From Bryoerythrophyllum caledonicum (Eukaryota > Streptophyta > Bryopsida > Pottiales > Pottiaceae): a stretch of 64,000 nt of DNA. The notes under the pieces are model-generated. The model was not told where the DNA came from and ran no database searches. It saw only the letters and a list, made by a program, of their open reading frames with translations. The DNA lies in the NCBI GenBank assembly GCA_963971425.1, contig OZ020514.1, positions 42,259,158 through 42,323,157 of the forward strand. The letters are read 5' to 3'. This document shows positions 1-64,000 of this stretch, piece after piece; position 1 is the first letter of the stretch; the number at the start of each line of letters is the position of its first letter. Made by a program: the position numbers and the translations under genes.

Positions 1-3000
1 TCCCCTCCGCAACAAGTAGTTCTACATATGGGATGGAAATCACCATCACATGGCATGGATGGAGGTCATCAATCAGATGCACTCCTCTTGTGTTGAGTTC
101 TATGCACCTGTGAGGGTTGTGATTCTCCTCCCAACTTTGGAGAACAGACAAATTCTTCTCAATGCAGTGACAGACTGGAACAAGTAAGATGAAGTTTATA
201 TGAGTCATTTTCTAATAACAACCTATGTTTTATTGGAGTAATATATGTATTATAACGTGTTTTACAAGCAAAAGGAGACAGACCATGTGATTCAGTAACT
301 AACGCACGACTTGAAGATCCAATATTTTGGATTGTTGGATTTTGAAGAGCTGAAGGGATAAATCAGCGAGGCAGATTACAATGCAAGTGTTGCGGAATGG
401 AAAAAGACAACAAAGAAGAAGTGGTACCACATGACGCTCAACGTGTTGTCAAGGCTGATGTACGCAGTATAGTACTATTGGCTCTAAGTCAATCATCATT
501 CCATTTCTTGCGTAAAGTAATATCTTGCATATTGCAATGTACCTGATTGTCTTGGAATTCTTGTTTTGGCGTGACTTGATAGCCGTTCAAGAAAAAGAGA
601 TTTGGAAGTACAAAGACTCCCTTGTCACTAGACTTGGGGAGGATTGCAAGGGGAGTCCGGCTGAGCTGGTGAGGCTTTGCACCAAAGCTTTGCGTCTAAA
701 GAAGTCATCGACCTCAACAAATTTCAATCGCCTCTTGGCGGTTGCTAACCCTACAAACGGTGCTTTGTTCTTTTATGATGTACGATAAATGCATACAATG
801 TTTCTCTCGAACTGGTCCAATGTATTTTGCATGGCTGCAGCTCTGATCACACATTCCTAAATTGCGGGCTTACTTCTGATCTATACTTTAAAGGTCAATC
901 ATCATTTTGACAAATATCAGTCTCGTCCGGAAATGACTCCGAAGAAACATGAGGCTCATCAACACTGCTTGAGTACCTGGGAAGTTCAAGGCACATTGGT
1001 GTCGTTGGTGGAACATGAGCAAGGGTGGCAGGCAGAGTACAATTTTCCAAAGTCTCCTGCATCAGACACCACTCTTCGCAATGGGATTGATCGGGCGGCA
1101 TTCTGGGTTGGGGTATGGTATCCCTATTTCACTTGTCATTGTACTCTCAATTAAGGTCTTTACTAATTTCTATGCAAATCATCTTACATGTTTGGTTGTA
1201 ACTGGAGTCAAAGTGTGAGAAGAAATTCCTCGAGATCTTGTGTGAAGACAATGTTGTCCTGAAGATCGAGGAGCTTGCCAATCCCATCTAGGGAATTGGC
1301 ACTTGGTTGAAGTCTTGGAGCATTAAACTCTGGTACAAGGCCTTCAGCACTCACTTGGCAAAGAAGGTTGCCTTCTCAAAGACCGAGGAGTTCATGGCGC
1401 AGAAGAACAGCGAGGAGACCATGAAGGGGGCAGTTCTTTGCTACTTTTGGAGGGAGCTCGTTCTCAAGGGAGTCTTGGTTCCAAGCCAGCTGCCAATTTG
1501 TCTCCAAAAGTGGATGGACACTTTGGACCTTGAGTGTATCTTCACTGAATTGCACAGGCGTGGATTCTGACGCCACCATCTCCTCGAATGCCCCTGGTAC
1601 TTGGAGTTGAAGGATGTCGATCCTACCCCCGACGAGGATTTTCAGCACAAGGGACGTTGTGATGCCATGTCTATTCTTGGTGGAGGTGATGACATGCTAC
1701 CATCATCGATTGCTTTGCCAGTTGTTGCACAGCTCACAGAAAGGCAAACGAGGCGGCCCCAACAAAGGCTGCTAGGCAAGCGGCCAACGCACATGAGAGA
1801 GAGGCCCTGCGTCAGGAAAAGGAGACCGCCAGAACACAGAAGAAAGAGGCCAGAGAGAGGAACAAGGAGTTGGCGGCGTTGGTTGCAAAGGAAGGGCCTG
1901 AGAAGCTCATTTCTCAATTAGGTGGAATCTCGACGTCTACACTTCCAGCTATGGTGTCTAAACCGGTGGCCATCTCACCCTCTGCTAGCACTCGGCCCTC
2001 CACCTTCATCGCGAAGCCCTTGCAAACGTCGTACTCGATCCCGACAATCAAGGACGTGGAATGAGCCGTCCGTGTAAGGGTGATGTGCCAAAACGCCCTT
2101 TCCATCATGCCATTTCTTGATAGTGTCATCGAGGAGGACGACGACCCAGTCTTTTCACAAAGATGTGCTAGTTTCTTAAGGACTATTTTGGGACAAAGGC
2201 GCGGCGATATGAGAGAAAGGATTGTGACCTGGGCTTGGCGGACATGGTCTTCTTCAACATCCAAAGGGTTTGCCCATCTCGGAGATAGATGGCGGTGAGG
2301 ATGTTCCGCATTGGAATAAACTACCCACCCGGTTGACAAAGCAAGGTAAGATGGAATCCCATTGGATTCAAAACCAGTTTGAGATGGCATCCTTCTTGCT
2401 TCGCGACAACGGACCTCTCATTGTCTTCTATCCCGATTCAAAATTCATTTCGAATGAACTTTTATCATGGATAGACTAGGCACACTTCATGGAGGAGATG
2501 AAGTGGTTTTGCATCAACAGTCTGCCCCTCTCCAGTGCTCGCCATCCCAGACGCACTCTGAAGTGCTTCATGGTAAAGTGCTTTGTGAGGAAGCACTTGC
2601 ATCAAGTCCCCTTTACCTTCTTCGATCGAATGGAGCTTCAACGAGAGGGGATTATGTTGTGTTCAGATGGTCATCTGACAAATTTGATCACCCAAGAGAC
2701 GTTGACAATGAAGCAAGGTAGCGACGGGCCTTGGCGAGGAGCACGGGAAATGTCCAGCAACCTCGTGGAGGCCCTCATTGACCTTTACATCCAGGTTGAC
2801 GACGTTGTCCTTGACCTCACTACGTCCACCAGTAAGGATGATTTTAAATTTCAATCATATTCAATATTTTGTTAGTCTTCAATGCTATCATTTTTTATTT
2901 CTTTTGGTAAGGTGCATCCATTAATAAGGCTTGCAAGACCCTAAAGCGTCACACCCTCGCATTAGAGAAGGACTTGGATCTGGTGGAGGAGGTCCACCTT

Positions 3001-3520
3001 CCTCTAATACCACGCGTTGTGGAGGTAGAGTCCGCCGCCTCAGCTTCCGTACACGACGGATCTCGTAAGCCGCCGTTGGTGCTTGACACGCACAAGTCAG
3101 AGGTGAAGATCGACCAAAAGAGAATTTGTAAATAAGTTCTATTTTGACTGCATTATTGGTTGCATCATAGTACCTTAGGCTCTTTTTATTGCTAATTTTA
3201 TCATTGGTGTTTAATATGATCCTGTAGTAGGTCGCGGTTGCTGAAGACTTTACCATCAACGACTCAACCGGGGGTGCTGTCATGGTTGTCCGCCCAAGCA
3301 CGAAGCCTTCCAAGTCCATTTCATATTAGTCCGTGGAATGCTTGTGTTGCAGACGCTATGGCATTGCTTCCCTCTCGTGCACGGAGTCGGAGGGTAGACC
3401 GTGGAAGGCCCACCTCATGTCCGTTCATAAAGAGGGAGGGTGCTACTAGTGGATCGGATAGTAGTGATCCTTCTTTGCCAGACAGTGACTTCGAAGACTT
3501 TCTAGTAGAGGATTAGTGAT
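1..3520 (+). pseudogene. M1: ParB-like motif plus beta-class N6/N4 methyltransferase-like gene, broken
   Basis: The 5' end is cut by the window edge. The first exon (to about 183) encodes WDGNHHHMAWMEV, like the DGNHR motif of ParB-type nuclease domains; a GT at 184 opens a likely intron to about 268. Fragments at 525-788, 1216-1570 and 1601-1660 have no recognisable domain. A Lys/Glu/Ala-rich coiled coil follows at 1735-1900. Near 2215-2260 one frame reads CDLGLADMVFFNI, placed like the DPPY motif IV of beta-class amino-methyltransferases. At 2740-2830 EMSSNLVEALIDLY leads into VVLDLTTST, the order expected for motifs X and I. A GT-AG intron (2832-2911) interrupts motif I; the next exon continues SASINKACKTLKRH and ALEKD. 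The tail (about 3430-3516) is acidic. Several frameshifts and stops (1291, 2062) make it a pseudogene unless more introns are present. The catalytic motifs are not canonical, so activity is unlikely. The assignment rests on motif order only. Confidence 0.45.
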
Positions 3521-5230
3521 TCCCTCCCCTGGCCAAATTGTTTTGTTTTCTCATCGAATTTGAAGTTTGTGGACATCATCATAGTCGTTGTGTGAGCCAT
3601 TCTCTTTTTAAGTGCATGACATTTAAGTGCGTGTATTATAGGGTTGTCAAATTTGATGATGATGTTCTCACAATAGTTTTGCAGTCGTCTGGTTATGAAT
3701 ATCCATCCTAAATCGGAGACATTTCTAACGTGTTTACATGTTTTACAAATGTTCCCATTAGTCAGTTTTGGACAGGTTCTCTAAATTATTTAAGCTTTAT
3801 AGGTCGAAGTAGTTTTCACATCATGGATATCACCTAGGTATTACAAGGATATTAACCTAGTATTACTTAGTTATCATGTAGATATTGCTGGAATACGACG
3901 TGAATGTAATGTAGGTGTTATATTTAATAATTTTCAGTAATATTGGAAAAATATTTGACCGTCTATGTTGCTAATCAACTCAGTGTGACATGTCAAAATA
4001 TTCATACTCCTAGCCATAAATATTTTCTCCAAGTTTATAAAAAACCATATGATTAAACCCTCAAAAATTCTAAAAACGCCGTTTTCAAAAATATTTTCAT
4101 TCTAGGTTTATTTTCCCTTATATTCTTCTTTTTTTCTAAATATAACTTACGGCCAAAGGCATTGCTTTAAATTTTACAAAAAAAATCTTGAATAAATAAG
4201 CTAAAATATTCAGTGCTCGCTGCTTGCTGCTTACCGCTCGCTGCTCACAAGATAGCAATCCTGGCAATGGATGTATCATGTGTGCCAATGTATTGTGTCG
4301 GACTTAACCTCCAATATATAGGCCCCAACTCTTGCAGCCATATCTAAGTTAGTAGTAACTTTAGTAACCTACCCCTCATTTGCTAGTAATAGATCTACAC
4401 TCTCTTTTCTTCCTTTTAACACTCTAGTCCCAAGCTCACTACAAACCACAGATCTACAATTGTAAGTGGAGCTCGCAAGCCACACTTGTTGCCCTTACAC
4501 CCCAGATTTGCAGCTAACTTCCGTGCAACCTTTCACCAAAAAAAACGGAGCTCTCTAGGAATTCATCTCCCACCTTGATTCTCAAATGAGAAAAGGGACA
4601 ATCATTGTGCAACATGAATTTAAGGTTGTATAAGTATTAATGCGCTTTGAGGGCACAGGTTCGGAGCTCCTTGTTGAAATAATACATCAAATTTGCCTTG
4701 TTCATGCAACAATTTATCATATGGCAATGTGGAGCAAACAATTTTGACAAGTGGCACTACTGGATGTAATCTTTGGAAGTGACGAGAGACCACGGTAATG
4801 GTTCATCTTCCCGACCCTGCATTCGCTTCTTCTAGAATTTCCAATGCTTGAACCTATGCTTGTCTTTCTCCCTCTTCCTCTCTGCGCTGGTCATTGATGG
4901 CTGCTCATAGGCTTCTAAATCACTCTCACTTTCTAATGTGCAAATATTCTAAAAATTTACCAAAATATTCTAAAACTATTCTAAACTAGCTCTAAATGTG
5001 AAAAAAAAATTAGAGCTTAATAATAAGTGTGGAACAACTCTTGATATATTAGAGTTGTTCCACAAATACATTTGAGTAGCACACCGGTGCAATTATCACA
5101 TTGGATTTCAAAATAATCCAAGTTAGTGATATTAATTAATACAAACCCTAAACGAAGGTAGTGAAGATGAGATGCAATATGTTGTTGTTCAACAAATAAG
5201 GAGCTCTACTCGTAGATCACACAGTCAACC
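3521..5230. other. Non-coding AT-rich stretch
   Basis: No reading frame here looks coding on either strand. The stretch holds A/T runs and a small cluster of CGCTGCT-like words near 4216-4250. I see no RNA gene or transposon end. Confidence 0.5.
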
Positions 5231-5299
5231 ACCTAAAATAAATAGTTGAAGGCCACGATTTCCAAGTGGACTAATGTGATATGAGCCGATCGCCACCTC

Positions 5300-5830
5300 A
5301 ACATTATTACTAGTACGCGGAATCGCACGCGGCATGGTGAATAAGGCACATTTTGTAGGAGGACAGAGCATATTCCCAGGAGGGTCGGACGCGTACAAGT
5401 AGTGGTTGCGCGCATAGAAAAAGGGGTCAGGCCTGTGGAATTTGGACGCCTCTTACACCAAGCGATTAGATGCGTCGACAAAGAAAATGCTCTCGTTCTA
5501 TAGGGCCGGTCGCTTACTTAACCAGGGCAGGCGCGTGGCCTCTAGGAGCAAACAACGCGGTTATGGGACAAGCGCGTACGGGCTTTAGAGATTTGGCCCG
5601 TACGGATTCCGTGGTCAAGCGCGCCAATAGAAAGGATGCGCGCGTTTTGTTGGGTCGGATGCATACTTTACCAAGGTGGGCGTGTGCCAATTGAGGTTGG
5701 ATGCGTGGCGTCTCGAGGCGGGCAAGATAATTATCCATAGGCACGCACGGTATTGGGACAAGCATGTACGTATTTCGAGGTCAAGCGCAAGCGAGATGGG
5801 CACATACATGCGTCCATGCGAGGATCAGTA
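5300..5830. repeat. GC-rich patch of degenerate short repeats
   Basis: This half-kilobase is much richer in CpG than its flanks and repeats variants of GGACAAGCGCGTACG, GGTCGGATGCG and GGGCGCGT. The three overlapping frames that look open here (5470-5694, 5514-5765 on the minus strand, 5233-5481 on the minus strand) follow from the low-A/T composition and show no domain. A patch with similar words in the other orientation lies at 8690-9000. Confidence 0.45.
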
Positions 5831-5985
5831 GTTTCAACGCCACTTTGAAGTATAGAGAATATTTTTTGAATTAAAAAATGCTCCACTCAATTGGCTTCTT
5901 GTGCTAGTACTATTTGTACCTTGCTAGGAACTAAGGGGAGGGCCACCACACATTGAATGGCGTTTGATTTATTTTTTTCAAATTC

Positions 5986-7680
5986 TTGTTTGTGTTGATT
6001 GAAGATTATGCAATGGCCTCAGATTTTAATATTGAAAAGCGTCAAGCGTATGTTGATTTAGATGTTCCAGATGCATTTGAGCTTCCTCCTACTAGTTATG
6101 CAGCATCAAGCGGCAATCTCTCCAATGAACTAAAGGCACCGTCTAGGAGAGCAAAGCAAAAAATGTCAGTGCATGAAAAGGATGCAAGGTATCCACTGAA
6201 GGAGTATATTGCGTTTTTTTGAGGTGTGGCAATACAATAATATTTTTGGTGGTGCAAAATTGATGTGGAGCAATTCCATCAACCGTACATGAAGTAGGAA
6301 GAGCCCAAAATCATGAGCCTAGAGGCCCACCTCCAATCATAATTTGAGCGCGCTTTGAAGACTTCTAACTTGTACAAGGATTCCTCATTTATAGAAAGAA
6401 TGATCACTCATGGATAGATAACTTAGACTTCTAACTAGTACTACTATTCCTCATTTATAGAAAGAATGATCACTCAATGCACAAGTAATGCATCGCATAT
6501 ATTTGATTGAAAGGTGGTAAATCCTCGAGGAGGTCAACATTTGACTGAAGACTTGGAACTATGCAAGTTCCTCGAGGGTGTGAAGACTTTAGTCGGTAGG
6601 TTTTTAGCATTTTATACAAGAGGCATGCCTTGGAATGAACAAGCAATGAAGAGGGCTTTGGAGATGCATGTGTTGCACAACGTGCAATTCCTTCCAGACA
6701 ATGTGGAATCTATGGACTCTCTAAATATGCCACCATCGATGGATATGGAAAGGTTTAAAAGGTTTGCATCGTAGGTGTGAGAGCCATTTTGGCATTCATG
6801 GAGTTTGGTGGAAAAATGCCAACGGCGTCCTATTCAAAGGAGAAATTTAGACAACGATCTCACGAAGCCATGAAATGCAACGTTGCACACCTAGGAGTTA
6901 TAAAGTTTTGAGCGGTGAATACAAAGAATATGCTAGCATTTTCATTGAAGTGGAATGGTAATAGTTGGGTCCATCTTAAAATCGTTGACTCAAAAGGCAG
7001 ATCCGACGGCTTCATGCAAATCAATCATGTGAGCTACATACATTTTGGCAAAGGACACTACACAGATCTTAGTTTATTTTAAGAACAGGGCAAGGTTTGC
7101 TTGGGATATGATATGCACCATGGCCTAAGTCCACAAGGCGAATGTCATTCACAATTACATCGCTCCCACCAACGTGCTCCTCAACTCTCCTCTAAAGAAA
7201 CCAGGGTCCATCTTCATTGGAGTTTGTGAGTGGGGAATTGCGAGACGAGTGTCACACGTAGAGCCATCAAAATATGGATTTTGGATATACAGAGTTTGAC
7301 AATCAACGCCGTAAATGACATTGAGTAGCTTTGGAGTTGTTTTAAAAGTTCGGCCTGCAAAATTCGGAAACGGCCTTGGATGTGATGCAACGGCTACACC
7401 AATACACCTAGCTTGCCTATTCATACTCCGTTGGGTGGATGGCCAAAGCGGTATGCGCAAAAGAATCTGACTCGGCATTCTACAAATCAAGCATTAACAA
7501 TGTTGCTTTTCAAGTGAAGATTGACAAGTTATTGGAGTGAGATCCAATTAATCGGTGGTTAGTCTCCAACGTGGTTGACATGCTAATGGCAAAGGGATCT
7601 TGGTCGACTAAGCTAGTATGAAAAACCTGTCACAAAGGGTGTAGAGACAAGGCACAAGCCTTTGTTTGCAACCTAGTAAC
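5986..7680 (+). pseudogene. Decayed protein-kinase-like gene
   Basis: The N-terminal part (5986-6222 and 6514-6774) has no recognised domain. From about 7092 the plus strand reads a kinase-like C-terminal half. VIHNYIAPTNVLL matches subdomain VIb (HRDLxPxNVLL), with N-Y where the R-D of HRD would be. FIGVCEWGIA matches subdomain VII, with E-W-G in place of D-F-G. After a frameshift near 7298, VALELF matches the APE region, AYSYSVGWMAK the DxxSxG helix, and LLE-stop-DPINRW the final subdomain XI arginine region. The order and spacing fit the kinase fold. The catalytic Asp of VIb and the metal-binding Asp of VII are both replaced, and in-frame stops occur (7123, 7297), so this is a dead copy, perhaps of a family that was already pseudokinase-like. 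The N-lobe could not be placed. Confidence 0.6.
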
Positions 7681-7689
7681 AATGTAGGT

Positions 7690-8689
7690 TTGATTTTAGA
7701 ATTCTTCTAATGAAATGTAATTGGTTACTTCAATTGCAAAATGAAAATCCAAAAAAAAATAGCACTCTGGCTCATGGTTTGGCGAGTTAAAGTATATCTT
7801 TCATTACTACATATGTGTCACAAGTATCTCAAATTAGACAAATAGACTTTTTTTGAGAGTTTCAAGAGGCAAAATACTTCAAAAATTTTGGAAGACATTC
7901 ATAACATAATTTGTTCCTACATTATAATTGAAAATTGTAGATCCAAAACTTAATTTGACTTTTTTTGGTAAAATAAGTTATTTTTTCAAGAAGCCCAAAT
8001 AAGAAATTAATGTTGATTTTTGCTCCAAATTCTTATCCAACCTTCTTTAGTATACAAATATCTATCTTGAAACATAAAGTGTTTTCAAATAAATGTTTTC
8101 TTTCCATTATTTTCTACCAAACCTAGTTTTTGGTGCCTTGATTCAACATTTATACTACATAGTATATTCGATATAATTTCAGTCTCTATAGTATGCAATA
8201 TACTCACCTCAGGAAAGGGTTGGGCCACCTATAGAGCAACATGTGTTATGACAACACAAAGTCCAAAAAATCAGCACCTTCTCCAAGATATTTCTTATTC
8301 ACCCAACATTTTATTGGCCATGATTTCTTCACAGCTAATCAATGGACGGTTGGCATTCAACAACAATTTAACAAAGGGCTTCAAAACAAATATTCCCCGG
8401 AGTATATTTTTTTTGCCCAAAAGTGAGTAACCTTTGTGGACTTCTACCCAAAGCCATTCTACTTTGAAGTTCCTGACGCTTGCTTCTACTATGAAATATA
8501 GCAATTTTGGCTTAAGGTTTTGATAGTTAAAATTGATTTTTGAACCTTTTGCAATATGGACTAGCATCGTGATGTAATGGTGTCTTTTGTCTATCTCATG
8601 ATCAATTAAAAGTTTAATATTTCATGGTCTTAGCGTTGTGAATATATGCATGCTAAGGATCCTACAATTCCACCTTAAAGTTGGCTTGA
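7690..8689. other. Non-coding AT-rich stretch
   Basis: No gene is recognised. Parts (about 7840-8040) share wording such as CAAAATACTTCAAAAATTTT with the inverted ends of the elements at 12.7 and 49.5 kb, so this may be a decayed piece of that repeat family. Small overlapping frames at 8241-8567 on both strands look like chance. Confidence 0.35.
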
Positions 8690-9010
8690 CGCCCCTAGCC
8701 TAGCCGACCAGAGCACGCGTGCGGCCCCAAGCTTGCGCCCCCAGCCTTCTCTCGCACGCACCTAGCCTTGTACAGCGAAGCCGCTCCTAACCCCTACAAC
8801 GCACGTGACCTGATGAAGACGTGGTCAGCCACTCCTGGTATGCTCCTGGTCTCTCTCCGTATGCGCGCGGCCCTCCTCGGTATGCGTCTAGCCTCCACAA
8901 TATGCGCCCACTTCCTTCACAAGCCCTCCTTCTTTATGCAATCGCCCTTTGCCTGCACACGAGCAACCCTCTATTCTACGTGGCACCCATGAAATTGCCT
9001 TCATGGTAGT
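8690..9010. repeat. GC-rich patch with about 21-bp degenerate units
   Basis: Units of the form CGTATGCGCGCGGCCCTCCT, CGGTATGCGTCTAGCCTCCA and AATATGCGCCCACTTCCTTC follow one another near 8866-8930. The patch is GC-rich against AT-rich flanks and resembles the reverse complement of the patch at 5.3-5.8 kb. Frames at 8768-8992 and 8821-9009 look like a by-product of the repeats. Confidence 0.45.
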
Positions 9011-9029
9011 CGACTAGTCGGTAGATTAA

Positions 9030-10600
9030 TTTACCATTGGTTTTGGTCAAACCAAGGTTGACCCTTATCGGACGGACAACAACCTCTATCAAACGAGCAG
9101 ACGGGCGGATGGACATTACGGGACGGACAGAGGCCGGAACCACCATGACCATAATGAGTAGGCAACGCTCCCACTAATCTCATCACCACTTGGTGTTGAT
9201 GTTGGTGTCGGTGTTGTTGAAGGCCCACGATTGCACCTCCTTCTTCACCATCCACCATCTTCTCCTGTTTGGAATCACTATCATCCATGGTACTTGGTTT
9301 GGAAGATTTGTCCACCAAAACCATTAATTCATCTCATTATTCCCACTAGGATTCATCTCCAAACCATGACCAACACTTGAGTTATCTACAACAAACACCA
9401 CATCGCGACTCTGAATGATCTTCGTCTCACACATGAGGCGATATGCCTTGGTGCCCTAGCAATAGTCAAGAAACAAACAATTTGTGCCTTTTGCATCGAG
9501 TTAACCCCTCTTTGCATTCGATACCATCGCAAATGCAATCCATCCAAACACACACATGTGTGCAATGCATGGCTTGCGGCCGCTCCAAGCCTCTTGTGGT
9601 ATGATGGTGACAAGCGCCCTTGTCGGGCACCGATTGCGGATGTACATTGCATTGGTCTCTACTTCCGACTAAAATGCAAGCTTGAGTCCTTGAGCACGGA
9701 TCATGCTCCTTGCCATCTCCACAATGTTGCGGAGAGCTCGCTCGGCCTCTCGATTTTGCTCAGGCGTGTACAGTGTTGATAATTGCCTCTTGATGCCGTG
9801 ATGCTTCAAGTAGCCTCCAAATGCCTTGGAGATGAACTCTCCACCATTGTCGGACCAAAACACCTTGATCTTGTGCTCCAATTGCTTCTCCACAAGCACC
9901 TTGAACTCCTTGAACCTCTTAAGGCACTACCCCTTCGTCTTCAACGTGTTCAACCAATCCTTCCTTGAAAAGTCACCAATGAAGGTCACAAAGTACCTAC
10001 CAATGGACGTGGTCTTCATGGGGCCGCCACATCCAAATGTACAATCTCCAAATGCTTTGTGGCATGAGTTCCTCCATCCTTTGGAAATGGTGCCCTATGT
10101 TGCTTGTCTTCCACACATCCTTCACAAAATGGCATAGATGACTCATCTTTGCCAAGGGTCATGCCACTTATTATGCATTGAAGCAAATGCACAGTTCTCA
10201 CGTTCAAATGACCGAGTCAATCATGCCAAAGCTCCATGGCGCCATTCTTGCTTGATGATTGTGCCAAATTAGCTGCATCCGCCTTATACACCTTGGTGAA
10301 GGCTACTTGGTACAAGTTGTTCTCACGAGGTGCAACCGCAAGTACATCTCCATTTGGTGTCTTCATTGAGCATCCGTCCACATTGAATTGCATCTTCATA
10401 CCACTTGACACAAGGTTGTTCACCAAGAGCAAGTTTGCTTGCAACTTGGGCACATGAAGGACGTCCTTGATTGTCATCCTCTTTGAATGACCCCTCACTT
10501 CGACAACAATGGCACCGACTCCAATCGCATCCACAACACTATCATTATCCAAATGAATGTTGCGTGATGGAATTATCTCATGCGTATGAAATGTTGCTCA
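9030..10600 (-). mobile_element. Ty1/copia retrotransposon fragment (pre-integrase and integrase region)
   Basis: Read on the minus strand from 10552. First comes the linker after the protease (GHSKRMTIKDVLHVPKLQ, LLLVNNLVSSG), then ELWHD leading into the pre-integrase zinc region with FCEGCVEDKQHRAPFP (10207-10016). Next is the integrase core with WSDNGGEFISKAF, HGIKRQLS, YTPEQN and EAERALRN (9899-9669). The C-terminal integrase segments NRCPTRAL, EAWSGRKPC and, one frame over, GTKAYRLMCETKIIQSRDVV lie at 9660-9400. Frames change several times, so the copy is dead. No reverse transcriptase, RNase H or LTR was found beside it. The 9324-9031 part is acidic and His/Gln-rich and probably corresponds to the variable spacer before reverse transcriptase. 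Integrase DNG and the trailing E-R are preserved. Confidence 0.85.
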
Positions 10601-11015
10601 ATGTGGTGTCATGTGTTTCGTGCTTATATTTGGAAGGACTGTAGACCTTTAAGTCAGCATTCCAAGGACACCAAGCACGCTCACATCTGACTCGCGACGA
10701 TGAAGTTATAGCGGTTTTAGCATATATGGGTCTGCTGCCTTGAGTGGAGCACCTCCTCTCTCACTATTTTACTTCTATTTTAATGTTCATCGTGGATTTT
10801 CGACTTTATTATTCCTACCCTAGAAGTTTTATTTAAATTACTATTTTTTACTCCATATTCAATTTACTTTTATCTTATCGTATATAGTTAAAATCTTTTA
10901 TTTAACCTCATCCAATAAATTCCATTAGGTTTAGAATTCATCCATCAAGGTTAGGGTTCATCCATTAGGATTAGGAATTATGTGTTGTGGTTAGGGGTTA
11001 GGATTTGGATGAATT
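10601..11015. other. Non-coding interval
   Basis: No gene is seen. Between 10930 and 11030 the plus strand carries GGTTAGGG-like words mixed with CATCCATTAGG. The spacing is irregular. Confidence 0.4.
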
Positions 11016-11017
11016 AG

Positions 11018-11650
11018 TTAGGGTGAATTTAGGTTCAAAAGTGGCGTATCAAAGGTGACACTTTCCACGACCGTGGCCATGCAATCAATGTTGTTGATAT
11101 CCTCCTTTAGCTCTTCCTGCACCACCTTATGAAAAACATCCTTAAGACCGTCTTTGTTGCAGAATATAGGAGCCCCATATAGGTCAAAGTCAAACACAAT
11201 AAACATCACGAGTGTACCCTTCTTGAGTCCAAACTCTCATGGTTTCTTGATCTTCTTCAAGGCCGCCCAAGACTTAACTGGGGCATCATTTCTAGGAGTC
11301 ATGCTGTTGTTTCACACAACTCAAGGCTGTCATCTGCCATTCTAACCTTCACTTTAAGTAAGAGTCTTACTTTATCAATGTCCTCAAGGTCTTCCATCAT
11401 GTCCACCACCGCGACGAGGTTGCCTTCCAAATAGCTAATGCTACCGTCTCTTCCGTTTATTCCTATCTCGACAACGACGTGGTGCCTCCAAGTGATATCT
11501 TATTCCGTAAGGTTGAATGGAGCATTAAATGTTGCTTGCAATATGAATTCATCTAGCCACACCATCTCATCTTCCAAGATTGGGATCTGCACTAAAAGCC
11601 ACTTGAGCCTAGATAGCCTGTGCAACAAAACAACCACTCACTTTTCTTAA
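11018..11650 (-). pseudogene. M2 family, short decayed copy
   Basis: On the minus strand 11440-11300 reads SYLEGNLVAVVDMMED and then LEDIDKVRLLLKVKVRMADD. The gene at 61.15-61.43 kb has SFLGGNLVAVMDIMED followed by FIQLLLKVKVRVADD. After a jump, 11240-11018 reads LKKGTLVMFIVFDFD and CNKDGLKDVFHKVVQ, matching LKKGVHEMFVVFGFD and SRDGLKAFVLRVLQ at 63.3-63.4 kb. So this copy keeps both ends of the family's middle section but lacks about 1.7 kb that holds the ParB-like motif in the longer copy. It contains stops (for example near 11238). It lies opposite in orientation to the long copy and, like it, has P1 palindromes on its 5' side (11.67-12.56 kb). Function cannot be told from this fragment. 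Confidence 0.6.
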
Positions 11651-11669
11651 AATTGCATGCCATACATTT

Positions 11670-12570
11670 CGTCGGCTGGCAACCGGCAATCCATGTAGTC
11701 TCAATCTACGCACGAGGCATTCAATTTCTAATCAGGTTGTCATCATGCAAAAACATGTCTAGCTATTTCACTCGTTAAACAATTCTTTCGGAACTTAAGT
11801 TGTTAGCTAAAAGCAGACAAGTGCATATGACATAAATCATTGGTTGGTAGTCTAGAATTTTGTGCACGTCTTGTATCATTGGCTGGCAGCTGACGGAAAT
11901 CAAATCCAATACTCATACATCATATCCTCTACGTATGAAATTGATAAAAAGAGTAAACAAAAAACGCAAAACAAAATGGTTTAAGATTATTGGCTTTTAT
12001 TGTTATCAAACATGAGTATCAACGACTGGCAGTCATCAAAAGTATAGAATTCCTCTATCGTTGGTTGGCAACCAACGATTGTACACAGGCTACAAATCAT
12101 CGGTTGGGAGCGGACTATGTACATGTCCCGCATCACACAATCACTTTTAAAGAACACCACATAGACTATTCTTCAATCACTGAATTCTTGACTACATCAT
12201 CAGAAAAGACCATAGGTCGGTTGACAGCCGACGATGAACAAGTTACATACCTCGCTGAAGATGCCATTCCATCAACTAATGAGAATTTTAGCGTCGGTGG
12301 CTTCTACAGCAGCACAGATGGTATCACAGATGTTATCCCCTAACGTGAAAATCTACAGCAGCACAAATGCTATCACAGATGCTATCTCCTATACAAAAAT
12401 CTATAGCAGCACAGATGCTGTCATAGATGCTATTCCCTAACGTGAAAATCTACAGCAGCACATATGTTATCACAGATGTTATCCCCTAACATGAGGTTTT
12501 CGCGTCATTGGTGGCTTTTACAGCAGCACAGATGCTATCCCCAAACGTCTTTTGGTTGGTGACTATCGGC
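11670..12570. repeat. Cluster of P1 palindromes
   Basis: At least eight variants of one short two-fold symmetric sequence lie here, near 11670, 11838, 11877, 12018, 12057, 12094, 12211 and 12550. The copy at 12057-12079 is perfect: arm ATCGTTGGTTG, one central G, then the reverse complement of the arm. Family consensus by eye: arm ATCGTCGGCTG, any base, arm CAGCCGACGAT. Copies differ mostly by C-to-T or G-to-A changes. The single-base centre favours a two-fold protein-binding site over a hairpin. They lie directly 5' of the minus-strand M2 copy. Confidence 0.6.
12304..12545. repeat. Minisatellite, about 48-49 bp unit, four copies plus a partial one
   Basis: Units begin with CTACAGCAGCACA at 12304, 12353, 12401 (CTATAGCAGCACA), 12450 and, after a 20-bp insertion, 12518. 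Each continues with a TATCACAGATGCTAT-like segment and usually ends CCCTAACGTGAAAAT. The open frames across it (11990-12343, 12234-12440) are produced by the repeats and show no domain. Confidence 0.8.
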
Positions 12571-12727
12571 TCCCCGTCGAACAACATCACAACACAACTA
12601 ATGAGAGAAATAACTAACCCTAATGGTGTTAAACTAAACGAAAACTCAAGAAAGCAGAATGAAAATGACCATAATTATTGGGTACACAAGGCTACTACAC
12701 AAGGAGCAAACAGACTGTTGAAATTGT

Positions 12728-13661
12728 TTAACCCCTAAAATTCTTTGTGATTTTCTTGTCAAAAACACTTCAAAACTGCATATTCTAGTAAAAGAGAAGG
12801 TAAGAGTAAAAAAAATCTTCCATTACTATTTTAAACCTTAAGATATTAATTTAGAGTATTACAAAAACAAGTGGTAATTTTCTCAAATTTTTTCACCATA
12901 TGAATTAGAAGATTATAGTATTTGAAGTGAAAAACATAGTCATTTTGGGACCATTCAAAACAGGATCAGCACACTTTGTTTCCTCATGAAAAAATATCTC
13001 TTGCATCTTTTCTTTTGAGGAGATTTTACCAAATAAAAATAGACCATATAAGCTATATTTTCCCCAAATTTCAAATGAAATAATAGTGTGTAGCATTCTC
13101 AAATTAGTATTGCAAGTAGAAGGGGTTTAAAACTTGCTTATTTGCATTTTATTTTTTTGTAAATTGTGGATCTTGAAAATTCAAAATCCAAACGATGAAA
13201 TCAAAGTTTCATACTCCTTTTCAAAATAGAAAAAATTAAAAGTACAAAAAAACAAAATCTCTATCTTTTATATGGCAAAGAAGAATTTTTTTTGGCACCT
13301 TGCCCGAAAAGGTGTGAGAACTTTGATTCTCTTTTTAAAAAAGACATCAATTCCAAAAGTAGTTTTTTTTTCAAAATCACCAAACAGTATAATATTATCT
13401 TCTTGTAAAAAAAAAAATCATAAATAATGGAGTGTTTTTGCTATGTTGCCCGAGGTGCCCGACGAGTAGGAATTTTTACTTTGGGCATCATATTTTTTTT
13501 TTCCAATGTCCAAATGATGAATAAATTAGATCCCCATGAAGCTCTAACATTACCACACCTTCAAAAAAAGTTTCAATAAAATATATCTAAAATTGACATC
13601 ATAGGAACCTGCCCAAATTCTCAAAAAACCCGTTTTGGGACAATTGTCTTTTAGGGGTTAA
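12728..13661. mobile_element. MITE-like non-autonomous element
   Basis: The ends are inverted: TTAACCCCTAAAA at 12728 and TTTTAGGGGTTAA ending at 13661. The inside is AT-rich with no transposase. Subterminal sequence (CAAAAACACTTCAAAACTGC, and GAAGATTATAGTATTTGAAG near 12907) resembles the inverted arms of the 2.5-kb element at 49.5-52.0 kb, so the two probably belong to one family. A target-site duplication is not clear. Confidence 0.5.
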
Positions 13662-15174
13662 TCTTAAATGCTCGGTTATCACATGGCCACAACAAACTTG
13701 ATGGAATTCAATCATGTTCAAGGTGACAATCCCAATCAAAGATGCCATATTGAATGGACTTTCCTAGTTCACCCTTGAAATTGGCTTTCCTTGAAATTGG
13801 CTTTCAATAATCCATGTTCATTTGTGCAAACATATAATATGAAGAAGTAATTAGATTGAAATGACATGGGCGCATCAAATGACACCTACTATTATATTGA
13901 CATACATGCACCCCTAAATTCTAAATACAGAAACAGACACCAAAGGATTGAAGTGACTTACTAATGCTAAAAGATGTGCCAGGTAATCGTAAGGTCTTTA
14001 GTTCTAGACCAACAATGTCACATCGATTTACATTAACTTTCAAAACAGCTTGTCACTTCGATTGATTTCAATCCTCTAAGAATTGGTGGGCTAAAGTCAG
14101 TCCTTGGGTGCGGGTCCATGTTCAAAATTCTGGTGAGCGATTTCGAATTTGACGACGGTGAAGATATAACCTCCACCTCTGGGAATCCTCCGTCATGGTT
14201 ATAGTATTATTGAATTGTGGAAAAGGTTGTCTCGCACCCATGATATCTTGAGCGTAAATACTAACTCACGAGGTACCAGCTTCAGCTTAACACAGGAGGA
14301 GTCAGTTCCCGCTGGGCCAGGGGTCAGTTCGTCCTGGGCCGGCAGCACAGTTTTTGACGAACATGCCAGCTGACGCGCCAACTCAACTACTTGCACCAAA
14401 AGAACTCGGAATCTTTGGGCAACTCCTGCCAGGGGTAATTGCCACGTTCATCTCTTCCAGGCCCAACCAGGAGTTAGTTTGCCCTCGGCCAACTATTCGA
14501 CAGACTCGATCCAAGAGAAAAATGAGTCTGCTGGGGACGTCCCTCACATCTATCAACGAAACCGCGACATTTTCAGGTACAATCCACGAAGATCAGGAGC
14601 CCAGCCAAGTACCCAACATCTAGTCACGTAGCAAACCGTAAATATCCACGCATGAGGAAACAAAAGTTTGACCTCGTAAAAATTCAGTGGTCGAACAGAC
14701 GTACACACCGGGTACAAGGTCCGACAGCCGTCGATTCTCATCATAGCTATAGCTCAGTCATCTTCGGTCAATAATTATACTGCAACGGGGCTGACAAAAA
14801 AAAAAAACCCACTCCTACCTCTCAAGTCATTCAGGAGCCAACAGAGGCTGCAGGCGAAAACTGCAGCCCCAAAGATCCTATTCTACCTGTGTTGTCCAGA
14901 TTAGAGGGTCGAACACCTTCCAGATCTACAAATTCCGCCTCCTCGCAGCTCCAGCCGCTACGGCTCCAACACTGTACACTAATCCTCCCTCAGCTCCAGC
15001 TCGATCGGCGTGAAGTGTCCATCAATTTGTCCCTCGCTCCCAGGAAACTTCCCGAGATCTGGTGCAGGAAAACTATCCACACAAAGTAGACTGGAGCGGC
15101 ACGCACTCCACGCCACAGAATCTACACCGTCCGATCTCACACACCGTTCTGCTATCAATCGCTGCCATCGCCGC
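13662..15174. other. Non-coding interval, 3' flank of the SnRK2 gene
   Basis: No gene is recognised. The part nearest 15174 will hold the 3' untranslated region of the kinase gene. Frames at 14199-14399, 14354-14623 and 14889-15089 have no domain. Composition rises in GC from about 14.25 kb towards the gene. Confidence 0.45.
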
Positions 15175-17059
15175 CTACATTGCGCACACGAACTCGCCGC
15201 TACTGTCCACGTCGGGGTCCACGTCTGCATCGTCGTTCATGTCCATGTCATCGATCGGGTCACCGAAGTAGTGGCCCGTCCCAGCGCCCGGCACGCGTGC
15301 CTCGCTGATGATGCGCATGATTTCCTCAATGCTCTGCGGCGGGTGGCTCGGGTCCTCAAAGTCGTAGCTCCGGTCCGCCAGGTCCACCAGATCTGCCGGA
15401 AGGTTCTTCAGAAACCACTCATGGTTCTTGATCTCCAGGATATTGATCCTCTGCGCACTCACACAAAGCGTTAGCTCGGGCCACTGCCCCGGAGACGACT
15501 GGGTCACACCAAAAAAATGCGGAGCTGTACCTTCGCCGGGTTGGCCACGAAGATCCGCGACAGCAGATGCCTGCACTCCACAGAGATGTGCACATAGTCG
15601 GGGATTGAGTACTGCACGCTCAGGATGCGCTGCAACCACGCCAATGACGGTGTCAGTAATCTGATTGAGCGCCACAAAATAACTACGCATGGCCACCGAA
15701 TAACAGTCGTGACATCTACTTACCCCGATGGTCTTCCTAAAGTTCCTGGGGTCCTCGGGATCCTCGAAGGGATACGCTCCCACCAACATCACGTACAGAG
15801 TCACTCCACACGACCAAACATCCGCGATCTGCATTCCGGAACGGTTCATACGCATCAGTCAACTAGTCCCTCACTCGCCTCGGAGAAGCACTTACGTAAT
15901 CGTTTGCTCTAGCAGCAGATCTCACCTTGCCATCGTACTCTTTTTTCGACAGCACCTCAGGGGCAATGTACGCAGGCGTTCCCACTGTTGACTTCGGCTG
16001 TGAGTGCAAGAGAGATGACTGCAATCATGTGGGAAAAAACCACAGGCGTCAGTTCCAACGCCAAATCAAATCAAACAGCAAAGCGGAGTAGATGGCCCAG
16101 GGACACGCTAACACCTTAGAGTAACCGAAGTCGCAAATCTTCAGCCTGGGTGCGGGACTTCCATCAAGCAAAGTGTTCTCAAGCTTCAGATCCCGATGGC
16201 AGATTTGCTGCAAAGCAACGATCCAGTCAGTAAACATCACAAACAACAAGACAAGATTGTGACTCAAGTCAATAAAAGGATGCTCGGAAAGAGAGAAAAA
16301 CATACAAACTGTCACAACATGAAAGACCGGCCCAAAATTCAATGACATACCATGGAGTGGCAGTAACTGACTCCCGAAATCAGCTGCTGGAAGAAGAACC
16401 TCGCCTGCACATCACCAAACTCCTCACAATCACAAAACACCTCCTAATATTCACCTCTATCAAACCGACACATTAACAACAAAATATTCTCACCAACCGA
16501 AACTGAACACACACCTCATCCTCGCTGAATCGCCCCGCGTTGCAAATCCGTTCAAACAGCTCCCCACCCGCGGCATACTCCATCACAATCGCCAAGTGTG
16601 TCGGCGTCAACATCACCTGCCAAACCAAACCTTCAGCACTGAACCAAGCTCAAAATATCGCCCACAACAGAACCCAAAACAGCAGCCACTGAACCCTCCA
16701 ATCCACCCTAAAGATCAGCTAGGTGTCCCACACGCACCTCCTTGAACCGCACGATATTGGGGTGGCGCAGCGAGCGGTGGTTGATTATCTCCCGCTGCAC
16801 ATTCTCGTCGATCTGCAAACACACACAGACGCCCCTCCCCGTGAGTAACAAAGTCCAGCCCCAGACAACCCCCACGAATATATCAGCAACAGCAGCACCA
16901 GCGCACCTTCTCCCCGCGCTCGATGTACTTCACAGCGACGAGCTCGCGCGTGAGCTTGTCGCGCATGAGGCGTGCGACCCCAAAATTGCCCGAGCCAATG
17001 TCCTTGACGAGCTCGTAGCGGTCGTGTTCATGCATACTGGGGATGTCCAGATGATCCAT
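15175..17059 (-). CDS. SnRK2-type Ser/Thr protein kinase, group III (OST1-like), nine exons
   Basis: Spliced minus-strand gene, exons 17059-16907, 16812-16738, 16616-16515, 16404-16351, 16207-16115, 16018-15926, 15828-15724, 15629-15531 and 15450-15175. All introns are GT-AG, 80-143 bp, and phase 0. The product is 349 residues, close to the roughly 360 usual for the family. Visible features: glycine loop GSGNFGVA (22-29), ATP Lys44, catalytic HRDLKLEN (Asp134), DFG (154-156), activation loop with Ser165, Ser169 and Thr170, the positions phosphorylated in OST1, then GTPAYIAPE. The C-terminus has the SnRK2 box ([12 protein letters not shown]) and the acidic domain II ending [10 protein letters not shown], the part that binds PP2C in ABA-responsive members. 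By family knowledge it should act in osmotic-stress or ABA-type signalling in cytosol and nucleus. ATG 17059 was chosen because it is the first ATG upstream of [10 protein letters not shown] in frame. One oddity: KTI-G replaces KTI-Q at the exon 7 junction. The only intact host gene in the window. Confidence 0.95.
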
Positions 17060-17460
17060 TGCGCCCCCAAGCAACCCAACTCCGCCCTCGAACACCTCCG
17101 AATTCTGAGAGCGAAAGATAATCTTCAACTGCGCGACTTCCTTTTGTTACTTGAGCACAGCCATGGCCCCCCTTTCCCACCCACTTGCGACGGCGGCTGC
17201 TTTGGCCCTCGTTAACGTTCCCCTCTAGTTCCCGCGGCTATGGGGCGTACTCGCGCGGGAATTCGGGGGATTTTCCAAGTTGGCGTCCCCTCTCACTTCC
17301 GAGCGTTCTCATCAAGGGCATCGCGCGACGCGCGCCTGTTGCGGCCGGACGAGTGGGGCCTGGCGGGATGTGGGTGTTACGCGTGGCGAGCTACGCGGGT
17401 TTGGAGCGGGTGGGAGCTGGGGTGCACGTGACAGAGATTGATTGGTGAGTTGATGACGTA
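17060..17460 (-). promoter_or_regulatory. GC-rich 5' region of the SnRK2 gene with a five-codon upstream ORF
   Basis: The 400 bases upstream of the kinase ATG are much richer in GC than the surroundings, as expected for a 5' untranslated region and promoter. An ATG at 17164-17162 opens a five-codon frame that stops at 17147, before the kinase start. If it is transcribed it could lower translation of the main frame. The transcription start cannot be placed. Confidence 0.4.
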
Positions 17461-17959
17461 TTGTGGGGTACAGTCACAACTCTACACATGTTACAGGTCG
17501 GGAGCTGGAAAATCGTAACACATGAAATGGCAAGAAGAAATAGCTGTACTGCACAAGAGGAGCTTTCTTAGAAAATCAGCTACCAAATCTGCATGAACTC
17601 TCACAAATTAGCAAGAACACATCCACAAGCACATATAGTTGCAACAAACATAAAGCACAAAGTTTTCAATGAAAATATGAACTAGAAAAACACACAATAA
17701 ATTTAAATGTGCAACAAGCATGTACGATTCTTTATGCTCAAACTGATTTTTGTATCTACTATGGAAAACAAAGCTAAAGATTACTAAACATCTTTACAAC
17801 TCAATGAATCAACCCATAAGCACTCACAAACACTATCACCGTGCGTAGCCAACTTTTGCTTGGTAGACATCAAGAGCTTTTTGAGGCATTGGGTGTATCA
17901 ACATCCTAACAACAAGAAGCTCCATATTGTATCAAATTTCTTGGATCTTCTTCCACAAG
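17461..17959. other. Non-coding interval between SnRK2 and the Tc1 remnant
   Basis: AT-rich, no gene. It includes one member of a pair of about 40-bp direct repeats (17477-17515; the other at 19143-19185). Confidence 0.4.
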
Positions 17960-18800
17960 TCACTTTAATTAGTGGGTTTTTTCTTAGACCTTCTCATATA
18001 ACGATCTACTTCATTCCAAAGATGTTCAATGGGATTGAGAACACGTGGTTGTGGAGGGTGTCCAATAAGCTGAAATTTTTTAGCACACAACCACAACATA
18101 ACAAATAGTATGTCTTGGATCATTGTCATGTTGAAAGTAACCTCATCATCTTCTGAACCTTGCATCTCTGTAATGCCCATAAGTTCCATCTCTAAAATGT
18201 TGTAATATACAAATTTATCCATCTTCCCTTTAATTCCTTCCCAACTCATACAATCCCACCATGTTTCATTGTAGATTGCACATCCTCATCCAAAAGACAT
18301 TGTCCTCTCTTTCTCTGACAATACTGACGTCCATCCAAGTCAAAAATATTGAATTTGGACTCATCAGAAAAAATGACATGAGTCCAAAATTCCCAAACTG
18401 TAGGCTTGCACTTCTTTGCCTATTGCAAACAACATGCTCAATGTTTCTTTTTCAAAGGTAGCTTCTTGGTCTTCACACATGTTCTCAACCCTTGCCTCCA
18501 CAGACTCCTTTTAATCGTATTATCACTCAACTGCAAGCCTCGAGATTGTAACACTCTTCCTACAGCTGCTGTTGTAATAGTATTTGGATCATTTAATCTC
18601 CTCACAATGTCACGGTCACCATGTTCATTAAGAATTCAAGGTCTACCGAGTGAAGTTTTGTCTATGAGGCTCACTCTCTCACAAAACCTTCGCACAATGT
18701 CAAAAAAAGTGTTGTGAGAAATGCCCAAAACTGCTCAAATCTCGCCCTATGAGTTGTCTCGCTCATACATCTCAAGAATTGTCCTACGTTGAATCTCACA
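17960..18800 (-). pseudogene. Tc1/mariner-family transposase, dead
   Basis: Reading the minus strand from about 18800, a helix-turn-helix region includes DRDIVRRLNDPNTITTAAVG and GLQLSDNTIKRSLWRQGLR (about 18640-18480). The first catalytic Asp is in FSDESKFNIFDLDGRQY (18371-18315). The second is in YFQHDNDPRHT (about 18140-18105), and the catalytic Glu is in LNPIEHLWNEV (about 18035-18000). Spacing between the second Asp and Glu is about 35 codons, the DD34E pattern of Tc1 elements. The three motifs lie in different frames and several stops occur, so no transposase is made. Terminal inverted repeats were not identified. Confidence 0.85.
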
Positions 18801-19319
18801 CCTTCTAGGAGCTATAGCAAATCACCAAAGGCCTCTCCAAATCTTACCAAAAAAACCCAAAACAAGAAGCTTTTATAAGTGTACTTGTAATGAGAAGATA
18901 GTGGTGTGTTCAACTTATGTGCATATTAAGTTGTACACATCCCTCCATGATTTTTGCATGGATAATTCCTACAAATGGCAAAATTTGAGGGAGTCAATGT
19001 TAACTAGGTGCCATGTGGTGTACTAATTAAAGTCGACCCAAAACATCTCTTACTAACCTATCAACTTAGCTACAATCAACACGTGTTGGAGCGATGGTTC
19101 ATTGTCCAGAGACTTTTGGTCACCACTATATAGGGTCTAAACTCTATATATGTTATAGGTCGTGAACAGAAAAAATATAACATTTATAGAGTTATAACAT
19201 ATAACACTGAAAGAGTTAAATACTAGTGATTAATACCTTTGTAGAAATAACACTTCTAAGACTTCAACTTGAAATATACAAGGTTTATAAATATAAATGA
19301 TATTAGTACAAAAAATAAG

Positions 19320-19810
19320 CAACATAGTTCAACTAAGCTAGATTTAAGAAATAATTTGACAAGATTCTTTGACTAAGTCAATTAAATGAAGGAATCTGAA
19401 GTAGTTTGATGTAAATCTTTCAAATACACAGATAAAACTTCCTTTTGAAGTGCTTGAATGTTCCTGATGTGTGATAGAACATCATTTGGTCTTTCGTCCA
19501 AGACTTTTTCAAAGTCTCAAATGCATTGTTAGTAGTTCCAAATCCCACAACCTCTTCTACTACATCAATCAAAACCTTATGTGCATCAATATCTTGATAT
19601 TCACAAGGAAGCATGTCCAAAATCGCGTGCCAAAATAAGTTCAAGTGTGTGGTGGATAAAGAACTTTGAATGGTTGATGTCGTGGCTGGTGGCTGGTGTC
19701 TCAAATTTGGTGCAGTGAAGCAAAATCGAGACCTATAATTGTGGACTGTAGTCGTGGACTCCCTGTTAAAACCTAGGCAGTGCAACCTAGGTGTAGTGGT
19801 TTGAATCACG
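19320..19810 (-). pseudogene. Truncated copy of the pogo/Tigger-like transposase C-terminus
   Basis: The segment 19320-19640 matches 20690-21000 almost throughout (for example GACAAGATTCTTT, AGAACATCATTTGGTCTTT against AAAACATCATTAGGTCTTT, and GGAAGCATGTCCA against GGAAGCATGTCTA). The minus-strand protein contains ILDMLPCEYQDIDAHKVLID against ILDMLPSEHQEIDMDEVMVN. The match stops near 19640, so this copy keeps only the last part. Confidence 0.5.
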
Positions 19811-20149
19811 GTACAATGATAAGGTAGTTATGAGTTCAAGTTTGCATGCCAGCGTAGTGCGTACCACCATAGTCCATCCAATTTTGGTGGGGGTCATAAG
19901 ATCTCATTGTAAGGGTATCTAAGAAGCTCTTTGAGAGGATGACATGTCGATTGTCTCTTAGGCACTTAGTGTAGGGACTAAAGTTGTCCTTTTTCTGTTG
20001 TTGAAAATCCAACATCCAAAATGAAGTCCCGCTCAAGCTCGATTGTTTGTGAAAATTCAAAACCTGAACTAGGTGCCCAGTGCCCAACCTTTCTTTGTAG
20101 TCCTGCTATGTGATTCCAAATTTTAATGCATATTTTTATACAATGTAAT

Positions 20150-22480
20150 CATCAATTCTTACTCGGTACATGTCCCCCCAAATTGCAACCGATTTTGCTC
20201 ATGCACTCCTCCACTCCGAATCTCTTTGACCGCCTCCCAAACTAATCAGATCTTTTGCCCTAAACCTTTCTCGCCCCCTACCCCAAAGTGCAGAGACTCT
20301 TTGTTTCAAAGTGCACAATTGGAAGATTTTATTAATAATGAATAATTTGTAAGTTATGCCCAAAAAATATGGTTTAATACACAAAGAAGTATAAACAATT
20401 GTAGCTCACATGTATCATTATTTTTCTTTTTCCAACTTTAACACTCATAGAAGTGAAATTAACAAAGAAAGGAGAAAAGTATGTTATAACACTTAATACA
20501 TAACACTTACTATTGTTAATTTGGTTGGGAGAAATTTTTTCATATCATATAAGAGATTATGATATTCATAGAAGTAACATAAAGAAATTACATATGTAAG
20601 ACTTCAAAAAATAATGATTAACGTTGATAGAAATAAAATTTGAAAATTCAAAAGATATAAATAATAATTCAACTAATCTAAATGGAAGAAAAAATCTATT
20701 GTGGAGTAGTTTGACAAGATTCTTTCAACGAAGCTTATTGAAAGAAGGAATCTCTACTAGTTTGATGGAAATCTTCCAATCGCAAGGATAATCCTTCCTC
20801 TTGAAGTGCATAAATTCTCTTGATGTGTCATAAAACATCATTAGGTCTTTGCTCCAAGAATTTCATCAAAGTCTCAAGTGTATACTCAACTACTATGGAT
20901 CCCACAACTTCTTCTACCACATTAACCATTACCTCATCCATATCAATTTCTTGATGTTCAGAGGGAAGCATGTCTAGAATATCCTCATCAGTAGGTTCAT
21001 AAGGATTATTTAGATCAAAATCAAGCTCATAATTGATATATTCATGAGCACCCATGGCATCGCGGTCCTGAGTGTAAGATGATAACAATGTAAGTTGATG
21101 AAACGAAGGAATAACTTCATATACCTCTTTCACACGTCTAGCTTCTTCATTGTCCTTCTCAACAAGAACTAAAAGTCTGCTTTTATGGTTCCAACAATTT
21201 GCAATTGTTGATCCGGGTATTCCAATATGCCATGCGTTCTCAACCATGATCATCGATTGCAAGTACCTTGTCTGCTATAAAACAATCTGTTTGATATTGA
21301 ATTATTAACTTTTGGTATTAGGCATCACATGATGCAATGATGCCTACATTCAAAGGCTAAAAGCGGCAAGTGGTGTTTGGAGGTTAGAATAATAATTGTG
21401 TCACCTTCAACCGTGAACCTACATTTTGTACTTGATGTCTAGAAAAGTTATCAAGTGGGAATATTACCTTTTTTCTATGTCAACACATCCTCCTTTCAAA
21501 ATCCAATATGAACTCCTCAAAATCTCTGTAGTCATCCATGTCTTTTTATTAGTAGCCCACTCAATTTCCAAGTTCTTTGGGTTTTGATTGTGCCTTGAAT
21601 TGAAACCTGAGGCTTCAGATACTAATTAATGATCACTAAAAGAAAGCAAATGGTTCATGTAGCATTTGTAGTGAGCGCCACTATAATTTGCTCCTTTATT
21701 TTTTTCTTCCTAGATAGTCTTTTTGTAGCTAAAGTAAAATTTGATTCTCACCTATAAAATAAATTAGTTTTGTTCATGTTAAAAACATCATTGCTATTGT
21801 ACTGAGATACAATAGCTTTGATGTCCTCCATCATCTTCAATGCCCGATGCCCAATTCAATAACCAACCTACAATCCTAACTTCCAAATCTCGTTTCTAGA
21901 TGTCCTATGTTCTCCTTGTAAATTCTCCAGCAGAATCCTGATTTTTGATTCTTGAATGTCAATGCTTAATGCCCTACTCTGTTGTAAACTCCATAAACAT
22001 GTGTGAACAGTCGTCAACAATGCAAAGTCGTGAACAACAGTCGTGATAGGTCCCCTCAAACCCTAGTTTGTTCCAAATCCACTTCGATCCTCGAATTGCA
22101 CTCCCTCCACCAAACGTTCTTGTCCCACAAAACTATACCCGCCCTCTCCACAAAGTGCATCCACCATGTCCTCTAACTGCTCAGATTCTTTGCCTCCAAG
22201 ATTATCCAAATAATGAAGATTCTATGAATTTAGGCCAAAATGTATGGTTTGATTTAAGCAGAATTACTAGAAATCATAGCTCTCATGTATTATTATGTTG
22301 TTTTTCTTAACTTTAACACTTTTAGAAGTGATTTCACAATGGGGGGAGCGAAGCATATTATAATACTTAACATATAAGACATACTCGTATTCATTTTTAG
22401 AGAGCAAAATTTTCATAACATATATGAGATTAAAACACTCATAGAGGTATCATACATAGTGTTTTGGTTGTACAGTAGTG
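20150..22480. repeat. Direct repeats of about 450 bp around the pogo-like fragment
   Basis: 20150-20640 and 22030-22480 align in the same orientation, for example AAAAATATGGTTTAATAC with AAAATGTATGGTTTGATT and TTAACACTCATAGAAGTGA with TTAACACTTTTAGAAGTGA. They are 1.88 kb apart and enclose the pogo-like C-terminal frame. They could be duplicated element ends or LTR-like repeats; clear termini are not visible. Confidence 0.45.
20690..21262 (-). pseudogene. Pogo/Tigger-like (DDE_1) transposase C-terminus
   Basis: The frame 21262-20828 starts with a segment ending NAWHIGIPGSTIANCWNHKS, which resembles the AWxxVSxxTIxNCWRHT motif just after the catalytic core of pogo/Tigger transposases. An acidic tail follows (NNPYEPTDEDILDMLPSEHQ), also usual for this group. 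The catalytic core itself was not found upstream in readable form, so this is a remnant. A shorter duplicate is at 19.3-19.8 kb. Confidence 0.5.
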
Positions 22481-22863
22481 GGTCGGTTTTTTTATTGGGG
22501 ATAATATGTTCTTTGTTGCTTCTAGGGTAGGGAAAGGAACAACTACAGTTTCGTGATAGTTTCACACCAAAAACACTTCAAAGTTGTTGATTCTAGTGCA
22601 ATGAGTTTAGAAAGAATAAAAAAAAATTATTTCCAATTTTGACTGTAGGACTAAATTAAGACCTATTAGGTAACATACTATAAAGCAAAGAAATAGGATT
22701 TACAAGTCTCAAGTAGTAGTTTTGTTTTTGACCACTGGTCGACCACCAAGTCATGGATTTAATCAGTTGGATGAATGTTGATTCTAGTCAGCTATCATCC
22801 AATAGATAGATGGATGAAGCTAGGGTTTTAAGGGGGCATGTAGGAAGAGCTTCAGAGAGCTCT

Positions 22864-22866
<3 letters not shown>

Positions 22867-22903
<37 letters not shown>
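22867..22903. repeat. TC dinucleotide microsatellite
   Basis: An almost uninterrupted (TC)n run of about 35 bases, preceded by TCTCTTTTTC. It makes an RE/ER-rich stretch in the minus-strand frame 23140-22820, which is not otherwise gene-like. Confidence 0.95.
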
Positions 22904-22906
<3 letters not shown>

Positions 22907-23140
22907 GTTTATAAAGGTTCGAGATGTAGCATGTGTGAGTTCAGGAGGAGTTAAAAGGAGATCTTTAGTTTTGGAAGACATTGCATTGTATCCAATATGA
23001 ACTAGCCAATAAAATCCGACGTGATTTGAGGTTTCTTGAGTCTCTTCAGTGGATGAAGGTTTTGTTTGAGGATCGCTAGGTGTTGATTTAGCAAAAGAGT
23101 AAAGGAGTAATCCCCCTTTATCATTGGCAACCATGCACAT

Positions 23141-24342
23141 GTTCGATTTATGTGAATCTTGCTATACATGAAGCAACTAGGAATTCACACGTTTGTGAAA
23201 CCAGGGTTTTGGAAGCTCCTTAGATGAGGCTTCAACAACGACTTGGAGTAAACTCGACTAAGGTTGTGATGAATTGTTCCTAATGGATTTTGGAGATTTC
23301 GTGCTAGTAAGTTCCTAGCCTTATTTTTCAGGTAAGTTCCTAGTCTTATTTATTTGAACCATAATATCAAAATTAAAAAGGACAAAGAATTTAAAACTTA
23401 AACATGTATTCCAAAATAGAGAAACAACAAAACCAAAAAATAAGGTATTAATATTAAGAAAACAAAAGCAAAGGTGTTAGGGTGAATGCTAGTCAACAAG
23501 TAACTTTAAGCTATAGTAAGCTAATCTAAATCACTAGGTGACATCTAAACTAGTGTGAGGTGCAACTCACTCAATAGGACGACTAAGAAAGCAGGTGGCA
23601 AAAAAAGGACTGCAGGACCATGACATGATATCGACAACTGGGAATGGACGAGAGGTGAGACGGAGGACAAGAGGATCCTCGATCATTATGTGGCCATCCA
23701 AGAGATGACCGGATATAGAAGGAGCTGGCAAGACAACCCAACCAAGTCAATACTAGAAGACATGCACTTTGAATGGATGGTGATCAAAGGGGCAGAGGTC
23801 CACGAGGTTTAGGGAATAAAATCCAACAAAAGAAACAAATGCATTTCGCGAAAAGAGCACAGAGAAAACTAAAAGGAAAACATTCTAGGCGGAATTAGCT
23901 TAGCTCAATGGAAAGAGTAGCCCAAGGATCAAACACTTTGAATGTAAATCATATAAAGGTATTTGCGGCGGATTTCTCCAGAACCTATCATGGAGGTACA
24001 TCACCCGGAAAGGGACCACCATGTGGCCTACCTGAGTTGTAGTGGAGTCAGTGGCAAGAAGTCGAAGACGGCGGACGATCACTAGTGATAGCAAAGGGAG
24101 ATCTTGCCATGGAAGAAAGAGAACTGGTTTTCCAATCGGACTCGGTTGACAATGTCGAAAGCATAAGGGTGTATTTTATGTGGGTCTTTAATTTGCCACC
24201 AATCCCAAAAGGCAACCGTACATTGGTTAAGCAACATGTGAGTATAGACACCATGAGGAGGAAGCTTGAAGAAGACAAGGCAATCAAGTACGGGCTGTCA
24301 CGGGACGTGGCGTCGAGGGTCTCTCCGTATCGTAGATTTTAG
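23141..24342 (+). other. Unassigned interval with one short open frame
   Basis: Mostly no recognisable gene. The frame 24085-24342 encodes FNLPPIPKGNRTLVKQHVSI and ends with EDKAIKYGLSRDVASRV; it reads like a real but unidentified protein piece that stops where the leader of the retrotransposon begins, so it may be a host or transposon gene truncated by the insertion. At 23888-23915 there is a short tRNA D-arm-like word. Confidence 0.3.
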
Positions 24343-24619
24343 CGTAGATTAGTTTGTTACTAATCTACGTGTGTTTAGGGACGAACGGCGGCGCACCGTT
24401 TTCATCCGTGGATGATTTTCATCCACTCAGGGTTGTTTGCGTGTGCGTATAGCGCCGCACACGTCCTTGACTTGACGTCTTTGTCAAGTCAAGCTTTGGG
24501 AGTGTGTTTAGAGAGTGATTAGTGAGTCCTTGCTTGTTAGTGATGGTTTGTCATTAGTAAAGACTCTACATTCTCTAGTTCCACTCGCACTCGTTGATTC
24601 TTCCTTCGTGGAGTGCGAG
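24343..24619. other. Cluster of perfect hairpins in the retrotransposon leader or LTR
   Basis: Five perfect inverted repeats in 277 bases: 24343-24353 with 24359-24369 (arm CGTAGATTAGT), 24408-24415 with 24419-24426 (arm GTGGATGA), 24440-24447 with 24456-24463 (arm CGTGTGCG), 24466-24476 with 24483-24493 (arm CTTGACTTGAC), and 24584-24592 with 24611-24619 (arm CTCGCACTC). Loops are 3-18 nt. They lie between the presumed element start and Gag. Confidence 0.85.
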
Positions 24620-25887
24620 ACGCTTGACTACTTGTGATTCATACATCTTTCACTTGACAAAGACCCTCCCACGTTTCTTGCTATAGTTCTCAAATTTGAC
24701 ATTGAGTGATTTGAAAAAAATTGTGGGTACTTTGAATTTATGAATAGAGCGCGTGGAGACGGAGCCAACGCCACCGACCGCGCCCAAATCGGACGATTTT
24801 TGGAGAAGTTGTGGAGATTGGAAGTTGTGGAGCAAGAAGTTCTGGAGTTTCTGGAGTTTCAGCAGTTTCATCCAATTTGCGATTTCTCATCCATTGTCGA
24901 CGCTTCATCCGCTGCGCACGACTTCATCCATCCGGAGCAGTTTTCATCCGGGTACGCATATGCACAAGGGTCGCAATTCCGTTAGGGACCCTAAACCGTG
25001 CCGAAGTTCCCAATTCCGTTAGTTTGAGTGCTGAAATTTCAGGGAGTCTCTGGAATGAACACTTAAAATTTCAACTTTTGGAGTTTTACATATTTTTTGA
25101 TTCTAATTGCGGATTTGAGTTCGCAAGGAAATTCTAAGACTAATGTTGTAAAGAAATTTTAGTTTACAAAAAAAAAAATATTTGGGGAGTTTTTGGGACG
25201 TCCAAAAACAATCACATGTTATGTGATCTTTTAAAAAAAAAAAAAAAGATAGTGCTAAACTTTGGGAGTAGATTTCAAAGGCATTGTCACTCGGATGTAA
25301 GTGACATTTATGCTTATAGTTAGGGTTTCCGCCATTTGACCTAATTTTAGCATTAGTTTGGCGTTTGTCGTGATTATCTACCAATGTATGTGATTTCATT
25401 GGATGGATAGTGTTTTTAAACACCACGGTCAATCTCCACTACTCCCTTAGTTTTAGACGTTAGGAGGGAACACTTTCAGTGTTTCTCTTTGATTTGCAGG
25501 TTTTGCGACTTTGAGGCATCCACTGCAGGCGTGTGCCAGTGGCGCTGTCTCTTTCATTTTCCTGCTTTTATGTTGTTGGGGGAGAGGATCCGGTTTTGAT
25601 TTCTGGATTCTTGTGCGGTACCTCCCCCATGTTGCGGGCTTGTTGCCGGTGTTTTCCGGTGGCCCCATTTCTTGTTGTTCCAGTTTGTGATAGGGTACCG
25701 TAGGGGTGAAGTCGGATTTATGGCCGGCAAGACCTTTCTATGTCGGGGGATGTGGTTGGACCTGTGGTAGCCGGAGGTGATGACCGGTGATCCACACAGC
25801 TTGGTGATTTTGCAGGTGCAGGTTGCCCGTTCGTACCCTTACCCTTTAGATAGTACCCGTAGATAGATCCCGAGGTGGTTTTTGTTT

Positions 25888-28662
25888 ATGGTGAGTACCC
25901 GGAGTCGGTATTACCGCTCTCCCTCACCAAACCAGTCGGAGAGTGCTTCCACCACAGACTTTGGGCCAGGGTCGGATACCGACGAGGCTTTTGAGCCTGT
26001 TTCGGCGTTGGATACCGACCGTAGGCTTCGAGTCTGGAGTGTGGGCATGTTTGACGACATGGAGGACGATCACCGTCATGTCGTACGAGACAGGTTCTCG
26101 GGACGGGCTAGGGGCATCTCCCTACCCGATTGGCGTCTCCGATTCCAAACTTGGATGAAGGAGAAGCGCCAGCGGACGCCGTCGTTCAACGATTGGTACG
26201 CGTTCGAGCTTTTGCCCTAGCATTTGGAGTTGGAGGCACTTCAGACATATGGGAGGTGGACCACGCAGCACAAGGCAGAATTGCGCCCGGTTGAGGAGTA
26301 TTGGCGCCAGCGTGTGGAGTTGGTCACTGCACTCAAGGAGAGTGCGGTTGCCCAACTCTCGACTTCCACCGAGGAGCCCATGGAAGAGGAGAGTTTCCTC
26401 GGTGAGGAGTCCAAGGGCAAGGGTGTTGCCATTGTGGGCGAACGAGCTGGCATGAGGGCCATGTCTCGTTTGGCCGTAGCCACACGTGCAGCATTGGTGG
26501 CGGTTGGCAACCCGCCAGCCTTCGATCCTTTGGCGCAGTTCATGGCGCATCTGGAGGTGGAGTACGGGGGGTTGCGGCGCGATCAGATGCACCGCATCCA
26601 GGACTTCCGCCGTGAGAAGGAAGACACGCCACCCACCATGTACACACGGTTGGCACTGTTGGCGGCGGAGGCTGGTGATGTCTTTACGGAGCGCCAACTT
26701 GTGAAGATTTTTATCTCCAAGCTCGACAAGCGGATGGTAGAGTTGATCAGTCCGCATTTGCTCTTCCGGTACCACGGCAACGCGACCTTGGCTCAGGCGT
26801 TCGCCGAGGTGGAAGCGCTTGACCGGGCGTTGGGTGTGAGGGAGGCCACAGACTTGGTCACTTCGCTCACGGATGCTCCGAAGCCCAAGAAGCTTGCTAC
26901 GGCGACTGGTAGCTTGGCAGAAGCACAACCTGAAAAGGTTGTGCATTGTTGGGCTTGTGGAGAGGCCGGTCACACCAAGGGGGACCCCAATTGTCCGAAG
27001 AAGAAGGAGGCAGTGGCGAGGAAGGCCAAGCCCAAGACCGAGGCGGCCAAGCTTACGGAGAAGACTGGGAGCAAGGGGAAGAAGCCTGTGACATGCTCTC
27101 ACTGTGGCAAGCCTGGCCACAGTGATGAGAACTGCTTTTCTCTTCACCCAGAGAAGCGCCCAGGATCTTCGGCTGTTGGATCGGATGCCGTGAAGTCACT
27201 TCAATCCGAATTGGCGGAGTTGAAGAAGCAGATGAGCGCGATGGCTTCTTTGGGGCAAGTGGTAGAAACACGGCCTGTGGTGACGGGTCAGGGCTCATCT
27301 TCAGCCTTAGATCGCTACTTGTATGGCGCTTCGGGGGAGGTGGTGGCAGCGGTTGCCACTCGTGCTCAGACCATTACACAGGCGGTGGCACCCTCTTCCA
27401 CTCTGCCGGGTAGTAGCGGTCGTTCACGCCATGCGGGTTTGCCGGACCACATTGGTCAGTCCCGACTACCTCTGTCGTTCAGCATCGCGGATGCGACTAC
27501 TTCTACTGCCGCTCCCACTTCGATTCCGGTCCCACCGGTTTCTTCCAGTCCTGGAGATGCTGTACATACCTTGGCGTATAAGGTGTTGCAATTGCCGGTG
27601 TTTGCTGGTGTGGACTTTCTCACACCGGATTTTCAACCATCCGGTATATTCCATTTGGCGGGTAGTATGTTGGAAGGCAAGGTGCCCATTCCGTCGTTGG
27701 AGGTGTCACAGGCAGTGACCGCTCCACCCATTGAGGAGGATTTGGTGGCAATGCGGGCCAAGTTGGCCGCGGAGGCTATTTCCGCGTTTGAGGCCAATGC
27801 CACTTCCACACCTATGGAGCAGTCGTCCAGGGATCGGGCCTTGATCTCTGGAGTGGATTATTTGTCTGACGTTGCAGCCCGGTCGGCACGGGAGCGACGC
27901 AGTGTGCGTCCAGGGGTGGTACGTTTGGTGAATGACGATGGAGTCATGGTGGTAGGCCGTACGGATGGCAACTCCACTCGAGCTACCTCCCTACGTGTTA
28001 TGTTGGACTCTGGGGCTCAGCCAGTGATGATTGGCAAGCAGCTAGCCCATGATTTGGGTCTAGGTGCTTTGGACCTCGAGCCTTGTCCATTCACGATTGT
28101 TACATCGGTTGGGGGCACGGAGAAGGCCATGGGCTACACCCGACATCCGTTGCAGTTGATGTTTGGCGTGGGATCTGGTCCATTATTCTCCCATGTCTCC
28201 CTTCAGTGCGTTGTTACTGGCGCCACCAACTACGATATTTTGGTGGGCCAACAGGCACTATATCCACTTGGATTTGGGGTGGATAACTGGACGGAGGAGG
28301 CCTGGATTAGGCCAGGGTGGTCTGCCGGTGATGGCAGGAAGGAGCTCATCCCCGTAGTCTTCGCAGCTAGCGCGGTGACTTCGACGACAGATGCTATGTT
28401 TGGGTGTAGTGCTCTGGCATCAGACTTGCCGTGTGCTTCTTCACTTTTGGAGGAGACATATGCATTTATGTCTGTGGTGGAGGATTCACGCGAGCATCCA
28501 CCATTGGCGATCCCTGCCCGTCATTGCAAGGATCCGCTTCCGCCGTGGGGGACACCGTTGGAGCTCACTTGTCGTAGTGGAGAGATCGTGCATGCTCTTG
28601 ATGCTCCACTGCCTTCAGTGGACTCTTCCACTCCGTTGTTGGCTCGTACTATTCAGTGGTGA
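25888..28662 (+). CDS. Gag-protease polyprotein of the Ty3/gypsy element, with one in-frame TAG
   Basis: ATG 25888 is the first ATG of a frame running to TGA 28660-28662, interrupted once by TAG at 26218-26220. The N-terminus is Ser/Asp-rich. A retrotransposon capsid-like region covers about residues 195-330 (FDPLAQFMAHLEVEYGG and following). Two CCHC zinc knuckles follow: CWACGEAGHTKGDPNC (from residue 354; six rather than four residues before the last Cys) and CSHCGKPGHSDENC (from 403). A long Ser/Pro/Thr-rich linker leads to the aspartic protease: LRVMLDSGAQPVMIGKQLA, with DSGA Asp near residue 707, then YDILVGQQAL. Gag packages the RNA; the protease cuts the polyprotein. The TAG may be a mutation or a readthrough site; the surrounding frame is otherwise intact over 900 codons. 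The same frame continues past the TGA into the methyltransferase. Confidence 0.88.
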
Positions 28663-29898
28663 CCACCGGATGAGGGTATTATCCTTGTGGAGTTATTTGC
28701 CGGTATCGGTACGGGGCTCGCGGTTGTGTTGGAGGCCGGGCTCAAGGTACGACGGTATATCCACGTGGATAGTGGCTTTGCAGCCAACCGTGCCGCTCAC
28801 CATCACATTCAGCGTCTTCTGGCGTTGTATCCAGAGCAGTTACCATCTTCTGCGATTCGAGGGTGTTTTGGCAAGTTGCCACGTGATGTGACGTTGATCA
28901 GTGAGGATGATCTTCGCCGGTTAGGTCACGTGGACTTGGTGATTGCCGGATGGCCTTGCCAAGGCCATTCACGGGCGGGAAGTGGACGTGGCTTGGATGA
29001 TCCACGGTCGGGTCTCTTTGCGGATTTGCTCAGGCTCGTCCAGTGGTGGATTACCCACCAATCGACACCACCGGGGTACATTTTTGAGAATGTACCCCCA
29101 TTGGGGGATACACGGACGAAAGTGCGTGAGGATGGGGCGTACATCCATCACCTTCTTGGTCCCCCTACGTTTGTTGATGCCGCAGCGTTGGGATCTTACG
29201 CCCATCGGCCACGTTGGATTTGGACCAACATGGCATCATCCACAACGTTCACTTCTGCACTTGCTCAAGTGCAACGGCCCGTGCGCCGTGAGGTCGATGA
29301 CATTTTAGACGACCACCGTGTTTCCACGGAGGTTACGAAGGATGATGAGCCACCATTGGCGGTGGTCAACCGCGTTGGTTTCACTCGGGGGGCATTTCCC
29401 ACTTTGATGTGCTATCCAGGCTCTTTTGCCTTCAGGTCACGCGGTCCGGGCATGGTTTGGGATTCTTCTTCCCAAACTTTCGAGGAGCCTTCTGTCGATG
29501 AGAGGGAGCGGGCGATGGGCTTTTTGACAGGCACCACCGCCGCACCGGATATCTCTGAGGGCCAACGCCGTTATTTGTTGGGTCAAGCCATTGACCTCAA
29601 CACCCTTGTTTGGATATGTGGCCTCTGTTTCGCCGCTCAACGCCGTTCGAGTGACCATCCACGCGTGCTGGGGGCAGACTCTGATGGTCAGGGGGCAGCG
29701 ATGCCACATCGCACAGAGATCGAGGAAGCGGAGTTGCTTTTTCGTTTGAAGAGGCATGCAGCTGAAGAGCTTCGTGCTCAGCGTGTCTTTGCAGGCTTGG
29801 CAGAGGACTTTGAACGTGAGGATGCCCCCACTGCAGGCTTGGCAGAGGACTTTGAACGTGACGATGCTCCCATTTGGCCTCAAGAACGCACCCGCTGA
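28663..29898 (+). CDS. C5-cytosine DNA methyltransferase within the retrotransposon
   Basis: In the same frame as Gag-protease, after TGA 28660-28662. No ATG lies near the domain start, so translation probably needs passage of that TGA. Motifs in order: [11 protein letters not shown] (28690-28719), [16 protein letters not shown] with catalytic Cys at 28957-28959, VI IFENVPP (about 29080), [13 protein letters not shown] (about 29203), [12 protein letters not shown] (about 29390), then ERAMGFLTG (about 29508) and [17 protein letters not shown] (29569-29616). All motifs needed for cytosine-5 methylation are present. The GTGL of motif I and the length (about 410 codons) recall the Dnmt3/DRM branch, by eye only. 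The expected role is methylation of DNA, possibly of the element's own copies. The C-terminal 90 residues are Glu/Arg-rich and end in a duplicated 14-residue unit fused to reverse transcriptase sequence. It occupies the place where the first part of reverse transcriptase should be. Confidence 0.92.
29791..29874. repeat. Tandem duplication of a 42-bp coding unit
   Basis: 29791-29832 and 29833-29874 differ at only a few bases; each encodes AGLAEDFER(E/D)DAP. The second copy leads directly into the reverse transcriptase motif, one frame over. Confidence 0.95.
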
Positions 29899-30166
29899 GT
29901 TTCAGAGGGTGATGGACCGGGTGTTGACCGGTTTACCGTTTGCCCGATGCTACATTGATGATGTTATCATTTTTAGTAGCAGCCCATAGGAGCATGTGAG
30001 GCATCTTCAGGCGGTGTTTGAGAGGTTACGGCAGTGGGGATTGCGCTTGCACCATGGCAAATGCAAATTCTTCCATGACCGGTTGCCATACTTGGGACAT
30101 ATGATTGTTCCAGGAGGTCTTGGCGTGCAGCAGGCGAAGGTTGACGCGCTGCAGAAGATTCCAGCC
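29869..30166 (+). pseudogene. Reverse transcriptase, central fragment
   Basis: In frame 2, one frame away from the methyltransferase, the sequence reads [20 protein letters not shown] and then [10 protein letters not shown], the catalytic YxDD motif of Ty3/gypsy reverse transcriptase. A stop (TAG 29987-29989) interrupts it; beyond, HLQAVFERLRQWGLRL, KCKFF and LPYLGHMI follow (palm and thumb). The first roughly 140 residues of the domain, including the first catalytic Asp region, are absent. The end joins near 30166 to late RNase H sequence, so about 150 further residues (connection and the start of RNase H) are missing. A functional enzyme cannot be made from this copy. Confidence 0.9.
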
Positions 30167-32012
30167 TAAACTGAATTTTAGGCCCTATTTGTATGGGCAG
30201 CGTTTTACTTTGGTGACCGACCACCAGCCTTTGAAGTGGCTCATGGAGTCTGACAAGCTTACTGGCAAGCTTGCCAGGTGGGCTTTGTTGCTCCAGGAGT
30301 ATGATTTTGAGGTTGTACACCGGGCGGGCATCACGAACTTGGATGCGGATGGTCTATCTCGCAATCCAAGTCCATCGGAGGAGGATTTGACTGGTGCCAG
30401 GTGGCATGGGGACTGTGACAGGGAGTCAGTCCCGGGGTGGCATGCAGCAGCCTACCTCACATTGATGTCTGGATCCACATCGACGTTGCCTGATATGGCA
30501 GCGGATGAGGAACCAGACAAGGCCCAGGTTGTTAGCGACGTGTGGGAAGACGTTCCAGTCTTGCACAAGCTGCAACATGGCACACTTCCGCCCGCTCTTT
30601 CGGCCATGGAGCGCGATCGAGTTGGACACCGGATAGCGAGGTTCCGTTGGGAGAACGGCCTTCTATTTCGGTTGTGGCCGGATGGAACTAGGCGCATAGT
30701 TCCCAGACCGGATCAGAGGGCTTCGTTGGTACGACAAGTACACGAAGACCTTGGTCATTTTGGTGTGCGGCGGACTCATTCGATGTTGCGCAGTCAATAT
30801 TGGTGGACCGGCATGTATCAGCAGGTGGCCATGTACGTTTCACGGTGTGAAGTCTGTGATCGGGTCAGATCCAGCTTCAACACATTGTCACCACAGTTGC
30901 AGCCTTTGCCCATCATGGGTTTGGGCTACCGTTGGTCTCTGGATTTTGCTGGGCCACTTGTTGTCACCCCACGTGGAGCCAAGTACGTGTTGGTGATGGT
31001 GGAGCACTTCAGCAAGTGGATTGAGCTTGTGGCATTACCACAGAACTCCTCGGAGTCGGCGGCCATGGCATTCCTTGACCGGGTGCTCGCTCGTTTTGGA
31101 GCCCCAGCTGAGGTGTTGACTGACCTAGGGCGTGAGTTCCTTGGTGCTTTCGAGGCTTTGTGCACCAAGGCTTTGATTGACCACCGTACGACTTCTAGAG
31201 ATCATCCGGAAGCGGATGGTTTGGCGGAGCGTGTGGTTCAGACCGTTAAGCGTGGACTACGGAAGTATGGATTACTTCAGGGTGGCCACCGTGATTGGGA
31301 TCTGATGATACCATGGATCGCCATGGGATACCGGTTTAGCCGGCAGGCCTCTTTGGCCGCTTTCAGTCCGTATCAGTTGTTGTACGGACGGGAGCCGATT
31401 CTACCCAGTTCTGTACGGGAGAAGTTGGCCCCAGTTGTGGACTTGGATGATCCAGAGGTCTGGATCCAGTGTCTGCGTGACCGAGCGGAGTTCTTCAAGC
31501 GGGCCATGCCAATGGCCATGGAGAATTTATCCATCGCTCAGCACCGCGATACATTACGGTACGCTCGCATTCGCAGCGGCGCTTATCGACCTCAGTTGCG
31601 GCGTTTCTCCACTGGAGATTACGTTTATTTGCAACGTGAGGCGCCTACGACGTTAGATGTCAAGGCCGGGCCCACCATTCTTCGTGTGAAGGATGTGTTG
31701 CCCAGTGGCATCTTGTTGCTGGAAGGCAAAGATGGCCGGGAGTGTCGGGAGCACTCCAAGAACTGCGCGCCCTGCCATTTGCCCATTGATGGCTCCGTGC
31801 ATCTTGAGTTGGCCGTTGTGCCACAGGGTCTTCCGTGTTTTGTGTGTGGTGAGAAGAAGGGTGCGGCTACTATGTTGCTTTGTGACCATTGCCAGCGTGG
31901 TTGGCATATGGCTTGCTTGACGCCGCCTCTCTCTACTCTACCGTCCGGGGATTGGACTTGCCCTCGTTGTCGGAGGTCTTCGAGTCACGTTTCACCCGAT
32001 GAAACGGCTTGA
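30165..32012 (+). CDS. RNase H remnant, integrase and C-terminal PHD finger
   Basis: Frame 3, open from the deletion junction to TGA 32010-32012. It begins in the last part of RNase H (RPYLYGQRFTLVTDHQPLKW, then LLQEYDFEVVHRAG). The integrase zinc domain has HEDLGHFGVRRTH and CEVCDRV (about 30739-30865). The catalytic core has Asp in SLDFAGPL (30942), Asp in LTDLGREF (31122) and Glu in DGLAERVV (31227), the D,D-35-E triad. GDYVYLQR (about 31615) marks the C-terminal DNA-binding region. From 31835 to about 31970 a PHD finger follows: CFVCGEKKG, LLCDHCQRGWHMAC, then WTCPRCR, a complete Cys4-His-Cys3 set. PHD fingers usually bind histone H3 tails, so this end could steer integration towards particular chromatin. 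The integrase-PHD part is uninterrupted, unlike the reverse transcriptase. Confidence 0.92.
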   Translation, partial: PKLNFRPYLYGQRFTLVTDHQPLKWLMESDKLTGKLARWALLLQEYDFEVVHRAGITNLDADGLSRNPSPSEEDLTGARWHGDCDRESVPGWHAAAYLTLMSGSTSTLPDMAADEEPDKAQVVSDVWEDVPVLHKLQHGTLPPALSAMERDRVGHRIARFRWENGLLFRLWPDGTRRIVPRPDQRASLVRQVHEDLGHFGVRRTHSMLRSQYWWTGMYQQVAMYVSRCEVCDRVRSSFNTLSPQLQPLPIMGLGYRWSLDFAGPLVVTPRGAKYVLVMVEHFSKWIELVALPQNSSESAAMAFLDRVLARFGAPAEVLTDLGREFLGAFEALCTKALIDHRTTSRDHPEADGLAERVVQTVKRGLRKYGLLQGGHRDWDLMIPWIAMGYRFSRQASLAAFSPYQLLYGREPILPSSVREKLAPVVDLDDPEVWIQCLRDRAEFFKRAMPMAMENLSIAQHRDTLRYARIRSGAYRPQLRRFSTGDYVYLQREAPTTLDVKAGPTILRVKDVLPSGILLLEGKDGRECREHSKNCAPCHLPIDGSVHLELAVVPQGLPCFVCGEKKGAATMLLCDHCQRGWHMACLTPPLSTLPSGDWTCPRCRRSSSHVSPDETA

Positions 32013-32315
32013 ATTCCTTATAGACTTGTCATTGTGTGGTGCGTTGCCATCCAGTTGGAGTTCCTGGTTTCGGTTCAGGGATAGGCAACGTGGAGATTGA
32101 CCAAGGGATTGGCAATAAAATTGCCTAAGGCGATTAAAGATGGGGCTCACATTGCACCCGGCCTACCATCTCTTTGTTACTTCTTCATATGCTTATTGAT
32201 TCGATGACGGCGACATCTTTGGCTGGATGCGTACAGTTGTTGCAGCGACATCACCGTGGCGTTTAGTCTTATTAGTGTTGTTTGGTCCTAGCTGGATAGA
32301 GGGTCTCTTTATCCG

Positions 32316-32331
32316 CTAGGGGGGGCACTTG
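32316..32331 (+). promoter_or_regulatory. Candidate polypurine tract
   Basis: GCTAGGGGGGGCAC lies about 300 bases after the integrase stop and just before a TTGAGGGTG that may open the 3' LTR. Position and composition fit the plus-strand primer of Ty3/gypsy elements. Confidence 0.55.
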
Positions 32332-32340
32332 AGGGTGTAT

Positions 32341-33870
32341 TACGTATACTTGTTTTAGTGTATGTTTTTCGTTTATTTGATGTTGGTTAGGACTCTCGAT
32401 CTGTTGTGGTTATCGATCTTTCTTTACACGACAGGGCCTCACCTAGGTCGTTTACCTCTTGGCCCTCTTCCGACTGACCCATTCTATCTACGACAATCAA
32501 CACCTCTACTGGTTGGCAAAATGGACATGGTGGAGTAGCACTAAATGTTGAAGGCCTTCAAGGCTCAACAACTCGTTGAAAAGGAAACACAACATCGATG
32601 GGCAAGCAACAACCTCTACCGTAACCAAATGATTGAACTTAACAGTGCTTTAGCACGTGGCGGACGCAATTGGGGTCTATCTAAAGCAAATCCATACCTC
32701 ATAGATGTCATGGGGTCTCTTAAGAATCAAGACCACGGGACCAAATGGCAAGAAGCGTTGAGGCAACGCCTTGAGGACTAGCGTTGCCACGCGTTCCAAC
32801 ACGAGGATGAAAGGAAATGGCAACAAGCAAATGCGATTCCCAATAGAAAACAATGTTCCTGGGGTTGTCAAGGCTGCAAGGTGCCGTGTTTTCTAAGAGG
32901 TCGGGCTTTTGTTGGATAGTGGCGGCAGAAGCCCAAATTTAGTTTGACATTGCATCAAAGGTGTTCTTGTAATAGGCAAAACGCGCGGATGTCACCGTGG
33001 ATAGACATGTTTGGTAGGACGTTGAAACAACCATGGTCACGTCTGAGTGCAACGTCGTAGAAAATGCAGGAGGTCCACATCTGCCGCCGCGTTCATTTTT
33101 ATTGTGAGATGACTCCAGATCGTTGACAAGAAGCAAAATACTAAGAAAATGGATTAATGAAAACATCACGAAATATGTGTATGAAAATGTCACTACAAAC
33201 ATGTGGGGTTATCCAAATGATGTTGCCTATGACATTGGTGTACACATTTATAATGTGTACACCAAGTCATGCTCAACAGTACTACCGTGGAGGACCGCCA
33301 TGCACATTTCTACTATGTTGCGTCTCCTTGCTGTTACATGGAAGCCTCTCTTGCTAGTGGAATGTATATGACACCATCTGCGATTGCCTCCCTCAGTGGC
33401 TCCGTGACCAACATTTTCGGTTGTAAATCAGCAAAGTGCTCTCATTTTGCACATCAGCTATAGAAGAGATGGATTTAAGTAAGAGGATGGACATCATCTA
33501 AGGACAAATTATCTTACATTCATAGTAGATGAAATTTGTCGTAGAGAAGGAAGAGTCGAAGGGCGACTTATACCAAAGCGACCTCCACATCATCCACATT
33601 TTACGATTAAAAGTGTGGGTGAGAGCAAACTGAACTTACGATTTTGCCATGGAGCGGTGAGGACAGAGCTAGCTACGAGCAAAGAGGGAGACATGCGGCA
33701 GATCAAGATGGCAAGGGGAGAGCTTAGAAGAAAGAAGCACAAGGGCAAGAGGAGGGATGGCCATTGCCAGCTAACCCTAGCGATAGTTGACCTCAGCCAT
33801 GGCAAAAAATCCCTAGCCATAGCAGACATAGTGTTCGCCACCGTAGAGAGGTTGCAGGAGTAGCAAAAGC
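32341..33870 (+). other. Unidentified open frames after the retrotransposon
   Basis: 32545-32781 encodes 78 residues rich in Gln, Arg and Leu (RWASNNLYRNQMIELNSALA). 33147-33371 encodes WINENITKYVYENVTTNMWG and continues to KPLLLVECI; 33615-33863 encodes a Lys/Arg-rich frame (RGELRRKKHKGKRRDGHCQL). These read smoothly enough to be decayed coding sequence, but I recognise no domain and cannot join them into one gene. The start of the block may include the retrotransposon's 3' LTR. Confidence 0.25.
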
Positions 33871-36090
33871 GAACTCAAGAATTTATAAGCTTACAAGTTA
33901 ATACCTCCTTCCATGCTTTTATTTATGCTATCAAAAGAGTTATTGACATCTTTCTTTGATGTGAATGTGTGCCTTGACCCCAAGGTAGATGTAGAAGTGG
34001 CAAAGGAGTACCAGTGGCAGCAAGAGGACTAGTACAAGGTCTTTCCGGATCATGTAAGAGAGATCGAGGAGGTATGTAGTCGTGTCGCCGAGTTAAAGAG
34101 TGCTTCAACGCTTTTGACATGACAACCTCTCATTAATCTTGACCTTTTTTTGACGTTACAGATGATAGTTGTGTTGTTAATGAAGACGGGGGCAATACGT
34201 CTAATTTTGCTTACAAGTGATTGTGGTCTCCAAATGCATTTATTTTCACATGCAAGTTCTTTTACTAGCTTGTGTAGATGTTAGATGTTTTGTTCCTATG
34301 TAATTGGAGAAAGTCAATCCATCGAGCTCTAGAATGGATGCAAGTGTGCACTCTAATGTGTCATCCTTCTAAACTCTTGCAGGAAGAGATTGAAGCACCA
34401 GGTGAGCCATCAATCGACCACGACATGCTGCAAAGACCTCAAAAGTTGCAAAGTCAACAAAGCACACGACTGAGGTTGCAAAAAGAAAATCCCAACACCA
34501 GACCCAACTGGTCTATCAAAACCTTTATAGGTTGTATCAAAGGTGATTCATAAGTATCTACTATTTTTTTGGTTTTTCTTTCATTTTTGATACAAATATA
34601 AACAAGTATTCAAGGGATAATGTGCTAAACCCGCATACAAAGTGATCTTCCGCAAATGTAGTAGCTTGGTTACAAAATAATGCTATGAGGATAGCTACAT
34701 TATTATGTAGGCTGGAAGCGACAAGAAAGTTGAGGCCATTCAAAGAAAGTGATGGGGCAACAGTCTTGGCGTCATTCATATCTAGGAAGTATGGTAGTGT
34801 TTCTTGTGATGTTTAAAATAGAAACTGTTGTGTTTAATCGTGTTAGATGAGACATACTTTATATGTCATACTTTGAATTAGTAGAATACAGAAATGTATA
34901 GGATGCTTTGTATTGTTGTAGACAACAAAAGCAATAACAGTGTTGCATAGTTTACCACTGACCATGTTATCGCAGATTTGAAACCTTCCAATGTACGTTG
35001 ATGGCATGTTCATCTTTCACATCAGAGCTAACAGTGTTGCACGGCTCAACTCACAATTCATGTTCATTCCACATTAAAGAGAAATCAGGAATACGGTTAT
35101 GTTTGAAAATGTAGGCTGGTGGGGTTTTTTTGAGATGCATTTTGTGTAGGTAGCCTATTTTTTGGTTTGAAGGACTGTATTGATTTTGTGTGCTACCTAG
35201 TATTTTAGGATCTAGAGATATTTTGTGTACATATGTGAAATGGTTGCAAGTCATTCACATCTTTAATCTTCATCCCCTTGTTTTAACATTTGTATGCTCC
35301 TAAGTATCCTTGGAGAGGAGTGGCCCCATTAGCTAATAGATGAGTGTCTTAGTGATGCCCGACTCTTGCTATAGGGAGGATGGATTCAAAATCTAGTTTT
35401 CTTAGGATTCCATGAATGGGTTGGAGGTTTTGCTTGTGTAATTTTTTCTTGCATAAGGTCTTGCCGGAATCCTAAAATGTTGTTGGATGTAAGGAGGTAC
35501 TTGTTGGTTCATTGGCCATAACCGGATCCAAGTCCGTACAAATTTGTCATTGTAGTATTTGAAAAGAATTAGGAATCACTTTCTGCGTGGCCGGCTGTCC
35601 GGCAGCGTTCCCTGTAGTTGAGAAAGAGTACGTATTGTCCTAGTGTTTGTGTTCTTGTTTTCTTTTTGCTTTGGTTGTATTGGAATGTGGATTCTTTTGC
35701 CACTTTTATATACTGAAGGAGAATTTGGAGAATTTTCCCTCTCCCAACAGGACGCACCCTTCAATAGCTAAATCCACAAGAATAAACTAGAGCTTGAGTA
35801 TTGTCACTTGTTGACAACGTCTTCAAATACGGAAAAATATAACAAAATAGGGAGAAAAGGAGAATCTTCTAGTCAACTGGAAAGAGTAGTCGACCGGATA
35901 GATTAGAGAGAGTATAGAAAGTTGTTGAAAAGGTAAAGGAGGAAGTAATATTGATTCACTTCTAGCTAGCTACTTTACAAAATCCCACGTACAATACACG
36001 AGTGAGTAGTTGGGGTGTTTCTGACATTAGAAATGCTTGAGGGGATGCATCCGTAACATTCGTGTTCCAACAAGTGTTGATGTGGCAAGT
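33871..36090. other. Non-coding interval
   Basis: No gene is recognised. 34278-34553 is a short open frame without a domain. A TTAGCTAATAGATGAG word at 35329 recalls a tRNA D arm but is not followed by a good tRNA. Confidence 0.4.
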
Positions 36091-36094
36091 GCGT

Positions 36095-36605
36095 TGGTGA
36101 TGTGAATTGTGGCTTAGAAATTTATTCATAATACATTTGAGATTAACTAATCAATAATTATAAAATAACTTGTAAGGTAATTTAATATATGACTAAAAAA
36201 ATTCCATGGATATGTTTACATACCTACTGACGTAGATGGATGCCTATTTATGTCCGGTAGTACTGATGTGCCATGTACGTGGGTGACCGTGGATTGTGCC
36301 TTAGAAATTCATTCGTAATACATTTGAAAATAACTACTATATTGCTAAAAAATAACTAGGGCACTAATATAATTTATAACAAAAATATAACTTGTCAATA
36401 TTTCTACATAATTGTTGACGTGAATGGTTGCCTATTTACGTGCGATAGTGCTGATGTCCAAGTATGTGGGTGAGGTGGATTGTGCCTTAGTAATTTATTT
36501 GTAATACATTCGAGAATAAACTACTATATAATTGTAAAATAACTCAAGCAGTAATATAATATATGACTAAAAAATACTCGTGGATTGTGCCTTAGTAATT
36601 GGACG
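36095..36605. repeat. Tandem repeat with about 188-bp unit
   Basis: The phrase GTGGATTGTGCCTTAGAAAT, or a close variant, recurs near 36107, 36291, 36476 and 36581, followed in the first three by TTATTCGTAATACATTTGA-like sequence and a block of ATAACT/TATAAC. Two full units plus partial ones; the last is cut short after about 105 bp. Confidence 0.75.
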
Positions 36606-37149
36606 GTGGAAAGTTGATGAAATTGAAGTTGCGGATGAAAACTAAGCTAGGATTATGGCAGCTGAATTTGGAGGGGATGATGGCATACGCCTCCACTTTC
36701 TCACTATTTTTTGTTGAGGGGTATGTGTATAGAGAAAGAGAACTAGAAAATAGTAGTGTAAAGTGTTGTTAGAGTTAGGAGAGATGCACACCGAGTGATA
36801 CACAATAAAACTAAGTTAGGAGAGATATACACCAAGTTATATATTTTATACTTTGTGAAAATGCTTAGGAAAGGTAGTGTAAAGTAATGATACTCTTTTA
36901 AAACCCTCATATACTTTGGAGGCAAGTATATGGACCTGAGATCTTGTCTTTTGAGGCTGGTTTTGTGTAGACGACCAATCCAATCTAGATCTAGTCAATC
37001 TACCTACCTCTGATCCATTTATAAACCTTTTTGAGGCCCGCATTTTGAAGAGGAAGAACACAAAAGACAACTCAAGTTTTGGCACAATGAGCACTTCTAC
37101 TTTTAAAATCTATAAGTTGTATGAGTATCATTTAGTGATTGATTTTGAA

Positions 37150-37800
37150 GTTAGTATATGGTTATTGTGTAGTAAGTATTTCGTCATTTCATAGTAATAC
37201 TATTTCTTTGTTTGCATTATTCTGTAGTTTGTGAGAATCATTGTATTGTTTTTTATGAGTAAAAATATAGTTAATGTGAAGTAATTATTTAGTCATTTCA
37301 AAGTAATAAAGAATGACATAACAGAGTTGTTCTATAGTTATATTAGATTCATTCTATAGTTATTTCGGAATCATTATGTAGTTGTTTTCAGTAAATACAC
37401 AGTTATTCTATGATAACTATGTAGATATTTTGAAGTGATACAATTCTACTTTGATTAGTCATTCTATTGTAGTGTGAGATTTATCTTGTAGTTGTTTTGA
37501 ATAAATATATGGTTATTGTGTAGTAATTATTTAGTCATTTCAAAGTAATACTTTTGCTTTGTTGAATCAATCTGTGGTCATGTCAAAGTCATTGAATAGA
37601 TGTTTATGAGTAAGTACATAATAATTGTGTAGTAATTAGTTAGTCAATTTTATAGTGATACACTTCTGCTTAGTTCGATGATTCTGTGGTTATATCAAAG
37701 TCATTCTGTAGTTTATTTGAGTAAGTATATATTTATTGTATAGTAAATGTTTAGTCAATTTAAAGTATTACAATTCTGTTTTGTTTAGTAATTATGTTTG
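37150..37800. repeat. Satellite-like array with about 110-bp unit, six copies
   Basis: The phrase GTTATTGTGTAGTAATTATT followed by TAGTCATTTCAAAGTAATAC recurs, with changes, from 37152, 37263, 37393, 37503, 37612 and 37723. Each unit also contains CATTCTGTAGTTGTTTTGAG-like sequence. Copies differ by roughly 10-20 per cent, so the array is old. No coding. Confidence 0.85.
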
Positions 37801-38256
37801 CTAGCATGAAAGTACCATGAAGGAGATTTGATAATACCATGTAGAAGATTTAGTATCATGTGGGAGATTTAAAGATTTAGTGTTATTTTAGAACATCCAA
37901 CTCTTGAAGCTCATTCATGACTAAAAGTTAGTTTTTTGTTAGGCATATTTTTTACAAGTGCTTGTAATCTATATTGGGGATATATGGTCTACAAAAATAG
38001 TTCATAAACAACTATGGTTAAGTTACAAAATATCAATGAAATAACTAAATAGTGTGCTAAAGATTTCATCCAACCAAACGCCTCCACGTAATAGCAAGGG
38101 GGTCCCAAAAGAAGTGAAATGTAAATTACCACACATGATTTCACGTCATCAAAGGAAACACGTCATCATCCACGTCAATTGCGACTTCAAATTCCACCTC
38201 ATTGTAAAACCCACATCAATATTGATCTCAAAATCCACGTAACAATCAAATCCATG

Positions 38257-38287
38257 TTGGCATATGGATGAGAAATCCATATGCCAA
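38257..38287. repeat. Perfect 13-bp hairpin with five-base loop
   Basis: Arm TTGGCATATGGAT (38257-38269), loop GAGAA, then the exact reverse complement (38275-38287), followed by a run of A. The upstream 200 bases repeat words such as CATCCACGTCA. It could be one end of a small transposon. Confidence 0.8.
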
Positions 38288-38575
38288 AAAAGAACAACTG
38301 CAAAAATCAATAACCCATAATAATAACTATGCCATTTTCCAAAATTTCTATAGTTTTTCTTCGGTTTTGTCTCTTTATATATTTATGAATTGCCCATCTA
38401 TAACTGAACAAAGATGCAAAACTCTAGTTATTTATCCTTGAATTTCTATTTGTATTTGGTTGTTGTTACAACACAATAGACAATCTTGTCGACATCAGGA
38501 AGTTGATATTTCCAAATCAACCATGTCTAAAAAAGAACTGGACGTTTTTTGCTCCTCTAGGTAGACAGATTTAAG

Positions 38576-41345
38576 GTGACATCAATATTGAAGTCACAAC
38601 ATGTTTTTCAACGAGTTACAAAAATGCAAGTTTTTATAACGCATGCAACAAGAGGCATATTGCTTATGGTAGGAGTAAAAAATTATGATGGAACCAACCA
38701 CAATACCACTCCAATTGCACGCCATACCACCAAACCCTTTAGTGAGGTGGCAAAAATTTTCAAGCGAGAAAGCTATAGAGCATCGTCGAACCATCAGAAG
38801 GCACTAGGCTTGTGCAATTGGGGGACCACGGGTCTAGAATGCTCTGCCACTAGTACTATCCTTCATTATGTGGTTCCAGGCATAGATGCTTACTCTAGAT
38901 AGGAATAGGTGACTACCACCCCGTATATGCTGATATTCATAGACCGCTTGACACCTAAGCGCCCCTAGTATCCTAAGGCTACCGTGGACTTGAACAAGAT
39001 GCATGTTGGCCAAACACCTGGGACTATTCCGGCCTTTAGAATGACAGTCCAGTGGAAATCTCTACCCTATGCCTAGTAAAAGGAAGGAGTAGCCTAGATG
39101 ATCATGTTCGCCAATTTGAGCACATGATGTGGCACGATGGAGAATTGGATGTGCAAGTGGTTATCAACCTATTCGGCAATACCATCAATAAAAAAGTGGG
39201 TGCTTGTTATAAAACATGCTAGGAGAACCACTATTTTTGCTCATGGAAGGAGGTCAAGGCAACTTTCGGAGAAGATGCAGAGATTAGACCATGGTGAAGC
39301 GGTCTAATAGAAGCTGAAATCTTTTCACTAGCAGGACTGGAAGAAGGTCGAAGATTACTATGAACGCTTCATGACATTAATAAAATGTATCCAATCGAAC
39401 TTATAAAGGTCTTATGAATCACTAACTTTCAGGCAGGTCTCCTTGTATATATCAAAGTCACCACAAGTATTGCTTTAGTCAACCTTCATTGACCTAGTAG
39501 AAGAAGCATTGAAGTGTGAGGAGAATTACATGGATTCCAATGAGACACCCACTAGAGTTGAGGTTGGACAAAGTGACAGGGTGGCAAGGGCAACACCTCG
39601 ACCAACAATAACATCAACACAAGAGCGACCAATGAAGTTTCACACTCGGTGCAAGAGAGCTATTCATATCCATGTGAACTGCTTGTTTAATCTAGTGAAC
39701 GTCGAGGGTATTGCAGAAAGAACCACAGAAAGCGAATCAATGAGCGACAAGGAAGTGAACATTAGACCCGAAGATATGACCTTTGAAATTAATGCCTAGA
39801 TCTTTACTCTTGTGACATATCATTAACATTTTTAGTTGTTGATGGCGTCTGATAAGCTTATAAGAAAGTTGGCTAAATCGACCTTGCTTCTACAAGAGTA
39901 TGATTTTGAAGTAGTCCACAAGGCGGGTTTGCAAACTTGTATGTTGATGGCTTGATCCGCAATCCACATCCGTTGGAAGAGGACTTGACTTGTGCCAACC
40001 CATCGTTCAACTAGGTTTCATTTTAGAAAATGGAGTTCTACTTAAAGATGGTCAAATAAAACAAGGAAGGTTGTTCCTAGGCCCAACCAACTTCTTCAAT
40101 TGATACATCTAGTTCATGGAGAATCGGGCCATTTCAGAATACACCAAACATATTCAATGTAAAGTAGTTTGTATTTGTGGGTGGAAATGCAACAAGAGGT
40201 GACAACCTACGTAAGAAGATGTGAAGTTTGCAATTGAGTGCGATCAAGCTTCAACACTCTAACTCCTCTATTACGGCCTTTACCAATCATAGGTTTGGGT
40301 TATAGGTGGAGTCTTGACTTTGTTGAGCCATTGATGACTACATTACAAGTGCGAAATATGTACTTGTAGTGGTTGAGCACTTCAACAAATGCATTCAGCA
40401 AGTAGCACTACCATCAAATTATATGGGGCTTGCAACAACGACATTCTAAGACCATATGTTGGCAAAATTTGGAGCTCATGCTAAAGTTTTGATAGGCTAA
40501 CAATAAGAATTTCTTAGAGCATTTGCAAATCGTTGCACTAAGGCTTTGATTGATCACTATACAACATCATTAAGTCATCTAGAGGCTCATGGATTGGCAA
40601 AGAGGGTGGTTCAAATAGTCAAGTGCAACTTCCTCAAATACGAGTTGTTGAAGGTAATCATTGAGATTAGAATTTGAAGCTACCAGAAATAGCAATGGGC
40701 TACCGTATTAGTTGACAAGTCTATCTTGCATCTTGTAGCCCTTCTCAGCTAATATATGGCAAAGAGCCAATATTACCGTTGGCATCAAGGAAGAATTTGG
40801 ATTTTATAGTGGACTTGGATGATCTCGGAGTTTAAGCACAAGCCTAAGTATTTCTAGAGTGCTACGCCAATGGCTATGGAAAAATTTGCAATGGCGCAAT
40901 ATAAAGATACAGTGAGATATGAGCGTATTACAAGTGGGGTCTGACAAGTCTAAACTTTGCCAATTTAAGGTTGAAGACTAGGTTTATTTACACTGTGAAG
41001 CACCAACAACCTTAGATGTTTGAGCAAGGAGGATCATTTTATGGTTCAAGGCAATTTTTTCCAATAAAATACTTCCTCTGAAGGCAAACGATGGACATGA
41101 GTTCAAAGACCATACGAAGTTTTGTGCTGTCATTTAGCAATCGAAGGAGTTGTAAATTTTGAATTGGCAGTAATTCCACCTAGATAAAAAAAATTGTTTC
41201 AAGAGAGAGCAAGGATGTTGCCACTATATGGCTATGCGATTTGTGTTAGTAAGGTTGGGATACCATATGCCGTCATTAGTTGTTCTCTCTGTTGGACGTT
41301 GGACTTGTCCTCGTTGTAGAGAATAGTCTATTTGTACTACTTTTC
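38576..41345 (+). mobile_element. Heavily decayed Ty3/gypsy element with a fossil PHD finger
   Basis: 38940-39800 carries Gag remnants (DYYERFMTLIKCIQSNL, LVEEALKCEENY) and a broken zinc knuckle (RCKRAIHIHVNC). From 39838 the pol part aligns base by base with the intact integrase region at 30.2-32.0 kb: SDKLIRKLAKS, QEYDFEVVHKAG, then HGESGHFRIHQT, RRCEVCN, and the integrase core near 40300-40650 with many stops. At 41205-41330 GGACTTGTCCTCGTTGTAGA matches the last cysteines of the PHD finger. No methyltransferase or reverse transcriptase sequence is visible between its Gag and RNase H parts. Differences are spread evenly and many are C/T or G/A, so the copy is old. Confidence 0.8.
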
Positions 41346-44300
41346 AAGTAATTGCTAATAATCTTTCATATCAATGGAAGATATAGATACTTGTGACATT
41401 ATTTGTTGGAGTATGAGTTGTAATTCTTGATATTGCAGCTTGGAGAAAGATTTTGTGGAGTCCAACTAAAAGTTGAAAGAGATTGAGGATAGGCCATAGA
41501 TGCATCCAACTTATCTTTTTAACTAATGATTGATCCAAGCCTAGCTATGTAGGGAGCCTATCACATATCTACTGTACTATGTTGATCGTATTGTAAGTTT
41601 AGTGAATGTTATTTGGTTGTAATGGATTTGAGTATGTAATTCTAGCTGAATTGCAAGGGCGCTTTACTCAGCTAGGGAAGCAATTGGATGGTTGTTTATC
41701 CATGCTTTGTTTTAGCCAGGATTTGCCTTTAAAAATTTGTATATAGTTCATTGTTGGTACTCTTATAGTTTACAACACCTTTTATTAGTGATGCCAAATG
41801 ATACAACAAATGCATCCAATTGTGAATAGCATGGCACAAAAAAAATAGGGATGAACAATATTTATATCTTTTGTCGCTTTTGCTTCCAATGGGGAAGCAA
41901 AATATTTAAAAGCCATGATAAATGACTTTGAGCATGTCACGTATTGTTTCTTTATCATTCTAAAGGAGGTTGGTCAATAAAGGCATTCTATGACACTAAA
42001 CGGTGATTATATCTCATATTTCTTGTTATGTCTTATAATTTTTTACCTAATAATTTATATATTCATGTGTTTTAAATTTGGTGTGTTAAATGATGTGTAG
42101 AGTCATTCTCGAATGATGATTGAAATGCCTCATAAATTGAGCGTATAAGGTCACAAATAGAAGGAAAAGTTATAAACTATCAATCGTATTCGTCAAATAA
42201 CAAAGATTTGAGGAAGCGGCCTAAGTATTGGTTATTCAAGATGACTAAATTCATACTACGGCAAGAAGATTCTCACAAGGTAATTCTTGGGCCTTGGATT
42301 CAACTTTCAAGACTACTAGTATGACCCTACCTTATGCAAGAGTTGTACTAAATCAAGATGACAAAGACATACCAATGCTCTTTATATTATGCAGAAAGAA
42401 TAAACAAGAGGTTCTAGAATAAGGGCATGAGGACATTGTAGTGCAATTGGCAAATATTGTTGTGTTTGTATCTATTGAGATGGTTGGACCTTTTGGATAT
42501 ATAATTGACAAACACAAGACTTTGTTAAACTCTAGCCGCAAGTTTGTGAACAATTATGAGTATTGTTTGACCATGGTTGATGGTGATAGTGTACAAATGG
42601 CTCGAAAGATTATATAATGACATTTTTATATGATAAAAGCTTTGAGTGAGAATCTTCTCACTTGAGTTTTCATCCTTACAGAAGAGAAAGTATGAAGATA
42701 CCACCATGTTTGATGCATTGTCTAAAAGAAAAACATTTCAACCTAAACCTTGAGAAGATCTTATAAGATTTTGGACATATACCAGGTATTCATGATTAAA
42801 TTGAGAAAGGCTCGGCAAGAAAGAATATACCACGGAGGAGGTTATTGCTTTAATTTGGCCACCTCTTTGCTATTGGAGGTGTACCTTTTATATGGGTGAT
42901 TCAAAAAGGTATTCATGAAGAGGCAATGACAAAGAACATTGATGGCAATTGGAAGGAGGGGAGAGTAAAAACTTTGTTAGGAGGAGAAGCAATAAATGTG
43001 GATGATTCTAATGAGAGAAGCAAATGCAGTAGACAAATACATGATCTAATTGACAAGTGGATGGATTGATTTCAAATGTGAAATCATTTGCGGATATTTA
43101 CATCATTTGAGAAGCAAATAAAAAGATAGATATATTGTAAAGGTTTGTGACACGTATTTCTAAGCCATTTACTTTTCATAAACCTCCTACCATTGACCTT
43201 CTACAACGTGGCTCTATAGCAATCATATAAGCAAGTGTGTAGCGACTAGAATGTTACATGATAAATATGCAAGACACTTGAAGTTAGAAAGGTTTTGCTT
43301 AACAACTTGCTTCAAAACGTCTAGCATATGTGCTTGTGGCACATTCTATGCAAAACATGACCTTATTTCCTCAAGTTTCCAAAGTTCAATGTCACATTTG
43401 TACGGTGTAGAATACGATTAAAGAGGGAGATGAGTATGTGGTTTGCAAAAATTGTAAGTCTGCCTTGACTTTGGAATAGATTTGTTATGTTTTCTTACAT
43501 TCTACCAAACTCAAACAATTTTAATTATATCTTCCTTGTGTAGTTTATAAGAACGTAGATCTAATGGAGCTCATGTCAAAATTGCAAATGAAACTTGTGG
43601 TTAAAAAATCATGGTATATTTGCCTCACCTTACAAATGTCTCTATTCATTTGATACACATTTTTAACACTTTAAACCCGTATAAGGTAATGTGTAACTAA
43701 ATAATATAATTTTTAAGCATTCCTCAAACTTTGAACCAATCTTGCACTTGAAAACATCCCCATTCAAAACCTTGAGGTACTCAAATTGAACCTTAACCTC
43801 TAAAGACCAAGAAATTTTTGAAGAATATCTATTGCATTGATAAAAAAAAATCCAAAATGAATTTGTTGATAATGTAATCGTACGATCTTTTTATGGACTT
43901 GAACAAAATGATGTGATAATTTTACTGTGAATTTTTTTTTGTACAAAGATGATTACATTTAAAGTGTGACCATATCTTGATCAATAAGAGATTAACTCCT
44001 TGGACCTCCTAAAGTCATGAGCCATCTTGCTGGAGTTTTTATCCAAGAGGTAAAATCCATGCTTGCGATTCCTATGTTGGACGAGCTAACACAAGAAACT
44101 TCCAGTTGGTACTTGAGTGGAAGCATAGTACCTAGGAGGCGCTGACCATGGGGCCTAATGGGCGTGAGGTTTCTAGCAAAATGAGACGGCCTCAATCATA
44201 GGATCTACTTCCGACTAGGATAGGCGCTAGAAGCCGGGCTATAGAGACAAAGGGGCAAAAGATGGAATTTTTCAAGTTTATGACAAGCATAGGAAGATAT

Positions 44301-45776
44301 ATATTAGATATATTAATCTTAAATAAGAAAATAATAAATGATAAGTCTATTTTTATTAAATGATAGGATGATAAATATACTATATATGCAATATATCTTA
44401 GATAGTATATACTATATTTGCAATATATCTTAGATAGTATATACTATATATTGTATATACAATATAGTGTCTATGTATATTATCTACTATGTATAAAAAA
44501 TATATTATTTATGTCACATATTCTAAACAACACATGATTTATTTATAGTTAATATAATATAAATAGCATATATATATTATTTTAATTTATAATGTAAATT
44601 CTAATTATTTTAGTATGTGCAATGTATAGTAACTTGATATATGTAGCAAATGTGATATAACGCCATATTCATTGAAATGAGACATTTTAGAGTTAATTTA
44701 TCATGGTGTCTAATTATAGATAAATTTTTTTTCAATAAGTTGAGACTATTTATTGAATTGAGACATAATCTCAATTGAAATTGCCACCTAATACGTCCAA
44801 AAAAATAGCAAGAACAGAATTACTCCATGAAAATTTAAGCGGCAATAAATTTGAGTACCCTAGTAGGGTTCAAAATTGGACTAAAATAAGACAATATACA
44901 CTCATTTACAAGCCACCTAGAATGCATGTCTTTTCATTTAAAAGAGAAACAAAATTTACCAATTTCAATAGATTATACAATTTTCAATCAACACGGTCTT
45001 TGAAATACCAATCACTAAAAAGTTAGCACATATTGTAGAAATACATTCAATCATTTATATTAATAGAAAATATCAATGCATCAAGGATAAATGCACAATT
45101 AATCAAACTCACAATGTTTACCAAAGTTTATCCATCAATAATGTAAAAAAATAACGGCAAAGTTGAATAATATTGAAAGCAATACAATGCATCACTATAT
45201 GAAACTACAAATTCTTATCTAATTCTATCTACAAATATGTTACGTGCACATTCAAAGTCTACAATTCCATCATAGACCCCAATGTTTAGTACATACTTTA
45301 TAGGATATCCAGTCTGGAACAACACAAGTTCAAATAAGAACAAGCACCCTCACCTATTTTATATTGGTAGCATAATTCTAGTCATAAAAAACCACAAAAC
45401 CTTTTGAAATCTAATATTCAGCTAAAGATGCCTTGATTATGTCTACCTGTGATTTCAGGATTTTGAGCCAAGTGGAGCTAGTGTTCCCACGAAACCTAGG
45501 CTTCCAAGCCATTATAAAGCAATCTATATATACCTAGATTGGTTTAGATTCAAATTCTTCTATCTTATCGTTTCCATGACTAGAATCTCACCTTTTGTAC
45601 GTTTCGAAATCCACATGACGTTGGGATGCAAGTTTGTAGTGTTGCACTTTAATCTCATGAGAATGTTCACCATCTGGATGTCGATTAGTCAATGCCAAGG
45701 CAATTCAAAATGGGCAAAAATCCCTATTAGCAGAACATATTGCAAGTACATAGCCCTCGTACACATCTCTACCAAC
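41346..45776. other. Mostly non-coding interval
   Basis: No complete gene. At 43390-43455 a short frame encodes a CHIC then VCKNCK zinc-ribbon-like pair with one stop between. The minus-strand frame 44195-43992 reads GIASMDFTSWIKTPARWLMT; not identified. The rest is AT-rich and includes the tandem repeat at 44.4 kb. Confidence 0.35.
44374..44465. repeat. AT-rich tandem repeat, about 32-bp unit
   Basis: TATACTATATATGCAATATA followed by TCTTAGATAG occurs at 44376, again with one change at 44406, and partly at 44438. Confidence 0.8.
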
Positions 45777-48158
45777 CTAGTACGATGGAGGCGGATAATG
45801 ACATCGTTGTCCAGTGGATGGAAAGTCTTCTGTATACTCCTCCCCCAATGTACCATCCATATTGTATTCATCCACCATAGATGGAGCATATCTAAATAGT
45901 GGCCAAAATCCCTCTCGTAGAGAAAGCAATTCTTCCAATGGCACCTCAAAGCAGCCTTTACACCCTCCAATAGTACATAATATGCTCATTCTTCCTCCTC
46001 TATTCACCCAAGAGATCCTTATTTACCGTAGATTCACAGAGACTTAGAAACCCAGAAATACCCTTCATCACCTTGTCATAATTCTCATGACGATGCAGAA
46101 TGAGAGGAAGCGGTTGTCCATGAGGCAATATTGGCCTACCATTTGCCGTCATTTTCCACAACTGAATTCCTCCATTATCTTTGGGCAATCAATCCTTATG
46201 TGTACAAAGAATTTTGTACTCTATCTTTGGCAAACCATCAAAGTCCTTGTAAAACTTGAATTGTTGGCCCTTCATATGACCTGTAAGGGCCTCATTGCCT
46301 ATGCACAAATATCCATCAAGAAAGCCCTTGAAGTCGAGCACCTCTTCAATGAGATGTGGTATATCTAGCTTCTCTTTGCAATCTATGAATGACTTCATCA
46401 AGAGTGGGATCGTTGGATAGCCATTTGACTAAAGTTTGGTATTCCATCTCCAAAACATTGCATCAATATCTTCGTAAGTCTGACCAAGAAGTAAGAAGTT
46501 CATGTATAATTCCACAAAAATACCCATATGAACAAGGAGGGAGAAGAAAGCAAACACAAATCTATTCTTACTATCTCCTGTGGCACTATCCAGTTGCATT
46601 TGTAGAATTGGTGGTAATTGTTTCACATGATTGAGTTCAATGGGTGGAGCGGCAAGGGATCCAAGGGACACATTAGCATCCGCAAGCACAACCTCAGAGA
46701 GAGGAAAAACTCTCCTTGCAAATAATTCATGAGAAGAATACACCGGTAGACTCTCTAAATCCTGAAGTAACTTTGCAATGGATCCAACTGTGTGATTCGA
46801 GTCGGTAGGGAAGATGTCAAGACTATAAGGCGCATAGTTGACATCTCCATGCCCATGCGCAATCATTCCAGTCACAGCCACATGGAGTTTCATGAAGGAA
46901 TCTGTTCCTTTATTCTTGTGAGAAAAATGGCGAAATGTTGTTTTGCTGTGATCCATTTTATCATGGATGATGCAATCAATGTCATGTGGTCTATCCTCCG
47001 AGTTCTTCCGGTTCCCACTATCTAAAATACGATGAATCAACTGGAAGCATGATGCAACTTCAATTTGGTATCCCACATTACATATGCGGAGGATCCTTGC
47101 GTAGTGGCCTTTTTCAATTGCTTCAATTGGTCGCATTTATTGCATTGAGCAAAGTTGTCACCAAGTTTCTTAGTAGAATATTGTTCAAATTCAAAGCTTC
47201 AAATTCGACTAAGACCAGACAAGGATATTGGTTTGAGGCCAAATCTTGCATTCACCTCATTTACTTTGGGCAACACTGCACTCTATTGAAAGGGGAGGGA
47301 AGATGTTTGGAGACAACCTTCTTCCCTATGCCAAGTGTAGTAGTCTTGTTAGGACTACTATCAACAGCATCATCAACTAGGTCATGCAACGTAGCAATTG
47401 CTTGGAGGATATGGGTGCAAGGCTTCTCAATACCAGAATTGTTGTATGCCATCCCTTGCACTTCATCCTTCGCATCACTTCTGTATCGGTAGAATGTCGC
47501 TTGGCTGACCCCCATGATTGTACACCATGCATCTTGGCATACATCAATTCCATCGAGCATCACCACATGGTTGCCATTGGAATCAATTTGTATTTGCCTA
47601 TGCACATCAAGTAAAATATGTTTCTGAAAGTATACACCTCCAATGTCATTGTGACCCTATGTTTGAAGTACAGAAATTGAACACTTTGGAAATCTTGGAC
47701 AACAAACAACGCTTGCAACAAGGTTGATCAATTGTGCAAAAAGGAGTAGTTCCTTCTTTGGTGGAAAAGGCAGCACTCGTCTATCACGATTGCTTTCATA
47801 TTGTCGAACATCAATTCCTAGACTCCCTATAAAATACCTTGAGAGCGGCATTGTAAATGCTAGTTTGCTTTTGGTCGTACAAATTCACATTACGAAGAAA
47901 GACCTCTTAAGTTGGCAATGCTCGGAGAGCAAACATCCAATTCAAAAGAATATCATACTCATTTAAGGATTGAGCAATCAGAACTGCAACATGATCATCT
48001 CCAAGTGGCCGGCCTCCAGTTTCAGGAATTAAAGTGGAATTAACACTCTGATATAGTCCGATTCCAATATAATTTCGTGATGTGTTTCTAAGGTTAACAC
48101 GCTTTGAAAACGAGACCGTGCAAGGAATACCTTCACAAGCAACAACATCGAAAGGCAA
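45777..48158 (-). pseudogene. DUF7869-like gene family, copy A, broken
   Basis: Segments in order on the minus strand: 48158-47907 (contains LGDDHVAVLIAQSLNE), 47851-47657, 47605-47261 (VCQDAWCTIMGVSQATFYRY, a short DNA-binding-like helix pair), 47136-46429 and 46401-45777. The long segment has IIHDKMDHSKTTF, VTGMIAHGHGDV, DSNHTVGSIAKLL, then LDSATGDSKNRFV and LLGQTYEDIDAMF. The last two match, imperfectly, the LDNCxxENKNxxV and VGHTHEDID patterns of DUF7869-type proteins, which are thought to have an RNase-H-like fold and are common in large repeat families. After 46188 come SRPNRDFCPFWIALA-like remnants. Introns, stops and frameshifts are mixed. All parts recur in the same order in copy B at 56-60 kb. 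P2 palindromes lie directly 5'. Confidence 0.5.
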
Positions 48159-48356
48159 GGTTGGTGGTACTCAATCTTTGACATCAAATGAGTTTCCTTT
48201 TATCTACAAAATATTTCATTTGAAGCGATGCTTGAACAGGTTTGAAGTTCAACAAAATATGTATAATGAGAAACATGTAATACCATATATCCACTACAAT
48301 ATAAATTTGGACAAGAACATTCTAGCACAAAGACAATAACCAAATACTCTACCGTG

Positions 48357-48808
48357 TATCTTCGACTCAAGGATAAGAATGAGAGTAATTTCTATTAAAT
48401 ATGAAAATGTATTCAAAACATCATCTTTGAGTCGAGGATACTTATAATATGAATCCAACGGAAAGAGCAACATGTGTGCATCGTAGTCAAAAACATCAGA
48501 CTACCAAATACTCGATGAGATAAATTGAAGTCAAACTTAAATCATGTAAGTTGATTATCAACGATTGTTAGTCTATTCTCGACTCGAGGATATTCGGAGT
48601 GTAGATGACACCTTCTTTCATTTGATCAAGTACAAATGATTCAAATTCAGATTGGCATTGTCCTGTTTAATATAATTTTGGTTTATCCTCGGGTCGAGGA
48701 TTAATCAAATAAATATAATTTTAAGTACTTCAATGAAAATATCATTAATAGGATTCATAGATCAATTGCTGAACTAACAAGAGTCAGGGTAATCCACGAT
48801 CCGAGGAT
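48357..48808. repeat. Cluster of P2 palindromes
   Basis: Five variants of a two-fold symmetric sequence near 48357, 48421, 48574, 48683 and 48790. Consensus by eye: arm CTTATCCTCGA, one base, arm TCGAGGATAAG. They sit in the 5' flank of the minus-strand DUF7869-like copy A. Another group is at 53.2 kb. Confidence 0.65.
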
Positions 48809-49497
48809 GATATCTTGATTTAATAATAATTCATTGAAATGCTACAGTGACCTCGTATAGTATTAGAGCAATAACAACACACTTCCTTCTCATTGCATTT
48901 CTACATGAAAATTCTACAATGAATTAGAAGTACTTCACCAAGAAATATGACTTCAACAACGAAATGCAAAGTACTCATTCTGTAAACAAAATGCGATGTC
49001 ACGGACGGCCTATGGGCGAGGTTCAGGTAGACCTAGAATGCTTAAGAACCGCCTCAGACGAAAATCTCAGTGCTTAGAACATAAGTACCTTTAAGAAGAA
49101 AATGAGCTGTCTACAAGAATGCGCAAAATAAAAAGAATTACAAACGTACTTTAGAAAACCGCAGACATACTATTAACAACTACCGTGCGTATTCTCTAAA
49201 GAAGCAAGAAACTGTACGGAGTAGAGAGAGAGAAGAGAGGATCCAGTAGGTGCAAGAGTAGCAAATGAACCTCTAAAATGAGCATACGGTAGTCTTCAGC
49301 GAAGCGAAGCACTTAAATAGGTGCTCGGCAAGAAAGCTCCTTTCCAACAGCTTCAGGATTCTGGGGGCGGGAAATGATAACCACTGTACTACTTTTTGGT
49401 TACCATAGAGCTTTTTTTGGTTCGACCTATACATTAATTTAAGTAGACCATTAGCCCAAAATCTACGCATGCATTGAACAAGTCTTTTGGATTAATA
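48809..49497. other. Non-coding interval
   Basis: No gene recognised. The small minus-strand frame 49470-49273 has no domain. Confidence 0.4.
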
Positions 49498-52020
49498 GTG
49501 GTACAAATTTATCACCTTTAAATTACTTTTGCTTCGCAACTTACGTCAACTATTATTTTTAAATTAGCCCCTAAATTTCCTTGATAATTTCACTCCAAAA
49601 ATACTTCAAAGTTATAAAATCTAGTGCAATAATTAAGGAAAGAAACAAAGATTTGTATATCCAATTTCAACCGTAGGATCTCAATCAAAACTTAATAAAT
49701 AACATGCTTTCAAAATTTCATCAACTTTGACCCCACGGATTGGAAGATTATAGTGTTTGAAGTAGAAAAAAATGTTCATTTCCATCCTAACGTTTAGTGG
49801 ATCAACGGACTTTGACCTCATTTGGTGTCCAATTTTTACACCACACAAGTTATAAGGCCATTAACATCATGGTATAAAGCATGATATTAGTTCTTGGTAC
49901 ACCAGTTTTTAGAGGTAAGAAGGGGTGTAGCATGTTCAAAAATATTGTGCAAGAAGTGGAGGTTCACTAAATGCTGATTCTCATCTTAACATTTTGGAAA
50001 CAAAGTATGCTTTAGAATGAAAATCTCCACGGTCAATAAGAAGGTTTACACCACGTCTTATAATAGAAAAAAATGAAATATATAAAGTCTCAAAGTTATA
50101 TTAAGAAAAGAATAATTTTTTCTACATCCTTGGCCAACTATTTTTGGCAATGTGTGAAGATCTTGGACTTGGGATAAAATGCATATTTTTGCTAAAGACA
50201 AGAAATGATTATTGACAATATGAAAGAAAATGTATACACTTGCTAGTATTGAAAATCTCAAATATAATAGTGTGTCCTAGCAAAAGTTTTTGGAGCGGCC
50301 GGAAGTTTTTGAACTAGAATATTCTCTTTCATTGAAATCCAAATTTTTATAGCATGCTAAGGTTCGAAAATATATTTTCAAACTACATGGAGTACGTTGA
50401 GCACGTTAAATAAAAGTGTAAAGTAATAAAAAACGTGGAGAAATCAATATATGAATCCTTGGGGGAATTTGAAAAAGGATAAAAATATCTATTTATATTG
50501 CAGCAAAAACAAACCTCTCATATCAAAAGTAAAAAGCTATCATACAAAGTGGATAAAAATTCTTCATAATACCAAGGAAATTGAAGTAAATGTCCATTAT
50601 AAGTATAATTGATTATTTTAAAATGGTCTTGAATGTAAAACTTATCCTACTTTTGTTCACTTAGCACATAATAAAGAAATTAATGATATCCATAAATAAT
50701 ATTCACATAGCATGTATATTTTATGACGATTAAATTTTTTAATGTATATTTGCATATTAAATGAATATTTAATGAATAGCTAATAAATTTCATATATGTA
50801 TTTAATGTGTATTTGAATATTTAATGAATTTTTAATGAATATTTAATGCATATTCATTGAATTTTATTGCATATTTGATGAATATCTAATGAGTATTTAA
50901 TGTATATTTCTATATTTATTGCATATTTATGTTCTTTTTGTTTTCCAATATTCCTTTCTTTCCTTCGTTCTCTTCTAAATCAAAGTTCTTATTTTTAAAA
51001 TCTCGTACTTGTAGTTGTATTTTCCCTCCATATGTACATTCTTCTTTGTCCATTTTTTGGAATTTTCCATATGTTCCATATCTACGTTCTGTTTTTTCTT
51101 AACATTCCTTTTGCAAATTTTTGTTTTTCTAAATGCACTCAAAATCTTTTTTGACTTTGATGCTCAAAATGTACACATTATCAAATTTTAGGTTTCTAAC
51201 ACACAGTTTCCATAAGTAAAAAACCTTATCTTTCACAATTTACTTGAATTGACATTTAGTGTAGTAGTTGACATTTAGTGTATTGTTTTGTCACTACACT
51301 AATTGTAACGTTAACAAATAGTGTATGGGTTTGTATTTAGTGTGTACTACACCGAAAGCCATCTTTAGTGTAGGTGGCCAAAAAAACAAAAAAAAATTCA
51401 TCTTTTCTACATATAACTTTGAGTCTTTATATTCTTTATTTTTTGTTTTCCTATTACAAGACGTGGTGTAAACCTTCTTATTGACTGTGGGGATTTTCAT
51501 TCTAAAGCATACTTTGTTCGACAAATATAAAGACGTGAATTGGCATTTTTTGAACCTCTACTCCTTGCACAATTTTTTTGAACATGCTACACCCCTTCTT
51601 TATCTCTAAAAATTGGTGTACAAAGAACTAATATCATGCTTAATACCATGATGTTAATGGCCTTAGAACTTGTATAGTGTAAAAATTGGACACCAAATGA
51701 GGTCAGAGTCCGCTGATCCACTAAACGTTGGGACGAAAATGAACCATTTTTTCTATTTCAAATACCATAATCTTCCAATCCGTGCGGTCAAAGTTGATGA
51801 AATTTTGTAGGCATGTTATTTATTAAGCTTTCAATGAGATCCTACGATTGAAATTGGATATACAAATATGTGTTTCCTACCTTACTCATTGCACTAGATT
51901 TTACAACTTTGAAGTATTCTTTGCTTGAAATTGTCAAGGAAATTTAGGGAGAATTTATAAATGATAATTGCCGTAAACTGCAAAGCAAATGTCATTTAAA
52001 TGATCATAAATTGTACCACA
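49498..52020. mobile_element. Long-inverted-repeat transposon, non-autonomous
   Basis: The left arm (49498 to about 50070) and the right arm (about 51440 to 52020) are inverted copies of each other along their length. Examples: GTGGTACAA at 49498 against TTGTACCAC ending at 52019; CTTTGACCTCATTTGGTGTC against GACACCAAATGAGGTCAGAG; AAGGTTTACACCACGTCTTA against AAGACGTGGTGTAAACCTTC. Arms are about 550 bp. The 1.4 kb between them is AT-rich with no transposase. Long arms recall Mutator-like or foldback elements. A short ATA flanks both ends, but a longer target duplication is not evident. Related sequence occurs at 12.7, 22.6 and 7.9 kb. Confidence 0.85.
50730..50935. repeat. AT-rich low-complexity repeat
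   Basis: Irregular repeats of AATGAATATTTAATG and GTATTTAATGTATATTT inside the long-inverted-repeat element. Confidence 0.75.
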
Positions 52021-52291
52021 TATATTATCCCCGCCAAAAATTCGAGCTGCGCGCTGCGTGTTAGGTTTTATCCGCTGTACGCTGCCCTCTGCCCGCTACC
52101 CGCTACCATTTTTTGCTGCACGCTGCCCGTTTTTTTGTTGGCCGCTGCCTGCTTCTTTTTGCCCGCTACCCGAAAAGGTATTATAGCCGTGCGGTGAACC
52201 ACCGTACCTGTCTCATTTCTCTTGTCATTTTCGCGTCAACTCTTCCCAACTGTCTCTTCCTCTTCTCTCCGCGCAACTATCTCTACACTTC

Positions 52292-52420
52292 TCTTTGGGC
52301 AACTCTCTCTTACCTTCACTTTGCGCAACGTTTTCTCACGTTCACTTTGCGCAACTCTCTCTTACCTTCACTTTGCGCAACGTTCACTCACGTTCACTTT
52401 GCGCAACTTTCTCTCCGAGC
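52292..52420. repeat. Tandem repeat, 26-bp unit, five copies
   Basis: CTTTGCGCAAC recurs at 52292 (CTTTGGGCAAC), 52319, 52345, 52371 and 52397, separated by TCTCTCTTACCTTCA or GTTTTCTCACGTTCA. It lies just after a short block of GCTGCC/CCGCTACC words (52045-52170). The open frames 52113-52523 and 52222-52512 exist because the 26-bp unit keeps them open. Confidence 0.9.
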
Positions 52421-53206
52421 ATTTCTGTTGCGCACCTCACTCCCGCAACGCAACAAGTTATTGTTGTGTTTATTTATGTGTAGCTTTGTTGGTTATGTGG
52501 TCGTTTTTGTGAGGTTTAGGTAGTGCGTTGTTTTGTTTCTTTTGGTTTAGGGTTTTGTGTATGTTGTTGTCTTGCGAGGGATTAGTTTATGTGACTGTTT
52601 AGATGCGTTTAGGGTTGCATATTGCAGTACGTTGAGGGTTTCATTTCGTGAGTGTTTCACCTCAGAGCATAATGTGAGCCTCTGTGAGGGTTTAGGATTT
52701 CTACTTCGCATTGGCATTTGTGTGATAGACTTTTTTTCTTGTGTGTAAGTAATTCTGTAGGTGTGTGGGCACTTGAATCGTTTGTGATTCCTAGTGTTCT
52801 TCAAGGTCAGAACAAATTGGAGTGCATGTAAGTAGTAACACTTGGGTGTAGAGTTCTCTATGTAGAATTTTCCAAGTCGAAATCTTTGTGTTTCGTTCTC
52901 GGTGTTGATTTTCTATATTAAAGCACATTATTCTAGTTCTCAAGTCAATTGTGTGCAAGTGTATCACATTTGTAGATCTACGTTTACCAGACTCATACTA
53001 AAGGTACTACTTTATTCTATCATGTTTAATGCAATGCACAATTCTGAGTTCAGTTCGTTGTGTTTGTTGTCATATCTTCAATAATTCTCCGATTTACCTT
53101 CCATTTCTGAGCTAATTTTTCAATTCGGCATTTTGGGAATGAAATACAGAGTGATAGTGAGTGCCGTAAAGGATTTAGGGTTTAGGATTAAAAAGAGATC
53201 ACAATT
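52421..53206. other. Non-coding interval
   Basis: Small frames on both strands, none with a domain. Confidence 0.35.
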
Positions 53207-53311
53207 TGTCCTCAAGTTGAAGATACAAGATAGCCCTTCAGCTAATAGCTTATCCTCAAGTTGAGGATAAGAGTCAATCTTAAGTTTATTGTTCATCCTT
53301 GTATCGTGGGT
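53207..53311. repeat. P2 palindromes, second group
   Basis: Three copies in about 100 bases, near 53207, 53249 and 53292. The copy 53249-53271 is perfect: arm CTTATCCTCAA, one G, then the reverse complement of the arm. Confidence 0.7.
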
Positions 53312-55059
53312 AAAAGAAAATTTTATAAAATTTTGAATAAAGAAGAAATAACGGACATTTAGCTAAATGTGGACAAATCGATCAATTATGGACCAAAAAA
53401 AAACTTAAACTCTGATTTCATTTCCTATATCATAAAAAAAACGAGCAATTATGGGCTAAACCCTAGGGATATACATTTGAAATTGAGCTCCACCAAACAT
53501 TGTGCCTCACAAAATTATAATAACTAGCGCATATCATTGTGAAGTCTCTTCAAAACCTATAGGAATCCATTATAACCGTTGGCGGTTAATCCATGAAATC
53601 TAAACATTCTCCAAAAACCTACAGATTCTCCGTAGACCCTAAATATTCTCCCAGACTCTAAATATTTCCCTTGAACTCTAAAGATTCTCTACATGCCTTA
53701 AGGATTCTCGAAAACAGAATTAAAGGTCAGGGGCTAGCCAAGAAAGAATGAGGAGGAATCTAAATCACCAAATTAATTTATTGAAGAAATCTCTTGTAAA
53801 ACATACTAAGCAATAATCTCCACTGATCAAACAAGAAAGATGGTCAGCACTTAAGCAAAGCAAAGAACAGAAGATATGAGAAAAGGCCTTCGTCGGCAAA
53901 TAACCGACAAATCTTTATTGAATCCAAAACACCATAACACACCAAAGAGTTGGGGGATTTGAAATAAGGTGATTTTTTGAAAATTGAACAAAAAGTATGC
54001 AGCCATGAGAGGTGGTCGACAGAAAAACGAAGAACATGGTCTTTCCTTCGAGTACAGATGTCGGCCGGCAGCCGCCAGAGAAATGAGGTTAATAGATATT
54101 ATTGTCTTCGCAGCTCAAAGAAACACCAGCCGTTTTCAATAAAGCGATAGCGGCACTCGTTGCACCTACAGGGATGAGCTGAATTCCTAGAGGACCCTTC
54201 TTGTAGTGTGTCCAGTATTGATGAGAGAACAAGGCAAGTGTGCAATCCACAATTTGAGGAAGAGAGTTCTCCTATTCTCATCTTGTCGTCCAACATTCTC
54301 CAAAAATATATCTACCAAACATGTCCTTCAAACGAAGACAATGACATACAGATCATCTCAAACAGTGAATCCTATAACAAATAAAAGGAAGTGGATTTCA
54401 AACAGAGAAGGCTCCTAGTAGGTAGCTCGCATAAGTAGCAGCAGTTGTCAGATTGATTTTTTGAACGATTGCACGGCCACTGAAGTAGAGGCCCGAGTGA
54501 GTTAGGGCAAACAGATGATCTCCAAACTTGAAATGAAAAGAGGTTGTTGGATGGCAACCGACAAGTAGAACTTCAATTAATCATAATGAGATCTAATCAA
54601 CAGAGTATTGTGTATAAAACATCCATCGAAGAAGTCCGGCAGAGTGAGTTACGGCATAAAGGTGATCGTACTGAACTCGATAACAAAGTCGAGGAAGTGG
54701 GTTTCATACAGAGGAGGCTGCCAATTGGCTGCTCGGATAAAAATATAACTTCCTAAAATGTCCTTCAAGAGAATACAATGATATAAAAATTACTGCAAAA
54801 GACAACACATGGACAGAAGACTCTTGACCTCACATGACACACAAAATTCTATCAAGCACACCATCTAAACTGAGAGAAAAAAACGGGGCTTGAATTAGAA
54901 GAAGTACATCGAGGATGTGATATGAATAGAGCATAGTATTTTTGTAGGAAAGCAGGTTACATTTGGAGGAGCCCCATAGATGGCAACGGACCGGAAAATC
55001 GATCAAAGAAAAGTAAGTGCAGGGGACTAACACACTCAACTAAACTTAACATCTACCAG
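53312..55059. other. Interval without a clear gene, carrying scattered P1 palindromes
   Basis: P1 variants occur near 53889, 54058 and 54543. Frames at 54206-54418 and 54544-54756 show no domain. It may be intron or 3' sequence of the minus-strand remnant at 55.1-55.7 kb. Confidence 0.35.
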
Positions 55060-55700
55060 TTCTTCCGCCATGCCGGAGCGTACATATTGAAGTCCACGTC
55101 CAAATCACTGTCGCATCCGGTTTCAAATGGAGTACTCGTAAAGCCTGAAGATGAATCGGTGTTGACACGTCTAGAGCCCACGAGTCCACCTCGTCCAATC
55201 CATTGCCACAGCGGTCTTCCTCATCACAGCACCCCGGTTGAGCATCGACGTGGTGACCGCCATCGTCGTCGGACTCTTCATCGTTGTCGGACTCCTCTTT
55301 GTCGCCTATAATTCAACCATCTTCGACAAGGTTATAGCATTGCCAGGGTGATTGCAGCAAGTGAATTCCATCATCGTTCCAATTCTCATCATGAACCTCA
55401 CTCGAGAGAATGGTGCTCTCCAGTGTGTTTTCAAACACTACACTTCTCTACGACTTTGCCTCCCTAGCAACTCTAGCCTCATTTGCCTCCCTCTCCTCCC
55501 TTGCCTCCCTCGCTCTCCAAACTAGGGCCATTCGCCGAGTCTCAACCATGTCATCGACTGGAAGCTGAATCAGACTAAGAAAATGAGGAAACGAGCGTGG
55601 ACAAAACAACCCAATCTGGACCAAGTAAAATTCACCATACACAAAACCAAGTGAACACAAAGAGATGTTGCACATACATAGAATCCGTGAATTTATCATT
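55060..55700 (-). pseudogene. Unidentified remnant with coiled coil and acidic tail
   Basis: On the minus strand, 55573-55448 encodes VWRAREAREEREANEARV, a charged coiled coil. After one TAG the same frame continues through NTLESTILSSEVHDENWNDD, one TGA, then KEESDNDEESDDDGG. A frame change leads to CDSDWDVDFNMYAPAW. The layout (coiled coil, then acidic end) recalls parts of M1 at 1.75-3.5 kb, but no sequence match was found. No domain is recognised. Confidence 0.3.
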
Positions 55701-56065
55701 TAATTGCCGCAAATTTCACTTGTACAATAATTACTCACGCAAACGCAGCTATCTAATCGCCATTCTGATATCAAGCAACACACGTGCCACAAATTTTAGT
55801 CCTTCTTTCACATGCACGAAGACTTTGACCACAACAACTGGTTCGAACTGCAAACTCAAAATACAGAGGCAGTCAGCAGGCAGTCGACAAGAAAAAATCA
55901 ACTATTCAGATTAAGATCCCGTCAAATGAATATCTCGTAAAAATTATCTATTGCCAAAGTTTGACAGACAGTATTGTTCCATGCAGCGTACAAACTGATC
56001 TATAATGAAAAAATTCCATTGTATTGAAATTCAATTTGTCGGCTAACAACCGACTAGTAAAGAAA

Positions 56066-59000
56066 TCAATCAACACTGCCATGGATTGCGACGCCACCTG
56101 CCTTCAAACAAGCCATTGCAGCGCTCGCTGCTTCAGGCGGAATATAGTGGGTCTTCGGCGGCCCACACTTATTATGATACGGGTAGCGATGAGAGAAGAG
56201 AACGATATCGTAATTATGAACATGTGGATCCCATTGTTCCCGTTCCCACCGCCTATTCCAACACTCCTTCCCAATGATCTTCTTAGAATCTTTCTTAGTT
56301 GTGAGTGAAACCCACCATTTGACCTTAAAATTTTGGTAGAAATCCTTAGGAGTGTGGTTAACGCACTCCAGTACCCGGCCAATCCATACAGAAAGGTAAT
56401 GGCCAGTGCGGGGTCTGCAAAGGACAAAATCACCAAGAAGAACATCTCGAAACGGATTAAAGGACAATTTTGGACGGCTCAGCTCTAGGCTGCAGTAAGG
56501 GTACGGGTCAGGTTCATCTTCTGGTGTAACATCTGAGCTGGTATTAACTCCATTGGACACTGCCGTTGCACAAACATGATCACGCATCCAATCCAATTTT
56601 GGCCAAAATCCTTCACGGAGACAATCAGGGGTAGGAGGGAGAGGACCAAATATAAGCTGAAGATGACGCTCCCAATGTGCGATGAAAAGAGCCATATCCT
56701 CGGCATATCATTTGTCCCGAGCCATGGCGGTCCTCCAAAACTGAATAAATTTTGCAATACCGTTCTTAGTAAAGGACTGCTTTTCGCTGTTTCGAGTGGC
56801 CCTTGCCACCTCCTTCTCCTGGTTCGGCTTCGACAAGTTGACATGAACGTCACTCCAAAGGGGCTTGAAGGGAACTGGTTTTGGGTCACCGATCGGAAGG
56901 TTAGGATTCTCGAATTTATCCGTAGTCCACATCTTCACAAGCTTATTTGATAGAAAAATACAGAAAAGTGAGACCAAACTAGAATAAAATGACAAAGACC
57001 GGAAGTAGAACAAAAGAAGCGCTAAGGTCAAGTCCGTCGGCTCGCAGCCAACGGATAAGTTACAATAGAAATGGCAAAAAATGAGGGCAAACTAAATATC
57101 ACCAAAAATCAAATGAAGCTCATCTAGAGCGAGCCATGATGAATCCGTTGCACTTCTTTGTATCTCATGACCGGCCATCCCGCGTCTTCACCTTCCTCTT
57201 CAGTGTAAAATTTGAAAAGGTGCATCTCACTGAGATCGACAAGCTTATTCTTGTCGTCGTGATGGTAATCAGCAATGTAACTTTTTAAATCTACAACCTC
57301 GTGAACAAGTTCAGGAATAAAGGCTATAGTCTTTTGAGAGTTTATAAGGATTTCATGAGGTCAATTAAGTAGTAGGTGTTTTTCCATTTGATGAATTTAG
57401 AAAGGTATCTAAAATGAGCGTCAATGTCCTCATGAGTGTGGCCGACAATCAAGAATTCCACAGTCACTTTCTTAAACATTTGTTTGGCTGTAAGAAGCGA
57501 ACAGAAGGCCATAACATATTGATTCTTGTTATCCTTTGCAGAGTTAGCAAGTTGGAGATACAGCTTCCGAGGAAGCTTAACTTCCAATTGAGCGAGCGAA
57601 GCCACTAGGAGGGGATCATCAATAGATTCTAGAATCGACGAATTACATCTGGATTTACCATGGAATAGAGCTTTAGAGAACAGATTCTGATGTGGACAAG
57701 TGAAAAGCTGCTTAGACTCTTGCATAGGGTGGCGCTCTAAAGCTCAAAGAACAGGACATTTCTACGAAATTGTGAAATTGGAGTCCCCAAGCCATAAGGA
57801 CGTCGAATAATGCGCATACGCACCGTTGCCGTGACCGTGAATTAGCATGCCAGTACATGAAATAGGAATATGTTCAAGACCCACGGTCGCCTTCGTAATC
57901 TGTTGCATTCTTGGAATGGCCGTCTTTGAAGAGTCCATCTTGTCGTGAATAATGCAGAGGAACTCAGACGGGTAATTAATGTATTGAGATGTCCAGCCAG
58001 AGTACAGATTACGGCAAACACTTTGGTAGTTGAGATGCCTCGCTCGATCATCATGTAGTGCTTGCCATTTGTCAAACCCGCGAGGATATTTGGCAAGAAA
58101 CTTAACTTGATAGTTACACTCGGTACATCTCAAAAAGTTGCTAACAGCCTTTAACTCAAGGTTCCGAAAAAACTTCCTTTTCAATCGACTAAAAGCAGAT
58201 TGCGAAATCGGCTTGACATAAAATTCAGAGTTCACTTGGAATCAACAAATAAAGCAATCAAGACTTATGAAGCTAAATAAGAGAGATGCAAAAATGGACA
58301 TGCATCGGCTGCCAGCGGATAGACATGGATAATGGTTCGGGAGGGGAGAGAGAGACAAATTACATGTGCAAGTTGGAGGAATGTAGATATTTACCAAGTT
58401 GGACATGTCATGGCGATGGTTTCAGTTCATCGCCGCAGGTAGAACTAACATAGATGCAACCCTCTTGTTGCCGATGACTTGAAACTCATTTGGCATGTGG
58501 TCTGCATTGTCGTTGATGATTCTCGAAATGGTCCCACGAGCCTAAAGAGTCTGAGACATGGGGCGCAAAATTCCAACATTTCCATGACAATCATTTACGC
58601 GTCTGTTCAATGAATCAGATTTATACTTGTAGTATGCAGACTCGGATATGCTATGAATGCGGAACTAGGCAACTTCGCACACATCGCCCCCATGTAGAGT
58701 GATGTAGGGTTTTTGGAATCTTGGAATTGAATGGAGTTGGCCCTGAACAGCGTACGCAGTTTCAAGCCATTGCTCGAAGCTTGATGAGTAGAATTGCATG
58801 CGTATTTTGCAAGTGTCCGCCCAAAGAAATATATGACAACATCGTCTCGAACAACACTTTTTTGAACTAACAAGTTGGCAAGCAACTTTGTCCTGGAGGC
58901 GACGAAACTTGGTGACAGAAACATCACTCTTTAGCTTAAGCTTCCAATTCATACCTCTATATGGATCCTTGGCCACCTCCTCGAGCCCGTCATCTTTCCA

Positions 59001-59792
59001 TGAGGCTTGATTGTGCTTTGAGCAGTAGATAAGGCACTAAGACAATAGTGGACCACCTTCCAAGCACGTGTGCAATATCTTCCAGCCCAACGTGGTCATC
59101 TGAAGATCTTCATGCATAGAGACAAAGAGTATGCCAACGTCAGTGTCACCCAATATCTCCACATCACATGCCTTGTGCGGAAGGCAAACTTCGATCATCG
59201 CCCGCCCAACTAATGCGAAGTTATTGTCGAGCAAATGGCAGTACTTGTTCCTCCATTGTGAGCGATCCGGATACATGGATTGATCACTATTGACCCCTGG
59301 AGACAAGGTGGCGTCAACTGGAGGTTGGTCAGTCGGGCGTCAGCTACTAGGCGACGGAACGCCCTCATGTCCTTCTTGGCTTGTTTCAAAGTCGTTGCCT
59401 GAAGCCCCATCGAATTCCATGGACACTGGAAAAGTACTGTTATAGATCCTGTGGCCGCGGTTGTCGTCATCCAAAGCACCTAACATCTCACTCTCTAGAC
59501 ATTCATCATCTGACAAAAATGGAGTGTCGTCATCGTCCCGCATGGGGCAAACACGATAGCCACTTTGGAGAACAAGGTTAGCAACTGTGTCACCCAGAGT
59601 ACTCACCTCAAGGAGCTCGCAATATGCCGTATGAGTGACGAACTTGATATTTACTGTCTCGACTTGGACAACCAGAAAGAAGCTGTGAGGGATCCAAAAC
59701 CCGTCCCACGAAGCCTTTGGTGAGCACTCGTTGATAACTCCAACGCCTTTGATCCATGACATCAACAAAGAGGGCAACCTCCATGCCGTCAC
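56066..59792 (-). pseudogene. DUF7869-like gene family, copy B, broken
   Basis: Segments on the minus strand, matching copy A in order: 59792-59340 (acidic, Asp/Glu-rich end), 59306-59037 (LGDTDVGILFVSMHED, like LGDDHVAVLIAQSLNE), 58976-58450 (ITLHGGDVCEVA, stop, SISESAYYKYKSD, like VCQDAW and SQATFYRYRSD), 58235-57762 (CIIHDKMDSSKTAIPRM, CTGMLIHGHGNGAYAHYSTS, GDSNFTIS), 57725-57342 (LQLANSAKDNKNQYVMAFCS, LIVGHTHEDIDAHFRYL) and 57031-56066 (RPRTGHYLSVWIGRV, VKWWVSL). The Asp residues of HDKMD and HEDID and the ENKN-type motif are plausible RNase-H-fold positions. The frame changes between 57762 and 57725, and stops occur, so it is probably dead, although several gaps could be introns. P1 palindromes lie in the gaps at 58302 and 57032 and at the end near 56036. 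Confidence 0.5.
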
Positions 59793-60802
59793 GAAGGTTT
59801 AGGAATGACTAAACTAGTTTAATATCCTCAATGGGCTACAATGTCAATTTGGCTAAATCCTCAATGAGTTTGTCATTGACAACAAATGTCAGGAATGTCA
59901 AAAAGAGCCTGTGCAGAAACGTGCAATCCGAAACTAAGCTTAGACAGAAACTATGCGGCATGAAAGCGTGTGAGGGCATGTGCATTAAAGAGAAGTAGAA
60001 CAAAAATGTCAGAGAATTTGCGGTAGATGCGATGATATCCCTCACTCAACTGAACAATGTGCACGAAATTTGAATTTGAAGTTTTGCGCCAGAATTACCT
60101 TCAAAGATTTGCGCCCAAATATTTGCGCCCGTTCATTTTGGACTTCAAATTCAAATTCAAAAGGATTCAAATGTGAAACTTCAATAAGAATTTTGAATAG
60201 ATGTTCAAGAAGAATTTGAATGGAAGTTTGAGAAATACTTAGAAAAAAAAAATGAGGAGGATGAAAGAGTCGAAATTGAAATCCTAGTGTCAGTCGAGAT
60301 TTGGAGACAAATCGAAAAGCATTTACCAAAAGGAAATGAATTTATAAAAGAGATATTTAAGGAAATATAAATTAGAATATTAAAAGTAAATTTACATCAC
60401 AATACCAAAAAGATAAGTTAATTTGAATATTAAAATATAAACTAAAATGGTTTTTTTAATGAAATTGAAAATGCCTTTTTGAAATCCGGCTAGTTGGATG
60501 TAAACTATTGGACTACCCAGACTCTTTGATGGCCTTTTGATAAAGGATGGAAGATGATCGAACGGTCGCAACGTTCTGATTTGACGAGGTATAAAAGATG
60601 AGGTTTCCACCAAACCGTGTCATTTGCATTCTATTCTTCTTGGTTTAGTTGAGCAACTTCAAGGTTAGATTGTAAAGAGTTTCATAGTTTTGATCTGAAT
60701 CTGTCCGCGGCCAGACGATGTAGTGTTTACGGCAGTTGAAGGAAGGAGTAGAGCACCACCCACTAGGCAGAACGAGGCGGAAGTGCTCCAGCGGTAGAAT
60801 TC
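59793..60802. other. Spacer between divergent copy B and M2
   Basis: No gene is seen. The two flanking genes point away from each other, so both 5' regions should be here. Near 60045-60330 words such as TTCAAATTCAAATTC and ATTTGCGCCC recur. Confidence 0.4.
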
Positions 60803-61147
60803 AAGCCACTAGCCGACGAGTATTTTGCAGTAGCCGACAGAATGTCTTCAATCGATAGGTATGTTTCTCTTTCACCATCGGCTACCAGTTGACGGCAAGC
60901 TGTATATATTGTTGATGAGGTAGTTCAATAATTGAGTGCATGAAGTTTTAATCGTATGTCATAATGTAAGATATAGTAGCGCATGTGCACTTCCGTCGGC
61001 TTCTAGCCAATTGTATTCTTCAGTGTCGGCTGCTAGCTAACGGTAATTTCTTGCGTCAGTTGCCAACCGACGATATACTACAATGATGCGTCTCACCAAC
61101 ATTGCGTGCTATCTTCTTGCGCAGGTAGAGTAAGCTGAAGTGGCTGT

Positions 61148-63980
61148 TTGGGCAGAGTACTAGTGAGAATGAGGCAGTTTCGGCTCGATAATCAGTTATC
61201 GAAAGCCACATTTGAGGCTCGTTTGAGATTAACAAAATGGAGCATTTTCTGCAGGCCGGGGGAGGTGACTGAAATGGGTAATAACGGAAAACACACGGGC
61301 AAGAGTTTTCTTGGTGGAAACCTGGTCGCCGTGATGGATATTATGGAAGACCCTTGAGGACGACGACTTCATTCAACTCTTACTGAAGGTGAAGGTTCGA
61401 GTAGCCGATGACAACCCGGAGTCTTATGTTGTAGGAATTTGCTGGACCCTCTGCTCACAAGAGCTATGCACCTCCGCACAGGAGGTGGGCATGTAGTTTA
61501 GCAACGTGTACCTAGAGAGCCACGCGGAATTGGTGGATTGCTTCATAAAAGCAAAGGACTAGAGAGTGGAGCTGAATGGCGGATCTGGGAGGCGTGGCAA
61601 ACGTAAAGCTGTGAAGAAGCCACGGGCTTCAAAAAGAGGCGTGCAGTTCCGCACTGATTGTTGTTGCTGGAGCACATGATACGAAGGTGTCTCCATCGAA
61701 GATTCCAAAGAAGCAAGCGTCTAAGAAAATTGCAAAGGTGAATCTTGTGGCCGAAGTACAAGTATGTCTGAACAACCTCTCATCCAGTACCAACAGTAAG
61801 GAGATAGAGGAGATGTACAACACGGTCGAGAAGGGAGTAGGGCGTTGTTATCCATTTGGGCAGTTAAGATTCATTCGTCTAAGATCCACCTTGCTCCCCA
61901 CGGAATGGTGTACCGTGAACTCGTTGACAGGCGCCTCGACCAACTCTGGGTCATCTACAAGGCTGTGGGTCCTTGGCGGGCAAAACTGCCACTGTACTGC
62001 GTTCCTCTACGTGCACCGCCATGTTCTGCTCAAAATGAGAAGGCGTTCAAAGGTATGGAACTTCTTCGCAGAAGCACGTCTAATGTGATAGAAGACCAAG
62101 TGCAATTCGGCGGTCAGACCTACAAGTGGTATGAGGAGCCCTATTGTCATTGGTTCATCATTGGTGGGCAACACATGTACTCTGTGTGTAAAGAGCTAGG
62201 GGAGATGGAGGACCCTAAATCATCTAAAGCAAAGTATTTTATGGTGTAAGACATTATCGTTTTGTGGTCGAATAACCAAGACAACCTGGTGAAAATTTCA
62301 AACCTCCTGAACGTTGATGTTGCTGAGGAGAAAGCGGAAGAGACATGTATTCCCCAGCTTTGGAGAATGAGGGAGAGGTAGGTGGAGCTCGGTCGCGTTG
62401 ACAAGCTTACAGACCATGCTGCCTGGAAGGTATTATCACTGCCCACTTGCTTGTTCAAGCTTTTTGTGCATTGTTGCTCAAGTTTTTCTGACCATTGGCT
62501 GCCAGCCAACGTCTTGACATGCCATGGCACCTAATCATATTCGTTGTGATTGTTGCGGGAATTTTGCAACAATCACCTCTCTGTAATCATAAGTAAGGCT
62601 AAAGACATGGAGACACAAAAGTTGCCCTTGGTTTTCTTTCTAGATGACCTCTATAACAAGTGGCAAGTGGTTTTCACCGCCTCGAAGATGGATCAACTAA
62701 TTGGAGAGAACGGACAACCTCCTCTCCAGATTCCTCGAATTCCGCAGCAGAACATCACGCACACGCGCCTGTCGTACTTTGTCAACCTTCATGTCGAGGA
62801 CTCCATGAAGCTTGCTGTAGCGATGCTAGATAAGAAGGTTTATATTAAGGTCAATGCAAGAAAGGAGAAGGGGGCCGTTGGTTTGTCGATGAAATCGTGG
62901 GTTAAAGATGTGAAGATGAACCACATCATCAAAAATGAATTGATGCTAAAGTACCTCGATTATCCACTAAAGAACCCTGGAGAGGCCCCTTGTGTTCCGT
63001 AAGCGTATGAATAGTTTATATTGCTCGCTGTTGAGAAGGGGATCAACAATGAAACCATTGATAACATTAGACGCGAGTTGGAGCGGTGCGATGCCGGCAC
63101 AACATACCTGAAGGGTAGGAACAACGGTATTACTGCAACAACTTCTAAGGCCCTACCCGAGTTTTGGGCGGCCGTGAAGAAGTACGCTGTTCTATGTGAT
63201 GACGATCTAGTTGATGAGTTTGCCATTTTCTATGAGGTTCGTGTTGCGAAGGGGCTTGTCGAACTGCTCAAGAAGATCGATGACAAAGGAGACATCCAAC
63301 TCAAGAAGGGGGTTCATGAGATGTTCGTTGTGTTTGGATTTGACGAAGTAGGGGATTCAAACTTTATCAGTAGAGATGGGCTAAAAGCATTTGTGCTAAG
63401 GGTGCTGCAAGGGAGTGATGATGATCGGTGTGAGCTCTTTGCTCCTACAATTCTTATAACAGATGACAACTCCAGTTTCCAAATCGAGTCGGAATGTCGC
63501 CGTTTGATTCGAGTTTGTGCCGTCCACACTATCCGCTACCTCCCTGACAATAGTAGGAAGTTCAAGATATCAGCCATGCACGACAAACCTCTGGCTTACA
63601 TTAGAATCCTCTACAACAAGCCGAGTGATGAGCGTGAAAGATTAAGCTTGTTCAAGAAGGTAGCAAGATTGTCAAAGCCTCCAATCTTGTCTATGACAAC
63701 ACCGCTACGCCCTCGACCGAGAGTTGGTGTGGAGATGTGTGCAATCCTTGTACGGCTTTACTCACCGGAATCGAACCTGACCATCTTCTATGCTTGGGAA
63801 GGTGGGAATGTCACAGCTGCCTTGGTTTGCTTTCTTATCCCTTGTCGTTCTTGCTGTTCATTTCAGTACTGCTTTAATCGATTCTTGTCATTGCACCTCG
63901 TCGACTGTCAGCCGATAGATTTTTTTAGTGGAACTTTAACTAAGCTTATTGTATTTGTGCTCAACGGGCAAAAGCAACTG
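61148..63980 (+). pseudogene. M2 family, long copy: ParB-like motif plus beta-class methyltransferase-like end
   Basis: Begins with VLVRMRQFRLDNQL (61159) and SFLGGNLVAVMDIMED (to about 61352). A one-base insertion near 61353 shifts frame; the other frame goes on FIQLLLKVKVRVADD. After a basic stretch (GRRGKRKAVKKP, about 61585), 61845-62429 holds LDQLWVIYKAVGPWRAKLP and HWFIIGGQHMYSVCKEL, like the GxHR motif of ParB-type nucleases. A GT at 62430 opens a likely intron containing a P1 palindrome. 62550-63801 then encodes a long C-terminal region with two in-frame stops (63000, 63012), including LKKGVHEMFVVFGFD, and ends VEMCAILVRLYSPES, LTIFYAWEG. That end has the motif X to motif I layout of beta-class amino-methyltransferases. 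A GT at 63802 interrupts motif I at the same place and phase as in M1; the next exon lies beyond the window. The motif I glycines are partly kept; a DPPY motif is not evident. Confidence 0.5.
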
Positions 63981-64000
63981 TAATTGAGTTTGTGTACGAG

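Follow-up and report, generated by a model that had tools for sequence, protein, structure and literature searches.

A Ty3/gypsy retrotransposon family of the moss Bryoerythrophyllum caledonicum carries a DNMT3-type cytosine methyltransferase upstream of a leaky-type stop and a PHD finger on its integrase

The window analysed here is a 64,000-nucleotide stretch of Bryoerythrophyllum caledonicum DNA (contig OZ020514.1, positions 42,259,158 to 42,323,157). It contains a Ty3/gypsy retrotransposon copy at 24296-32433, lying between 4-bp GGGC duplications, with borders set by comparison with sibling copies from the same genome (Table 1). Gag, protease and RT-RNase H-integrase follow each other in the order typical of Ty3/gypsy elements, and Pfam assigns the integrase to the DDE type (PF00665). 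The same Pfam search of the window element found neither a tyrosine recombinase, the hallmark of DIRS elements, nor a chromodomain at the integrase C-terminus, which is occupied by a PHD finger instead. An Rfam scan of the whole window at gathering scores returned no match. Based on its domain content, the element almost certainly belongs to a PHD-integrase lineage of Ty3/gypsy that carries a DNMT3-type C5-cytosine methyltransferase. The initial annotation, which had recognized a C5-methyltransferase in a Ty3/gypsy element, in one frame with Gag-protease and between protease and RT, was correct in each of these respects. It overlooked the PHD finger, the split repeats and the self-primer site. 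It had also assumed an intact polyprotein, which is not what the window holds: the copy is dead, with two in-frame stops in ORF1 and two internal deletions that removed about 720 bp and about 390 bp of sibling sequence from RT/RNase H, the former including the leaky-type stop discussed below and the N-terminal part of RT. Compared with the siblings, the copy ends in a single B repeat and lacks GC-A2-B2.

Table 1. Features of the retrotransposon copy in the window
Feature	Position	Strand	Basis or remark
Left target-site duplication GGGC	24292..24295	.	same 4 nt at 32434-32437
Repeat A1, 5' terminal, starts TGTCAC	24296..24652	+	sibling A2 match (about 97.5-99% in 9/10; copy 7 91%)
Predicted transcript 5' end (self-primer)	24477..24489	+	13 nt complementary to 24652-24664
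Predicted primer-binding site, inner A1 edge	24652..24664	+	complementarity to 24477-24489
Gag, first part, up to in-frame stop 26218-26220	25888..26217	+	frame open in 9/10 siblings
Gag zinc-knuckle and aspartic protease, up to in-frame stop 28660-28662	26221..28659	+	motifs, Pfam
Zinc-knuckle motifs	26944-26973, 27094-27120	+	Pfam E 0.022, below curated cut-off
Aspartic protease	about 27988-28158, DSGA 28000-28020	+	Pfam E 5.5e-4, below curated cut-off
DNMT3-type C5-cytosine methyltransferase	28687..29895 (catalytic part about 28687-29700)	+	Pfam, relatives
42-bp tandem duplication and deletion joint	29790..29872	+	about 720 bp sibling sequence missing
RT remnant, then second deletion joint	29873..30174	+	about 390 bp sibling sequence missing
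RNase H remnant and DDE integrase	30175..31835	+	H2C2 about 30708-30872, core about 30927-31208
PHD finger, integrase C-terminus	31836..31970	+	PF00628 E 1e-10
Polypurine tract	32316..32327	+	adjoins B1 in 10 siblings
Repeat B, 3' terminal, closes with ACGACA	32328..32433	+	sibling comparison
Right target-site duplication GGGC	32434..32437	.	same 4 nt at 24292-24295

In the genome the methyltransferase has 103 scored matches including the window's own, so that at least 102 other copies exist. The initial idea of a capture by a retrotransposon therefore stands in that the enzyme is carried by one, but the window copy is no lone instance. A join of Gag and methyltransferase by assembly error, which the initial annotation had kept in view, or by chance can be dismissed for practical purposes given these 103 matches, the 4-bp duplications and the presence of relatives in several collections and in named plants. 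For comparison we used ten siblings (L031-L050), nine chosen because their frame runs to 1353 codons and one because it scored high. They are 9.1-10.0 kb long and are built as A1 (357-359 bp), 5' leader, ORF1, TAG, ORF2, polypurine tract, B1 (106 bp), GC, A2 (356-358 bp) and B2 (106 bp). Their ORF1 of 1353 codons encodes Gag, two zinc-knuckle motifs, protease and methyltransferase, and ORF2, in frame after the TAG, encodes RT, RNase H, H2C2-DDE integrase and PHD finger. The termini are TGT...ACA, and eight siblings (all except copies 0 and 8) are flanked by 4-bp duplications. A1 and A2 differ by only 0-4 substitutions in nine of the ten and by 10 in the other, indicating that most of these insertions are young. 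Phygy, the moss gypsy of REXdb, is reported to prefer NCGN for insertion (available text of PMC6317226), a pattern that fits none of our nine target duplications (eight siblings and the window). Directly downstream of sibling copy 0 there is another methyltransferase element, of greater age and with about 79-83% identity (L032:4714-7886). The genome also holds a second methyltransferase family, known from five loci that were read (L052, with an open frame of 1371 codons, and four more). The L052 enzyme is 69-81% identical to P0017, P0018, P0020 and their kin, and these three are 50-51% identical to the window methyltransferase.

ORF1 of the siblings ends in TAG-CAA-TCA at 28 of 29 loci and in TAA-CAA-TCA at the remaining one, with RT next and in frame; 12 of the 29 loci have further in-frame stops in RT within the 467 codons seen. 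In the second family the corresponding sequence is TAG-CAA-CCA at all four further loci, and the residues differ on both sides of it. The ORF1 stops of both families match UAG-CAR-YYA with in-frame continuation, and UAG-CAR-YYA is the readthrough signal of plant viruses (Type I leaky stop). Judged by this match, the ORF1 stop is probably leaky, and we hold this with good confidence. Because METHYLTRANSFERASE precedes the leaky-type stop, its product should be made at the Gag level, with RT-integrase as a minor readthrough product. Ribosomes would mostly halt after the methyltransferase and sometimes read through UAG-CAR-YYA, and the enzyme would enter particles at the Gag level. Its place before a leaky stop leads to a sharp prediction, namely a Gag-level dose and action in the particle. 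The initial claim of polyprotein membership thus holds as far as the frame shared with Gag-protease goes; the sibling stop separates the methyltransferase from RT, which makes it part of the Gag-protease product and not of Pol.

The catalytic domain of the methyltransferase is nearest to DNMT3, and its kinship extends to DRM and only faintly to Dnmt2; profile comparison thus upheld the DNMT3 relationship proposed at the outset. It shares the catalytic fold and motifs with animal DNMT3A/3B, but no PWWP or ADD domain was seen by Pfam in the element protein. Motif IV reads PCQ in the element and PCN in DNMT3A, PCN being the rule in the DNMT3 family. Searching with a profile of the methyltransferase gave 151 proteins, the best 120 of which were listed. 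Among the matches listed are proteins of Marchantia polymorpha (P0066, P0078), Calypogeia fissa (P0059, P0067) and Sphagnum troendelagicum (P0075), in agreement with the assignment to the green lineage made from the window alone; through Marchantia and Sphagnum the family reaches laboratory plants. By eye, zinc-knuckle and protease motifs can be recognized ahead of the methyltransferase in P0066 and P0078, and protease motifs in P0075; Pfam detected the methyltransferase alone in all three. The NCBI protein P0005 is recorded as belonging to a bacterial MAG (Candidatus Obscuribacterales) and shares 75% identity with the retrotransposon methyltransferase described here; it is probably plant DNA binned into a bacterium. 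In IMG/VR, a pattern search gave eight hits, none of which was confirmed as a relative.

An integrase-PHD search with a sibling as query retrieved 283 proteins, and the best 120 of the 283 were listed. The matches listed include proteins of Klebsormidium nitens, Volvox reticuliferus and Haematococcus lacustris. PHD is present in 115 of the 120 and a methyltransferase in the same ORF in 43, in 40 of them before the integrase and in three before RT. Fourteen of the 40 show the complete order RT-RH-DNMT-INT-PHD, and 26 are cut short upstream. To the integrase tree we admitted 70 rows (69 of the 120 listed relatives and one sibling), the label 'none' meaning that the given ORF has no methyltransferase, as in window-type elements, which carry it upstream of the stop. 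In this tree a 100/96 branch separates 33 before-integrase members and four rows without a same-ORF methyltransferase from the window family. The methyltransferase tree (46 rows, namely 32 of the 43 same-ORF proteins, 13 others and the window) is split by position on one 100/99 branch. P0034, having no motif, was excluded from one tree, and the trees of retrotransposon methyltransferases are not rooted by host genes. On the integrase tree Volvox and Haematococcus group with the before-integrase elements; of two K. nitens proteins akin to the element's integrase, P0132 (integrase-PHD) groups with the window element and P0233 is basal to the before-integrase clade, a split of species that rests on few named records. 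The recovered ORFs of P0132, P0233 and the Haematococcus protein contain no methyltransferase, and no K. nitens enzyme is named among the methyltransferase matches listed.

The clean split by position on the methyltransferase tree, and the nearly clean one on the integrase tree, could mean that the two positions reflect two captures from related donors and not one capture followed by a move. Motif IV differs in the same direction, with GWPCQGHS in one clade and often GWECQDLS in the other: GWECQ replaces GWPCQ in at least 15 of 40 before-integrase rows, with glutamate in place of a proline that is usually fixed, and ECN occurs in at least two of 40, with active-site Cys and Glu kept. Against two captures, 23 of 25 before-integrase proteins score 225-366 bits with the other clade's profile, compared with 77 bits for DNMT3A. 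The exceptions are P0172, whose match is split into 52 and 88, and P0167 from Volvox, a weak, long-branched match of 86 bits. We regard two captures, in place of one capture and a later move, as less likely than not. A plain motif regex had suggested lost catalytic residues in the before-integrase clade; alignment columns refuted this.

Pooled pairwise dN/dS over ten ORF1 copies is 0.158 for the N-terminal part of Gag, 0.376 for the zinc-linker, 0.208 for protease, 0.162 for the methyltransferase and 0.65 for the ORF1 tail, all absolute values being biased downward by the choice of copies with long frames or high scores. The enzyme is thus about as constrained as Gag, and these sibling comparisons show purifying selection on its sequence. 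In ORF2 the ratio, computed from seven copies, is 0.07 for RT-RH, 0.19 for integrase, 0.06 for the next stretch and 0.65 for the PHD finger, a short stretch with few substitutions; three of the ten copies were omitted for shifted frames, and two of the seven kept have one and three stops, whose codons were skipped. The domain lies on the Gag side of the stop, and its predicted model has a long C-terminal helix of low confidence; both might suggest that it now plays a structural role within Gag and has scarcely any enzyme activity left, if any. We find this improbable in view of the conserved active site: among 125 fetched relatives, 92 show the IAGWP motif, followed by the catalytic Cys in 89, and the before-integrase clade retains Cys in 33 of the 34 rows with a letter and Glu in 34 of 36.

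In self-priming of the Tf1 type, the transcript 5' end pairs with the inner LTR edge. In the window element a 13-nt complementarity of this arrangement is found 181 bp into A, against the bases that begin with the last base of A1. It is at least 13 nt long in nine of ten siblings; copy 8 has 10 nt, the most that any of 300 shuffles attains. The element thus very likely self-primes from its predicted transcript 5' end. Tf1/Sushi and Tcn1 elements have a chromodomain, no methyltransferase and an ordinary LTR layout. Like our element, these Ty3 elements are predicted to replace the tRNA primer by self-priming, which is described for Tf1/Sushi in the available text of PMC6317226.

All ten siblings have the split repeats A1...B1-GC-A2-B2. 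None of the ten has two identical flanking LTRs, and the full B-GC-A unit is only implied, as a repeat of the cDNA. Reverse transcription from the primer site, with the plus strand started at the polypurine tract, would give a cDNA with the repeat B-GC-A, beginning CTTGAGG... and ending ...ATCTTTC. The genomic A2|B2 joint reads ATCTTTC|CTTGAGG in eight siblings; in copy 7 its relative position is unchanged, and in copy 0 it has one extra C. In nine of the ten it falls at the predicted primer site. Having the sequence of the predicted cDNA ends, the joint coincides with joined cDNA ends. At B1-GC-A2, the terminal ACA and TGT meet in a 10-bp palindrome, GACAGCTGTC. These observations suggest a scenario in which the 5' end of the element's own RNA serves as primer for reverse transcription at the edge of A1, yielding cDNA with B-GC-A repeats, the ends of which would be joined. 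The DDE integrase, we infer, would recut the product at the ACA-GC-TGT joint within the repeat, giving a permuted insertion. Joined-end, permuted integration is in our opinion rather probable. It counts against recutting that a circle with two repeats offers two GC sites, whereas the product of only one of them is seen in the ten siblings. Moreover, inheritance could account for the A2|B2 joint without its being made anew.

The layout A-coding-B-A-B is the same as in DIRS/PAT elements, and a Klebsormidium element is said to have the DIRS repeat structure (available text of PMC5890265). The split repeats might accordingly arise by a DIRS-like route, in which the B-A joint serves as the template for closing single-stranded circles, in place of double-stranded end joining. 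DIRS/PAT elements, however, have a tyrosine recombinase, whereas the window family has a DDE integrase, TGT...ACA ends and 4-bp duplications, and its A2|B2 joint falls where the predicted cDNA ends would meet. We consider a DIRS-like route rather unlikely. With joined-end integration, the match between repeat joint and primer site offers an integration mechanism, open to test, for the DIRS-like repeats of a gypsy element that were noted as an oddity in 2018. Genome-wide, the B1-GC-A2 joint occurs 227 times (reversed control 0) and the PPT-B joint 342 times (control 0). Among the 100 exact PPT-B places listed of these 342, 40 lie on contigs C1-C3, and for 23 of the 40 a B-GC-A joint is listed as well (with at most 1 mismatch). 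Seven of the 17 unpaired places were read, the window included: four have a diverged A2 and three, the window too, end after B. Single-B copies therefore exist and may stem from later recombination or from integration of a one-repeat circle. At one unpaired PPT-B site (L061), the linker between B and A2 is longer than, and different from, the usual GC.

The position of the PHD finger corresponds to that of the chromodomain at the integrase C-terminus of chromoviruses. Its nearest solved structures are the PHD fingers of PHF12, CHD4, KDM5, PHF21A, UHRF1 and ATXR5, several of which read unmodified H3 tails, so that the finger resembles H3-tail readers. It may steer the integrase to chromatin without H3K4 methylation, where new copies would land quietly; we give such targeting an even chance.

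Host DNA methylation silences transposons, and an element that keeps a methyltransferase of its own under selection calls for an explanation. The enzyme might methylate the element's cDNA before or at integration, and whether its own cDNA is the substrate we judge to be evenly balanced. The element is not depleted of CpG (observed/expected 0.85 versus 0.67 in the rest of the window), and no present observation links the enzyme to cDNA, which would also suit action on host chromatin or RNA, through which the enzyme might, for instance, weaken the defence of the host or tag the RNA of particles. Such targets appear unlikely to us considering the kinship with DNMT3 and DRM, with Dnmt2 only faint, and the demonstration that retrotransposon DNMTs methylate CG de novo (available text of PMC5890265). 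Across 30 loci, C-to-T changes that occur as singletons amount, per site and copy, to 0.0081 in CG, 0.0066 in CHG and 0.0033 in CHH, compared with 0.0010 for A-to-G/T-to-C. Host plants methylate transposons at CG, CHG and CHH, and host methylation predicts this excess equally well, so the excess is no demonstration of self-methylation.

Taken together, readthrough, self-priming, recutting, methylation of the cDNA and guidance by PHD form the explanation that we prefer and consider fairly probable, reading it from sequence. The additional RT stops of many siblings, the ratio of 0.65 for the PHD finger and the lack of CpG depletion weigh against it. Much bolder, and improbable in its entirety, is a scenario for a whole green-lineage clade of Ty3 type. 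It would combine self-primed, joined-end recut integration, a route that to our knowledge has not been described for DDE elements, with a Gag-level methyltransferase acting on cDNA before landing and a PHD guide reading H3K4me0. The enzyme would have been captured once, before the split of streptophytes and chlorophytes, and later moved between two polyprotein sites.

A methyltransferase-bearing gypsy element is already known, namely KnitGypsy-Dnmt3 of Klebsormidium nitens (de Mendoza 2018; PMC5890265), and precedents in charophytes and dinoflagellates, cited by the initial annotation, are indeed on record. The available text of PMC5890265 describes LINE and DIRS elements of Symbiodinium and the Klebsormidium gypsy with DIRS-like repeats as carriers of methyltransferases, and PMC12344493 repeats the report for streptophytes and dinoflagellates. 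Like our element, KnitGypsy-Dnmt3 is a Ty3/gypsy element with a Dnmt3-type methyltransferase, DIRS-like repeats and purifying selection. Compared by description only, it differs in having the methyltransferase in the Pol ORF, whereas in the window family it lies upstream of the stop before RT; the main text of PMC5890265 has no occurrence of PHD, and its available text names neither a leaky stop nor a self-primer. SymbioDIRS-Dnmt3 and SymbioLINE-Dnmt of Symbiodinium likewise carry methyltransferases, with two domain orders coexisting, but they are tyrosine-recombinase or LINE elements and separate captures, unlike the DDE Ty3/gypsy window family. The available texts of PMC10538959, PMC6317226 and PMC9033089 do not mention a methyltransferase retroelement in mosses. 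In the open-licence literature searched, supplements aside, we found no description of bryophyte or chlorophyte members, PHD, leaky stop or joint, which is weak evidence of absence. The leaky-type stop, the integrase PHD finger, the joint at the primer site and the two methyltransferase positions may be unpublished.

Several further observations concern other sequences. An LHCII gene of the genome, one of 58 PF00504 matches, scores best with 7xqp and 8htu, both from Physcomitrium, after a two-stretch match to 9vfj, which fits a moss host. One genomic locus (L053, G000:C14:16016358-16017317) encodes a single-ORF methyltransferase of 370 residues without a stop, which covers positions 3-322 of 324 of PF00145 at 218 bits and is of a bacterial-looking type; it looks like a transfer into a plant chromosome or contamination. 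Within the window, an ORF at 46429-47133 (-) matches DUF7869 (PF25273, E 3.6e-27), and a weak protein-kinase fragment, below the Pfam cut-off, is located at 15175-15855 (-) in a GC-richer stretch.
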